Made by a program: the position numbers and the translations under genes
Source of the DNA: Treponema sp. UBA3813
GTDB taxonomy: Bacteria; Spirochaetota; Spirochaetia; Treponematales; Treponemataceae
Direction: 5' to 3'
NCBI GenBank assembly: GCA_002368605.1
Contig: DFEB01000029.1
Span: forward strand, 1 to 50,907
DNA: 50,907 nt
Notes under the pieces: model-generated
Database searches by the model: none
The model's input: the letters and a program-made list of their open reading frames with translations, nothing else
What the model was told of the DNA's origin: nothing
Shown: piece after piece, positions 1 through 50,907 of the stretch
How the letters are laid out: the number at the start of each line of letters is the position of its first letter
How positions within the stretch are numbered: the stretch's first letter is position 1

Positions 1-81
1 TTCGTCCAACAAATCGACAAATCAAAATTTGAAATAGCAAATAGCCTGAAAAGGTTGTATAATAAATGGGTGTTATCTTAA
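1..81 (+). CDS. hsdS: Type I restriction-modification specificity subunit, C-terminal end (partial)
   Basis: The frame is open from the first base and stops with TAA at 79-81, giving 26 residues that begin FVQQIDKSKFEIANSL. This closely resembles the usual last helix of HsdS subunits (F-x-x-Q-x-D-K-S-K-F followed by a short helix). HsdS holds the two target recognition domains that give a type I restriction-modification complex its DNA specificity. The fragment lies 17 bp upstream of hsdR on the same strand, the expected neighbour. The rest of the gene, and presumably hsdM, lie upstream of the window. The identification rests on a short conserved tail plus context. Confidence 0.8.
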   Translation, partial: FVQQIDKSKFEIANSLKRLYNKWVLS

Positions 82-98
82 CAAAAGGAAAGCAGTTT

Positions 99-3000
99 AT
101 GGCGAACTTTGATTTCTTAACTTATGATACGAACTATTCTGCCTTTAGCCAGATGGCAGTTCAGGCGGAGCTTCAATACAATAAAAATACCGTTTTTGCC
201 GCATTTGCCGCCCGTAAGTCTTTGGAGCAGGCTGTAAAATGGATGTATTCAGTTGATTCGGACCTACATAAGCCTTATGACGATTCTATTCAAGTTCTTG
301 TTCACGAATCAAGTTTTGTAAATGCCGTTCCTTCAAATATCCGCCACGACATGCAGCTTGTCATCAAAGTGGGAAACAGCGGCGTTCATGACACGCTGGC
401 GGTGGAAAAGAAATATGTGCTTCTTTCCTTAAAGGCACTTTTTAATTTTCTGAACTGGCTTGATTATACTTACGGCTCTGCCTACCAGCAGCGCACTTTC
501 AGCGAAGAGGCAATTCCAAAGAACAAGGTAGTGGTTGCCGTAAAAAAGCCGCAGGAGCGTCATGCTGAAAAAGATTCAGCATCTCTTGAAGCGTTCAAAA
601 AAGAAATCGAGGCAAAAGACAATACAATCGAAGAATTGAAAAAGCAGCTTGCTCAGGCTCTTTCTTCCATCCAGAGCAATAAAGAAAATCCTTCTGCAAA
701 ACCGGAGCTTAAAGTTGAAGACCTTAGCGAGTTCCAGACACGAAAGATGTTCATTGACGAAGACCTAAAAACTCTGGGCTGGCGGATTGACGGCGTTCAG
801 GTTGTGGAAGAATACAAAGTCGATGATATGGAAGGCATTAAGGGAAAGATAGGCTTTATTGATTACGCTCTCTTTGGAAAAGACGGTTCGCCCCTTGCCG
901 TTGTGGAGGCGAAAAAGACAACGAAGGATGCGAATGTGGGAAAACAACAGGCAGTCCTGTATGCCGACTGCCTTGAACGGAAATTCGGACGCCGCCCATT
1001 CATCTTCTACACCAACGGTTTTGAAACTTTTTTCTGGGACGACACTCAATATGCTCCCCGCTCAGTGAGCATGATTTTTGCAATGGTCGACTTGCAGAAG
1101 CTCATGGACAGGCGCAGTCTTCTTGTAGATTTGAATCATGTGCAAATCAACAGGTCAATTTCAGGCCGGCCTTACCAGATGAAGGCTATCCGTTCCATTT
1201 GCTCCGAGATGGAAAAGCGCATCCGAAAATTTCTCCTTGTCATGGCAACAGGAACCGGAAAGACCAGAACTGCAATCAGCATTGTAGATGTTTTAAGCCG
1301 CGGACATTATGTTTCAAATGTGCTCTTCCTTGCAGACCGAATCCAGCTTGTGGAACAGGCCTATGATGCCTTCCGGGAGAACTGCCCTGATGTAACTGTC
1401 TGCAATCTTCTTGACCCAAAGGACAAGGCCGAGAACAAAGGCGCACGCATCGTCTTCAGCACCTACCCCACGATTTTAAATGCCATCGACACCGAGAAAA
1501 ACAAAGACGGAAACAGAACATTTACGCCCGCCCATTTTGATTTGATTATTGTTGACGAAGCCCACCGTTCCATCTTTAAGAAATACCGAGCAATATTCGA
1601 ATACTTTGATGCGTATCTTGTCGGTCTTACCGCAACTCCCCGCCGTGATGTAGACAAATCAACTTTTGAATTCTTTGAATTGCAGGATGACGTCCCCACA
1701 GATGTTTACGAATACGAAACTGCCGTTAATGCTGGCTTCCTTGTGCCATACCACGCAATTGAAAAGACTTCAACATTCCTTGACGAAGGAATCAACAAAG
1801 ATAATCTTAGCGAAGAAGATTTAGAAAAGGTCCGCCGCCAGGAAGAAGAAAGCGAAGAACCTTTTGAGGAGATTCCCCCAAAGGCAATTAACGAATATGT
1901 ATTCAATGAAGATACAACTCGCCAGGTTCTTGAAGACTTAATGACAAAAGGTATTAAAACCGGAGGCGGTGACAGGCTTGGTAAGACAATCATTTTTGCC
2001 TATAACAAAAATCATGCCCAGCACATTGTAGATACTTTTGATAAATTCTGGCCGCAGTATAAGGGCAAGATGTGTCAGCGAATTGTCTGTGACGATTCAA
2101 AAGTAAAATCGACAATCAAAGAATTCAAGAAATCCGATTCTCAGTTACAAATTGCTGTAAGTGTTGATATGCTTGATACCGGCGTTGATATTCCTGAAGT
2201 TGTAAATCTTGTTTTCTATAAAAAGATTCGAAGTAAGATTAAGTTCTGGCAGATGATTGGCCGCGGCACCCGCCTTGCTCCAAATCTTGTCTGCACAGAT
2301 GAAACCGGTTCTTATGTAGGAAAGAAATATTTCTACATTTTTGATTACCTGAGAAACTTTGAATTCTTCCGCGAGGAAAAGAACGGCATTGAAGGTGCTT
2401 CTGGAAAATCTGTAAGCGAGCGTATTTTTGCTCATAAATGTGCGGTTATCAAACTTCTGCAGGACTCAAAAAATTTATGTCATTCCGAACTTGATTCGGA
2501 ATCTCAAAATCTCTTTCTTACTTACCGGGAGCAACTTGTAAAAGAAGTTCACGCACAGATTTCTGCATTAAACACAAAACTCACTCCTGTCCACCTTGTG
2601 CTAAAGCATGTGACGAAATTCCAGAATGAAAAAAGTTTTGAATGCCTGTCTGATGAAGATGTACTCAATCTTTCAAAGCACATTGCGCCTCTGGTTTTTA
2701 ACGAAGAAGCAGACAGTTATGCTAAAGGTTTTGACAATTTCTGCTACGGAATAATGGAAGCCCAATTATCCGCCCAGCCGATAAATCTTTACCGTTCAAA
2801 AATCAAGACTGTTGCCGAAAAACTTTTGCAGAAAACTTCAATCAAGGCAGTGCGCGACCATTTGCCTAGATTACAGCGTCTTTCCCTCAGTTCATATTAC
2901 GATGAATTACATGTTCTTGATTACGAGGAAATCCGCAAAGAGATTCGGGAACTGGCACAGTTCTCTGTAGATAATACTCATGCCGACCCGATTTTTGTTG

Positions 3001-3533
3001 ATTATGATGATAACATAAAGCTCGTTGACATACCTGAAGGAAGTCAAAATCCAAGTCCCGCAGACAATTTTGAAGAGTACAAGAAGAAGGTTGACGCCTA
3101 CCTTTGCGAGCACATGAAAGACGGCGCAATCAATAAGCTACGCACAAACCAGCCTCTTACAAAAGACGACTTTGAAAGCCTCAATCACATTTTCAAAGAA
3201 GAACTGGGCGACGAAAAAATGTTTGACCAGCTTGCAGAAGGAAAAACACTTGGTGTATTCATCCGCCGGGCGACAAAAATGGATAAAGACGCAATAAATG
3301 ATTATTTTGCAGACTTCATCAATGACGCAAACATGAATGCCTTGCAGATTGAATTCGTTCAACGCCTTATTGATATTATTGTGGAACAGGGCGAAATCAA
3401 CATGGAAGCCCTTATGAAAGGACGAGCCCCCTTTGACCGACCTAAGTTTTTCACTTTATTTGGCAGTGCGGCTCAGAACAGAATTTTTGCTATTGTCAAA
3501 AGCATTAATATGAATGCTTCCAGTGCAGCATAA
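99..3533 (+). CDS. hsdR: Type I restriction endonuclease, R (motor/nuclease) subunit, EcoEI type
   Basis: This 1144-residue protein is the ATP-driven translocase and nuclease of a type I restriction system. An N-terminal helical region (about 1-130, DUF4145-like) and a coiled segment (about 165-200) precede a PD-(D/E)xK-type nuclease domain with VVEAKK near residue 268. The superfamily 2 helicase follows: Walker A ATGTGKT (about 382-388), DEAH (about 485-488), GLTATPRR, and motif VI in QMIGRGTRL. The C-terminal third resembles the EcoEI_R_C domain. I place the start at 99, not at the in-frame ATG at 66, because AAAGGAAAG at 84-92 is well spaced for 99 and the start at 66 would lie inside hsdS. 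A palindromic repeat is inserted in frame near residues 794-802. Confidence 0.93.
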   Translation: MANFDFLTYDTNYSAFSQMAVQAELQYNKNTVFAAFAARKSLEQAVKWMYSVDSDLHKPYDDSIQVLVHESSFVNAVPSNIRHDMQLVIKVGNSGVHDTLAVEKKYVLLSLKALFNFLNWLDYTYGSAYQQRTFSEEAIPKNKVVVAVKKPQERHAEKDSASLEAFKKEIEAKDNTIEELKKQLAQALSSIQSNKENPSAKPELKVEDLSEFQTRKMFIDEDLKTLGWRIDGVQVVEEYKVDDMEGIKGKIGFIDYALFGKDGSPLAVVEAKKTTKDANVGKQQAVLYADCLERKFGRRPFIFYTNGFETFFWDDTQYAPRSVSMIFAMVDLQKLMDRRSLLVDLNHVQINRSISGRPYQMKAIRSICSEMEKRIRKFLLVMATGTGKTRTAISIVDVLSRGHYVSNVLFLADRIQLVEQAYDAFRENCPDVTVCNLLDPKDKAENKGARIVFSTYPTILNAIDTEKNKDGNRTFTPAHFDLIIVDEAHRSIFKKYRAIFEYFDAYLVGLTATPRRDVDKSTFEFFELQDDVPTDVYEYETAVNAGFLVPYHAIEKTSTFLDEGINKDNLSEEDLEKVRRQEEESEEPFEEIPPKAINEYVFNEDTTRQVLEDLMTKGIKTGGGDRLGKTIIFAYNKNHAQHIVDTFDKFWPQYKGKMCQRIVCDDSKVKSTIKEFKKSDSQLQIAVSVDMLDTGVDIPEVVNLVFYKKIRSKIKFWQMIGRGTRLAPNLVCTDETGSYVGKKYFYIFDYLRNFEFFREEKNGIEGASGKSVSERIFAHKCAVIKLLQDSKNLCHSELDSESQNLFLTYREQLVKEVHAQISALNTKLTPVHLVLKHVTKFQNEKSFECLSDEDVLNLSKHIAPLVFNEEADSYAKGFDNFCYGIMEAQLSAQPINLYRSKIKTVAEKLLQKTSIKAVRDHLPRLQRLSLSSYYDELHVLDYEEIRKEIRELAQFSVDNTHADPIFVDYDDNIKLVDIPEGSQNPSPADNFEEYKKKVDAYLCEHMKDGAINKLRTNQPLTKDDFESLNHIFKEELGDEKMFDQLAEGKTLGVFIRRATKMDKDAINDYFADFINDANMNALQIEFVQRLIDIIVEQGEINMEALMKGRAPFDRPKFFTLFGSAAQNRIFAIVKSINMNASSAA
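2479..2505 (+). repeat. CTTGA-loop palindromic repeat inside hsdR
   Basis: ATTCCGAA (2482-2489) and TTCGGAAT (2495-2502) form a perfect 8-bp stem around the loop CTTGA. It is preceded by GTC and followed by CTC. The same layout, GTCATT-arm-CTTGA-arm-AATCTC, recurs near 21.7 kb and 29.1 kb. Here it is read in frame as CHSELDSES, between the helicase and the C-terminal domain of HsdR. Confidence 0.75.
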
Positions 3534-3556
3534 CGATTTTATACGGCTGGTTTTAG

Positions 3557-5005
3557 TTATTTCTTCCAGTAATCCGGGAAAAGGAAAATTATCAGATTAT
3601 AAAGCTCTAAGCGGCCTGCAATCATGGCGAAAGAATACCAGTATTTGAGGAAGGGGCAGATTATACCGTAATTTTCGCTGGGGCCCAGACTTCCGAAAGC
3701 GGGGCCTACATTTCCCACCATAGAGAGGCTTGCCGTAAAACTGGTGAAAATGTCCAGACCGCAGAAAGTGCTGATCATCGTGGTGGCGAAAACCAGCATA
3801 AAATAGACGAAAGTGAATGCCGCAACATTGAAAACCAAATCTTTGCGTCCGGCTTTTTGATTCAGGCTCACTGTAAAAACGCCGTGGGGGTGCAACATTC
3901 GGAGCATTTCGTTCCAGGCCTGCTTTTTAAGGACGACCCAGCGGATGATTTTAAAGCCGCCGGAAGTTGAGCCGGAGCAGCCGCCTGTAAAAAAGAGCAG
4001 GAAGATAAAATACTGGGCGGCGGGAGGCCATGTCGTGAAATCAGCCGTGGCGTATCCCGTGGTGGTCATAACGCTTGCCACCTGAAAACTTGAATAGCGG
4101 AGGGCGCGGGCAAAGGAGCCGTAATGGGGAATCAGGACGATGGCGATTACAATCACGCAGAGGGCAAAAAGCGAGAGATATGCCTTTAATTCGGAATTTT
4201 TTCTGACTTCATCGAATTTGCCGGTAATCACATAAAAATAGAGGCTGAAGTTAATTCCCGCGAGGAACATGAAGACCGTGCAGACGATTTCCACCGCCAG
4301 AGAATTGTATGCTCCGATGCTGGCGTTTTTTGTGGCAAAACCGCCCGTTCCCAGCGTGGAAAATGCGTAGGAAAGGGAGTCGATTACATCAAGACCGCAG
4401 ATTTTAAGGGCGATGAACTGAGCCAGAGTGAATCCTGTGTACAAAAACCAGAGGGTCTTTGCCGTGCTGGCCATTTTTGGCGTGATTTTTCCTTTTTCGG
4501 GGCCTGTGCTCTCGGCTTTTATGAGCTGAAAACTTCCCACACCCAGGAGGGGAAGAAGGGCAACGGTAAGGGCGATGATTCCCATGCCGCCCAGCCAGTG
4601 CATTTGGCATCTCCACAAATTGATTGAGCGGGGAAGGGCTTCCACATCAGAAAGAACCGTGGCTCCGGTGGTGGAAAAGGCGGAAACGCTCTCAAAAAGC
4701 GCGTCGTGAAAAGTGGGAAGACTGCCGCTTGCCAAAAGAGGAATCGTGCCGAAGACGCTGATTGAAATCCATGCGAGGGCGACAAAGGCGAAAACGCTCC
4801 GAATCGAGAATTTTATCGTGGTCTTTTTTCCCGCGAAGAAAAAAATCAAGCCTACGGCAAGCGAAAATGCCAGAGGAAGCGCAAAACTCGGAATGACGGA
4901 AAATTCGCCGCAAGAAAGGGCCGTGAGAATGGGAACGATAAGGGAAAGTCCCACAATGGAGAGAACGATAAAAATCAGCCGAGCAAAAACAAAGATTTGT
5001 GCCAT
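3557..5005 (-). CDS. trkH: Trk-type potassium uptake protein, membrane subunit
   Basis: This 482-residue integral membrane protein is the ion-conducting subunit of a Trk/Ktr potassium uptake system. The four P-loop selectivity segments expected in the family can be read in order: STTGATV, GTLGTGGFAT-like (about residue 220), TTGYAT (about 315) and GNVGPAFG (near the C-terminus). Each carries the glycine that lines the filter. Hydrophobic segments cover nearly the whole length. The start follows the trkA stop by 10 bp, so the two genes form an operon in which trkA comes first. The 3' end converges on hsdR with only 23 bp between the stops, and I see no clear terminator there. Confidence 0.95.
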   Translation of the reverse strand: MAQIFVFARLIFIVLSIVGLSLIVPILTALSCGEFSVIPSFALPLAFSLAVGLIFFFAGKKTTIKFSIRSVFAFVALAWISISVFGTIPLLASGSLPTFHDALFESVSAFSTTGATVLSDVEALPRSINLWRCQMHWLGGMGIIALTVALLPLLGVGSFQLIKAESTGPEKGKITPKMASTAKTLWFLYTGFTLAQFIALKICGLDVIDSLSYAFSTLGTGGFATKNASIGAYNSLAVEIVCTVFMFLAGINFSLYFYVITGKFDEVRKNSELKAYLSLFALCVIVIAIVLIPHYGSFARALRYSSFQVASVMTTTGYATADFTTWPPAAQYFIFLLFFTGGCSGSTSGGFKIIRWVVLKKQAWNEMLRMLHPHGVFTVSLNQKAGRKDLVFNVAAFTFVYFMLVFATTMISTFCGLDIFTSFTASLSMVGNVGPAFGSLGPSENYGIICPFLKYWYSFAMIAGRLELYNLIIFLFPDYWKK

Positions 5006-5015
5006 TTTCCCTTTC

Positions 5016-6452
5016 CTACAGTTCCGTGCCGAATTTCTTCATGACGGTCTCGTTTTCGCTGGCGTTGATAATCAAAATGATTTTGTCGCCTTCGTCCAAA
5101 ACTGTGCTTCCCACTGGAATCGAATAGCTTTCCTCGCCTTTTTTTTGCACCTGTAAAAGAAGGAATTTTCCGTTTTCGGCTATGTCTTTCAGGGCCTTGC
5201 CTTTGACTTCGCTGTTTTCTGGAATCGTGATTTCGGCGATTTCAAGGGAGCCTCCGTTTACTGAGTGGATTCCGGTTACGCTATCGCCCCTGAGGTGGCT
5301 CATTATGCTGTCAACAACTGAATCCCGGATTGGAACTGGAACTTCTATTCCGATTTTGCGGGCCACTTCCCCGAAGGCAGAATTCGCCACCAAGACGATG
5401 CTGTTTTCCACGCCAAGGGACTCAATGTAGGCCGCCATGACCATATTCAGCTCGTAATTTTGAGTGGCGCAGATTACCAGGTCGAATTTGTCGATTCCTT
5501 CTTCTTCCACAAAGCCTTCTTCCGTGACATCAGCGCAGAAAACGCGTGTGCCGGGGAATTTTTCGCTGGCCGCCTTTGCATTGGCTTCGTTTGAGTCAAC
5601 TATTACGAAATCCTGTGAGGCTTTTGATTTTAATCCGAAGAATTTTGCGAATTTACTTACCTTTTTGCGAATCAGCCTTTCTGCTACGATTGTGCCGATA
5701 CGGTTTGCTCCAACCAGAGCGATTTTTTTGACATCCTTAACTTTTGATCCACAGAGAGCAAGCATTTCGGGCAAGTCAACCCTGTGCATGAGGATACCAA
5801 GACAATCTCCCCCGTGCAGGATTGTGCCACCGCTGGGCAGGGAAGTTTCTCCCTCGCTTTCGACATAACCCACGACGAATTTTTTTTCGGTGAGTTTTCT
5901 CATATTTTGCAGGGCGATTCCGTCAAGACGGCTGCCCGGCTCAACGGTGACCCGGATAAGCTCAAAAGTGGAATTTTCAAATTGAAGGGAATCTGTAATC
6001 GCTCCGTGCTCGACAGCCGCCACGATTGCCTCAGCCGCCTCAACATCAGGGTGAATCATGTAATCGATTCCGTAAAGATGGCGGTTTTCGCTGGAGAGTT
6101 TGCTGGCGTGTTTTTGCGTTGCCGTGCTGGTGTTCACATAGTAGGCGTAATTTCGCACACGGGCAATTTTTAAGATATTGGGGTAGACTGAATCCACCAG
6201 AGAGCAGGTAATCATGTTGACTTCATCGTTGGAAGTTACGCAGACAAGGGCATCTGCCGTTTCGATTCCGGCCTCTTCCAGAGTGTCAAGGTTGTTTCCG
6301 TCCGCCTGAATCACATTGCAGTCAAGGCGGTTTGAAGCGTGACGGACAACATCTTCGTCATTGTCGATGAGAACGACATCATTTTTTCCATTGATAAGGC
6401 GTTTCGCAAGCTGAGTGCCAGTGAATCCTGCGCCAACGATTACGATTTTCAT
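5016..6452 (-). CDS. trkA: Trk system potassium uptake regulatory protein
   Basis: This 478-residue cytoplasmic protein gates the TrkH channel by binding nucleotide. It is a tandem duplication: TrkA-N (Rossmann, GAGFTG at 7-12), TrkA-C, a second TrkA-N (VGANRIGTIVAERL near residue 245) and a second TrkA-C, the usual layout of full-length TrkA. It is the first gene of the trkA-trkH operon. The start codon at 6452 has no Shine-Dalgarno sequence. Instead a -10-like TACAAT ends 7 nt before it, predicting a nearly leaderless mRNA. It is transcribed divergently from the oligopeptide transporter operon, with only 56 bp between the start codons. Confidence 0.95.
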   Translation of the reverse strand: MKIVIVGAGFTGTQLAKRLINGKNDVVLIDNDEDVVRHASNRLDCNVIQADGNNLDTLEEAGIETADALVCVTSNDEVNMITCSLVDSVYPNILKIARVRNYAYYVNTSTATQKHASKLSSENRHLYGIDYMIHPDVEAAEAIVAAVEHGAITDSLQFENSTFELIRVTVEPGSRLDGIALQNMRKLTEKKFVVGYVESEGETSLPSGGTILHGGDCLGILMHRVDLPEMLALCGSKVKDVKKIALVGANRIGTIVAERLIRKKVSKFAKFFGLKSKASQDFVIVDSNEANAKAASEKFPGTRVFCADVTEEGFVEEEGIDKFDLVICATQNYELNMVMAAYIESLGVENSIVLVANSAFGEVARKIGIEVPVPIRDSVVDSIMSHLRGDSVTGIHSVNGGSLEIAEITIPENSEVKGKALKDIAENGKFLLLQVQKKGEESYSIPVGSTVLDEGDKIILIINASENETVMKKFGTEL

Positions 6453-6465
6453 TGCCTATATTGTA
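6453..6465 (-). promoter_or_regulatory. trkA promoter -10 box adjoining the start codon
   Basis: On the minus strand TACAAT (6460-6465) is followed by 7 nt and the ATG. No convincing -35 hexamer is seen at 17 nt. The predicted transcription start is within about 1 nt of the start codon. Confidence 0.5.
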
Positions 6466-6470
6466 CTGTG

Positions 6471-6499
6471 TTGTTAATTTTTTCGCCACATGTTATTAT
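6471..6499 (+). promoter_or_regulatory. Promoter of the oligopeptide transporter operon
   Basis: TTGTTA (6471-6476), a 17-nt spacer and TATTAT (6494-6499) make a good sigma-70-type promoter. The ATG at 6509 is 9 nt beyond the -10 box, so the predicted leader is about 3 nt and has no ribosome binding site. The promoter lies back to back with that of trkA. Confidence 0.65.
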
Positions 6500-6508
6500 A
6501 GACAGACT

Positions 6509-7996
6509 ATGAAGAGAATACTTTTTGCGCTTGCGCTTTTTTCAGCCTTCTTTTTTATGTCTTGTTTCGGGAAGAATTCAAAAAATGTTCTCCGAGTCAA
6601 TGTTGCTTCTGAACCAGATTCTTTCTTCCCATGGGAATCGGCTGCGGCGGACACGGCTGCGATTTATTACAATATTTTTGACGGTCTTCTTTCCTTTGAC
6701 GAAAAGGGCGCCCTTCATCCTGCCCTTGCTGAGTCGTATGAAATTTCTGACGACAAACTTACTTATACATTCCATTTGCGGCAGGGCGTAAAATTCCACA
6801 ACGGTGCTGATTTTTCAAGCGCGGACTGCCTTTACACTTACGAGAACCTTGCCGGTTTGAACGGAAATTCAGTTCGCTCTGACATGATGATGCGCTCAAT
6901 CGAAAGCCTTTCCGCTCCAGACGAAAAAACATTCACTATTACATTGAAGTACCAGAACGGTGGTTTTTTGGCTTTGAATATTTGCCCGATTCTTCCAGTG
7001 GGCTACACGAATCACGCAGAGCAGCCAATCGGTACTGGCGCATACAAATTCGTGGAATATCAGCTTCACCAAAAAGTTGTGCTTGAAAAGAACGAGAATT
7101 ACTGGAACAAAGAGAATGAGCCGAAAATTCCCCGGATTGAAATCTATGTCATGTCAGACGAAAACGCCATTCTCTCCGCATTACAGTCAAAACAACTTGA
7201 TATCGGACAGATGCTCTCTGCGGAAAATGCGAGAACGCTCGAAAAAAAATTCCAACTTTTCTCTGCCCCGCAGAATATGGTTCAGGTTTTGGGCTTGAAT
7301 AATTCTGTCAAACCTCTGGACAATCCCCTTGTTCGGCAGGCAATCACAATGGCTGTAAACAAGGATGAAATTATTGACGGTGCAATGGGCGGCTTTGGAA
7401 CCAAACTTTACAGTAATTTTTCCCCGATTTTGGGTGCCTACTATAACGATCGTCTTTCTGAAGTCTACAAAAATGATATAAATCAGGCTAAATCTCTTCT
7501 TGCTTCAGCAGGATATGGTAATGGCTTTGACCTTGAAATCACTGTGCCAGGGAACTACCGCATTCATGTCGATACGGCTCAAATCATTGCAAAACAGCTG
7601 GAACAAATCGGCATCCGCTGTAAAATTAAAACAGTTGAATGGACGACATGGCTTGATCAGGTTTACACAAAATTTGATTATCAGGCGACGGTAATAGCTT
7701 TTGCCGGAAAACTGGAGCCTTCCGAAGTGCTCCGCCGATACTATTCTTCTTACAAGCGCAATTTTACCCGCTACAACAATCCTGTTTTCGATGAAACTTT
7801 TGACAAAGCTGAACTTGAAACGGATAATGCCAAGCGTGTGAAATATTACAAATACTGTCAGGAGTTGCTTACGAAATCAGCACCTGCCGTTTTTATTGCC
7901 GATCCGAATAACACGGTTCTGCTCCGAAAAGATGTACGGGGCTATGAGACCTATCCCGTGCTTTTCTACAATTTTGCGAAAATGTATTTTGAGTAA
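6509..7996 (+). CDS. Oligopeptide/dipeptide ABC transporter substrate-binding lipoprotein (family 5)
   Basis: This 495-residue protein is the extracytoplasmic solute-binding component of a peptide-type ABC importer. A lipoprotein signal peptide (MKRILFALALF...) ends in the lipobox FMSC, predicting a lipid-anchored Cys. The body has the SBP_bac_5 hallmarks LAESYEISDDKLTYTFHLR and the RQAITMAVNKDEI region. I chose the ATG at 6509 over an upstream in-frame TTG because the signal peptide begins there and a promoter lies just upstream. It opens a five-gene operon with no gap before the first permease. DppA/OppA families bind peptides, but some members bind nickel or sugars, so the substrate is not certain. 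Confidence 0.9.
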   Translation: MKRILFALALFSAFFFMSCFGKNSKNVLRVNVASEPDSFFPWESAAADTAAIYYNIFDGLLSFDEKGALHPALAESYEISDDKLTYTFHLRQGVKFHNGADFSSADCLYTYENLAGLNGNSVRSDMMMRSIESLSAPDEKTFTITLKYQNGGFLALNICPILPVGYTNHAEQPIGTGAYKFVEYQLHQKVVLEKNENYWNKENEPKIPRIEIYVMSDENAILSALQSKQLDIGQMLSAENARTLEKKFQLFSAPQNMVQVLGLNNSVKPLDNPLVRQAITMAVNKDEIIDGAMGGFGTKLYSNFSPILGAYYNDRLSEVYKNDINQAKSLLASAGYGNGFDLEITVPGNYRIHVDTAQIIAKQLEQIGIRCKIKTVEWTTWLDQVYTKFDYQATVIAFAGKLEPSEVLRRYYSSYKRNFTRYNNPVFDETFDKAELETDNAKRVKYYKYCQELLTKSAPAVFIADPNNTVLLRKDVRGYETYPVLFYNFAKMYFE

Positions 7997-8974
7997 ATGA
8001 AGTTTTATATAAAGAAGGCTCTTGATTTTATAACGACGCTTTTCTTGATTTCACTTCTCACTTTTTTCGTTTTTCAGTTGCTTCCGGGAAATCCTGCCCT
8101 TGCCATTTTGGGCCCCGAAGCTGACTCTGCCCAAGTGCAGGCTCTGGAATCAAAAATGGGCTTGAACAAGAGCATAGGCCAACGCTATCTTTCCTGGATT
8201 GGCGGCGCAATTCGTGGTGATTTGGGAGTTTCCTATCAATACAATCAGAGCGTTTCCAAACTGATTGGCGGAAGTTTTTCTGTCACCCTGAGCCTTGCCC
8301 TCGTTACGCTTATTTTTACGGTCTTTATCGGGTATTTTTTCGGATTCTTTTATGCCTACATCCGAAAGTCTGCTCTGTGTAAGCCTCTTATGTCGATTCA
8401 GCAAATCTGGTTTTCAGTTCCTTCTTTTTGTACGGCCTTGCTCCTGATTCTTGTTTTTTCAGTGAATCTTGGTCTTTTTCCGACTATGGGCTATGTGCCT
8501 ATTTCGGAAGATTTTTTTTCATGGCTTCATTCTCTTGCACTTCCAGCACTTTCACTTGCCCTCGGTTCTGGCGCCATTCTTGCCCGCTACACGACGACCA
8601 GCATTCTCGGTGAGGCAAAGCAGGATTATGTTCGTACTGCACGGAGCAAGGGATTGAGCGAGGCTTTGGTCATCCGACGGCATATTCTCCGTAATGCCCT
8701 TCTTCCCTCAGTTACTACGCTGGGACTCATTATGGTTGAGATTTTGGGTGGAAGTATTATCATTGAGAATGTCTTTTCTCTTCCGGGAATCGGGCGTCTT
8801 ATTGCTTCATCGATTCAAACACGGGATTTTCCCTTAATTCAGGGGCTTGTCCTCTATCTTGCCCTGATTACGCTTTTCTGTAATCTTGCGGTGGATTTTC
8901 TTTATTCTCTGATTGACCCGCGCATCAGCCTTAGGATTCACAGGGAGGAAAATCCTCAAGGAGCTGGGGCATGA
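7997..8974 (+). CDS. Peptide ABC transporter permease, DppB/OppB family
   Basis: This 325-residue inner-membrane permease is half of the translocation channel. It shows the N-terminal signature of the family (YIKKALDFITTLFLISLLTFF, then QLLPGNPA) and the cytoplasmic EAA-type loop that docks on the ATPase (VRTARSKGLSEALVIRRHI, about residues 210-228). About six membrane segments are visible. The ATG follows the stop of the binding-protein gene directly, and the 3' end overlaps the next permease by 4 bp (ATGA). Both suggest translational coupling. Confidence 0.92.
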   Translation: MKFYIKKALDFITTLFLISLLTFFVFQLLPGNPALAILGPEADSAQVQALESKMGLNKSIGQRYLSWIGGAIRGDLGVSYQYNQSVSKLIGGSFSVTLSLALVTLIFTVFIGYFFGFFYAYIRKSALCKPLMSIQQIWFSVPSFCTALLLILVFSVNLGLFPTMGYVPISEDFFSWLHSLALPALSLALGSGAILARYTTTSILGEAKQDYVRTARSKGLSEALVIRRHILRNALLPSVTTLGLIMVEILGGSIIIENVFSLPGIGRLIASSIQTRDFPLIQGLVLYLALITLFCNLAVDFLYSLIDPRISLRIHREENPQGAGA

Positions 8975-9777
8975 AAAAATATTTTTCCAACAAGTCATTT
9001 TTGCTCGGATTCTGTCTTGTCGCTTTTTTCTTTTTTCTCATGATTTCAGGCTTTTTCTTCCTTCCTTATGATCCCAACGCCACTGATTCGGCGGCGCGTT
9101 TTGCCCCCTGTTCGACACAGCACATTTTTGGAACAGACCATCTCGGACGGGACACTTTTTCCCGAATCTTAACCGGAATCCGCATTTCTTTTGGAATCGG
9201 TTTGGTCGTAATGATTTTTGGAGGGCTTTCAGGACTTTTGCTCGGCTCGCTTTCTGGCTATTTTGGCGGCTGGCTTGATTTGATTATTCAAAAGCTGGTT
9301 TCCGTGCAAATGTCTTTTCCGGGAATTTTACTCGCCCTTATGATGATTGCCGTTTTCGGAAGCGACATGAAAATCACGGTTTTTGCCCTCTGCCTTATGA
9401 GTCTTCCGCGCTTTACCAGAATTACGCGGGCAAGTTTCCTCAAATACAAAAATTCCCTCTTCGTAAAGGCGGCACGGGCTAGGGGAGCTGGTAATCTCAG
9501 AATCATGCTGGCTCACATTTTGCCGAATATTCTCCCGGAATTGCTGGTGACTTGCTCTCTTTCCTTTGCCCTCGCTATTTTAAGCGAATCGGGCTTGAGC
9601 TATCTTGGCTTGGGAATACAACCGCCAGCTCCAAGTTTCGGTCGGATGCTGAACGATGCCCAGCGTTTTATTTTCAGCGACCCCAAAGGCGTTCTCATTC
9701 CCGCGATTTTTCTTTCTGCTCTGGTCACGGGTTTTAATCTGCTGGCTGACGGCATTTCAGAATCGGGGGGAAAGTAA
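8971..9777 (+). CDS. Peptide ABC transporter permease, DppC/OppC family
   Basis: This 268-residue permease is the second half of the channel. The family pattern is clear: an N-terminal membrane segment, FGTDHLGRDTFSRILTGIRIS (about residues 48-68), the EAA-type loop VKAARARGAGNLRIMLAHI, and SYLGLGIQPPAPSFGRML near the C-terminus. The start overlaps the dppB-like stop as ATGA, with AAGGAG about 8 nt upstream as the ribosome binding site. Two ATPase genes follow within 3 bp. Confidence 0.93.
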   Translation: MKKYFSNKSFLLGFCLVAFFFFLMISGFFFLPYDPNATDSAARFAPCSTQHIFGTDHLGRDTFSRILTGIRISFGIGLVVMIFGGLSGLLLGSLSGYFGGWLDLIIQKLVSVQMSFPGILLALMMIAVFGSDMKITVFALCLMSLPRFTRITRASFLKYKNSLFVKAARARGAGNLRIMLAHILPNILPELLVTCSLSFALAILSESGLSYLGLGIQPPAPSFGRMLNDAQRFIFSDPKGVLIPAIFLSALVTGFNLLADGISESGGK

Positions 9778-9779
9778 TC

Positions 9780-10628
9780 ATGCTCTTTCAAATCAATCAT
9801 CTGTCAGCAGAATTTTCTTCGCGGAAAAAAAAGATTCCCATTCTTAATGATGTCTCTCTTTCAGTTGACGAGGGAGAATTTGTCGCTCTTGTAGGCGAGT
9901 CTGGCTCTGGAAAGACCATGACTTCTCTGTCTGCCATGCATCTTCTGCCTGAGCAAATCAAAATCACTGGCGGGGAAATCTTTTTTGGCGGGCGGAAGAT
10001 TTCAAAACTGAGCGACGATGATTTCCGAAAAATTTCTGGCAAAGAGATTTCCATGATTTTTCAGGAGCCGATGACTTCCCTAAATCCTTTGATAAAAATC
10101 GGAAGGCAAATCGAAGAAAGCGGACTTGTTCACGGTCTTTCAAAAGAAGAAGCCCGCCTTCGCTCAGAAGAACTTGCCCGCCTCACGGGATTAAAGGATA
10201 CTGAGCGGATTTTCCAGAGTTTTCCCCACGAGCTTTCTGGCGGCATGAAGCAGCGCGTTATGATTGCAAGCGCCCTTATGAACAATCCCCGGCTTTTGAT
10301 TGCCGATGAGCCTACCACAGCCCTTGATGTTCTTACCCAAGAAGAAATTATCTCAATCCTTAAAAATCTCCGCGCCGAGAAAAAAATCTCCATGCTTTTG
10401 ATAACCCATGATTTTTCTGTAGTGCGGAAATTGTGTTCCCGCGTTTACATCATGTACAAGGGAAAAATCGTAGAAAGCGCGTCCACTGAGGAAATTTTCA
10501 AGAATCCCAAACATGAATACACCCGTGCCCTGATTGAAGCCATTCCCAGCCTGCAAAAAAGGGATAAAAAACTGCCTGTTTTCGACGCATTTATCAGAGA
10601 TTCCCAGCTGAATTCGGAGGGACGGTGA
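9780..10628 (+). CDS. Peptide ABC transporter ATP-binding protein, DppD/OppD family
   Basis: This 282-residue ATPase powers the importer. Walker A is GESGSGKT (39-46), the Q-loop lies in MIFQEPMTSLNPL, the signature is LSGGMKQRV (about 150) and Walker B is LLIADEPTTALD. The C-terminus after the H-loop (LLITHDFSVV) continues with KHEYTRALIEAIPSL, as in the oligopeptide ATPases. The last residues are shorter than in many DppD proteins, and the Cys-rich iron-sulfur tail found in some homologues is absent. It sits between the permease and the second ATPase. Confidence 0.93.
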   Translation: MLFQINHLSAEFSSRKKKIPILNDVSLSVDEGEFVALVGESGSGKTMTSLSAMHLLPEQIKITGGEIFFGGRKISKLSDDDFRKISGKEISMIFQEPMTSLNPLIKIGRQIEESGLVHGLSKEEARLRSEELARLTGLKDTERIFQSFPHELSGGMKQRVMIASALMNNPRLLIADEPTTALDVLTQEEIISILKNLRAEKKISMLLITHDFSVVRKLCSRVYIMYKGKIVESASTEEIFKNPKHEYTRALIEAIPSLQKRDKKLPVFDAFIRDSQLNSEGR

Positions 10629-10632
10629 TTTT

Positions 10633-11403
10633 ATGAGCGAAAAAATACTTGAATGCAGAAATCTGACGAAAATTTTCTCTTACGGAAAGACTTCTTCTCT
10701 TAAGGCGGTTGATTCTCTTTCCCTTTCAATTAAAAAAGGAGAAACTTACGGACTTGTAGGCGAGTCCGGCTCAGGAAAATCTACTCTGGCCAACATGATT
10801 TGCGCGCTTGAAAAGCCGACTTCCGGGGAAATCTTTTTTAATGGTGAGGAACTTTCTTCGCTCAGGGGCAAAAATCTTCTCGATTTCCGAAAAAAAATGC
10901 AGATTGTCTTCCAAGACCCCTACGCTTCCCTTAATCCCAAGCACAAAATCGGCTCAATTATCGAAGAAGGGCTTAAAATTCACAAAACAGCAAAGGCAAA
11001 AGAAGAGAGAAAAAGGCTGGTGAACGAAATTAGAACGCTCGTCGGCCTGCCATTTGACTCCCTTGAAAAATATCCCTCGGAATTGAGTGGCGGTCAGCGG
11101 CAGAGAGTTGCCATTGCCAGCGCGATGATTTTGAGTCCGGAATTTGTCGTATGCGATGAGTGTGTGAGTTCCCTTGATGTGCTGATTCAGGCGCAGATTC
11201 TTAATCTTTTGAAGGGAATGCAAAAGTCTCTCAAATTGACATATTTCTTTATTTCTCATAATCTCAATGTTGTGGCATATATGGCAGACCGCATAGGCGT
11301 AATGTATAAAGGAAAAATCGTTGAGGAAAAATCAACTGACGATTTACTGAAGAACCCTGAGCATTCTTATACAAAAAAATTGCTTTCGGCTGCAGGCCTA
11401 TAG
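10633..11403 (+). CDS. Peptide ABC transporter ATP-binding protein, DppF/OppF family
   Basis: This 256-residue protein is the second ATPase subunit of the importer. Walker A is GESGSGKS (43-50), the Q-loop lies in IVFQDPYASLNPKH, and the signature is LSGGQRQRV. Walker B reads FVVCDECVSSLD; the usual residue after DE is Pro and here it is Cys, a mild deviation. The H-loop is FISHNLNVV. It ends 9 bp before the HD-GYP regulator, so that gene is probably transcribed with the transporter. Confidence 0.92.
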   Translation: MSEKILECRNLTKIFSYGKTSSLKAVDSLSLSIKKGETYGLVGESGSGKSTLANMICALEKPTSGEIFFNGEELSSLRGKNLLDFRKKMQIVFQDPYASLNPKHKIGSIIEEGLKIHKTAKAKEERKRLVNEIRTLVGLPFDSLEKYPSELSGGQRQRVAIASAMILSPEFVVCDECVSSLDVLIQAQILNLLKGMQKSLKLTYFFISHNLNVVAYMADRIGVMYKGKIVEEKSTDDLLKNPEHSYTKKLLSAAGL

Positions 11404-11412
11404 GAGAGAAAA

Positions 11413-12459
11413 ATGGAAAATCAGGCAGAAATTTCTTTTTCGGGAAAATCGGAAGTTCTGGTTGTTGATGATTCACGAATGATTCTTTCAATGACCCGGC
11501 GGATCCTCGAAAATTCCTACAGTGTTCATACGGTTTCTTCCGGTGAAGAATGTCTTGAATTCGTAAAAACTCACACGCCAAATCTTATTCTACTTGATTT
11601 TCACATGACTGGAATCGACGGACTTGAGACATTGCACCGCCTGAAGGCAAACCTTCTGACTCATCACATACCGGTGATTTTTTTGACTGGTGACGAGCAT
11701 AATGAAACAGAAATTAAAAGCTTGCATGACGGTGCTATCGACTTTATTTCAAAAAATCCGCTTGTTCCAGGTGTCCTTCTTCAGCGGGTAAAGAACACAA
11801 TTGAGCTTACGCTTTTGCAAAAAAATCTTCAGTTGGAAGTTGACAAACAGACTCGGCAAATCAAAAAACTGACGCGGGAAATTATGCAGGCGCTTTCAAG
11901 CACTGTAGACGCGAAAGATCATTATACGCGTGGTCATTCGGCCCGTGTCGCAAAATATTCTGCCGAAATTGCCCGCCGCATGGGAAAATCCGAAAAAGAG
12001 CAGGAAGAGATTTACTACATGGGGCTGCTTCATGATATCGGTAAAATTGGTGTCGCAGGAAGCATAATTCGTAAAAATTCCCGCCTCACAGCTGACGAAT
12101 TTGAGGAAATAAAAGAGCATCCTATGGCAGGATTTCAAATCCTCAAAAACATTACGGCTTTGCCGAGCCTTGCTGTTGGAGCCAGATGGCATCACGAGCA
12201 TTTTGACGGAAGCGGATACCCAGACCATCTCAAAGGCTACCAGATTCCAGAAGAAGCCCGCATTATCGCCGTTGCAGATGTTTACGATGCGCTCACGAGC
12301 AAACGCTCTTATTCAGAAATCCGCCCGCAAGCGGTTGTCCGCGACATCATTGAAAAAAGCAAAGGCACTCACTTTGATCCAGACATCGCAGACATAATGC
12401 TCAAAATGATTGATGAAGACAAAGATTACACCATGAAGGAAAATCTCCAGGAAGAGTAG
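11413..12459 (+). CDS. Response regulator with HD-GYP phosphodiesterase output domain
   Basis: This 348-residue cytoplasmic protein has an N-terminal receiver domain (about 13-130; acidic pair DD at 19-20, phospho-acceptor Asp62 in LLDFHMTG) and a C-terminal HD-GYP domain (about 155-330; HDIGKIGV near 207 and HHEHFDGSGYP near 265). HD-GYP domains with both motifs intact usually break down cyclic di-GMP. The start has a good AGGAG site. It follows the peptide transporter by 9 bp without a terminator, so peptide uptake and cyclic di-GMP signalling may be co-expressed (inference). No histidine kinase is adjacent on its own strand. Confidence 0.93.
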   Translation: MENQAEISFSGKSEVLVVDDSRMILSMTRRILENSYSVHTVSSGEECLEFVKTHTPNLILLDFHMTGIDGLETLHRLKANLLTHHIPVIFLTGDEHNETEIKSLHDGAIDFISKNPLVPGVLLQRVKNTIELTLLQKNLQLEVDKQTRQIKKLTREIMQALSSTVDAKDHYTRGHSARVAKYSAEIARRMGKSEKEQEEIYYMGLLHDIGKIGVAGSIIRKNSRLTADEFEEIKEHPMAGFQILKNITALPSLAVGARWHHEHFDGSGYPDHLKGYQIPEEARIIAVADVYDALTSKRSYSEIRPQAVVRDIIEKSKGTHFDPDIADIMLKMIDEDKDYTMKENLQEE

Positions 12460-12463
12460 CGTT

Positions 12464-14389
12464 TTATCGGCCGCTGGGTCTGTCGCCTTCTTTTGCCCCT
12501 GTGTTGCTGCCTGCACTTGAGGCTGTGTACACAAAACTTGAACTTGTGGTTTTAAATGTGCTCAGCGTGCTTGTTCCGCCAGAAATACTTGGTAAGTCAG
12601 TGTACAAATTGTGGAATTTAGTACCTCCGCTTGCTGTCACGCCGCTTTTTACTGTATAAGTTGTTCCAGTCTTTATTTCTGGTGATGAGAGAATCATGAT
12701 TGTGCCGACGCTTGAAGGCAATGTATATACAAAAACTGGATTTCCGCTTGAGTCAGTGATTGCCATAGTCGTGTTTGCGCTTCCATAATAAGAATTAGAA
12801 ATCACTCCTACGCTTTGAGAGCAATTTTTCGGTTCAGTGTAATTGTTTGTTCCCAGACCAACGAGAAGTCCGCCTGTGATTTTCAAAGGATTACTGTCAC
12901 AGTCGAAGGCACATTCAGGAGTGTTAATGCCTATTGCAACAATCTTGCCGCCTGTTATCGTAATTCCATTGCTTCCATTTGCGTCTATTGCGTCATTTTC
13001 TGAACTATATGCGTAAAGAGCCCCGCCATTAATGTAGATTGCACCGCCGGCATTGAGAGCATCATCTGTACAGTTGAGCGTAATCGTTCCCGCGTTTATT
13101 ATGAGGTCAGATTTTGCCTCGATTCCTTCAGGCGAGCATTTTTCTCCAGTGCTTGTGTTTTCGTATGGCGTTCCGCTTGTTGTGATTGAAATAGTACCGC
13201 CGTTGATTTCTACATAAGGATTTGGGCATGTATAGCTTGTTCCGCTTAAGAATGTCGAGTAAAGAATTGAAGAATTTGCCGTCTCAGTGTAGCTTTCATC
13301 TCCGATAAGGCTTTCACTTGACTTCCAGTGGGCTGTGATTCCCTTTGCCACAGTCTTGATTTCGATTGTGCCGCCGTTAATGATGACAAATCCTGCCCCG
13401 GAAGTATATTCAAGGGTTAAATCGTCTTCATCGGCATCCTCGCCCTCAACTTTGATTCCAACGCTTTCATCGTCAGTGATTGTTCCATTGCCTGTAAGTG
13501 AAATCCTGCCGTTATCAATGATTACCGCATTCAATGCCCTGATACAATCTCGGCCAGTCGTTCCAGAAACGCTTACATCAAGCGTGACATTTTCGATTCT
13601 GACATAATCTTTTGAATAAATGGCGTGTTTGTAGCCTTTGTTTTCGACGGATAGATTTCCGCCGCTGACGGTTGAACCTTCCCCTGTAAAGATAAGCGCA
13701 CCTTTCGCATAAAGAGAGCCTTTTTTCGTGTCGTATATTGTCGCGCTTTGGTTTAATAGTCTCGTATCTGTGATTGAATTTGTCGTTCCCTCTGGAATTA
13801 CTATGAATGTACGGACTTCTGAACTGAATCTAAGTGCGGGACCTGCGCCTGATTCACTAGTAATATTTGCATTGTTTAATACGACGGCTGCGTCAGCTTT
13901 TTTATTCTTGATAAAAACTGTACCCGTATAGTCGCCTGAAAGCACATATTTAACCTTACCTGTTCCCTTGTACTGTAAGATTACTCCATTTGATGCCGCA
14001 TCAATGTCATTGTCCTCATCTTCTTCGGTGTTCTCAGAAAGAAGTATTGTTACTTTTGTGCCAGAGATTTTTCCGATACTTGTTTCTTCGGTTTTTGCCG
14101 TTACGACTGAATCTGAATCACTGCCAATGTATGCATTTACGCTTGTTCCTAAAAAATTAACAAAAACTGTTCCATCTGCCGTAAAATTCTCGTACAAGTC
14201 TTCCGAAACATATCCGCCTGCCTCGGCTTCTGTTTCATCAGTATAGTTCGTGCTGCTTCCGTCATCTGTTATAAGCGATGAACTTGAGATAATGACAGCT
14301 GCCGCACTGTTTTTTGTTTCATCAACAGAATTGGCGCAACTCGTAAAAAAAACAATAGCAAAAATAGTGACGAAAAATTTTGATTTCAT
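12464..14389 (-). CDS. Carbohydrate-binding domain-containing lipoprotein (DUF4353-like)
   Basis: This 641-residue protein begins with a lipoprotein signal peptide (MKSKFFVTIF..., lipobox FTSC). The body is a repetitive beta-rich sequence with many short repeats of the type GGTISI, NGGTI and ITGGKI, as in the DUF4353 carbohydrate-binding family and parallel beta-helix proteins. Acidic Ca-binding-like stretches (SENTEEDEDNDID) occur early. It ends in the charged tail GDRPSGR. I choose the ATG at 14389 because of its signal peptide and the AAAGGGGC site upstream. It converges on the HD-GYP gene with only 4 bp between. A surface role is inferred; no substrate can be read from the sequence. Confidence 0.8.
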   Translation of the reverse strand: MKSKFFVTIFAIVFFTSCANSVDETKNSAAAVIISSSSLITDDGSSTNYTDETEAEAGGYVSEDLYENFTADGTVFVNFLGTSVNAYIGSDSDSVVTAKTEETSIGKISGTKVTILLSENTEEDEDNDIDAASNGVILQYKGTGKVKYVLSGDYTGTVFIKNKKADAAVVLNNANITSESGAGPALRFSSEVRTFIVIPEGTTNSITDTRLLNQSATIYDTKKGSLYAKGALIFTGEGSTVSGGNLSVENKGYKHAIYSKDYVRIENVTLDVSVSGTTGRDCIRALNAVIIDNGRISLTGNGTITDDESVGIKVEGEDADEDDLTLEYTSGAGFVIINGGTIEIKTVAKGITAHWKSSESLIGDESYTETANSSILYSTFLSGTSYTCPNPYVEINGGTISITTSGTPYENTSTGEKCSPEGIEAKSDLIINAGTITLNCTDDALNAGGAIYINGGALYAYSSENDAIDANGSNGITITGGKIVAIGINTPECAFDCDSNPLKITGGLLVGLGTNNYTEPKNCSQSVGVISNSYYGSANTTMAITDSSGNPVFVYTLPSSVGTIMILSSPEIKTGTTYTVKSGVTASGGTKFHNLYTDLPSISGGTSTLSTFKTTSSSFVYTASSAGSNTGAKEGDRPSGR

Positions 14390-14508
14390 ATAGTGCCCCT
14401 TTTTTCTTAAATTTAACATTGCGGCAATATAGAATCCTTAAAAAATGCTAAGAAAAAATTAAGAAAAGGCTTATGAAAAGTTATGTTTATTTTTTGCCTC
14501 CTCTGTCA

Positions 14509-14514
14509 TATAAT
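14509..14514 (+). promoter_or_regulatory. -10 box directly before the 14522 start codon
   Basis: A consensus TATAAT is followed by 7 nt (CTCTTTT) and the ATG. No -35 consensus and no ribosome binding site are seen. Confidence 0.5.
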
Positions 14515-14521
14515 CTCTTTT

Positions 14522-15154
14522 ATGGGAAATTGGAAAAAAACTGTTCTGATTCTTATATTTTCAGTTTTTTCACTTTGTGTTTTTGCAGCCCCTAGTGGTG
14601 GAGCTGGCGGCGGTCATGGCAGTCCGAGCGGGGGGCGGCGTCCTTCTCCAGAGCCAAAACGCAATCCTCCTGCAAAAAAAGCGCCTTCAAATTCAACCTT
14701 GAAAAAGGGTAGGGGGACATCAGTTTCAGGCCGTAGTCTCAGCGAAAATAAAAATAGTGAATCTAAAAACATCGAGGAAATCGATAACGAGAAACCTTCC
14801 GAGCCGGAAATCATTTACTATCGTGGCAACAGAATGCTTTCTGAAAACGGTGATTTTCTTTTGGAAAATATAAAAACAGAGCGGATTTCGGATTCTCAGG
14901 TAATTGTCGAAATTGCCTTTAACCAGAGCGTCAATCCTCTCTCATTTTCTGCTTCTTCCTTTTTACTTGATGGTAGTCCTATTTCAGAGAGCGTAAAACT
15001 TTCTTTCAACAAAAAAGGTGATACGATAAGGCTCACTCTTCCTGTGAAAGAGAAATTTTTTTCTTTGACAATTCAAAATGTTGAGGCTTTTGACGGTACA
15101 AAACTGGAAACAGTTGAAGTCAAAAATCTTTTTCATAATTCCGGGGGTAAATAA
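14522..15154 (+). CDS. Secreted protein of unknown function with Gly/Pro/Lys linker and Ig-like end
   Basis: The 210-residue product starts with a signal peptide (MGNWKKTVLILIFSVF..., cleavage probable after VFA). A low-complexity linker rich in Gly, Pro, Lys and Ser follows (about 25-80). The C-terminal 100 residues are beta-rich and recall SbsA/Big-type Ig-like domains (LSFSASSFLLDG, IRLTLPVKEKF, VEAFDGTKLE). An alternative in-frame ATG at 14483 would spoil the signal peptide. The stop overlaps the response regulator start by one base (TAATG), so the protein is co-translated with the two-component system and could be its sensory partner or an accessory (inference). I do not recognise a named family. 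Confidence 0.75.
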   Translation: MGNWKKTVLILIFSVFSLCVFAAPSGGAGGGHGSPSGGRRPSPEPKRNPPAKKAPSNSTLKKGRGTSVSGRSLSENKNSESKNIEEIDNEKPSEPEIIYYRGNRMLSENGDFLLENIKTERISDSQVIVEIAFNQSVNPLSFSASSFLLDGSPISESVKLSFNKKGDTIRLTLPVKEKFFSLTIQNVEAFDGTKLETVEVKNLFHNSGGK

Positions 15155-15846
15155 TGGAAAATGAAAAATTACAGGGAATTAAAGTTCTGATTGTTGAGGA
15201 TGACAAAGGTATCGCGGATTTTATTCTTCCCGAACTAGAGCATGAGGGATTTAAAACATTGCTTGCCCAAACTGGTCGGCAGGCACTGGAAATGTTTGAG
15301 TCAGAGAAGCCAGATTTAGTTCTCCTTGATATTATGCTTCCTGAATTAAACGGACTTGAAGTTCTCCGTCGGATTCGTGCGGTTTCAAATGTGCCCGTTA
15401 TCCTTGAGACGGCTCGTGGTGAAACTGTCGATAAAATTACAGGATTGAATGCAGGAGCTGATGATTATATAGCCAAGCCTTTTGAAATCGAAGAATTACT
15501 TGCCCGTATAAATGCGCTTTTCCGAAGAATCAATGCGATAAAAGGGGCGGCAGGGGCGATTTCTGTCCGAAATCTTTCTCTCAACACTGACCGCATGAGT
15601 TGTTCTGTCGAAAATGCGGAAATCCAGCTGTCAAAAACAGAATTCCTTATGCTGAAGTGTTTTATCGATCATCAGAACAAGGCTCTTTCCCGTTCGGCTA
15701 TAATTGACGAAATCTGGGGCGAGGGTCATTATATCGATGAAAACACGGTCGATGTCTATGTCGGCTATCTCCGAGCAAAAATTGCTGAGCATACGAAAGA
15801 GGAATTCATAAAAACAGTGCGTGGCGTCGGCTATATGATGGTCTAA
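15154..15846 (+). CDS. OmpR/PhoB-family DNA-binding response regulator
   Basis: This 230-residue regulator has a receiver domain (about 9-122; acidic pair ED/D at 15-17, phospho-acceptor Asp59 in LVLLDIMLPELNG, Lys in YIAKPFEIEELLARI) and a C-terminal winged helix (about 135-230; LSKTEFLMLKCF and VDVYVGYLRAKI, ending VRGVGYMMV). The switch threonine is kept although its context reads ILETARGE. It is coupled to the secreted-protein gene by a TAATG overlap and lies 3 bp ahead of the kinase gene. Confidence 0.94.
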   Translation: MENEKLQGIKVLIVEDDKGIADFILPELEHEGFKTLLAQTGRQALEMFESEKPDLVLLDIMLPELNGLEVLRRIRAVSNVPVILETARGETVDKITGLNAGADDYIAKPFEIEELLARINALFRRINAIKGAAGAISVRNLSLNTDRMSCSVENAEIQLSKTEFLMLKCFIDHQNKALSRSAIIDEIWGEGHYIDENTVDVYVGYLRAKIAEHTKEEFIKTVRGVGYMMV

Positions 15847-15849
15847 CAA

Positions 15850-17235
15850 ATGGCGAATCGTTTCTTCAAGTCTTTTTCAGCGCGGCTTGCCCTGCGTTTT
15901 ATGTTCACTCTGACTGCCGCCATCATGCTTCTGTCTCTGGGTTTCTTATTTTTCACCCGTTCACTCGTTGACAAGGCTCAGGGGCTTGAACTCAAAAAGG
16001 CTGAATCGGCTGTATTCTTTGCGCTCGAAGATTTTTATAAAGGGAAAAATGCAAGCCGTAATCTTGCAGGAAAGTTGGGGGCGATTTCAGAAATTCCATA
16101 TTATCTTACATACATTGTTTACGATGCAAAAAATCAAAATCTCATTGCGACAAATGATCCCTTTTTGCCGTTTTTGCCTGATTCAAAGGGGAAAGTTAAA
16201 CATTTTTTTGAAAAAGATTATTTTTTTGACGGCGATTTAAACATCATTTATTTTGCGAAAACACATTCGATAAAAAATTCCCTCGTAGTTGTGGCCCTTG
16301 CAAAGGATATGGAGATGAATGAAACGGCGTCAATTTTTGCCACCCTGCCGCTTGCCGTGCTTTTTATGGTGATTCCAATCCTCATTCTTTCTTTTTTTGT
16401 TTCTTTCTTCATTATAAGAAATACGATTAAGCCAGTCAGAGAAATTACACAAAAAGCGCAGTCAATAACGATTGAAAATCTTTCGGAACTTCCAATAAGC
16501 TCTTACGGTGATGAACTTGATGAGCTTTCAAAAACATTCAATGAACTGTTCGCACGCATAAAAAAGGACTTTGAGCGGGAGCGGCAATTCTCCAGCGATG
16601 TTTCCCACGAACTGAACACGCCACTTACGGTAATTTCCGGTCAGACTGGCCTTCTTCTCCGCTGGGGAAAGGACAATCCCGAACAGCTTGAAAAATCCCT
16701 TAACGCCATCAAAACCGAAGCCAAAACCATGCAGGCAATCATCGCGAATTTGCTCCAAATTTCCCGCATTGAAAGCGGCAGAATCAAACCCCAGATTTCA
16801 GAAGTCGCTGTCAGCGCTCTGTTTTCCTGGATTCGGGAAGAAGCGGCGGCATTTGCGCCAAAATTACAGATTTTCACGGAAGACAATGGCATTATTCTTA
16901 ACACGGACTCGGAAATGCTCCACCAAATTCTCACGGTTCTTATCACAAACAGCGTAAAATACGCCGGCGGCTCCTGCACAATCCGCATGTCTGCCCAAAA
17001 AGAAGGAAACCGTGTTGTCATCGAACAAAGCGATGACGGGCCGGGCTTTAGCCAGGAATCCTTGCCCCATCTTTTCGAGCGATTCTACCGTGCCGACGAA
17101 GCCCATTCCCGAAAAATTGCCGGCTCAGGACTGGGCCTTGCAATCGCCCAAACCCTCTGCACGGCACTGGGAGCAAAAATAAAAGCCCGCAACATGGTTC
17201 CCCACGGTGCAGGCTTCTCGATAGAGTTCCAATAA
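15850..17235 (+). CDS. Two-component sensor histidine kinase
   Basis: This 461-residue membrane kinase has two membrane segments (about 13-35 and 163-190) flanking a periplasmic sensor region of about 125 residues. A HAMP linker follows (about 185-240). The dimerisation/phosphoacceptor box is SSDVSHELNTPLTVI with His253. The ATPase domain has N (ITNSVKYAG), G1 (DDGPGFS), F (LFERFYR) and G2 (GSGLGLAI) boxes. It is the third gene of an operon with a secreted protein and an OmpR-type regulator, which is its presumed partner. The ligand is unknown. Confidence 0.94.
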   Translation: MANRFFKSFSARLALRFMFTLTAAIMLLSLGFLFFTRSLVDKAQGLELKKAESAVFFALEDFYKGKNASRNLAGKLGAISEIPYYLTYIVYDAKNQNLIATNDPFLPFLPDSKGKVKHFFEKDYFFDGDLNIIYFAKTHSIKNSLVVVALAKDMEMNETASIFATLPLAVLFMVIPILILSFFVSFFIIRNTIKPVREITQKAQSITIENLSELPISSYGDELDELSKTFNELFARIKKDFERERQFSSDVSHELNTPLTVISGQTGLLLRWGKDNPEQLEKSLNAIKTEAKTMQAIIANLLQISRIESGRIKPQISEVAVSALFSWIREEAAAFAPKLQIFTEDNGIILNTDSEMLHQILTVLITNSVKYAGGSCTIRMSAQKEGNRVVIEQSDDGPGFSQESLPHLFERFYRADEAHSRKIAGSGLGLAIAQTLCTALGAKIKARNMVPHGAGFSIEFQ

Positions 17236-17239
17236 AACT

Positions 17240-17314
17240 GCCGCAAGGACGCGGCGCAAAGACCGTTGACCGCAAGAATTTCCGAAGGAAATTCTTGTCA
17301 CGACAAGGATGTCG
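17240..17314. repeat. Cluster of three short hairpins between hk and hsp20
   Basis: Three perfect inverted repeats follow each other: GCCGC/GCGGC (17240-17255), an 11-bp stem CAAGAATTTCC/GGAAATTCTTG around a GAA loop (17273-17297), and CGACA/TGTCG around AGGA (17301-17314). They fill the space between convergent genes. No T-run follows on either strand, so a simple intrinsic terminator is not evident. The layout looks like a dispersed REP-type element. Confidence 0.6.
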
Positions 17315-17316
17315 CA

Positions 17317-17757
17317 TTAAGCTGCAGAAATCTGAATCTTTCGCGGCGCTACCTCAGCTTTTCGCGGAATCTTAATGGTAAGGACACCGTTCTTGAATCC
17401 GGCGGTTACACCATCTGCGTCAATGTCTTTTGGCAGTGTGAAGCTGCGGCGGAACTCAGTGCGGCGGCGTTCACGAAGCAGGAACTGTGGTTTTTCAGCC
17501 TCGTCCTTCTCTTTTTTGTTGTTCTTATCTTCGATAGCTTTTGTCTCGGTCTTTGCAGAAGAAATTGTCAGTACGCCTTCGTTAATCTCAAGGTTTACAT
17601 CCTTCTCTGTTCGGCCCGGCAAATCCATGTCAAGAACATAAGAGTCTTTGTTCTCAGTGACATCAACATCAGGAACAGCGGCGCTTGTGCCACAAAGTCC
17701 CTCTGAACCATAAAAATCATTGTTGAGCCAGTCGTTAAAAAGTGAAAGTGCGTTCAT
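17317..17757 (-). CDS. Small heat shock protein, Hsp20/alpha-crystallin family
   Basis: This 146-residue cytoplasmic chaperone holds unfolding proteins. The alpha-crystallin domain (about 28-135) has the early motif YVLDMDLPGRTEKDV, the NEGVLTISS strand and the late signature FKNGVLTIKIPR (about 121-132). The last residues KIQISAA form a short C-terminal extension carrying the I-x-I motif. A charged insert rich in Lys and Glu lies near 70-90. The start has an excellent AAGGAG site, immediately preceded by a 7-bp hairpin in the leader. The gene stands alone and converges on the sensor kinase. Confidence 0.93.
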   Translation of the reverse strand: MNALSLFNDWLNNDFYGSEGLCGTSAAVPDVDVTENKDSYVLDMDLPGRTEKDVNLEINEGVLTISSAKTETKAIEDKNNKKEKDEAEKPQFLLRERRRTEFRRSFTLPKDIDADGVTAGFKNGVLTIKIPRKAEVAPRKIQISAA

Positions 17758-17763
17758 AAAAAT

Positions 17764-17784
17764 CTCCTTCCTAGCTGAGCTAGG
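17764..17784 (-). promoter_or_regulatory. hsp20 leader: hairpin abutting the ribosome binding site
   Basis: On the minus strand CCTAGCT-C-AGCTAGG (17770-17784), a perfect 7-bp inverted repeat, is followed with no gap by the Shine-Dalgarno AAGGAG (17764-17769). It could be an operator or an RNA structure affecting ribosome access. It does not match CIRCE. Confidence 0.5.
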
Positions 17785-17902
17785 TATTATTTGTAATTTA
17801 ATTTTTTTTGTCAGTCTTTTGTTTCTGACACTAGAGATAAAGCAGAATCCGTGCCAACTTTTAAAAATTGAAAATGAAAAGGTAAAAGTCGGGAAAATTT
17901 AA

Positions 17903-17990
17903 GGGAGTTCCGGCTTTGCCGTCGGGTCTTTCGTGGTTCCGCGCTAAAAGCGCTCCATTGCCTTCGGCAACTTACGCCACTACAGCCCCT
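17903..17990. repeat. GC-rich dispersed element with stacked hairpins, flanked by a 9-bp direct repeat
   Basis: This block is much richer in GC than its AT-rich surroundings and holds short hairpins: CGGC/GCCG, GCGCT/AGCGC and TTGCC/GGCAA, each with a 3-nt loop. GAAAATTTA occurs exactly on both sides (17893-17901 and 17999-18007), like a target site duplication. A core read on the minus strand (GTAG, CGTAA, TGGAGCG in order) recurs in the trpE leader. No coding capacity is evident. Confidence 0.6.
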
Positions 17991-18147
17991 AACTCAGAGA
18001 AAATTTACCCACTGTGTCAAATTTTCTTTTAAATCTGTGTCAAATTTACCCAGTAATCTCTATTTGGAATAAAAATTACGGCCACATTGTCTCTTTTTTT
18101 AATTGATAATTCACAATTCTTAATTCATGATTTTCATATACTAATCT

Positions 18148-18175
18148 TTGCATTTTACAAAAATTTCGTTATCTT
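18148..18175 (+). promoter_or_regulatory. Promoter of the 18182 gene
   Basis: TTGCAT (18148-18153), a 16-nt spacer and TATCTT (18170-18175). The GTG start codon begins 6 nt later, exactly at the predicted transcription start. Confidence 0.55.
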
Positions 18176-18181
18176 TATAGT

Positions 18182-19630
18182 GTGAGTGTTTCTATCGAAA
18201 ATTTTTTGACTAACTTCCTCCGGACTTACCCCATGCCGTTTTCTGCAAAGGAATTGCTTGCCATGCTTTGCGGACTTGGGCATAAAATTTCCCTTGAAGA
18301 ACTCATGGATTTCCTTGACAATGACGGGCGGGCTTTTGCTCTCCAGAAACGAATGTATATTACGAGAGCCGGGGCTTTTACGAATCAGATTTTCAGCTTT
18401 GTTCCGACTCAAAGAGAGGTCGAACAGAAGGTTTTTGTTCCCGGTGACAGATGTATGCCTTTCGTTGATTTAGATGTCCTTTCGTATTCATTTACCTTTG
18501 AATTTTTAGGACAGGAGCTTCCCAAAAAAAAATTCAACACTGACTGCAACACTGCCCGTGATATGTTCTGCTTATACGGTGACGAATTTTCTGCCCAGTA
18601 CATTAGTTCTGATCCTGCTTGCGCAGATTTGCATATCGCCGAGAATAATTTTGAACTTCCCCTTAAAATGAGTTTGACAGGCGTATCCCTTGAGCCTGTT
18701 TTTGATAAAGTTGATTTTAAATACGGTGACAGAATTTTGTGCCGTGTATACGATTGGGATAAGGGAATCATCGAAATTATCCCGATTCTTTCTCACAAAC
18801 TTAATCCATTTCAAATTTCCGCTGAGGATATGGAAAGGCAAAAATGGTACGAAGTTCTTGAAAACGCTCTCCTTGAAAGCTTTGACCGTATGGGACCATG
18901 TTCCAGCATCGAAGAACAGCTTGCCAATGTCTTCTATGAGCATCGAAAAGAGCTTTGTGTTCCCGATTGCGGCTCGATTCACGAATTTATCGATAATTCA
19001 AAAAAAGTCGGACTTGAGCTTTTCGGTGTCGAGACGCGCCTTTGGTTCAAAGGAAAGGATGTGCCTGCAGTGGGCAAATGGAACGAGGATTTGTATGAGG
19101 CTGAGGAGAGGGCTATTCCATTCTTTGCCCTTCCCGACTTCGTCATCGACTGTTACCTTAAAGACCAGATGTATGAAAAAAAAGACGATGTGAGTGAACT
19201 TATCGATAAAATAATTCCCAAGCACCTTGCTATCTCTAAAAAAGAGAAAGAAATGCTTACATTGCAAATTCATAACAGAAATGCTATACTTCGCAAAAAT
19301 TATAATTGGTTTGCGGATTTTGCGAACGGAGCTATTCGGCACAGGGCACTGACACTTTTTTCCGAAGTTGGCTCTCTTGTTTGTGAACTTGATTGTGACA
19401 ACAAAGAATTGGATCAGCTTCCTCAGCAGGAATTGGTCACGCTTTCACAGTTGTACACGCACATTTCACGGATTCTCGAAATCCTTTCTGATGATTCTGG
19501 ATGTGAAGAAGAAGAAGCTTGCGCCATGGAGCTTTCACTCGAAGGAATGGAGCTCAACTTTGAGGATATAAAACCGCTGCTTCTTTCGGCCTTAGATAAG
19601 GTAAAGAAAAACCGATTTAATGTCATTTAA
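18182..19630 (+). CDS. Conserved-looking cytoplasmic protein of unknown function
   Basis: I do not recognise this 482-residue protein. There is no signal peptide or membrane segment. The first 75 residues look like a small helical or winged-helix domain (LTNFLRTYPMPFSAKELLAML..., then GRAFALQKRMYITRAGAF). The middle is mixed alpha/beta (YGDRILCRVYDWDKGIIEIIP), and the end is acidic and helical (SDDSGCEEEEACAMELSLEGMEL split by helices). The start is GTG, with no Shine-Dalgarno sequence but with a promoter whose predicted start point is the GTG itself. Transketolase follows 55 bp downstream. The length, lack of breaks and good coding character make it a real gene. The function is open. Confidence 0.8.
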   Translation: MSVSIENFLTNFLRTYPMPFSAKELLAMLCGLGHKISLEELMDFLDNDGRAFALQKRMYITRAGAFTNQIFSFVPTQREVEQKVFVPGDRCMPFVDLDVLSYSFTFEFLGQELPKKKFNTDCNTARDMFCLYGDEFSAQYISSDPACADLHIAENNFELPLKMSLTGVSLEPVFDKVDFKYGDRILCRVYDWDKGIIEIIPILSHKLNPFQISAEDMERQKWYEVLENALLESFDRMGPCSSIEEQLANVFYEHRKELCVPDCGSIHEFIDNSKKVGLELFGVETRLWFKGKDVPAVGKWNEDLYEAEERAIPFFALPDFVIDCYLKDQMYEKKDDVSELIDKIIPKHLAISKKEKEMLTLQIHNRNAILRKNYNWFADFANGAIRHRALTLFSEVGSLVCELDCDNKELDQLPQQELVTLSQLYTHISRILEILSDDSGCEEEEACAMELSLEGMELNFEDIKPLLLSALDKVKKNRFNVI

Positions 19631-19685
19631 AGGATTATGTCCTACAATGGCTTAAATATAAATTCATTACAAGGTTAGGTTTTTT

Positions 19686-21656
19686 ATGAACTCTAAAGGA
19701 ATTGCTGCCGTTGCAAAAACTATCCGCAGTTTGTCAATCGATGCCATCCAGAAAGCTAATTCAGGCCACCCTGGACTTCCGCTTGGATGTGCAGAACTCG
19801 CTGCTCTTTTGTACGGAGAAATTTTAAAACACAATCCGGCTGATTCAAAGTGGGCAGACCGTGATCGTTTCGTTCTTTCAGCCGGACACGGCTCTATGCT
19901 TTTGTACTCAGTGCTTCACTTGGCTGGTTACAAAATCACCCTTGATGACATTAAAAATTTCCGTCAGGTCGGCTCAGTTTGCTGTGGTCACCCAGAATAC
20001 GGCATCACTGACGGCGTAGAAAATACATCTGGCCCTCTCGGTCAGGGCGTGGCTTTGGCTGTCGGCATGGCTCTTGCTGAGTCAATGCTTGAGGCAAAAT
20101 ACAACACTCCATCACACAAAATCGTTGACCACTACACTTACGCTCTTGTTGGAGAAGGCTGTCTTGAAGAGGGCGTTTCTTCAGAAGCATGTTCATTCGC
20201 TGGTCACAATAAATTAGGCAAACTCATCGTTTTCTATGATGAAAACCGCATCTCAATTGACGGTTCAACAAATATCACTTTCACAGAGGACATAGCTAAA
20301 CGCTACGAAGCTTACGGCTGGCAGGTTCTCAAAGGAAGCATGTACGATATTAAAAAAATCCTCTCTCTCGTAGAAAAGGCTAAAAAAGAAACAAATAAGC
20401 CGACTCTCATCATGCTCAAATCTGTAATCGGAAAGTGCTCTCCAAAAGAGGGAACTCCCGCAGTTCACGGTGAACCATTGGGAGAAGAAGCCGTTGCCCA
20501 GACAAAGAAAAATCTCGGCCTTGATCCGGAAAAATTCTTCCAGATTGACGAGGATGCCGTAAAATATTTCGCAGATAAAAAAGCAGAATTTGCAAAGCGT
20601 CAGGCAGACTGGAATGCCGAATTTGAAGTTTGGGCAAAAGAAAACCCGGAACTTGCAAAAGAATGGAAGGCTTCTTACGAAGGCAGCCCAGACGGAAATG
20701 CCGATGACCCGGTTTACGAAGTCGGAAAGTCTGTCGCGACACGCACTGCCTCTGGCGACATGATTTCTGCAATGGGAGCACGCTATTCTTACCTCGTGGG
20801 CGGCTCTGCTGACCTTAAAGGCTCAAACAAATCAGGAATGAAATGCGATGGCGGCACTTACACACCGGAAAACCGGGCTGGCCGCTCAATCGAGTTCGGT
20901 ATCCGTGAATTCGGCATGGCAAGCGAGGCCGCTGGTATGGCTTTGCACGGCGGACTTCGTCCATTCTGCGCCACATACCTTGTCTTCTCTGACTACATGC
21001 GGCCGTCAATCCGCCTGGCAGCTCTCATGGGCGTTCCTGTCATTTACGACCTCACCCACGATTCAATCTATCTTGGCGAAGACGGCCCCACACACCAGCC
21101 AATTGAACAGCTTTCTTCTTTGCGTTCAATCCCCAATTTGCAGGTTCTGCGACCGGGTGATGCCGAAGAAACAGTTGAGGCTTGGCATATCGCAATGGAA
21201 GCAAAAGATCATCCAGTTCTTTTCGCCCTCACACGGCAGAATGTTCCTGTTTACGCAAAAGAAAACGCTGACTGGCGCGAGACAATCAAAAAAGGCGCAT
21301 ACGTCGTCAAAAATGGGGATGCAACTCCTGATGTCACAATCGTCGCCACAGGTTCAGAAGTCAACATGGCTCTCGAAGCGGCTGCAAAAGTAAGCGAAAA
21401 GAGCGTGCGAGTCGTTTCTGTTCTTGATAAAAATCTCTTTGAATCTCAGAGCGAAGAATTCCAGAATCAGATTTTGGGCGGAGCAAAGCGTGTTATCGTT
21501 GCTGAAGCTGGCGTGAAAACTGGTTGGGAAGGCTATGTCTCAAGCAAAAAAGATTTGTTCACAATCGATCGCTTTGGAGAATCAGGTCCTGCTAAAAAAG
21601 TTGCCGAGCATTTCGGTTTCACGGCAGATAAACTTGCTGAACTGATTAACGCATAA
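19686..21656 (+). CDS. tkt: Transketolase
   Basis: This 656-residue thiamine diphosphate enzyme moves two-carbon ketol units between sugar phosphates in the non-oxidative pentose phosphate pathway. Family landmarks are in order: NSGHPGLPLGCAEL (about 27-40), GHGSMLLYS, the GPLGQG loop, the ThDP/Mg motif GEGCLEEGVSSEA (about 155-167), DENRISIDG, the pyrimidine-domain LVGGSADLKGSNKSG (about 365), FGIREFGMA (Glu for ThDP activation) and THDSIYLGEDGPTHQPIEQL. The length is normal. The ATG has the site AAGGTTAGG. A strong bidirectional terminator follows. RpiA of the same pathway is encoded at 43.8-44.5 kb. Confidence 0.96.
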   Translation: MNSKGIAAVAKTIRSLSIDAIQKANSGHPGLPLGCAELAALLYGEILKHNPADSKWADRDRFVLSAGHGSMLLYSVLHLAGYKITLDDIKNFRQVGSVCCGHPEYGITDGVENTSGPLGQGVALAVGMALAESMLEAKYNTPSHKIVDHYTYALVGEGCLEEGVSSEACSFAGHNKLGKLIVFYDENRISIDGSTNITFTEDIAKRYEAYGWQVLKGSMYDIKKILSLVEKAKKETNKPTLIMLKSVIGKCSPKEGTPAVHGEPLGEEAVAQTKKNLGLDPEKFFQIDEDAVKYFADKKAEFAKRQADWNAEFEVWAKENPELAKEWKASYEGSPDGNADDPVYEVGKSVATRTASGDMISAMGARYSYLVGGSADLKGSNKSGMKCDGGTYTPENRAGRSIEFGIREFGMASEAAGMALHGGLRPFCATYLVFSDYMRPSIRLAALMGVPVIYDLTHDSIYLGEDGPTHQPIEQLSSLRSIPNLQVLRPGDAEETVEAWHIAMEAKDHPVLFALTRQNVPVYAKENADWRETIKKGAYVVKNGDATPDVTIVATGSEVNMALEAAAKVSEKSVRVVSVLDKNLFESQSEEFQNQILGGAKRVIVAEAGVKTGWEGYVSSKKDLFTIDRFGESGPAKKVAEHFGFTADKLAELINA

Positions 21657-21668
21657 AAAAATAGCGCG

Positions 21669-21801
21669 AAAAAGGGAATGTACAATAAGTACGAGTCATT
21701 GCCGTGCTCGACACGGCAATCTCTTGTATTGCAATTAAATGGATTTTCGGGTCAAGCCCGAAAATGACACTTTTTGAACTTATTGGTCATCCCCTTTTTT
21801 T
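21669..21801. terminator. Bidirectional terminator built around a palindromic repeat pair
   Basis: Outer arms of 22 nt (21669-21690 and 21778-21799) pair at 19 positions. The right arm ends in a T-run on the plus strand, and an A-rich left flank gives a T-run on the minus strand. It lies between the converging stops of tkt and lgt and so can end both transcripts. Confidence 0.7.
21695..21768. repeat. Palindromic repeat pair (GTCATT...AATGAC) with CTCGA/CTTGA-type loops
   Basis: Two 9-bp hairpins lie inside the terminator: ATTGCCGTG/CACGGCAAT (21698-21706 and 21712-21720, loop CTCGA) and ATTTTCGGG/CCCGAAAAT (21743-21751 and 21757-21765, loop TCAAG, which is CTTGA on the other strand). The pair is bounded by GTCATT at the left and AATGAC at the right. 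It is of the same design as the copies inside hsdR and upstream of the SDR gene. Confidence 0.75.
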
Positions 21802-22834
21802 ATGCAGATTTTCTTTTGTTAAGTAAATAGCCTGTGACCGCCACTCCTATTCCACCTAGAATCATCAGGAAACAGAGAATTTGCCCTTTAGAAATGTAAA
21901 GAGGGGAAGTGAATAAATCAACAGAAACTTTTTTAAGAATTTCTTTGCTGCTTGTGAAAGGATGAAGACAAAGTACATAACCGATATCTGCATCAGGAGC
22001 GCGGAAATATTCAAGGAAGAAACGGAAGAAACCGTATCCGCCGGTGTAGAGAGCGCCAGAAAATCCATCGAAAGGCTTTTTTTTGTGCAAAATCCAGATA
22101 ATCGAGAATAAAATGAGACCTTCAAAAAGAGCCTCATAAAGCTGACTTGGATGACGGGGAAGATTCACAAGGTTTGTGCTGACTTTCATTCCTATTTTAT
22201 CAACAATTCCTTGAACCCATGGAATCGATACAGAGAATTTTTCGGCGTGTGGAAAGACCATGCCCCATGGAGCCGTGGTTATGCGCCCGAAAAGCTCGCC
22301 GTTCATAAAATTTCCGATGCGCCCAAAAGTATAACCCAAAGGAATAGCCGTGACCATTGCGTCTGCCCATTTGAAGAAGGGAACCTTGTGCCGCCAGCAC
22401 CAGAAAATCATTCCCAATAAGCCACCGATGAAACCTCCGTGGTAACTCATGCCTGCCAAGCCTGTAAAATGACCATTCTGGAACGGCCAGAAAATGAGCC
22501 ATGGATGAGTCCAATAGTTGATGGACAGGGGATTTTTAGGGTCATATTGATTGTAAACAAGAGTTGAGAAAACTCGCGCGCCAATCAGCAAAAAGACGAT
22601 TCCTGTGGCGATAAAACTGAAAATGTCGTCTTCGGTGGCCTTTCGGAGACTTCCGTCAGCGTTTGTTGAGTCCAATGCGCCTTCTTGGAGCAATTTTTTG
22701 AGAATGAAAAATGCCGTTCCAAAGGCGAAAATGTACATGAGCCCGTACCAGCGGAGCAAGCTCAAAACCGGCAGTCCGGGGAAAATCTCAGGATGAATCC
22801 AACTTGGATAATTGATGTATAAAGGCAAAATCAT
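21800..22834 (-). CDS. lgt: Phosphatidylglycerol-prolipoprotein diacylglyceryl transferase
   Basis: This 344-residue inner-membrane enzyme adds the diacylglyceryl group to the lipobox Cys of prolipoproteins, the first step of lipoprotein maturation. Signature segments are present: MSYHGGFIGGLLG (about 128-140), the catalytic-region GYTFGRIGNFMNGELFGR (about 165-182) and RHPSQLYEALFEG (about 228). It is longer than the roughly 270-290 residues common in other bacteria, through extra sequence before a final membrane segment. The start overlaps the MinD-like gene stop as ATGA. Several lipoproteins in this window (binding proteins, DUF4353-like) are its likely substrates. Confidence 0.95.
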   Translation of the reverse strand: MILPLYINYPSWIHPEIFPGLPVLSLLRWYGLMYIFAFGTAFFILKKLLQEGALDSTNADGSLRKATEDDIFSFIATGIVFLLIGARVFSTLVYNQYDPKNPLSINYWTHPWLIFWPFQNGHFTGLAGMSYHGGFIGGLLGMIFWCWRHKVPFFKWADAMVTAIPLGYTFGRIGNFMNGELFGRITTAPWGMVFPHAEKFSVSIPWVQGIVDKIGMKVSTNLVNLPRHPSQLYEALFEGLILFSIIWILHKKKPFDGFSGALYTGGYGFFRFFLEYFRAPDADIGYVLCLHPFTSSKEILKKVSVDLFTSPLYISKGQILCFLMILGGIGVAVTGYLLNKRKSA

Positions 22835-23946
22835 ACTTTAAATCCTTGTTGAGCTGCCTTGACCAAGCGGTTCTTGAGCATGATATTTTCGTTTTTGAGC
22901 TGGGTGATTTCGTAATTCTGAGTTTTAATCATTTCTGCAAGTTCGCTTACATTCAATGCGCCTGTTCCGATTAAATCTTCGACATAAGAAAGTTTTGCTG
23001 AATAATCGTCGCTGGCTTCTTCGCTTGCCTGCTCGAAACTTTCATCAAACGAAAGAGATTCCGTCTGCATGATTTTTTCAGCGATGCGGAAAATTGCCTG
23101 AGCCAGAACAGAATTCGGCTTGTAGACGGTAACCGGCAGACTTGAAGAAAGAGCCTTGTCCTGCATTGAGTCCCGGTACATTACGCCAAGGGATTCGACT
23201 TCGAGACCAAGATATTGCTGGCAAGAACGGCGGATTTTCTGAGCCTTGTCAGCATCCTTTGGTTCGTCAATCATGTTCATAATGAGCCGAGGCCGGAATT
23301 GGGAGAGCCGTCTTTTGAATTTCTCGCCGTTCTCAGGGTCTATTTCAGTGATTTTTTCGATTAACTTAGGAATGTATAATCGCTGGAGTGAGGCTGAATC
23401 ATTGCGGAGTTTGTTGATGAATTCCGCCGCCTTTGAATTCTTTTTGAAAGTTGCCGCCATCAATCTGAAAACTGCGTTCTTTAAGAAAAGGTATCCGTTG
23501 AGAGTTGCCGTGACCGTGGGGGCTGTGACTATGATTCCCTGTGGCGAAATTAGAAACAAGTCCAAAATAGTGAGGTGAGTGCCTGCGCCCAAATCCACGA
23601 TGAGATAATCAGCGTCAACTGAATGGAATTTTTTGATGAGGGCATTTTTTTGCGCGACTTTGAGTGCGCTCAAGCCCGGAATCTCTGAGTCGCCAGCGAT
23701 GAAACTGACATTTTTGTAGTCAGTGGGCGTGATTATGTCTTCGAATTTTGACTCTCCTGTGAGAAAAGTTCCGATTCCTTTTTTTGGGGAATTATGCCCG
23801 ATAACGAGATGAAGATTTGAAGCACCTAAGTCCAAATCTGCGAGCACAACTTTTTTACCTGCCTGCCCCAGGGCGATTGCTAAATTTGCGGAAAGAAGGC
23901 TTTTTCCAACGCCACCTTTACCACTTGCTACTGGAATAATTTGCAT
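22831..23946 (-). CDS. MinD/ParA-family ATPase (FlhG-like)
   Basis: This 371-residue P-loop ATPase has the deviant Walker A of the family, GKGGVGKS (9-16), then ADLDLGASNLH (Walker A') and DYLIVDLGAGTH (Walker B region). Such proteins position cell structures or regulate flagella and division by dimerising on ATP. The C-terminal 40 residues (NYEITQLKNENIMLKNRL) form a coiled coil, which suggests a partner. No typical membrane-targeting helix is evident, so FlhG-like or an independent family fits better than MinD proper. It overlaps lgt by 4 bp. The start has an extended -10 box (TGCTATAAT) 7 nt upstream and no Shine-Dalgarno sequence. Confidence 0.88.
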   Translation of the reverse strand: MQIIPVASGKGGVGKSLLSANLAIALGQAGKKVVLADLDLGASNLHLVIGHNSPKKGIGTFLTGESKFEDIITPTDYKNVSFIAGDSEIPGLSALKVAQKNALIKKFHSVDADYLIVDLGAGTHLTILDLFLISPQGIIVTAPTVTATLNGYLFLKNAVFRLMAATFKKNSKAAEFINKLRNDSASLQRLYIPKLIEKITEIDPENGEKFKRRLSQFRPRLIMNMIDEPKDADKAQKIRRSCQQYLGLEVESLGVMYRDSMQDKALSSSLPVTVYKPNSVLAQAIFRIAEKIMQTESLSFDESFEQASEEASDDYSAKLSYVEDLIGTGALNVSELAEMIKTQNYEITQLKNENIMLKNRLVKAAQQGFKV

Positions 23947-23953
23947 AAAATTG

Positions 23954-23962
23954 ATTATAGCA
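23954..23962 (-). promoter_or_regulatory. Extended -10 promoter of the MinD-like gene
   Basis: On the minus strand TGC-TATAAT is followed by 7 nt and the ATG. The -35 is weak, as expected for an extended -10 promoter. The leader is predicted to be about 1 nt. Confidence 0.6.
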
Positions 23963-23991
23963 TAAGTTTAAAGCTTTATAAAGATTTCTGA

Positions 23992-24020
23992 TTGATTTTT
24001 ATCTTATAGAATCTTAAAAT
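23992..24020 (+). promoter_or_regulatory. Promoter of the carboxy-terminal protease gene
   Basis: TTGATT (23992-23997), 17-nt spacer, TAAAAT (24015-24020). The ATG begins 10 nt after the -10 box, predicting a leader of about 3 nt without a ribosome binding site. Confidence 0.65.
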
Positions 24021-24029
24021 AGAAATAAT

Positions 24030-25520
24030 ATGAAAAAAATTGATTTAATGATAAAACGGATTAACTCTATTCTTCTTATTTTTGTTGTCGCTTTTTTTGC
24101 TTCACAGTGTTTCGCACAATCCGCTTCTCCATCGGCTAACGAAAAAACAAATAAATCTCGTCAGTACATGGAACTGATGAACGGTGTTTTTGATTTTGTT
24201 CAAAAGAATTATGTAGACGAAATTGACCCGCAGGTTTTGTATGAGGGCGCACTCAAAGGCATGCTGGAGTCGCTCAAAGACCCTTACACTGTTTACCTTG
24301 ACAAAACAAGTTTCCGAAGTATCAGCGATACAACTTCCGGCTCATTCGGTGGCGTTGGCCTTCAGATTTCAAAACCTGTTGAGACAAGCAAAGAAAAACC
24401 CGCCTATGTCGAAGTCGCTTCTCCAGTTGAGGACACTCCTGGATTCAAGGCTGGAATTCTTGCAGGAGATTTAATAATCTCAATCAATGGCACTGACACT
24501 TCAACAATTACTATGGAGCAGGTTTTGGATATGCTCCGTGGCAAGGTTGGGGAAAGCGTTGATCTTGTTATCCGCCGCGGAAAGAACATGGAATTCCCGG
24601 TCACTCTTGTACGCGCCATTATCGAAGTTCCGACTGTCAAATACGGCATGATTGAGGGCACAAAAATAGGTTATGTCCGTCTTATCGAATTCACTCCCCA
24701 GGCAGTTGAACGCTTTCAGGAAGCCCTTGATTCATTCAAAAAGAACAACGCTGTCGGTATGATTTTCGACTTGCGCAACAATCCGGGCGGACTCATCACA
24801 AGTGCGGCTGACATCGCTGATAAATTCATTGATAACGGCCCCATTGTCACCACTAAAAGCCGTCTCTCTTTCGAGAACTCAGTCTTCACGGCAACCGCCA
24901 AAAAAACGGTTATGCGAAATATGCCCATTGTCGTTTTGATTAACAAGGGAAGCGCTTCTGCCTCAGAAATCGTGAGTGGCGCCCTCAAAGACAATCATTT
25001 GGCATATCTTGTAGGTCAGCGCACTTACGGCAAAGGCTCCGTTCAGCAGGTTTTGCCCCTTTCAGCAACGGACGGCCTTAAAATCACCATGGCCCGCTAC
25101 TACACTCCCAGCGATGTCAACATCGATAAAATCGGCATTCCCCCAGACCGCGAGATTTTGTTCCCGGTTTTAAGCGAAGAGGGCGAAAAGCAGTATCTCG
25201 AATTGTACAAATCAACGGAAATTTCTGATTTCGTAGACGGCCGCACTGATTTGACCGAAAAACAGATTTCAGACTTCGCAAAGACTCTCAAGAAAAAATA
25301 TTCTGAAATCGATGAGTCAAGTTTGCGCAAACTGGTGCGAAACGAAGCCAACAAAACAAAAGGCACTATGCTCTACGATTTGGACTACGACATTCAGCTC
25401 AACGAGGCCATTTCAATTCTGCAAAAAGAGAATTTCACAAATCTGATTAAGAGCACAAAAACTCTCAAAGAATTGCAGGAAATGGCGGTTTTGGAAGAAG
25501 AAAAGTCCGAGAAAAAATAG
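24030..25520 (+). CDS. C-terminal processing peptidase, S41 family
   Basis: This 496-residue exported serine protease removes C-terminal peptides from envelope proteins. After a signal peptide (NSILLIFVVAFFASQCFA; a second in-frame ATG at codon 7 would give a shorter one) come the YVDEIDPQVLYEGALKGML motif of the family, a PDZ domain (about 100-185, ending near VTLVRAIIEVPTV) and the protease core. The core has FDLRNNPGGL, the nucleophile region KGSASASEIVSGALKD and the catalytic Lys in YGKGSVQQV. The Ser and Lys are spaced as in CtpA. It is followed without a gap by rsmE, whose GTG overlaps the stop (TAGTG). Confidence 0.94.
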   Translation: MKKIDLMIKRINSILLIFVVAFFASQCFAQSASPSANEKTNKSRQYMELMNGVFDFVQKNYVDEIDPQVLYEGALKGMLESLKDPYTVYLDKTSFRSISDTTSGSFGGVGLQISKPVETSKEKPAYVEVASPVEDTPGFKAGILAGDLIISINGTDTSTITMEQVLDMLRGKVGESVDLVIRRGKNMEFPVTLVRAIIEVPTVKYGMIEGTKIGYVRLIEFTPQAVERFQEALDSFKKNNAVGMIFDLRNNPGGLITSAADIADKFIDNGPIVTTKSRLSFENSVFTATAKKTVMRNMPIVVLINKGSASASEIVSGALKDNHLAYLVGQRTYGKGSVQQVLPLSATDGLKITMARYYTPSDVNIDKIGIPPDREILFPVLSEEGEKQYLELYKSTEISDFVDGRTDLTEKQISDFAKTLKKKYSEIDESSLRKLVRNEANKTKGTMLYDLDYDIQLNEAISILQKENFTNLIKSTKTLKELQEMAVLEEEKSEKK

Positions 25521-26338
25521 TGCGTCAGTACATTTCACAAAAAAATCTTGATTCTGACGGACTTCTCTCAATAATCGGCAAGGATTTTCGCTATTTGCAC
25601 AATGTTCTCCGTCTCAAAAGCGGCGACATGATTTATGTTCGCTTGCCAAATGGCAATTTGCAGTCTATGACAGTTTGCCAGATTGACGAAAAAGGCAAAA
25701 AAATCATCTTGCAGCTTTGTGATCTTGCTGACACGCAGATTGGCGAGAATCAGCCGTCAGAAACTGATTCAATCGAATCAAGAGAATTCACTCTTTTTAT
25801 GGCTCTTCCTAAATCTTCAAAATTTGACTTGATTGTGCGTCAGGCGACTGAGTGCGGAGTGGCGAGAATTGTTCCCGTTCAGACAGAATTTTCCCAGCAG
25901 GGCAGCGAAAAAATCAATTTCCGTTCGGAGCGATTCGAGCGGATCATAAAAGAAGCCCGGCAGCAGAGCGGAAGCCCGGTAGACACAAAAATCTCTGATT
26001 GCAAAAGCCTTGCCGGAGTCTGTGAACTTTGGAAGGACGAGAGCGAAAATCTTTCCGAATCCGAAAAAATCGCCATCGTCCTTTATGAGCGGAACGAATC
26101 TACGGTGAGCATTCGTCAGGCCTGTGAACAAGTCCGCGCCCAAGAAAAATCAGGAAATTCTTCAAGTCTCAAAAAAATCGCCCTTTTTTGCGGAAGCGAA
26201 GGCGGCCTTTCCCCATCAGAAATCGAAATCCTTCAAAAATCAGGTTTTCTCCCGGTTCACTTAAAGACAAATATTCTTCGCTGTGAAACCGCGGCTCTTT
26301 ACGGCATTTCCGCCCTGCAAAGTTGCCTTTCTGACTGA
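25520..26338 (+). CDS. rsmE: 16S rRNA (uracil(1498)-N3)-methyltransferase
   Basis: This 272-residue SPOUT enzyme methylates U1498 of 16S rRNA. It has an N-terminal PUA-like part (HNVLRLKSGDMIYV) and the C-terminal knot with LFMALPKSSKFDLIVRQATECGVARIVPV, RIIKEARQQSGSP, LFCGSEGGLSPSEIE and LKTNILRCETAAL, all diagnostic. A Ser-rich insertion between 170 and 215 makes it slightly longer than usual. The start is GTG, overlapping the protease stop by one base, so translation is probably coupled. Confidence 0.94.
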   Translation: MRQYISQKNLDSDGLLSIIGKDFRYLHNVLRLKSGDMIYVRLPNGNLQSMTVCQIDEKGKKIILQLCDLADTQIGENQPSETDSIESREFTLFMALPKSSKFDLIVRQATECGVARIVPVQTEFSQQGSEKINFRSERFERIIKEARQQSGSPVDTKISDCKSLAGVCELWKDESENLSESEKIAIVLYERNESTVSIRQACEQVRAQEKSGNSSSLKKIALFCGSEGGLSPSEIEILQKSGFLPVHLKTNILRCETAALYGISALQSCLSD

Positions 26339-26362
26339 TAATTATGCATTGCTAATAATGAA

Positions 26363-26391
26363 TTGCTAATTTTTTATCACTGTGTTATTCT
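26363..26391 (+). promoter_or_regulatory. Promoter of the WecG-like gene
   Basis: TTGCTA (26363-26368), 17-nt spacer, TATTCT (26386-26391). The predicted start near 26398 leaves a leader of about 23 nt containing GGAG 8 nt before the ATG at 26421. Confidence 0.6.
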
Positions 26392-26420
26392 ATGAATAGG
26401 AATAAAATGGAGTCGTTTCA

Positions 26421-27242
26421 ATGACGCGAATCGAATTGCTCGGCGTGCCGGTTGATGTGTGCCGTCCAGAAAATCTCGAAGAAGAAATCATGAAAATCCT
26501 CGAAAAACCTGGTGCAAAGCAGATTGTTTTCCTTTCGGTTTGGGATTTGCTCAAAGCCCGCAATAAAAAAAAGGATTTCGGTGACTGTCTTAGAAACGCT
26601 GATTTGATTCTTCCTATTTCAAAAAGCATTCTAAAAGGTGCGCGATTCCTCAGACTTGATGTTCCGGTTCGCTATAATCCTTTCAATGCTGTCATTCAGA
26701 TTCTCAACACGCTGGATCATCATTATAAAACGCTCTATATGTTGGGCGCCAGAAAAAAAACGCTTCAAAAAGCAGAGCACAATGTTCACGACACATTCCG
26801 AAATTTGCGAATTGTCGGCCGTTATGTCGGTTATTTTCCCAAAAATGCCGAAGAAAATGTCGTACAGGCAATTTTTAAGGCATCGCCTTCGCTGGTAATT
26901 GTCAGTGATGGAATCAAAGAAAAAAATCTTTGGGCTTATCATCGTCGGGATAAATTCTCTTCAAGCATATTCTTGTACTATAAAGACTGCCTTGGAATTT
27001 TCGCTGGGCGTATTCGTCGTGTAAGTGAAAAAACTTTTGACGCTGGAAAAGAAATTTGGAATGAAATCGGTCACAGTCCTCTAAGGATTTTCCTGATTTT
27101 TCCCTACATGCGTTATAAAATCCTTTTATTGTTTTACAAATTGTTCAGACGAGGCAAAAAAAATAATGAAAGCGGGATTTATCATGTAGAGAGCCTTGAT
27201 AAAAATAAAAAAGAAGAACAGACATCAAATAATATAAATTAG
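26421..27242 (+). CDS. WecG/TagA/CpsF-family protein with altered active-site positions
   Basis: This 273-residue protein has the fold pattern of GT26 glycosyltransferases: the N-terminal strand IELLGVPVDV, RNADLILPISKSI, the Rossmann-like KTLYMLGARKKTLQKAE, NLRIVGRYVGYFP and the C-terminal LGIFAGRIRRVS. GT26 enzymes normally transfer ManNAc-type sugars to a lipid carrier. The family motif around the catalytic Asp (LPDGIG-like) is replaced by LPISKS (65-69), and the later SPKQE-xW motif reads IKEKNLW. The catalytic Asp and Gln therefore both seem absent. It may be a degenerate or repurposed member. It shares a transcript with the sigma-54-type activator 20 bp downstream. Confidence 0.75.
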   Translation: MTRIELLGVPVDVCRPENLEEEIMKILEKPGAKQIVFLSVWDLLKARNKKKDFGDCLRNADLILPISKSILKGARFLRLDVPVRYNPFNAVIQILNTLDHHYKTLYMLGARKKTLQKAEHNVHDTFRNLRIVGRYVGYFPKNAEENVVQAIFKASPSLVIVSDGIKEKNLWAYHRRDKFSSSIFLYYKDCLGIFAGRIRRVSEKTFDAGKEIWNEIGHSPLRIFLIFPYMRYKILLLFYKLFRRGKKNNESGIYHVESLDKNKKEEQTSNNIN

Positions 27243-27262
27243 CAAATATCTTCGGGGTGAAA

Positions 27263-28309
27263 ATGGTCGATAATTCAGTTCTTTTTACAGAGAGCCTCGA
27301 AGATCTAGTTTTCGTCCGTGAAAATATCTGCAAGTCTATTCGTTATGCCTCAGATGCATCAATGCTTAAGCAGATTTTTGAAAGGTTCTCGTCCTGTTTT
27401 GTCCTTGCCCAGCCCCTGCTTTATTCAGAGGGCTGCGGCTCCCTTGCAAAAACGAATCAAGATAATTATTGTAAATATTCTTCGATTCAAGAACTGGGAA
27501 ATATCCTGAATAAATCAGAATCTTTAAACCAAAAAACACCCGCCGAAAAATATAAAAAAATCTGTCTGCAAAGCCCTACATTTGCTTCTATTGTTGGAAA
27601 ATCAGCCGCCATGCAAAAACTTCGAAATGATATCGTCAGGATTGCCTCTTTTGATGTCTCTGTTTTGATTCTTGGTGAGACAGGAACAGGAAAAACGACT
27701 GTAGCCCGTGCAATTCATGAAGTTTCTGGGCGAAGAACCAAGCCTTTCCTGCATGAAGTTATTTCAAATTCGAACGAATCTGTTATTGAGTCAAAATTAT
27801 TTGGCGTAAGTTCGGGTGCTTTTACAGGAGCTGTAGCGGGGAAGGGGGTGTTTGAAGAAGCCGATGGTGGAACTCTTTTTCTGGATGAAATCGGGGAGAT
27901 AAGTCCGAATATTCAGACGAAATTGCTTCATGTTTTAAGCGAAGGTCTCATCAGTAGAATTGGATCAAATAAAAAAATACCCGTTGATAACCGTATGATT
28001 TTTGCAACCAACGCGAATTTAGAGGCGAAAATCCGTCAGGGAACTTTCCGTGAAGACTTGTTTTATCGAATAAATGATGTGACGATTCGGATTCCGCCTT
28101 TGCGGGAGCGGCTGGAAGACATTCCTAAGCTGGCAGAGGCTTATTTGCGCAGAAAAAAAATCAACAAGAAGATTTCAGACAGCGCGCTTGCGGCCTTGCA
28201 GACTTTCTCATGGAAGGGAAATGTCCGCCAGCTGGAAAAAGTGCTGAAAAACGCCGCCCTCTTGTACTGTGACGGTGACACAATCGAGCCAAAAGATATC
28301 CGCCTGTAA
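27263..28309 (+). CDS. Sigma-54-dependent AAA+ activator lacking a DNA-binding domain
   Basis: This 348-residue protein carries a full sigma-54 activator AAA+ module (about 105-348): Walker A GETGTGKT (138-145), the sigma-54 contact loop GAFTGA (185-190), Walker B TLFLDE (204-209) and the arginine-finger region FREDLFYRIN. It ends at the AAA+ lid (WKGNVRQLEKVLKNA...DIRL), so the usual C-terminal Fis-type helix-turn-helix is missing. The N-terminal 100 residues are not a receiver domain and match nothing I know. It may act from solution, as reported for H. pylori FlgR and Chlamydia CtcC. The start at 27263 has GGGGTGA just upstream. No sigma-54 promoter was noticed nearby. Confidence 0.88.
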   Translation: MVDNSVLFTESLEDLVFVRENICKSIRYASDASMLKQIFERFSSCFVLAQPLLYSEGCGSLAKTNQDNYCKYSSIQELGNILNKSESLNQKTPAEKYKKICLQSPTFASIVGKSAAMQKLRNDIVRIASFDVSVLILGETGTGKTTVARAIHEVSGRRTKPFLHEVISNSNESVIESKLFGVSSGAFTGAVAGKGVFEEADGGTLFLDEIGEISPNIQTKLLHVLSEGLISRIGSNKKIPVDNRMIFATNANLEAKIRQGTFREDLFYRINDVTIRIPPLRERLEDIPKLAEAYLRRKKINKKISDSALAALQTFSWKGNVRQLEKVLKNAALLYCDGDTIEPKDIRL

Positions 28310-28320
28310 AAGAAAAATTT

Positions 28321-29058
28321 TCAGTTTTCAGTTTTTGCTTTGCCCGCAAGTCCGGCCGCCTTGTCAAATACTTTTTCGATGTAGGCCGCTTCGCTTTCGC
28401 TTATTGCCGCCCTGGAAAGAAGGTCTGTCCAGAATTTTTCCATGTCGGGCCTGCCTGTGACTTTAAAGAAACCGATTTTTTGCAGGGAGTCGGCGATTTC
28501 TCTGACAGTTTTGTCCAATCGCTCCAGAGAAACGGGAACCGAGCCTCTGGAAATCTTTTTGCCTTCTTCAAGGCTTTTTCGGAACAAGTGATATGAAATA
28601 ATCTGAACCGCATGAGAAAGATTGAGGGATCCGAATTCCGCGCTGGAAGGAATCGTAACGCCCATGGTACATTCGTCCAGCTCTTCTTCTTCAAGGCCGG
28701 TGCGTTCGTTCCCGAAGACTACGGCGATTTTTCCGTCATTCGTTATTGGCGAGACTGTTTCAGAAAGCTCTTCCGGGAGCAGCAATTTTCCCCGCTTTTT
28801 ACCCCGGCGGCGGGTCGTTCCCGCGCATAGAACGCAATCTTTGGACGCGTCAGTGATTGAGTCAAAAAATTCTGCCTTTTCCCAGATGGGTGCGGCGTGA
28901 ATGGCAAGAATTCTTACCCGCTCTTCGTCAAAGTCCTGCTTTTTTCCGACGATACGGAGATTTTTAAGACCGTTATTGGCCATGGCACGGCAGACTGCTC
29001 CCACATTGCGGCTTTCTTCCGGGCGGCACAAAATAATCACGACATTTGAAAGATTCAT
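28321..29058 (-). CDS. RNA 2'-O-methyltransferase, TrmJ-like (SpoU/TrmH superfamily)
   Basis: This 245-residue SPOUT enzyme has the N-terminal motif CRPEESRNVGAVCRAMANNG (about 10-29), the middle motif VVFGNERTGLEEEEL and the knot motif IPSSAEFGSLNLSHAVQI. The strong similarity to TrmJ motifs suggests methylation of the ribose at tRNA position 32, though other members modify other sites. The C-terminal 80 residues are helical, as in TrmJ. It starts with an ATG 6 nt after TAAACT, with TTGACC 16 nt further upstream, and has no ribosome binding site. Confidence 0.88.
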   Translation of the reverse strand: MNLSNVVIILCRPEESRNVGAVCRAMANNGLKNLRIVGKKQDFDEERVRILAIHAAPIWEKAEFFDSITDASKDCVLCAGTTRRRGKKRGKLLLPEELSETVSPITNDGKIAVVFGNERTGLEEEELDECTMGVTIPSSAEFGSLNLSHAVQIISYHLFRKSLEEGKKISRGSVPVSLERLDKTVREIADSLQKIGFFKVTGRPDMEKFWTDLLSRAAISESEAAYIEKVFDKAAGLAGKAKTEN

Positions 29059-29064
29059 GAAATA

Positions 29065-29092
29065 AGTTTAGCGAAAAAGAATCTTGGGTCAA
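29065..29092 (-). promoter_or_regulatory. Promoter of the TrmJ-like gene
   Basis: On the minus strand TTGACC (29087-29092), 16-nt spacer, TAAACT (29065-29070), then 6 nt and the ATG. The predicted start point coincides with the start codon. Confidence 0.65.
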
Positions 29093-29101
29093 GGGCGTTT
29101 T

Positions 29102-29146
29102 ATCATTTCCAACTTGATTTGTCATTCTCAACTTGTTTCGGAATCC
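29102..29146 (+). repeat. Two degenerate CTTGA-loop palindromic repeats in tandem
   Basis: ATCATTTCCAACTTGATTT (29102-29120) is followed directly by a second copy beginning GTCATTCTCAACTTG and ending TTTCGGAATCC. Both are decayed relatives of the perfect copy in hsdR. The second provides the -35 box of the SDR gene. Confidence 0.65.
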
Positions 29147-29161
29147 TTTTACCATTAAAAT
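29133..29161 (+). promoter_or_regulatory. Promoter of the SDR gene, partly within a repeat
   Basis: TTGTTT (29133-29138) lies in the palindromic repeat. After a 17-nt spacer comes TAAAAT (29156-29161), and the ATG follows 7 nt later. Confidence 0.6.
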
Positions 29162-29168
29162 CATTTTT

Positions 29169-29954
29169 ATGAACGAAGTGACAGAAAATTTTTTTAGCGG
29201 AAAAAAGGCTCTGATTGTGGGGGGCACTGGCGGAATCGGGCGGACTCTTTCTCTTGCACTGGCAAAAAGCGGCGCAAGTCTTTTTATTCACGGCTCAAAG
29301 GCGGGGAAAAAGGCGGATTCTCTGGCGGAAGAAATTCTTAAAATCAGCGGGGAAAAGCCAAAAATCATCGCGCAGAATCTTCTTTCTTCTTCCTTTTCTG
29401 AACTGGAGTCTTCGGAAGTCCTTGAATCCGCTAGAAAATGCGACATTCTCTGTGTCTCTTTCGGGCCATTCGTGCAAAAATCCCTCCATGAGACAAATCT
29501 TTCTGACTGGGAAAAAGTCGCCCTCTACGATTATGCCCTTCCCGGTCTTCTTCTTTCGGCAGCCCTTCCCAATATGATGAAAAATCACTTCGGGCGAATT
29601 TTGCTTTTTGGCGGCACGGGAACTTCTTATCGCAAGGAGTTTTCCACGAATGCGGCTTACGCAGGGGCAAAATCCGGACTGAATGTGCTTGTTTCCTCAG
29701 TTGCCTCGGAATATGGAATATATGGAATCACATGCAATGCAATTTGCCCCGGTTTTGTCGAGACGGAGTATCTTTCTGAATCGCAAAAGACCGAACTGAA
29801 GGCAAAAATGCCCCTCGGCCGGATGATTTCGCCTTCATCTGTTGCGGAATCTGCTTTATTTCTTCTTAAAAATGCCGATATAAATGGTGCGACTTTCCGT
29901 CTTGATGCCGGCTGGTCGCCAACGAAGTCTTTGCAGAATAAAAAGCTAGACTAA
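29169..29954 (+). CDS. Short-chain dehydrogenase/reductase (FabG-like)
   Basis: This 261-residue oxidoreductase has the NAD(P)-binding GGTGGIG near residue 20, the catalytic Tyr and Lys in YAGAKSG (about 175-179), NAICPGFVETEY after the active site and the C-terminal DINGATFRLDAGW typical of 3-oxoacyl-ACP reductase relatives. The strand after the first helix-turn lacks the usual NNAG; CVSFGPF stands at that place. The fatty-acid role is therefore not certain. The ATG at 29169 is chosen because a promoter ends 7 nt upstream and the alternative upstream codon lies within the repeat. It stands alone between divergent trmJ and the STAS gene. Confidence 0.85.
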   Translation: MNEVTENFFSGKKALIVGGTGGIGRTLSLALAKSGASLFIHGSKAGKKADSLAEEILKISGEKPKIIAQNLLSSSFSELESSEVLESARKCDILCVSFGPFVQKSLHETNLSDWEKVALYDYALPGLLLSAALPNMMKNHFGRILLFGGTGTSYRKEFSTNAAYAGAKSGLNVLVSSVASEYGIYGITCNAICPGFVETEYLSESQKTELKAKMPLGRMISPSSVAESALFLLKNADINGATFRLDAGWSPTKSLQNKKLD

Positions 29955-29978
29955 ATAGTGAATTATGGTGTATTATTA

Positions 29979-30010
29979 TATAATCTTGAAAAGAGTTTAA
30001 AAATTGAGGT
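29979..30010 (+). promoter_or_regulatory. -10 box and ribosome binding site of the STAS gene
   Basis: TATAAT (29979-29984) has only a weak -35 partner. GAGGT (30006-30010) lies 7 nt before the ATG at 30018. This gene has a normal leader, unlike its SDR neighbour. Confidence 0.5.
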
Positions 30011-30017
30011 ATATAGC

Positions 30018-30572
30018 ATGAGCAACAACAACAATAGTCTAGTTCCTGGTTTTAACGACGAAAAAGATGATAGTCTTAAAATCACACTTGAAAAAATTAA
30101 TGATGTTGATAACGGTCTTGTTATTTATTTAAATGGCTATATCGATACATATAATTCAAGTTTTTTCCAAAAGAGAATTTCAAAGGTTGTTGAAGCGGGG
30201 TTTGTCAATTTGATTTTCAATTGTTCAGCCCTCAACTATGTTTCTTCAACAGGCATCGGTTCATTCACTGCATTTCTCAAGCTTATCAAGCCAAAAGGCG
30301 GCGATATTGTTCTTCTTGAAATCCAGCCTAAGGTTTACGAGGTTTTTCAGCTTTTGGGATTCTCTCAATTCTTCAATATCAAAGATTCTTTGGCAGATAC
30401 AATCAGCTTCTTCAAGCAGGGGGCTCCTGTTGCAGAAAGCATCTTCCCAAAAATCTTCAGTTGCCCGGTTTGTTCAAAGCGTCTTAAAGCGACTCGTGCA
30501 GGCCGATTCCGCTGCTCTGAGTGTAAGTCGATTCTTGCCATTGATCAGCACGGTCAGGTTTTCTTGGGCTAA
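30018..30572 (+). CDS. STAS-domain protein (anti-sigma factor antagonist type) with C-terminal zinc ribbon
   Basis: This 184-residue protein has a STAS domain (about 20-125; NGLVIYLNGYIDTYNSSFF, then NLIFNCSALNYVSSTGIGSF with the Ser normally phosphorylated in SpoIIAA-like proteins) and a C-terminal four-Cys zinc ribbon: C-P-V-C and, 17 residues on, C-S-E-C. Such STAS proteins switch anti-sigma kinases, but no partner kinase or sigma factor is adjacent. The combination with a zinc ribbon is less usual. The start at 30018 is set by GAGGT; an upstream GTG reads through poor sequence. A clear intrinsic terminator follows. Confidence 0.85.
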   Translation: MSNNNNSLVPGFNDEKDDSLKITLEKINDVDNGLVIYLNGYIDTYNSSFFQKRISKVVEAGFVNLIFNCSALNYVSSTGIGSFTAFLKLIKPKGGDIVLLEIQPKVYEVFQLLGFSQFFNIKDSLADTISFFKQGAPVAESIFPKIFSCPVCSKRLKATRAGRFRCSECKSILAIDQHGQVFLG

Positions 30573-30591
30573 ATCTTTAGAATATTTTCAG

Positions 30592-30619
30592 CCACTTCAC
30601 TAAAGAAGTGGTTTTTTTT
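30592..30619 (+). terminator. Rho-independent terminator after the STAS gene
   Basis: CCACTTC (30592-30598), loop ACTAAA, GAAGTGG (30605-30611) and eight T residues (30612-30619). The 7-bp stem is perfect. Confidence 0.92.
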
Positions 30620-30647
30620 ATTTATTCGTGTTATTCTTATTATTACG

Positions 30648-31613
30648 ATGAAACGCGTGCTTTATTTTGCCGTAATTTATGCGGTATCTTTTCTTATTGG
30701 AACTTTAGTGTTTGCAACGCTCTTTATGTTCAGTTGTAATCTTACAATGTTCGTTACAGGTTTGCCTGGTTCATTTTTCTCGCTGGATTTCTTCCTTCAT
30801 GGAGTTCTTCTTTCGGTTCCTCTTGTTTGTGTTGTGATTCAGATCCTGCTTATTCTTTATCTTATCCGCCATCCTAAGTGTCAGCTGATTTCTTTCGTTT
30901 TGTATGTTGTTTTTGGACTTTTTGCATGGCTTCTTCTTATTCCCGCTGACATGCGCCTTATCGAAAAATATGAGTCTGACACAATTATTTCCCGTGTAAA
31001 TACGACTTCAGCCGGATTTTTCCGAAAAGAAGAGAGTGGTGTTTTCTATTATTCCCGAATTGAGAGTGACGGCACTGCCGACGGCCTTTTCCTTGATACG
31101 ACAGGAAGTTTCGGTCAGGAAGGCGCAGTTCTGCCTTTGTTTAATGTTCCTGTAAAAAATGAATCTGCTTTTCCCTATTCTGATATCCTTATAAAAAATT
31201 CCCTTGAGCCATCTCCTTTAGTGGTTTATCCACTTTCTGTCTATAACGCACTTTTAACAGCAGGTACTTATTGTGCTTCTGTTGGATTTTTGACATGGCT
31301 TGGCTTTGCTACACTGGGGCTTGCCCTTTTGTCAATTTATGGATTTCAATTCCTTAGTTCATGGAAAATGGCGAATGTTTCAGTGGTTTTGACGGCAGCC
31401 GCTCTGGTTGTGTTTGTAAATTATCTCTACTATATGAACATTCTGCCATCTTCAATCAAAAATATGAACGCAAGGCTTTCGCAATTCCTCGGACTGACAG
31501 ATGCTATGATTATTTTTGCGAATATTATCATTGCATTTGTTTTTATTGTGACCGGCACTTTTATGGGGATTTACCGCCTCAAAGGAAGTTCAATTTTGGA
31601 GAGTGATGAATGA
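30648..31613 (+). CDS. Multi-pass membrane protein of unknown function
   Basis: This 321-residue protein has three or four N-terminal membrane segments (about 5-28, 45-70, 80-100), an extracytoplasmic or cytosolic middle of about 90 residues (about 105-200) and three C-terminal membrane segments. I recognise no named family. Its stop overlaps the next gene start (ATGA), so the two are translated together and may form one complex. The start lies 4 nt after a TATTAT and has no Shine-Dalgarno sequence, immediately after the terminator of the STAS gene. Confidence 0.8.
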   Translation: MKRVLYFAVIYAVSFLIGTLVFATLFMFSCNLTMFVTGLPGSFFSLDFFLHGVLLSVPLVCVVIQILLILYLIRHPKCQLISFVLYVVFGLFAWLLLIPADMRLIEKYESDTIISRVNTTSAGFFRKEESGVFYYSRIESDGTADGLFLDTTGSFGQEGAVLPLFNVPVKNESAFPYSDILIKNSLEPSPLVVYPLSVYNALLTAGTYCASVGFLTWLGFATLGLALLSIYGFQFLSSWKMANVSVVLTAAALVVFVNYLYYMNILPSSIKNMNARLSQFLGLTDAMIIFANIIIAFVFIVTGTFMGIYRLKGSSILESDE

Positions 31614-33433
31614 GACGCACTGGACTTATTGTTTTAATTTACGCTGTTTTTGCACTGGGGGTCTGCCTTCTTGTTTCGCATCTTATGAAGCAGATTCCAG
31701 TTTTGCTTCCTGGCGAGGAAACTTCGTATGTGTTTATTCGTGGATTCTTGTTTTTCTGTAAAATCTTGCCATCTCTGGTATTCAGCGCTTTTTTGATTGG
31801 TTGTGCTATTTCCTATGGGAAAAATTCTGAAAGGGCAAAAATCAAGTATTCTCCCCTTATTATGGAGCATTTCCGAAAGACGATGATTTCTTCTATAATT
31901 ATCGTTCTCGTTGTTTCGCTCATTACAGAAGTCTTTGTTCCTTATTTTGAAATACATCAGTCTCGCGCAAAAATCAAGCCGGTTCTTTTTTCTGAATTCA
32001 TGAATTTGAGCCGTGAATATTACGAAAAAGGAAACATGAATCTTGCATTTGAATATTCTTACAATGCGCTTTTGTTGAATCCAAAAGATAAGGAAGCTCT
32101 TGATATAAAAGAACATTCTGAAGCTGAATTGAATTCTCTCAAACTGATTCTTGACCGACCTGTAGATTTGCCAAAAATGGTATTTACTCCGGCCAAAGAA
32201 ACAAAAGGCGAGACAATTACTACGCTTCTAACAAAGGCAAAAGAAGCGATGGAAAAAGAGAAGTGGTTTGATGCTCATTATTATGCATATCTTGCCGTCG
32301 AAGTCGGAACAAAAAAAGACATAAACTTTGAAGAGGCGAATCGGATTGCAAGTGAGGCATGGAATCATCTTTTTGATCCTACCGTAATCAAAGAGAGCGA
32401 TGAGCAGGTTCTCTTCCGAAAAAAACTTGAGGCATACAAAACCTTTATTCGCGGTGATAATATAGAAGCCTATTACCAATTCCTGGAAATTGCCTCGGTT
32501 TCTGATGTGGCGGCTCGTGATCCAGATGTTGCAAAATTCCTTCCTATTGTTTCGCAGCGTGTTGAAGACCAATGCTTCTTTATTGAGGAAGTTGAGGATC
32601 TTCGTCGTTTTGAATCTTATAACGATGTTTATTTTGCAATTTCCCATGATGATGGAACTCGCGATGTTGTGTATATCCGTGGAATCACACCTGTAAAAAA
32701 TTCTGGAAGATTGATTCAGTACTTGCGGGGACTTTCTTTGTTTACTTATTCTGCGGACGGCCATTTTATGCGTTCTGTTTATGTTCCTTATGCGAAAATG
32801 CTTGCAGAAAAGACTTCGATTTTTGATGATGCAGAGAAAGCCCGTTTTGGAATTAAGGATTCATATAAAACCGTTCCTTATCTTATGCTTGAGAGCATAT
32901 CTCGTACAGACAGGAGCGGGCGAATTTCTCCTGTGTATGAATATGATGTTGATTATGTTCAAGAGCATGTTCCTTATTTGAATAATTATTTCGTCTTTGG
33001 AATGCCCTTGTCGGATTTTAATCTTTTGTGTGACGCAACGGTTGGCTCTGAAAATATGAATCTTATTGCACTTATGCGTTTTATGTCTAAATCAAGAGAA
33101 TACGGTTATTCTTATGAAATATTCACTTCTGACTTCTTGTACAGAGCCACATACCCTTTGATTATTCTGATTTGCTGTATTTTTATGGCTTGTATGGCAT
33201 GGAATTATCGGCTGAAAGAGGCCCAATTGTTCAAATTTAAGTGGATTTTCCTCATGCCGGTTCTCACAACGATTTCGTATTTTGTTCTTGAATTCACTTT
33301 GTACATTTACAAAATGCTGAATTATGCGCTTGTAATCATGCTTGGAGCAGGTGCTGTTTATGTCAGTCTTATCCTGCTCGTGCTGATTTTGTTTATTGTC
33401 TGTTTTATTTTTGTTTCAAGAAGGGCTGAATAA
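31610..33433 (+). CDS. Large membrane protein of unknown function with a TPR-like segment
   Basis: This 607-residue protein has three N-terminal membrane segments (about 5-25, 38-62, 88-108). A long soluble region begins with a TPR-like helix pair (REYYEKGNMNLAFEYSYNALLLNPKD, about 137-162) and a second one around MEKEKWFDAHYYAYLAV. At least three membrane segments follow at about 510-600. It overlaps the previous membrane-protein gene by 4 bp. I cannot assign a function. The paired genes look like a treponemal envelope module (inference). It converges on murA with 23 bp between stops and no visible terminator. Confidence 0.8.
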   Translation: MRRTGLIVLIYAVFALGVCLLVSHLMKQIPVLLPGEETSYVFIRGFLFFCKILPSLVFSAFLIGCAISYGKNSERAKIKYSPLIMEHFRKTMISSIIIVLVVSLITEVFVPYFEIHQSRAKIKPVLFSEFMNLSREYYEKGNMNLAFEYSYNALLLNPKDKEALDIKEHSEAELNSLKLILDRPVDLPKMVFTPAKETKGETITTLLTKAKEAMEKEKWFDAHYYAYLAVEVGTKKDINFEEANRIASEAWNHLFDPTVIKESDEQVLFRKKLEAYKTFIRGDNIEAYYQFLEIASVSDVAARDPDVAKFLPIVSQRVEDQCFFIEEVEDLRRFESYNDVYFAISHDDGTRDVVYIRGITPVKNSGRLIQYLRGLSLFTYSADGHFMRSVYVPYAKMLAEKTSIFDDAEKARFGIKDSYKTVPYLMLESISRTDRSGRISPVYEYDVDYVQEHVPYLNNYFVFGMPLSDFNLLCDATVGSENMNLIALMRFMSKSREYGYSYEIFTSDFLYRATYPLIILICCIFMACMAWNYRLKEAQLFKFKWIFLMPVLTTISYFVLEFTLYIYKMLNYALVIMLGAGAVYVSLILLVLILFIVCFIFVSRRAE

Positions 33434-33456
33434 AAACTGCTTATGCAATTTTTATT

Positions 33457-34743
33457 CTAGTCTTCGATTTCTACGATTTCGATTCGGGCGCCTAGAGATT
33501 TGAGCTTTCCGACTAAATTCTCGTAGCCCCTCTCAACCTGATAGACATTGCTGATTTCGCTTTCGCCGTGGGCGATGAGAGCGGCGATGACCATTGCCAT
33601 GCCTGCCCGAACATCCGGGGAAACCAGTTTGTCACCGTGGAGGGTGCATGGCCCGCTTACGACAGCCCTGTGTGGGTCGCAGAGAGTGATTCTGGCTCCC
33701 ATTGAAATCAACTTATCAACGAAGAACATTCGGCTTTCAAACATTTTCTCAAAAATCAGGACTGTTCCCTCAACTTGTGTTGCAACGACCGTCATGATTG
33801 AAGTCAAATCTGGCGGGAAGCCCGGCCATGGCGAGTCATCAATTTTTGGAATCATGCCACCCAAGTCTGTATTGACCTTCATTTCCTGACCAAGTGAGAC
33901 TGTGAGTTCATCGCCTTCGATTGTCCAGCGAATACCGAGTTTGCCGAAGGCTACCCTAAGTGGGCGCATGTCTTTGGGATTTACGCCCGTAATAGTGATT
34001 GAGCCTCTTGTAGCGGCGGCAAGTCCTATGTAGGAGCCGATTTCCATGAAGTCAGGACCGATGGCGAAATCAGTGCCGTGAAGTTTTTTAACTCCGTCAA
34101 TATTCAGAATATTACTTCCGATTCCGTTGATTTTTGCTCCCATAGAAACGAGCATGTTGCATAAATCCTGAACATGAGGCTCGCTGGCCGCATTGTTGAT
34201 AATCGTGTGTCCTTCTGCCAAAACCGCCGCCATGATTGCATTTTCTGTGGCAGTGACGGAAGTTTCGTCAAGGAAGATGTCGGCTCCAACGAGTTTGTTT
34301 GCCATAAAAGTGAAAGGTCCTTCGACAGAGATGCGTGCTCCAAGTTCTTGCAGGGCAAGGAAGTGAGTGTCAACGCGGCGACGACCGATAACATCGCCTC
34401 CCGGTGGCGGCAGAACGGCCTTTCCCGTGCGGGCAACGAGGGGGCCTGCGAACAAAATTGACGCCCGGATTTTTTTGCTCAGTGTGGCTGGAATGTCAGA
34501 AGAGCGGATTAAGGAAGCGTCGATTTTCCACTCGTGCCCGCCGATTTTTTCGACTGACGCGCCCAATGCCTGTAAAATCAGGAGCATGACGCCAGTGTCT
34601 TCGATTTCGGGAATATTCCGCAAGATGACAGGCTCTTCGCTCAAAAGAGTTGCCGCAATGCATGGGAGAGCCGCGTTTTTGTTTCCGCTGGCAGCGATTG
34701 TTCCGCGAATGGGAATGCCGCCTTCAATTCTGTATTTGTGCAT
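33457..34743 (-). CDS. murA: UDP-N-acetylglucosamine 1-carboxyvinyltransferase with Asp at the catalytic Cys position
   Basis: This 428-residue enzyme transfers enolpyruvate from PEP to UDP-GlcNAc, the first committed step of peptidoglycan synthesis. The catalytic Lys is at 22 (ASGNKNAALP), the UDP-GlcNAc loop reads RASILFAGPLVAR, and the tail region is RAGMAMVIAAL. The active-site loop reads PPGGDVIGRRRVD. The residue equivalent to Cys115 of E. coli is Asp117 (codon GAT at 34393-34395), a change known to give natural fosfomycin resistance in other bacteria. The start has AAAGGAAAG at good spacing. pepT lies 12 bp upstream on the same strand, so the two may be co-transcribed. Confidence 0.96.
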   Translation of the reverse strand: MHKYRIEGGIPIRGTIAASGNKNAALPCIAATLLSEEPVILRNIPEIEDTGVMLLILQALGASVEKIGGHEWKIDASLIRSSDIPATLSKKIRASILFAGPLVARTGKAVLPPPGGDVIGRRRVDTHFLALQELGARISVEGPFTFMANKLVGADIFLDETSVTATENAIMAAVLAEGHTIINNAASEPHVQDLCNMLVSMGAKINGIGSNILNIDGVKKLHGTDFAIGPDFMEIGSYIGLAAATRGSITITGVNPKDMRPLRVAFGKLGIRWTIEGDELTVSLGQEMKVNTDLGGMIPKIDDSPWPGFPPDLTSIMTVVATQVEGTVLIFEKMFESRMFFVDKLISMGARITLCDPHRAVVSGPCTLHGDKLVSPDVRAGMAMVIAALIAHGESEISNVYQVERGYENLVGKLKSLGARIEIVEIED

Positions 34744-34755
34744 AATCTTTCCTTT

Positions 34756-35994
34756 TTATTTATTTCGACATAAGTATATCAAAACTTCTGCTGCTTTAGT
34801 CATTTGCTCCAGACTTGCCCATTCTGTCCGTGAATGGTAATTGTGGCCGCCGGTGAAGATGTTGGGTGTGGGGATTCCCATTTCCGTAAGGCGGGAGCCG
34901 TCCGTGCCGCCGCGAATTGGCGTAAAGACAGGCTCCACGCCAGCCGCCTTGTATGAGGCGACCAGTTTTTCGATTACATCAGGCCGCTTTTCAAAGCCCT
35001 TTTTCATGTTAAGGTATTGCTGAGTGTGGGTGACCTTTGCCTTTCCGCCGAAAGATTCCGCCGTGGAAAGGGCAAGGCTTTCTACCAGAGATTTTCGATT
35101 TTCCATTCCTGCTTCTTCAAAATCCCGCAAAAAGAGAGTGACTTTCGCCCTTTCGATTGAGCCTTCAATGTTCATGGGGGCGTAAAATCCCTCGTAGCCC
35201 ATAGTGGTTTCGGGAGCTTGCTGCCGTGGAAGATTTGTGACGAAATTTGAAGCCATGGTGATTGCGTTTACCAGCTTTCCCCTAGCAGTGCCAGTGTGGG
35301 TTGAGACTCCCGTGAATTCAATTTCGCTTTTAAAGGCATTAAAGCATTCGGTTTCAAGCTCGCCGATATGGCCGCCGTCAACGGTGTAGGCGTATTTCGA
35401 CTTGATGAGATTAAGTGGAACATTGTCCATGCCGTGACCGGTCTCTTCGTCTGGAGAAAAGCAGACTTCAATCTGACCGTGAGGAATCTTTTTTTGCACG
35501 AGATATTCCAGTGCCGTCATGATTTCGGCTACCCCGGCCTTGTCGTCTGCTCCCAAAAGGGTGTTTCCGTCGCTGGTGATTATTGTCTCGTGATTTTTTG
35601 CGGCAAGGGCAAGGGCGGAATCATTTTCGGGATTTAGGATATGACCAAAAGCCAAAGTGATTTTTGAGCCGTCGTAATTCTTGTGAATCTGAGGATTTAC
35701 ATGCTGGCCGCTGACTTCCTCAACGGTGTCGATGTGGGCGAGCAGACAGAAAGGCTCTTCTTTACAGCCAGCCGTGGCGGGAAGTAGAGCGTAGACATAG
35801 CATTTTTCTGTGACCTGAACATTTTCTAAGCCCAGTGATTTTAATTCTGATTCCAAAAGATGCGCCAAATCAAACTGGCGGTCAGTGGACGGCTGGACTC
35901 CAGAATCAGCAGAAGCGGAATCCGAAGTCGTCCAAATCTGAACATAGCGTAAAAATCGCTCCAAAAGCGGTGATTGTAATTCCCCTGTACCCAT
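34756..35994 (-). CDS. pepT: Peptidase T (aminotripeptidase)
   Basis: This 412-residue zinc metallopeptidase of the M20 family releases the N-terminal residue from tripeptides. The metal-binding sites can be read: LLAHIDTVEE (His and Asp), LLGADDKAGVAEI (bridging Asp), FSPDEETGHG (catalytic Glu pair), YTVDGG and the late IRGGTDGSRL and NIFTGGHNYHSRTE. The length is typical of PepT. The first codons follow an extended -10 box by 6 nt and there is no ribosome binding site. It may use peptides brought in by the peptide transporter at 6.5-11.4 kb. Confidence 0.95.
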   Translation of the reverse strand: MGTGELQSPLLERFLRYVQIWTTSDSASADSGVQPSTDRQFDLAHLLESELKSLGLENVQVTEKCYVYALLPATAGCKEEPFCLLAHIDTVEEVSGQHVNPQIHKNYDGSKITLAFGHILNPENDSALALAAKNHETIITSDGNTLLGADDKAGVAEIMTALEYLVQKKIPHGQIEVCFSPDEETGHGMDNVPLNLIKSKYAYTVDGGHIGELETECFNAFKSEIEFTGVSTHTGTARGKLVNAITMASNFVTNLPRQQAPETTMGYEGFYAPMNIEGSIERAKVTLFLRDFEEAGMENRKSLVESLALSTAESFGGKAKVTHTQQYLNMKKGFEKRPDVIEKLVASYKAAGVEPVFTPIRGGTDGSRLTEMGIPTPNIFTGGHNYHSRTEWASLEQMTKAAEVLIYLCRNK

Positions 35995-36000
35995 GAGGAA

Positions 36001-36009
36001 ATTATATCA
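36001..36009 (-). promoter_or_regulatory. Extended -10 promoter of pepT
   Basis: On the minus strand TGA-TATAAT (TG-n-TATAAT type) is followed by 6 nt and the ATG, so the mRNA is predicted to begin at the start codon. The promoter lies next to the end of the antiporter gene. Confidence 0.6.
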
Positions 36010-36014
36010 GAAAG

Positions 36015-38117
36015 CTAAAGCTTTTTCGAGTCTTTAAGGACATCAATCACGCCCTCTGGAGTTTTTGCTTGCAGAAGGGCAGTCCGTATTTCTTCGTGCA
36101 TAAGGGCGCCGCTAAAGGCCGCCATTGCCCGCATAAGTGGATTTGCGCCGTTAATCGGAGAAACCAGCATGACGAAAATTTGCGCAGGCTTTCCGTCCAT
36201 GGAGTTGAAATCCACGCCGTCCGCTTTGATTCCGATGGCAACGCAGGTTTCTTTTACGCCGTCTGTTTTGGCGTGGGGGATGGCGATTCCTTTTTCAAGG
36301 CCAGTGCTCATTGATTTTTCTCTTTCCATGAGGGAAAGTTTGACCATCTCGCGGTTTTTCACATTTCCCGACTGGCAGAGCAGGGTGAGCAGTTCTTCAA
36401 AAATTTCTTCTTTTGTGTTTCCTTTGAGATTGACGGAAATGCAGGCTGGATTGAGGTAGCGCGTAATGGAATTTGTAACGCGGTTTTCGGGACTTGCAAA
36501 GCCGTACTGAAGGGAAGCCGTATTTTTAAGGGCAGAAAGTGACTGCATGGATTTATTCAGCCGCAGCATGATTTCGTAAAGCTCTCCCTTGACGAAGCCC
36601 ATGTCCTTTTCATCAGTTTCGATAATAAGTTTGGTGTCTTCTTCACGGAGAGAAATTGCCGTGTCGCCCCGGCGGGCAGTGCAGATTCCGTCGGTGATAT
36701 TCATCATCTGAACATAAAAACCTTCCGCCCGCAAGTCCCGGTGCAGAATATCCATGACCAGATGGGTAAGTTCCTGATTTTTAAAATCCCATTCAAAAAT
36801 CTGACTTTCTGATGAAGCGACCTCTTTTTTGGTTCCCCGGCCTTTGATTGAAAGGGAGACATTGAGGATTGGCGGAGCGACGAGGGTGGTCACAAGGGTC
36901 ATCAAAATCACAACGCCGAACAAATCCTGATTAACGATAGGAAGCCCGGATGCATCTTTTGCCGTAAGACCGATTCCTGCGATGATGAGGGCGACTTCTC
37001 CACGGGGAATCATGCCCGATCCGATTCTAAATCCGCCTTTGATGTTGAAACCTAAGCCCAAAGCCGGAAGACCGCAGCCCAAGAGCTTTGAAAAGACAGC
37101 AAGAAGAGTGTAAATTCCGCCGCAAATCAGGACATTTCGGCTGAAAAGTTTGGTGATGTCCACGCTCATGCCTGTTACCGCAAAGAAAATCGGAACGAAG
37201 AATTTGTAGAGGGAGTGGATTTTTTCCTGAATAACCGGGGCAATGTCCGTGCCAGAAAGAGCGAGACCTGTGGTGTAGGCTCCGATAATCATGGCTATGC
37301 TTTCTTTTTCAAAAAATCCCGCAAGAAGGAAGGCAACGCCCAGGGCCGCGATTGAAAAATCCGTAGCCCCGCCGAATAAACGGACAAAGCGGGCGATTTT
37401 TTTTGAAAGAAGGATGAAAACGACCGTTGCCACAAGCCAGATTCCGAAGGCTTTGAGAGCAATCAGTCCGATTTTTCCGCCAGAAAGAGCTGCCCCGCTT
37501 CCCAGAGCCGATACGATTCCCATGACAACGGCGAGAAGGACGATTCCCAAAACATCATCGAAGACCGCCGCCGCAAGGATTGTGACTCCCTCCGGGGAAT
37601 CCATTTTCTTTTTGTCAGAGAGAATGCGGGCGGTGATTCCCACGGAAGTCGCAGTAGACATGATTCCCAAAAAAAGACATTTTATGTCAAAAAGACCTGA
37701 GCATTCGATTTCCAAAACCGGAAGAATGAGCATGGCACAGCCCGCACCAAAGAAGAAGGAGACGACGACTCCGCCCAAGCCGATGATTCCGCCTGAAACC
37801 GAATATTTGATGAAAAGAGAAAGGTCTGTTTCCAGGCCGGAAGAAAAAAGCAGAATAATAGAGGCAATCTGTGAGAAAGCGTACAATTCCGGGGAGACTG
37901 CTCCTGCCAAAGACTCTGTTACGCCGAAAAGACCGTGGGGAAAGCCTGGAAGAGAAAGACCGCCCAAGGCAAAAGGCCCGATTATGATGCCGGAAATAAG
38001 CTCTCCCAATACAGAGGGGATTCCCACGCGAGATGCCAGTTTTCCGAAAATCCGTGCGGCAAAGATGATGACAGCGAGCTGAAAAACAAGATTCGTGATG
38101 ATTTCTGTAATATCCAT
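36015..38117 (-). CDS. Cation:proton antiporter (CPA2) fused to a PTS EIIA domain
   Basis: This 700-residue protein has an N-terminal Na+/H+ exchanger membrane domain (about 1-425) with GELISGIIIGPFALG (about 37-52), AAAVFDDVLGIVLLA (the ion-binding Asp pair region) and RGEVALIIAGIG. After a linker, the C-terminus (about 555-700) is a PTS fructose/mannitol-type EIIA domain with the phosphorylatable His in IPHAKTD (about His615). This suggests transport gated by the phosphorylation state of the PTS. No other PTS gene lies in the window. The ATG follows TATAAT by 8 nt without a ribosome binding site. Confidence 0.9.
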   Translation of the reverse strand: MDITEIITNLVFQLAVIIFAARIFGKLASRVGIPSVLGELISGIIIGPFALGGLSLPGFPHGLFGVTESLAGAVSPELYAFSQIASIILLFSSGLETDLSLFIKYSVSGGIIGLGGVVVSFFFGAGCAMLILPVLEIECSGLFDIKCLFLGIMSTATSVGITARILSDKKKMDSPEGVTILAAAVFDDVLGIVLLAVVMGIVSALGSGAALSGGKIGLIALKAFGIWLVATVVFILLSKKIARFVRLFGGATDFSIAALGVAFLLAGFFEKESIAMIIGAYTTGLALSGTDIAPVIQEKIHSLYKFFVPIFFAVTGMSVDITKLFSRNVLICGGIYTLLAVFSKLLGCGLPALGLGFNIKGGFRIGSGMIPRGEVALIIAGIGLTAKDASGLPIVNQDLFGVVILMTLVTTLVAPPILNVSLSIKGRGTKKEVASSESQIFEWDFKNQELTHLVMDILHRDLRAEGFYVQMMNITDGICTARRGDTAISLREEDTKLIIETDEKDMGFVKGELYEIMLRLNKSMQSLSALKNTASLQYGFASPENRVTNSITRYLNPACISVNLKGNTKEEIFEELLTLLCQSGNVKNREMVKLSLMEREKSMSTGLEKGIAIPHAKTDGVKETCVAIGIKADGVDFNSMDGKPAQIFVMLVSPINGANPLMRAMAAFSGALMHEEIRTALLQAKTPEGVIDVLKDSKKL

Positions 38118-38125
38118 AGTAATTG

Positions 38126-38131
38126 ATTATA
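38126..38131 (-). promoter_or_regulatory. -10 box of the antiporter-EIIA gene
   Basis: A consensus TATAAT on the minus strand is followed by 8 nt and the ATG. The -35 is weak. The predicted leader is about 2 nt. Confidence 0.55.
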
Positions 38132-38219
38132 CTATCAGATTTTTGAAAATGATGTAATACTTTTGAATATTTTTGGGAAATTTTGCAAAGTTTGCGCTTT
38201 GGTTGAAGAGGAATGAATT

Positions 38220-39227
38220 TTATTCGTCTGCCATTTCCCAGAATTTCTTCGCGGCAAGAATGATTCTGTCGCCGATTCTCACATTTTCGCAGGAAATCGT
38301 GTCAAAATCCGCGGTGATGATTTCTTTTTCGCTGCTGCTGTCGCTCTGAATCACGAAACGGCTTTTGCTTCCCAAAAATTCCTCGGACAAGACCGTGCCT
38401 GAAAGCAGGATTTTGTCGGCTGGCAGGAGATTTTTTTCGTAGGCGGGAGACTGGGGCGCGATTTCAAACCATTCCGGGCGAATCATAAGCTTTTTCGCTC
38501 CCTTTTTTACAAAATTAGCCTTTCCCACGAAGTCGGCTACAAAAGAATTTTCCGGCTCAAAATAAATTTCTTTAGGGCTTCCTTCCTGAAGTAGTCTGCC
38601 GTTATCAATGACAGCAATTTTTGTAGAAAGGGAGAGAGCTTCTTCCTGATCGTGAGTGACATAAACTGTAGTGATTTTAAGCTTCTGCTGGATTTCTTTA
38701 AGTTCCTCACGGACTTTTGTGCGGAGTTTAGTGTCTAGAGAGGAAAGAGGCTCGTCCATGAGAAGAATTTTTGGCTTTAAAACAAGGGCCCGGGCAAGGG
38801 CGACCCTCTGCTGCTGTCCGCCGGAAAGCTCATTGGGAAAGCGGGCCAGCAAATCTTCGATGCCGAGAGCCTTGGCGATTTCAGAAATCTTGCTTTCAAT
38901 TTCAGATTTTGAGAATTTCTGGATTTTAAGGCCGTAAGCGATATTCTGAGAGACTGAAAGATGGGGAAAAAGGGCGTAATCCTGAAAAACCATGCCGACT
39001 TTTCGCTCGTTCACTTCGATTCCAGCCTGATTCACGCCGTCAATGAGGATTTCGCCTGAATAAGGCTCCAAAAATCCCGAAATGAGGCGCAGGAGAGTGG
39101 TTTTTCCGCAACCGCTGGGCCCTAAAAGCGTGGTGAAGCTGCCTTCTTCCACGGTGAGGGAAAGATTGTCGATTGCGAGACTGTTTCCGAATGAGAAAGA
39201 AATGTTTTTCAGTTCAAGTTTAGTCAT
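38220..39227 (-). CDS. ABC transporter ATP-binding protein, ferric iron/FbpC-like family
   Basis: This 335-residue ATPase energises the adjacent permease. Walker A is GPSGCGKT (about 35-42), the Q-loop is in VFQDYALFPHLS, the signature is LSGGQQQRVALARAL, Walker B is ILLMDEPLSSLD and the H-loop is VYVTHDQEEAL. The C-terminal 90 residues form a TOBE-like regulatory domain. I choose the ATG at 39227 rather than the upstream GTG because AAGGGTG is correctly spaced for it. The start overlaps the permease stop by 8 bp. The family covers iron, sulfate, polyamine and phosphonate importers; the neighbours point to the iron (FbpABC/AfuABC) group. Confidence 0.9.
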   Translation of the reverse strand: MTKLELKNISFSFGNSLAIDNLSLTVEEGSFTTLLGPSGCGKTTLLRLISGFLEPYSGEILIDGVNQAGIEVNERKVGMVFQDYALFPHLSVSQNIAYGLKIQKFSKSEIESKISEIAKALGIEDLLARFPNELSGGQQQRVALARALVLKPKILLMDEPLSSLDTKLRTKVREELKEIQQKLKITTVYVTHDQEEALSLSTKIAVIDNGRLLQEGSPKEIYFEPENSFVADFVGKANFVKKGAKKLMIRPEWFEIAPQSPAYEKNLLPADKILLSGTVLSEEFLGSKSRFVIQSDSSSEKEIITADFDTISCENVRIGDRIILAAKKFWEMADE

Positions 39228-40830
39228 TTTTTTCACCCTTTTTTGATTCTAACATTTTGCCGGCTGCCTTTCCAATCAAGAGGACAGAGAATGTGAGTGC
39301 CGTAAGGATTGTGGCCAAAGCGGCTGATTTTCCCCATTCACCCTGCTCAGCCAGATTGAGGATTTTGATTGAAGCGAGGGGCGTGTTGAAAGAAACGAGG
39401 AAGATAACCGCGCTGATTGTTCCCACTCCGCGGACAAAATCGTAAATAAAAGAAGAGAAAATGCCGCCGCTGCTTAAAGGAGCCAAAATCGTCGTGAGAA
39501 CTTGTATTTTGTCTGCTCCCAGCGAGCGCGCCCCGTCGTCCAGACTGTTTTTTATCTGAGAAAAGACCGTGCTGATAATCCTGTAAGAAAATGGCATGAA
39601 GCCTACGGTCATGGCGATGACAATCATGAGGGCTGAAAAGTGAATGTTCAGCCGGTTTGAAGCCAGTGAAAATGCGAGACCGAAAAGAGAGCCTGGAACT
39701 GCCGCCGGAATCTGGGCGCAGATGTCCAGGTATTTTTTCCAGGGCAGGCTTGTCCGCGAGACAAAAAATGTGATTAAAAGGGCCAGAGTCGTGCTGAAAA
39801 GGGCTGCGACAAAGGCGAAGAAAATTGAATTCCGCAATTCGACGCCGTATTTTCCAATCATTTTAATATGGTCGAGGGTAAAAGCCGTGTTGATTCCCCA
39901 GATTTTTTGGAAAGCGCCTGCGAGAATAGCGATGAACTGGGCCAGAACCAAAAGTGAAATGACTGAGCAGAAAAGAGTGAGGAAAATCTTTGTGGCGGGC
40001 GAAGATTTTTTTTCTGGCAGGGGGCTTCCTTTTTGCCCTATGGTGGCGAATTTTGCCTCCTGTTTTTTCATGAAACGGTTTTGAAGAATAAATAAAATCA
40101 CCGATGGAATGACAAGAATGATTCCAAGGACGGCACTTGTTCCCGCGCTGACCCAGCCTGTAAGCTGAGTGTAGACTTCAACGGCAAGAACGCGGAATCT
40201 GCCTGCCACAATCATGGGGTTTCCGAAATCACTTAAAACCGACACGGCGATAAAAAGGGCGGCGGAAAGAATGCCGTTGGCGCAAAGGGGAATTGTAACG
40301 GTGAGGGCAATGCGGGCTTTTGAGGCGCCCATAGCCCTTGCCGCCTGCTCCAGAGAAGGATTGATTCGTCTGAGAACCTGGGCGCACATCAAGAAAGAAA
40401 TCGGGAAAAAGCAGAGAACCTGAGCGATTAAAAGCCCCCAGAATCCGTAGAGACTTACATCCAGTCCCAGAAGAGTCTTGGTGAAAAATCCCTGACGGCC
40501 GAAAAGAAGGATAAAGGAAAGACCGCCGACAAAAGGCGGAGTCATCAAGTGAAGAATCGGAATGAAGCCGAAGATTTTTTTGAAAGGAATGTCGGCTTTC
40601 ACCACGGCATAGGCGAAAATGTAGCCCACGAGAACGGAAAGCAGGGTGGAAGAGACGCACTCCAAAAGCGTATTGAGCATAGCCCTGTGCCAGACGCTAG
40701 AAGAAAGCACCGAGAAAAAATCCCTGAGCTTTGGAGTGAGCAAGACTGAGAGAAGAGGAAAGACCACGCAGGCCGTGACCATAAAGATCACGGCGAAATA
40801 GAGGATTTTTATTTTACTGATTTTACCCAT
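39220..40830 (-). CDS. ABC transporter permease, FbpB-like (fused two-domain)
   Basis: This 536-residue permease is an internal duplication of two binding-protein-dependent permease domains in one chain, as in FbpB, with about 12 membrane segments. The two EAA-type loops that contact the ATPase are EQAARAMGASKARIALTV (about 170-187) and DDGARSLGADKIQVLTTI (about 435-452). It overlaps both neighbours (22 bp with the binding-protein gene, 8 bp with the ATPase gene), so the three are translated as a unit. Confidence 0.92.
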   Translation of the reverse strand: MGKISKIKILYFAVIFMVTACVVFPLLSVLLTPKLRDFFSVLSSSVWHRAMLNTLLECVSSTLLSVLVGYIFAYAVVKADIPFKKIFGFIPILHLMTPPFVGGLSFILLFGRQGFFTKTLLGLDVSLYGFWGLLIAQVLCFFPISFLMCAQVLRRINPSLEQAARAMGASKARIALTVTIPLCANGILSAALFIAVSVLSDFGNPMIVAGRFRVLAVEVYTQLTGWVSAGTSAVLGIILVIPSVILFILQNRFMKKQEAKFATIGQKGSPLPEKKSSPATKIFLTLFCSVISLLVLAQFIAILAGAFQKIWGINTAFTLDHIKMIGKYGVELRNSIFFAFVAALFSTTLALLITFFVSRTSLPWKKYLDICAQIPAAVPGSLFGLAFSLASNRLNIHFSALMIVIAMTVGFMPFSYRIISTVFSQIKNSLDDGARSLGADKIQVLTTILAPLSSGGIFSSFIYDFVRGVGTISAVIFLVSFNTPLASIKILNLAEQGEWGKSAALATILTALTFSVLLIGKAAGKMLESKKGEKND

Positions 40831-41813
40831 TTGTCCAGAACTTCCGATTTTTGAGCGGATGCTTTCTGCACATCGTAGTCGATTAAATCGATTTCAGAAA
40901 TCGCGATTCCGCCGTCAGGGCCTTTTGCCTCTGGATTTACAGGAGTTGTGTAAGTGATTGAACTCATGAGACTCTGTGCCTCTGGCGAAAGAATGAAATC
41001 CACGAATTTTTTTGCCGCAGGAAGATTTTTTGCGTTTTTCATGATTGAAACGCAGTCTATGTCACCCACGGACTGGGGAGGAGCAATAGGGCGGACATTG
41101 AAGCCCTGGGCGTTGTATTTTGAGAGGGCGTGAAGATATGAGACACCTATTGCATATTCGCCGCTTCCCAAAAGTTTTGCAGGAGCACTGCCTGAATCAG
41201 GGAATTGGCCGACATTTTTCGTGAGGGAAAGAAGATATTCCCAGCCTTTTTCATCGCCCAGACGCTGCAGCTGATTCTGGACGAAAAGATAACCTGTGCT
41301 TGAGGCCGCCGGATTTGTCATGACGATTTCGCCTTTGAAAGCAGGGTTGAGCAAATCTTCCCATGTTGCAGGAAGAGGCGTGCCGGGGAATTTTTCGGCA
41401 AAGCGTTTTTCGTTTACGCCGATTCCCAGGGTAAGGACGCAGAATCCTGTCCAGGTGTTGTCAGAAGAGACAGCATAAGCCGGAAGATTTTTTGCCAGCG
41501 GCGAGATATAGCTTTCAAGAGCCCCTTCTTTTGCCGCCTGAATGTGATAGCTTGAAGCCCCTCCCAGAAGAATATCTGACAAGGGGTTTTCTTTTTCTGC
41601 AATGACGCGATTTACCAGTTCGCCTGTTGTTGCTCGAAGGTAATCTACTGGAATTCCAGTTTTTTCGGTGAAAAGCTTAGTGAGCGCCTCTGTTTCTTCG
41701 TCATGGATGATGGAATAAACTTTCAAATTCTGAACCTGTTTTTTCTGGCAGCCAAAAAATGAAAACGAAATGATGGCAAGAGCCACCGACACGATGGTAA
41801 TGTTTTTTTTCAT
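40809..41813 (-). CDS. ABC transporter substrate-binding lipoprotein, ferric iron/FbpA (AfuA)-like
   Basis: This 334-residue extracytoplasmic protein starts with a lipoprotein signal peptide whose lipobox is FFGC. The fold pattern of family 1 ferric-type binding proteins follows: LKVYSIIHDEETEALTKLF, ADLL-like SDILLGGASSYHIQA, PATWEDLLNPAFKGEIVMTNPAASSTGY split by loops, and FVDFILSPEAQ. Family members bind Fe3+, but some (AfuA of Actinobacillus) bind sugar phosphates, so the cargo is uncertain. The ATG at 41813 is preceded by AGAGGTG. It heads the three-gene transporter operon. Confidence 0.9.
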   Translation of the reverse strand: MKKNITIVSVALAIISFSFFGCQKKQVQNLKVYSIIHDEETEALTKLFTEKTGIPVDYLRATTGELVNRVIAEKENPLSDILLGGASSYHIQAAKEGALESYISPLAKNLPAYAVSSDNTWTGFCVLTLGIGVNEKRFAEKFPGTPLPATWEDLLNPAFKGEIVMTNPAASSTGYLFVQNQLQRLGDEKGWEYLLSLTKNVGQFPDSGSAPAKLLGSGEYAIGVSYLHALSKYNAQGFNVRPIAPPQSVGDIDCVSIMKNAKNLPAAKKFVDFILSPEAQSLMSSITYTTPVNPEAKGPDGGIAISEIDLIDYDVQKASAQKSEVLDKWVKSVK

Positions 41814-41841
41814 ACGCACCTCTGATTTTTTTGATGTTGCG

Positions 41842-41870
41842 AGTATAGAATTTTATTGAATATATGAGAA
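41842..41870 (-). promoter_or_regulatory. Promoter of the iron-type ABC transporter operon
   Basis: On the minus strand TTCTCA, 17-nt spacer, TATACT (41842-41847). The predicted leader of about 20 nt holds the Shine-Dalgarno AGAGGTG. I see no Fur-like box. Confidence 0.45.
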
Positions 41871-41936
41871 TAGCCAAAATTGATAAATTTTTATAATACC
41901 AGATTTTTCCTTTGTCAGTAAGTAAGAATGCAACCC

Positions 41937-41965
41937 TTTAAAAAAGAACAGATTTCCATTAGACT
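41937..41965 (+). promoter_or_regulatory. Promoter of era
   Basis: TTTAAA (41937-41942), 17-nt spacer, TAGACT (41960-41965), then 6 nt and the ATG. The hexamers are weaker than in other cases, but the spacing fits and no ribosome binding site is present. Confidence 0.4.
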
Positions 41966-41971
41966 GAATAT

Positions 41972-42937
41972 ATGAATCAGAATATTGAAGAAAAGAAGGA
42001 ACCTAAATTGAATGACGAAGCGGGCGGAAATGCCCCCCAGCAGCCGCCTGTAGGCGAAAAAACTGCCCTTGTCACGATTATTGGTCGTCCTTCAGCCGGA
42101 AAATCCACTTTTTTGAATACGGCGGCGGGAGAGCCTGTCTCAATAGTAAGCGCAATGCCTCAGACCACGCGGAATGCAATCCGTGGCATCGTAAATACGT
42201 CTCTCGGTCAGCTCGTTTTTGTTGATACTCCTGGCTATCACGATTCAGAAAAGAAAATGAACCTTCGCATGAGGAATATCGTCGCAGACCAGATTGATTC
42301 CAGCGACCTCGTGCTTTACATAATCGATTCAACAAGAAATTGCGCCGAAGAAGAGCGGATGATTGCAGAAATTCTGGAATCTCATCAGGATAAGCTTGTA
42401 ATCGCACTGAACAAAGTGGATGAAAAAAATCCCTTACTAGTTCATGCACGAAAATTCATAAAGGCTCATTTGCCCCTGGTTCCAGAAAACCGCATTCTTG
42501 AAATGTCGGCAAAAAATGATGTTGGAATCAATGAAGTCCTGAAAGCTCTCTACGATATGGCGAAGGTGGCTCCCCACTTGTACACAGACGACGCGTACAC
42601 AGATCAGGAAGTGGATTTCCGCATTGCAGAGGTAATCCGCGAGCAGGCAATCAACCGTCTTGACCAGGAAGTTCCCCATGCGGTTTACGTGCAGATTGCC
42701 GATTTGGAGATGCGTTCTCCTACAAAAATGTGGTGCCGCGCCTTCCTTTGCGTCGAAAAGGAGAGTCAGAAAGGAATCGTCATCGGAAAAGGTGCCCAGA
42801 TGATTAAGACAATACGCGTGGAAAGCATAAAAGCTCTTCGAAAGATTTTTGACTACAAAATTGATTTGGACTTGCAGGTTAAAGTCGATAAGAACTGGCG
42901 GCAGAGGGATGCGACGCTGAATAAACTCTTAAAATAG
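41972..42937 (+). CDS. era: GTPase Era
   Basis: This 321-residue GTP-binding protein assists 16S rRNA maturation and 30S assembly. The G motifs are GRPSAGKST (38-46, G1), TTRNAIRGI (G2 region), VDTPGYHD (G3) and ALNKVD (G4), with the SAK-type G5 in EMSAKNDVG. The C-terminal KH domain has the RNA-binding GIVIGKGAQMIKTIRVESIKAL split over about 267-288. A 30-residue hydrophilic N-terminal extension precedes the G domain; it is longer than in E. coli Era. A patatin gene follows 13 bp downstream. Confidence 0.94.
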   Translation: MNQNIEEKKEPKLNDEAGGNAPQQPPVGEKTALVTIIGRPSAGKSTFLNTAAGEPVSIVSAMPQTTRNAIRGIVNTSLGQLVFVDTPGYHDSEKKMNLRMRNIVADQIDSSDLVLYIIDSTRNCAEEERMIAEILESHQDKLVIALNKVDEKNPLLVHARKFIKAHLPLVPENRILEMSAKNDVGINEVLKALYDMAKVAPHLYTDDAYTDQEVDFRIAEVIREQAINRLDQEVPHAVYVQIADLEMRSPTKMWCRAFLCVEKESQKGIVIGKGAQMIKTIRVESIKALRKIFDYKIDLDLQVKVDKNWRQRDATLNKLLK

Positions 42938-42950
42938 GAATAGTATTGGA

Positions 42951-43805
42951 ATGAAAAAAGGACTTGTAATGGAAGGCGGAGCCATGCGGGGAATGTTTAC
43001 CGCTGGTGTCTGCGATGTTCTTCTTGAAAACGGAATTTCTTTTGACGGAGCGATTGGCGTTTCTGCGGGGGCGACTTTTGGCTGTAATTTTAAGTCGAAG
43101 CAGATTGGGCGGGCTATCCGCTACAACAAGCGCTTTTCTCACGACTGGCGATATTGCTCTTTCCGCTCCCTTCTTTTGACGGGCAATCTTTACGGCGCGG
43201 ATTTTTGCTACAATGTCCTTCCCAATAAACTTGATTTGTTTGATTATGAAACTTACCGCTCAAATCCCCTTGCCTTTTACGCGGTGGTTTCCGATTGCAA
43301 GACTGGAAAACCGATTTACAAAGAGCTTAAAACTTGTGACGAATCTGATTTGACCTGGATGCGGGCAAGTGCCAGTATGCCGCTCGTTTCCCGCGTGGTA
43401 AAAATTGACGGCTACGAGCTTTTGGACGGCGGCATGACCGATTCAATTCCCCTAAAGGCTTTTGAGGAAATGGGCTACGAAAAGAACCTTGTGATTCTCA
43501 CCCAGCCTAAGTGTTTTGTAAAAGAGCCTTCTTCTGCCCTTAAATTTATGAAATTCTCTCTCCGAAAATACCCAAGGCTTTTTGATGCCATGCTCCACCG
43601 CCACGAAATGTATAACAGCCAGAAAGAATATGTCTTCGCTCAGGAAGCGGCGGGAAAAGCCATGGTTATCTGCCCGTCGGAATCTTTGGGGATCAGCCGG
43701 ACAGAGAATAATCCCGACGAACTCCAGCGGGTCTATGACTTAGGCCGCCTTGCGGCTCAGGAAAAGTTGCCAAGAATCAGGGAATTTCTGATTCCTAATT
43801 CCTGA
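42951..43805 (+). CDS. Patatin-like phospholipase family protein (YjjU/RssA type)
   Basis: This 284-residue protein has the serine-aspartate dyad of patatins: the oxyanion loop GGAMRGMF (9-16), the nucleophile elbow GVSAG with Ser38, and the catalytic Asp in LLDGGMTDSIP (about 161-171). Such enzymes cleave acyl chains from lipids. The substrate is unknown. No signal peptide is present, so a cytoplasmic location is expected. The spacing behind era suggests co-transcription, with AGGA some 12 nt before the ATG. Its 3' end overlaps the convergent rpiA by 11 bp. Confidence 0.9.
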   Translation: MKKGLVMEGGAMRGMFTAGVCDVLLENGISFDGAIGVSAGATFGCNFKSKQIGRAIRYNKRFSHDWRYCSFRSLLLTGNLYGADFCYNVLPNKLDLFDYETYRSNPLAFYAVVSDCKTGKPIYKELKTCDESDLTWMRASASMPLVSRVVKIDGYELLDGGMTDSIPLKAFEEMGYEKNLVILTQPKCFVKEPSSALKFMKFSLRKYPRLFDAMLHRHEMYNSQKEYVFAQEAAGKAMVICPSESLGISRTENNPDELQRVYDLGRLAAQEKLPRIREFLIPNS

Positions 43806-44517
43806 TTTCCACGCTTCCGTCTGAGTGTGCGATGAATGCCGTTGGACGGAGTTTTGTAAAAAATCCCACTTCAACCACGCCCACGATTTTTGCGATTTTT
43901 TCTTCCATTTCGGCGGGATTTACAGGACTTTCCCATGTGCAGTCAAGAATCTGATTTCCGTTGTCAGTGATGACAGGCCCGCATTTTCGCACGCCTTCAC
44001 GGAGGACGCATTTTGCCCCCATTTTGTTCAGTTCTTTTTCCACTGAACGGCGGGCACCACCGATGATTTCAACAGGAAGAGGAAATTTTGTTCCCATGTT
44101 TGCGACTGATTTTGATTCGTCAGCCACGATTGCGTAAGATTTTGAATTGTAAGCGACGATTTTTTCCAGCAAAAGAGCCGCTCCGCCGCCTTTAATCAAA
44201 TTGTTTTCCGGGTCGATTTCGTCAGCACCGTCAATGGCAAGGTCAAGTTCGCCGTCAATTGCCCGGTCGTTGAGTGTGTAAACAGGTATGCCTAAATCCT
44301 TGCAGTAATTTTCTGTCTGAAAGCTGGTAACGACAGCCTTTATGTCCTTCAAAGTTCCGTCTTCGATTCGTTCTGAAAGTCTTTTTACGGCAGGAAGAGC
44401 CGTGCTGCCGGTTCCCAGGCCGATTTTCATACAAGAGAAGATTTTTTTCTGCTCAATGAGCGTGTCGATTGCGGTTTTTGCCGCCAGAACTTTCTGTTCG
44501 TCTTTTGTGATTGCCAT
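43795..44517 (-). CDS. rpiA: Ribose-5-phosphate isomerase A
   Basis: This 240-residue enzyme interconverts ribose 5-phosphate and ribulose 5-phosphate. Signature segments are KIGLGTGSTALPAV (about 31-44), the catalytic LAIDGADEIDP with the two Asp residues (about 92-102), IKGGGAALLLEKI (Lys and Glu) and PVEIIGGARRSV. The length is a little over the 219 of E. coli RpiA. The start has AGAGGAAAA. It lies 9 bp after aroDE on the same strand. The stop overlaps the patatin 3' end. Confidence 0.96.
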   Translation of the reverse strand: MAITKDEQKVLAAKTAIDTLIEQKKIFSCMKIGLGTGSTALPAVKRLSERIEDGTLKDIKAVVTSFQTENYCKDLGIPVYTLNDRAIDGELDLAIDGADEIDPENNLIKGGGAALLLEKIVAYNSKSYAIVADESKSVANMGTKFPLPVEIIGGARRSVEKELNKMGAKCVLREGVRKCGPVITDNGNQILDCTWESPVNPAEMEEKIAKIVGVVEVGFFTKLRPTAFIAHSDGSVEIRN

Positions 44518-44526
44518 ATTTTCCTC

Positions 44527-46017
44527 TTATTTTGCTGTTTTGAATAATCTGAATTGTTCTTCGCCCTGATATTCAAGCATGGTGAAGCCGTTCTGGGTTT
44601 TGCAGCCGGATTTTGCGGCTCTGGCCATGATTGGCGTGATTTCGGGCTTGTAAATTATGTCGTAGAGAAGTTCTTCACCCGAAAAGTCATAGAACCAAAG
44701 CGGGTCGGTCTCTTCGTTTGATTCGCCGGTCATGCCCATGCCTTTTGAAGTGGTCTGGACGATGATTTCTGAATATTCCCGCAGGATTTCGATTGACTCC
44801 ATTCCCAATGAGGCGTATTTGAAGCCAAATCGTTCCGCCAGCATCTTCGCTTTTGTGAGCGTTCTGTTGAAGACGCAGGCTTTACCGCCCAATTCCTTAA
44901 TGGCGTAGGCGATTGCTTTTGCTGCACCGCCCGCACCGATAATGGCGACCTTTTTCTTTTTGAGATTTTTGAGGCCGGTAAATTCGCAGAGGGCTTTTGA
45001 AAATCCAGTGCAATCCGTGTTGTAACCGGCCCAGATTCCGTCTTCGCTTATGACCGTGTTGCAGGCTCCGATTTCAGCGACTTTTTTGTCGGTTTTCTGC
45101 AAGTGCTTGATTATATCTTCTTTGTGGGGAATCGTGACCGAAAATCCCTTGATGTCGAGAGTGCTTGCAAATTCAAAGGCTTCGCTGGCTTTTTCGGCCT
45201 TGAAGGGGATGTAAACGGCGTTCATTTTTTCTTTTTTGAAATTCGTGTTGTGAAGGGCAGGACTTGAAGTGTATTTGAGAGGATAGCCCGTGATTCCGAA
45301 AACCATTGTTTTTTCGTCAAGTTCGTGGAAGTGATAGATTTCTTCAAGAGTTTTCGGGTCAGTGTGACCTATGTCAGAAAGAGCAAGTTCCAAATCTTCC
45401 GGGGAAGTGTAACTCAAATATGACTGGAATTTTCCCGCGAGGATTCTTGTGGGTAATCCAAGAGTTCCCATTGCGCAGACAATCTGGTCAGAGTTTTTAA
45501 ACTGCTGCATTTCGGTGTAGAGTTTTGTGACATCAGAAAGAGAATGTGGCATGAAAGCGATTTTTGGAATCTCGTAGCGGGAAACTCGCATCTGGCGGAG
45601 CTTTTCTGCCACGCTGGGAAGAGGATTTTTCATGTCATGGAAGGAACGAATGATTTTGGTTCCGTAAGCCAAAGCTGCGTCCTGCAGAGAAGAAATGTGA
45701 AAGTCTTCCTCAAAATCGACATAAGCGAAATTCTTGCTGGAATCCTCGCTGGCAAAGGCAAGGGCGCGGGCAAAAAGCATGGATCGAGCCGCCTCTCCCT
45801 CAGAAAATTGCCCGCCGTCAACAGTTCGTCGAATCGTAAGGATACAGGGCAAGCCAGCCTTAGAAGGAAAGTCACGGATAGCGAGTCGCTCATCGTCGGC
45901 AAGCAAATCAACTCGCAATTCAACTAAATCAATGTAATGACGGTATTTTTCGATAAGGGCAAGGTCTTCTGCCACCGTAGGCGCGGTAAGGCACAAACAA
46001 ATCAAAGGTTTTGACAT
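44527..46017 (-). CDS. aroDE: Bifunctional 3-dehydroquinate dehydratase / shikimate dehydrogenase
   Basis: This 496-residue fusion catalyses steps three and four of the shikimate pathway. Residues 1-220 are type I dehydroquinase: VELRVDLL, the catalytic His in IRSFHDMKNP and the Schiff-base Lys in PKIAFMPHS. Residues 235-496 are shikimate dehydrogenase: GITGYPLKYTSSPALHN, the catalytic Lys in TIPHKEDI, NTDCTGFSKAL, the NADP site GAGGAAKAI and the late QNGFTMLEYQGEEQF. AroD-AroE fusions are known in Chlamydia and plants. The start codon lies 6 nt after TATAAT and has no ribosome binding site. It supplies chorismate precursors for the divergent trp genes next door. Confidence 0.95.
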   Translation of the reverse strand: MSKPLICLCLTAPTVAEDLALIEKYRHYIDLVELRVDLLADDERLAIRDFPSKAGLPCILTIRRTVDGGQFSEGEAARSMLFARALAFASEDSSKNFAYVDFEEDFHISSLQDAALAYGTKIIRSFHDMKNPLPSVAEKLRQMRVSRYEIPKIAFMPHSLSDVTKLYTEMQQFKNSDQIVCAMGTLGLPTRILAGKFQSYLSYTSPEDLELALSDIGHTDPKTLEEIYHFHELDEKTMVFGITGYPLKYTSSPALHNTNFKKEKMNAVYIPFKAEKASEAFEFASTLDIKGFSVTIPHKEDIIKHLQKTDKKVAEIGACNTVISEDGIWAGYNTDCTGFSKALCEFTGLKNLKKKKVAIIGAGGAAKAIAYAIKELGGKACVFNRTLTKAKMLAERFGFKYASLGMESIEILREYSEIIVQTTSKGMGMTGESNEETDPLWFYDFSGEELLYDIIYKPEITPIMARAAKSGCKTQNGFTMLEYQGEEQFRLFKTAK

Positions 46018-46023
46018 GGCTAA

Positions 46024-46053
46024 ATTATAGCGGAATTTTCAGGGCGCAATCAA
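46024..46053 (-). promoter_or_regulatory. Promoter of aroDE
   Basis: On the minus strand TTGATT (46048-46053), 18-nt spacer, TATAAT (46024-46029), then 6 nt and the ATG. This is the clearest leaderless arrangement in the window. Confidence 0.7.
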
Positions 46054-46101
46054 CTGCAAGCTAGCCTCAGAAAAATCTATGATTTTTTTGTTTTGTTTCT
46101 A

Positions 46102-46149
46102 TTGACAGTAACACAACTTCATGTTACTGTTTCTTTAGATAGTAACACA
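46102..46149 (+). promoter_or_regulatory. trp promoter with overlapping palindromic operator
   Basis: The promoter is TTGACA (46102-46107), 17 nt, TACTGT (46125-46130). A perfect inverted repeat, ACAGTAACA (46105-46113) and TGTTACTGT (46122-46130), overlaps both hexamers. AGTAACACA at 46107-46115 is repeated exactly at 46141-46149, near the transcription start. This is the classic geometry of a repressor site. It does not resemble the E. coli TrpR operator. Confidence 0.7.
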
Positions 46150-46152
46150 GGG

Positions 46153-46230
46153 GCGTTGCGGGGACTCCCGCAGAGGGGGTAGCGTAAAAGCAACGCTTTG
46201 GAGCGAGGGGGAGACTTCCCCCTTTGGAGG
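46153..46230 (+). promoter_or_regulatory. Structured GC-rich trpE leader ending at the ribosome binding site
   Basis: The leader has GCGTTGC (46153-46159) pairing with GCAACGC (46190-46196), a small CGGG/CCCG hairpin inside it, and GGGGGA/TCCCCC (46207-46222) around a GACT loop that ends 3 nt before the Shine-Dalgarno GGAGG (46226-46230). CTTCC in the last stem could pair with GGAGG. No leader peptide with Trp codons is seen. Part of it shares a core with the element at 17903-17990. Confidence 0.55.
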
Positions 46231-46235
46231 ATTTT

Positions 46236-47717
46236 ATGAGCAGAACAGATTCACTTTATTTTTCACTGCCCTGCGACCGCTACACGCCGCTTTCTTTGGC
46301 GCGGAAAATCGGGGCTACGGCAATTTTGGAGAGCGCCAGCTTTGCCAGGGGAAAGGAACGCTATTCAATTCTTTTGCTGGAACCGGCATTTCACATCGTG
46401 CAGGACGAAGAGGGGGTCGCATTCCTGATTGACGGCCGCCGCCTGCCTTACAAGGAAAAAAATACCACGGGTGAGACCATTGCTCCGGGAAGCCGGGTCT
46501 TGCATGAGCCTGATATCCTTGACGCCCTTTTGTATGTTGCCCGACAGAATGATATGAGCGTCGTTCATAACGAGGACGGCTCTGAAAGCCCGAATGCAAT
46601 TCCTGTTCCGACCAGCGGCCTGGGCTATTTAAGCTACGAATTTTCTGCCCGCTGTGACACAATCATGCTTGCCCCCCAGACTGACGAGCTTCATATCCCT
46701 GAAAGTGAATTTGTGGCCGGTCACATCTATGTGGTTTTTGATCACTTTACCGAAAAGCTCCATGTTTTTGCCCTGAATTATAACGAACATCAGATTGATT
46801 TGGATAAGGCTGTCTCTGACTTAAAAAAACGCCTGGGCGATATGGATTTCTCTTATCTTTCGGCTCCTGAAGAGCCTTGCCCTGTACGCACGATTACGAA
46901 TCTTGAGCAGAGCGAGCGGGAATATAAGGAAAAAGTCGAGGCAATTAAAAAGGAAATCATCGCGGGAAATCTTTTGCAGGCAGTTCCAAGCCGAAGGTTG
47001 CAGCTTGAGTGCGACAATTCTGCTTTGGAGATTTACCGAAGGCTGCGCGCCGTGAACCCCAGCCCTTATCTTTTTTACATAGATTTTGGCGAGAGACAGC
47101 TGATTGGCTCAAGCCCTGAAAGTCTGGTGCGAGTGCGCGATGGTGTGGCTTCAATCAGGCCGATTGCAGGAACCCGCCGCCGCGGAAAAAATTCCGCCGA
47201 GGACGAGGCTTTGAAAACCGAGCTTTTGAATGACGGCAAGGAGAGGGCAGAGCACCTTATGCTGGTGGATCTGGCACGGAACGATTTAGGGCGGGTCTGC
47301 ACAAACGGAAGCGTGGAAGTTGCCCGATTTATGGATGTGGAACTTTTCAGCCATGTAATGCACATCGTCTCTGATGTTCAGGGAAAGGTAAATCCTGCTT
47401 ACAAGGCGATTCAGGTTTTACGGGCTGCCTTTCCGGCCGGAACGGTCTCCGGGGCACCAAAAATCAGCGCAATTCAGATTTTAAGCCGAATCGAAAAAGT
47501 AAAGCGCCGTTTCTACGCGGGTGCCGTGGGCTACATTCAGTCAAACGGCGATTTGGATTTCTGTATCGCAATCCGCTGTGCCTTAAAGCAGGGAAAAGTC
47601 TGGAGCCTTCAGGCTGGCGGCGGAATCGTCTACGACAGTAACGCCGACCGCGAGTGGGAAGAGACAAATGAGAAGCTTGGCGCCTTGAGAAGCGTATTTG
47701 AAGGAGGAAAGAAATGA
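46236..47717 (+). CDS. trpE: Anthranilate synthase component I
   Basis: This 493-residue enzyme converts chorismate to anthranilate with ammonia from the TrpG glutaminase. The chorismate-binding half is typical: LLQAVPSRRL (about 250), LIGSSPESLVRV, IRPIAGTRRRG (about 310-320), HLMLVDLARNDLGRV, VMHIVSDVQG, FPAGTVSGAPKISA and YAGAVGYIQSNGDLDFCIAIR-like sequence near the C-terminus. The ATG at 46236 is set by GGAGG 5 nt upstream; an in-frame TTG at 46224 overlaps that site. The stop overlaps the trpGD start as ATGA, coupling the two subunits. The promoter and probable operator are described separately. Confidence 0.96.
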   Translation: MSRTDSLYFSLPCDRYTPLSLARKIGATAILESASFARGKERYSILLLEPAFHIVQDEEGVAFLIDGRRLPYKEKNTTGETIAPGSRVLHEPDILDALLYVARQNDMSVVHNEDGSESPNAIPVPTSGLGYLSYEFSARCDTIMLAPQTDELHIPESEFVAGHIYVVFDHFTEKLHVFALNYNEHQIDLDKAVSDLKKRLGDMDFSYLSAPEEPCPVRTITNLEQSEREYKEKVEAIKKEIIAGNLLQAVPSRRLQLECDNSALEIYRRLRAVNPSPYLFYIDFGERQLIGSSPESLVRVRDGVASIRPIAGTRRRGKNSAEDEALKTELLNDGKERAEHLMLVDLARNDLGRVCTNGSVEVARFMDVELFSHVMHIVSDVQGKVNPAYKAIQVLRAAFPAGTVSGAPKISAIQILSRIEKVKRRFYAGAVGYIQSNGDLDFCIAIRCALKQGKVWSLQAGGGIVYDSNADREWEETNEKLGALRSVFEGGKK

Positions 47718-49339
47718 TTGCATTTATCGATAACAAAGACAGTTTTACATTCAATATCGTTCAGAGTTTGGAGCGGGTTTCTGGCAGCAAGGTTTGCGTT
47801 TTCCGCTCGGAGGAAGCCAGCATAGCTGACATTGAGGCGGCAAAGCCCAGTCACATCGTGGTGGGGCCGGGGCCAGGAACTCCAGCCGAAGCAGGCATTT
47901 CTATAGAAGCAATCCGCCATTTTGCCGGAAAAGTACCCATTCTTGGTATCTGTTTGGGCCACCAGGCGATAGGGGCTGCTTTCGGGGCAAAAATCGTGGG
48001 TGCAAAATACATCCGCCACGGAATCGTCGAGGAAATCAAGACTGACGGCCGGGGAATTTTCCGCACAATCGGACTTAAAGGCTCTTTCACCCGCTATCAT
48101 TCCCTCGTGGTTGACGAAAGCTCTTTGCCTGAAGAATTTGAAGTCTCTGCCAGGGCAAAAGACGGAGATGTCATGGGAATCCGCCACAAAAAGCTTGTGA
48201 TTGAGGGCGTTCAGTTTCATCCAGAATCAATCGCCTCAGAAAAAGGTGACGCTCTTTTCAAGGCCTTCCTCAACTACAGCCGCGAGAACATTTCCCATGT
48301 TTTGATTTTGAATCAGCTCATTGACAAAAAAGAGCCTCTTTCCAGGGAGCAGACGGCAAGTTTCATCGGAGAACTGACTGACGGCACAATGGACGAAAAA
48401 ATCGCCTCGTCTGTGCTCACGGCTATGGCAAGCCGGGGACTTCCCACCGCAGAAGAAATGGGAGGGGCGGCTGAGGTCATGCTCAAAAAGAAGACAAAAT
48501 TCCCGCTGGAAAACCACGGACTGGCCGAAATCGTGGGAACTGGCGGCGACGGAAAGGGCAGCTTCAATATTTCTTCGATGTCGGCTCTCGTGGCTTCAAG
48601 CTGCGGTCAGGTAATGGCAAAGCACGGAAACAGGGCTGTCTCCTCAAAATCTGGAGCCGCGGATTTCTTCGAGGCTCTGGGAATCAACATCATGGCAAAG
48701 CCTGAAAAGACGGCCGAGCTTATCAAAAAAACAGGTTTCGGTTTTTTAATGGCTCCGGTCTATCACTCGGCAATGCGTTTTGCGGCTCCCATCCGAAAGG
48801 CCCTTGGAATCAAGACGATTTTCAACGTGCTCGGTCCCCTTTTGAATCCTGCCAACGCTGAGTACGAAGTTCTGGGAGTTTATTCAAAGGAACTTCTCAA
48901 AGATTACGCCCATGCCGCAAAATCTCTGGGAGCGAAGAGGGTCATGGTGGTCAATTCTGAGGACGGCTACGATGAGATTTCCCCATGTGCCCTCACGAAT
49001 GTCTATCAGATTGACGAAAAGGGAAATGAAAATCAGTATGTGATTGACCCGAAAAACTTCGGAATCACCGACGCTGACGAAAACGAACTTTACGGCGGAA
49101 ACGGAAGCGATAACGCCAAGCTGGCCATGGAAGTCCTGAACGGAGCTGGCCGTAAGACAATCCGCTATGCCGTGGGTCTGAACGCCGGGGCAGTGCTTTA
49201 TCTTTGCGGAAAGACTCGAACCTTAAAAGACGGCTACAACATGGCTCTTGAGGCAATCGATTCAGGAAAGACACTGGCAAAGCTCAAGGAGATACAAACT
49301 GTGAGCGAGCAACTGAATGCGCAAGAGGAAGTTGCATAA
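47714..49339 (+). CDS. trpGD: Anthranilate synthase glutaminase fused to anthranilate phosphoribosyltransferase
   Basis: This 541-residue fusion has a class I glutamine amidotransferase domain (1-190; VVGPGPGTP, nucleophile Cys in GICLGHQAIG, His-Glu in VQFHPES) that feeds ammonia to TrpE. The second part (about 200-530) is anthranilate phosphoribosyltransferase, with IVGTGGDGKGSFNISS for PRPP, KHGNRAVSSKSGAAD, FNVLGPLLNPA and the metal site DGYDEIS. Fusions of this order are known from enterobacteria. No trpC, trpF, trpB or trpA follows; a hairpin and the integron integrase come next. The remaining steps must be encoded elsewhere. Confidence 0.95.
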   Translation: MIAFIDNKDSFTFNIVQSLERVSGSKVCVFRSEEASIADIEAAKPSHIVVGPGPGTPAEAGISIEAIRHFAGKVPILGICLGHQAIGAAFGAKIVGAKYIRHGIVEEIKTDGRGIFRTIGLKGSFTRYHSLVVDESSLPEEFEVSARAKDGDVMGIRHKKLVIEGVQFHPESIASEKGDALFKAFLNYSRENISHVLILNQLIDKKEPLSREQTASFIGELTDGTMDEKIASSVLTAMASRGLPTAEEMGGAAEVMLKKKTKFPLENHGLAEIVGTGGDGKGSFNISSMSALVASSCGQVMAKHGNRAVSSKSGAADFFEALGINIMAKPEKTAELIKKTGFGFLMAPVYHSAMRFAAPIRKALGIKTIFNVLGPLLNPANAEYEVLGVYSKELLKDYAHAAKSLGAKRVMVVNSEDGYDEISPCALTNVYQIDEKGNENQYVIDPKNFGITDADENELYGGNGSDNAKLAMEVLNGAGRKTIRYAVGLNAGAVLYLCGKTRTLKDGYNMALEAIDSGKTLAKLKEIQTVSEQLNAQEEVA

Positions 49340-49345
49340 AAGCAA

Positions 49346-49379
49346 CGAACCGAAAATCCACGGAATGATTTTCGGTTCG
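49346..49379 (+). terminator. 13-bp hairpin after trpGD, probable terminator
   Basis: CGAACCGAAAATC (49346-49358) and GATTTTCGGTTCG (49367-49379) pair perfectly around an 8-nt loop. A small GTTGC/GCAAC hairpin spans the trpGD stop just before it. The stem is followed by AAAAATT rather than a T-run, so it may be Rho-assisted or an mRNA 3'-end structure. Confidence 0.6.
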
Positions 49380-49384
49380 AAAAA

Positions 49385-49414
49385 TTGCCGCTTTCCATAG
49401 AAAATCGTTATATT
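49385..49414 (+). promoter_or_regulatory. Promoter of the integron integrase gene
   Basis: TTGCCG (49385-49390), 18-nt spacer, TATATT (49409-49414), then 6 nt (TTAGAT) and the ATG at 49421. No ribosome binding site and no recognisable LexA box are present. Confidence 0.6.
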
Positions 49415-49420
49415 TTAGAT

Positions 49421-50686
49421 ATGACAATTAATATATGCTCTCGCGAAGCAAACACAATCAGCATTCGATTTGACGGCGGTTTTACCCAGGATATGCTCAA
49501 TGCAGTTCGCTCTGTTCCAGACAGGGCATATAATCCTCTGTGTAAAATCTGGTTGATTCCAAATAATCAGAAGTCACTTGATACTTTTCTTGAAAACATT
49601 TATCGAACTGGTGACTTTAATATAGAAGGAACAATAGCAAAAGAACAGGTTTTTCCTCAAAAAAATCCTCTTGAAAAAAAAGCTCCCGAAAGAAAAAATG
49701 AGCTCAGACTTTCAAATCGGGAGTCTGATTCACAGGAACTTCAAAAACTCAAGGAAATCCTGGTCACAAAACATTACAGCCAGCGGACAATTGAAAACTA
49801 TCTTTACTGGGCAAAAAATTTTTTACGAAGCCAGAAAAACCAATCCTTAAATGAAGAAGAACAAATAAACAGTTTTCTGACAGGTCTTGCAGTAAAACAA
49901 AATTTAAGCGCCCCGACACAAAATCAGGCACTGGCCGCCCTGCTCTTTTTCTTCCGTTTTGTGCGGAACCAGGACCCGGAAAATTTCAAAAATATAATTC
50001 ACGCAAAAAACAAACGACACATTCCCTGCGTCCTGAGCAAAGAAGAAGTCCGCGCAGTGATTTCCCGCCTTGAAGGAAGTAAACGCCTCGCCGCCGAAAT
50101 TTTATACGGAACAGGAATGAGACTTAATGAACTCCTTGGACTTCGAATTCTCGACATTGATTTTGACAGAAACGAAATTATCATCCGATGCGGGAAAGGC
50201 GGAAAAGACAGACGAGTTATGCTTCCAAAAAGCCTAATCCAAAAAATAAAAGAGCACATCGTCGATGTAAAACTTCTCCACGAAAAAGACCTTGCCGAAG
50301 GCTGGGGAAAAGTGCTCCTTCCGCCAAGCATTTCAAAACGCTCACCTGAGTCAGCAAAAGAATTCCGCTGGCAGTGGCTCTTTCCCCAAAAGAACCGCTG
50401 GAAAAACGAAAAGACCGGAGAAGAAGGCCGCCATCATATCGATGAAAGCATTCTGCAGAAAGCCGTAAAAAAAGCAGTTCAGGATGCAGGAATCACAAAA
50501 AATGCCAGCTGCCACACCTTCCGCCATTCATTTGCGACCCACCTTTTGGAAAACGGCTACGACATACGCACAGTCCAGGAGCTTTTAGGCCACAGTGATG
50601 TAAGGACAACGATGATTTACACACATGTGTTGAGCAAAGGCGCCAGGGAAGTGATAAGCCCTTTGGATGGGATTATGGGAGACTGA
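49421..50686 (+). CDS. intI: Integron integrase (tyrosine recombinase, IntI type)
   Basis: This 421-residue tyrosine recombinase has the catalytic set Arg234 (GTGMRLNELLGLR), Lys262 region (GKGGKDRR), His365 and Arg368 (HTFRHSFATHLL), His391 (LLGHSDVRTT) and Tyr400 (IYTHVL). The IntI-specific insertion that separates integron integrases from XerC/D is present at about 290-345 (DLAEGWGKVLLPP, EFRWQWLFP, RHHIDES). An extra 100-residue N-terminal part with NPLCKIWLIP precedes the core-binding domain (about 105-190). The start at 49421 is chosen because a promoter ends 6 nt upstream. In Treponema integrons intI points the same way as the cassettes, so attI would lie just downstream. Confidence 0.92.
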   Translation: MTINICSREANTISIRFDGGFTQDMLNAVRSVPDRAYNPLCKIWLIPNNQKSLDTFLENIYRTGDFNIEGTIAKEQVFPQKNPLEKKAPERKNELRLSNRESDSQELQKLKEILVTKHYSQRTIENYLYWAKNFLRSQKNQSLNEEEQINSFLTGLAVKQNLSAPTQNQALAALLFFFRFVRNQDPENFKNIIHAKNKRHIPCVLSKEEVRAVISRLEGSKRLAAEILYGTGMRLNELLGLRILDIDFDRNEIIIRCGKGGKDRRVMLPKSLIQKIKEHIVDVKLLHEKDLAEGWGKVLLPPSISKRSPESAKEFRWQWLFPQKNRWKNEKTGEEGRHHIDESILQKAVKKAVQDAGITKNASCHTFRHSFATHLLENGYDIRTVQELLGHSDVRTTMIYTHVLSKGAREVISPLDGIMGD

Positions 50687-50774
50687 AAATGAGGCGCAGA
50701 ATAGGAAAAAATGTAGGGAAAGGGGAAGGGGGCTTGAGGTGAAAGGGGCATTAAATGGTTTCCGTTTAAATTCT
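50687..50774 (+). other. Non-coding stretch after intI, candidate attI region
   Basis: This purine-rich stretch after the intI stop has no gene. It contains ATTAAATGG at 50750-50758, a motif repeated as ATTAAACGG at 50833-50841 and ATTAAATGG at 50863-50871. It resembles the integron core GTTRRRY except for the first base. In the reversed layout of treponemal integrons attI lies here; the assignment is inference. Confidence 0.35.
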
Positions 50775-50803
50775 TTGAAAATTGAGGAATTTTGTGATAT
50801 TAT
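50775..50803 (+). promoter_or_regulatory. Promoter upstream of the open frame at the window end
   Basis: TTGAAA (50775-50780), a 17-nt spacer and TATTAT (50798-50803). An ATG follows at 50816. Confidence 0.6.
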
Positions 50804-50815
50804 GAAGAAATACCG

Positions 50816-50907
50816 ATGATTCCACTTCGCACATTAAACGGCGATTTTGCAGTGCGGGTGGAATTAAATGGATACGGAGAAAAATTGTTATGTGGACGCC
50901 CGCACTG
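50816..50907 (+). CDS. Possible 5' end of a gene or cassette ORF (partial)
   Basis: From the ATG at 50816 the frame is open for 30 codons to the window end, beginning MIPLRTLNGDFAVRVELN. A good promoter ends 12 nt upstream, but no ribosome binding site is present. I do not recognise the sequence. The same stretch also carries an inverted repeat (50850-50907) that could be part of an attC site, in which case the frame might be accidental. Both readings are possible. Confidence 0.4.
   Translation, partial: MIPLRTLNGDFAVRVELNGYGEKLLCGRPH
50850..50907. repeat. Inverted repeat cut by the window end, possible attC-type structure
   Basis: CAGTGCGGGTG (50850-50860) pairs with CGCCCGCACTG (50897-50907) at all 11 positions, one of them a G-T wobble, around a 36-nt centre. 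The right arm ends on the last base, so the palindrome may continue beyond the window, possibly to the ATTAAACGG motif at 50833. Confidence 0.5.

Follow-up and report, generated by a model that had tools for sequence, protein, structure and literature searches.

The usual description of an integron cassette is a gene with an attC site. The Vibrio superintegron, whose attC sites are the VCRs, shares with the integrons of Treponema the IntI family, the GTT crossover and structured attC sites; unlike in Treponema, however, most of its array genes run opposite to intI, and its IntI, at about 320 aa, has no room for an extra domain. Within attC, the extrahelical bases of the bottom strand matter for IntI (PMC3053210, available portion). 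Treponema integrons are already published as inverted (PMC3607928, available portion): in T. denticola, T. succinifaciens and T. brennaborense, intI points towards attI, attI lies 3′ of intI, and the arrays are co-directional, all of which the locus described here has in common with them, together with the IntI clade. In the available portion of that account attC is described up to the R′ box, and neither a hairpin at the cassette start nor an extra N-terminal domain is named. The accessible open literature more broadly (PMC4909258, PMC6557892 and PMC7691350 included, supplements aside) yielded no description of a conserved cassette-start hairpin, and none, with the same scope for supplements, of a HARP-like domain on an integrase. 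We hypothesize, at roughly even confidence and from sequence alone, that the hairpin at the start of cassettes in the inverted Treponema integron (the "leader") may be the outer arm of the recombination site, with a HARP-like domain of the integrase as its candidate reader.

The window analyzed here (50,907 nt) is the entire contig C10 of a draft Treponema genome of 2.60 Mb in 83 contigs. Frames upstream of intI read as TrpE and TrpG-TrpD, names taken from reading of the translations, and the features of interest are the following:

49421 to 50686, + strand: intI, the integron integrase gene, 421 aa plus stop (TIGR02249, alignment with 2a3v, tree)
49421 to 49621, + strand: HARP-like N-terminal domain, approximately aa 1–67 (Pfam HARP 13.1 bits, E 0.073, cut-off 25)
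50775 to 50803, + strand: probable cassette promoter Pc (TTGAAA, 17 nt, TATTAT, TG before the −10; 10 of 12 consensus matches)
50820 to 50863, + strand: imperfect inverted repeat of the attI region (arms 50820–50832 and 50852–50863), read from the sequence
50887 to 50892, + strand: GTTATG, the attI crossover (R-type) site; the order intI, GTTATG, leader is the same in relatives
50893 to 50907, + strand: start of the first cassette, 5′ half of the leader hairpin only (alignment A4); the contig ends here

By its profile matches, the frame at 49421–50686 encodes an integron integrase, as the earlier note had read it (the listed open reading frame opens slightly upstream, at TTG 49385). TIGR02249 scores 416.4 bits against it, far above the cut-off of 265 and over model positions 2–314 of 315, whereas the XerC and XerD models reach about 163 bits each against cut-offs of 335 and 330. 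The alignment with the best solved relative (the Vibrio integrase 2a3v) runs through the stretch that the note had pointed out as the IntI-specific insertion, and R234, K259, H365, R368, H391 and Y400, which we take to be the catalytic residues, are invariant in all 10 aligned sequences, the window's among them. A tree of 47 rows also took in the IntI of two out of three further regions that were retrieved, two from class 1 integrons and one from a Kovacikia plasmid. In this tree the window IntI falls inside the Treponema clade (support 100/99, with a bootstrap that is not fully settled), and two Xer proteins from its own genome fall outside it on long branches.

Across the family, an IntI match at E ≤ 1e-60 occurs in 88 of 274 genomes (this genome, G000, counted), and the region 3′ of intI was retrieved for 80 of the other 87, with 40 further downstream stretches in some. 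Relatives with longer contigs carry arrays directly 3′ of intI and in the same direction. The matches include one (G245) that lies inside the intI coordinates published for T. succinifaciens and another (G247) that fits T. brennaborense (PMC3607928, available portion). With GTTATG and a leader start 3′ of intI in the window and co-directional arrays in relatives, the locus can be identified as an inverted chromosomal integron of a gut Treponema, seen at its integrase end; the layout is known and the locus itself is ordinary for Treponema. Elsewhere among the relatives, three TD-2 RNAs (RF03162) stand in tandem upstream of intI (L144 11–408), and an intI copy at L060 9974–10351 has lost an internal segment, so that a portion of its N-terminal domain runs directly into the C-terminal part; near this copy, cassette-like starts carry a different hairpin, with the loop TATGC.

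Between intI and attI, the Pc candidate is the best of seven promoter-like sites in 49330–50907 on both strands (2.2 expected), and some relatives also have promoter-like sequences in this interval. Inverted repeats of the attI region scored at least 9 in 7/47 related loci versus 4/141 shuffles, a moderate excess in a test that was run outside the window. At L056 11233–11600, tandem repeats around GGCGGATG lie between intI and attI. The leader at the window's edge reads as two free bases (NN), G 50895, a bulged A 50896, a stem at 50897–50901, a bulged G 50902, C 50903, the loop ACT and a closing G 50907. The closest relative found (L050, IntI 84% identical) runs 320 nt past the matching sequence and shows the same order after intI, followed by a cassette, so we place the array start within the window. 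Thus the inverted integron that had been proposed from this DNA is upheld, and the array start, expected at or just after the window's end, in fact lies inside it, at GTTATG 50887–50892, although only 21 nt before the edge. Those 21 nt (50887–50907) are identical to positions 18014–18034 of contig C63 of the same genome, and contig C10 was probably broken in assembly within a repeated cassette start. As the window is the whole of C10, the array cannot be followed onward from it. Of the 80 retrieved loci, 22 stop no more than 500 nt past intI, and the leader, as a repeat, may be what causes such breaks. A count of first leaders (59/80 loci) contained visible false positives and was set aside. 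Two IMG/VR "viral" contigs (L285 and L286), which may be bacterial, carry a Treponema-type attI and a first cassette.

The search for attC with a covariance model, which the earlier note had advised, used a model derived from alignment A4 that covers both attC and leader. It gave at least five matches at E ≤ 1 in this genome (150 of 556 first-look candidates scored; weakest E 0.018), two on C62 near the contig end, two on C63 and one on C75; these contigs stand apart from C10 in the assembly, where just 21 nt of junction are joined to intI, and in relatives, as noted, the arrays follow intI directly. Neither of the outcomes that the note had set as refuting, a lack of attC sites downstream or a tree position among XerC/D, came up. 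The cassettes at the end of C62 include a HigB/HigA-like pair and a PIN/antitoxin-like one; beyond them lie a degenerate attC and, on the opposite strand, a citrate-synthase-like gene (all names from reading), so that this is perhaps the far end of the array.

Several further elements were seen on these contigs and in related loci. The leader GTTATGTGGACGCCCGCTACTTGAGGCGC occurs with no attC seen before it on C63 (L033 17215–17240), directly after an rRNA-methyltransferase-like gene (name from reading), and on C6 (L034 1060–1090, minus strand), where it borders a truncated open frame; both copies may stem from insertion at secondary sites or from joins made in assembly. A recurrent stem-less attC, CATAACAAAG directly joined to GTTATG, is found at L033 18004–18017 and, at about 7022 and 1565 after the intI stop, in L111 and L121, respectively, as if a deletion between short GTT repeats had removed the hairpin. 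A DUF3800-VI RNA (RF02915, 57.5 bits) lies at L033 19101–19151, upstream of the last gene in the C63 cassette cluster. Finally, a hairpin with the core CAGCAAGTCAAGCTTGCTG and A/T runs on its flanks, the center of which resembles an attC loop, recurs within cassettes (L054 12442–12492 and 15064–15114; the C62 end, L280).

The leader hairpin recurs across the family's arrays in a fixed form and at a fixed place. Because attC sites were called on arm complementarity alone, the calling was blind to the sequence that follows. At a score of at least 23, the intI regions (537,851 b) hold 193 sites versus 5 in one shuffle; with the extension loci there are 373 sites, 364 of them away from locus ends, with 302 unique first 40 nt from 51 loci. 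GTTRRN is followed by two free bases, a single base pair, an unpaired A, then a stem of 3–8 pairs and a loop usually of 3–6 nt. A perfect 4-bp stem exactly at offset 4 after GTTRRN is present in 209/302 unique leaders (69.2%), compared with 3.6% of shuffled leaders, 11.3% on the mirror side of attC and 1.3–4.3% at leader offsets 0–3. The full motif (with a stem of at least 3 pairs) is present in 235/302, compared with 2.7% in shuffles, 8.3% on the mirror side and 1.7, 1.7 and 0.7% at slides of −2, −1 and +1. The bulged base is A in 231/235 full-motif leaders; likewise, the base before the 4-bp stem is A in 206/209 and is unpaired with the base after the stem in 207/209, and the pair beyond the bulge holds in 202/209 (157 expected), as G-C in 176, C-G in 23 and T-A in 3.

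This form is shared widely: the hairpin is kept across 47 different stem sequences, it occurs in several genera of the family, and, by groups assigned by hand, the full motif is present in 65/77 leaders of the gut group, 7/7 of the brennaborense-like group, 44/50 of genus g13 and 119/168 of the remainder (denticola-like). Clustering by cassette leaves it in 188/248 first members. The 67/302 leaders that lack the full motif include some that look like false attC calls and others with imperfect or missing hairpins, so the hairpin is not strictly required. On the reverse strand, 193/3974 GTTA positions (4.9%; 72 with a bulged A) show the motif, as do 323/4697 forward GTTA positions without an attC call (6.9%; 198 with a bulged A), the latter count probably including missed attC and attI sites. 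The large T. saccharophilum plasmids pTS1 and pTS2 (L287 and L288), which stood outside the motif definition, carry integron cassettes, some with leader hairpins: of five sites, three have the typical hairpin and one a partial hairpin with a bulged A, while the fifth, which lies within a gene, is apparently a miscalled attC. UUCG tetraloops were rejected, as the loops are mostly triloops or others, and an intrinsic terminator was not adopted, the T-run being inconsistent (by reading, uncounted). The leader marks cassette starts precisely.

The pairs of the leader stem covary. Alignment A4 consists of the window plus 42 of 80 sites already having the stem, so the 99.7% of cells paired over its seven pairs (27–51% when slid) is not independent evidence. 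Its double-change cells number 65 versus 23.9 in shuffles, with 0/500 shuffles as high, and the covariation score is 0.557 versus 0.189. Two of the five measures are not above shuffles, namely double-change pairs (5 versus 4.1) and further pair types (8 versus 7.4).

Outside Treponema, a Vibrio array (Vibrio sp. HDW18, NZ_CP049914.1) has the stem at offset 4 in 2/30 leaders and at offset 3 in 4/30, or at offset 4 in 2/17 with the other site finder, and the full motif in 1/30, with T rather than A as the bulge. The idea that such a leader also ends the Vibrio VCR was rejected: in this array the string in question falls within the long attC, and what follows the true R′ box varies. Site calls were made in three of 21 Verrucomicrobiota/Riflebacteria loci, none resembling a cassette array, and with no usable array these loci say nothing on the leader.

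The second element that sets these integrons apart is the N-terminal domain of IntI, which looks HARP-like. In the window IntI a variable linker then extends to about aa 104; the earlier note had mentioned neither this extra N-terminal stretch of about 100 aa nor the leader. Its profile (A3) was built from 49 N-terminal rows, i.e., the window plus 48 of 67 automatically cut stretches, the other 19 having been dropped by eye, mostly for a wrong cut place and in a few cases as short or near-identical. The profile matches 68/69 Treponema-family IntI frames of at least 380 aa (L161 is the exception), including 21/22 of those left out of its building, and the domain core is GR.W....K.W.IP. Pfam HARP matches 21/49 of the homologous N-termini at E ≤ 1, and one member, L150, is above the Pfam cut-off of 25 (31.1 bits, E 1.7e-7), the window's 13.1 bits being below it; the top match in a PDB profile search is the SWI/SNF-type HARP domain 4o66 (E 0.049). 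The likeness to HARP of SMARCAL1 (PF07443; 4o66) is a weak to moderate match by sequence; the domain sits there on a helicase and here on a tyrosine recombinase. Among 32 IntI-type frames of other phyla, one of them probably a chance frame, from 31 loci of G275 (Riflebacteria) and the phylum of G274 (titled Lentisphaerae, which we take to be Verrucomicrobiota), the profile had no match at E ≤ 10. As nearly all full-length Treponema-family IntI have the domain and the other IntI examined are without it, the domain is a candidate binder of the leader, a link that draws on one clade and one Vibrio array. Leader and extra integrase domain together make this locus a variant worth testing.

These elements can be assembled into a conceptual model. 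The intI gene faces attI, the cassettes are probably driven from a promoter between the two, and the GTT at 50887 is where they are inserted. Most cassettes bring two structured elements to the junction, attC at the 3′ end and a short hairpin at the 5′ end, such that, once joined, attC and leader hairpin stand side by side across the crossover. At the DNA level the leader may then form the outer arm of the recombination site: folded on the bottom strand, which IntI is expected to use, it would lie next to the attC hairpin and present an extrahelical T to IntI, and the HARP-like N-terminal domain would be the natural candidate for binding it. The N-terminal domain of lambda Int, which binds arm sites, offers an analogy for such recognition. 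More tentatively, the model may be carried to a two-hairpin site in which attC and a 5′ element with an extrahelical base are recognized by a lineage-added, HARP-like, DNA-structure-binding domain of IntI.

The strongest alternative, in our judgment unlikely, is that the leader works as RNA: as a 5′ hairpin of every cassette transcript, it would prevent the upstream attC stem-loop from covering the ribosome-binding site, stabilize a processed end or serve as the binding site of a regulator. Hairpin and start codon do lie close together when there is a gene start nearby (median 17 nt), with a Shine-Dalgarno-like sequence in 78/120 such cases. Yet the stem turns up equally often whether or not a gene starts within 75 nt (120/171 with, 89/131 without; p 0.71), and G-T wobbles (G-U pairs in RNA) number only 4 among 219 stems, at up to one mismatch allowed per stem; both observations speak against a mainly translational role. 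At 4 G-T to 2 A-C, mismatches are too few for assigning a strand. RNA folding energies are favorable on both strands, which suits an RNA element, although no Rfam family reaches gathering score over the leader in the eight loci scanned. For the 235 hairpins, DNA parameters favor the top strand in 176 and RNA parameters the bottom strand in 170, and as the parameter sets disagree, folding energies do not settle the strand. The loops are strand-asymmetric, T-N-C in 78/120 triloops and T-NN-C in 34/54 tetraloops, and top-strand G-N-A or G-NN-A loops number 0 (1 in a looser set); many leader loops thus read G-N-A and G-NN-A on the bottom strand. Such loops are very stable in DNA or RNA. The RNA reading also draws on the finding that attC stem-loops in mRNA hinder ribosomes (PMC8876359, available portion).

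Less probable again is that the leader is a by-product, i.e., that attC with a downstream palindrome spreads and the stems, now functionless, are kept by replication-based palindrome correction. Such correction would yield the nearly perfect stem pairing observed, and an identical hairpin does recur in several cassettes of one genome; however, the fixed offset, the A bulge in 231/235 and the extra pair beyond the bulge would be hard to keep without selection, and they are kept across 47 stem sequences and several genera of the family. It is very improbable that the window encodes a plain recombinase of the XerC/XerD type, or an integrase that stands alone with no array: XerC and XerD models do match the protein, more weakly, and partial or stop-interrupted intI copies alone remain in some family genomes, but the TIGR02249 score and the tree place it with IntI, and there are attC-like sites on C62 and C63 and a junction and leader at the window's end.

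If the outer-arm reading holds, such that cassettes of this lineage carry a second structured signal and the integrase a matching domain, both the way cassettes are defined and the software that finds them would need a lineage-specific part, and these integrons would provide a test system for how an integrase gains recognition of a new structure. Should the two-hairpin site be real, recognition of structure rather than sequence would in this family have been extended from one hairpin to two.
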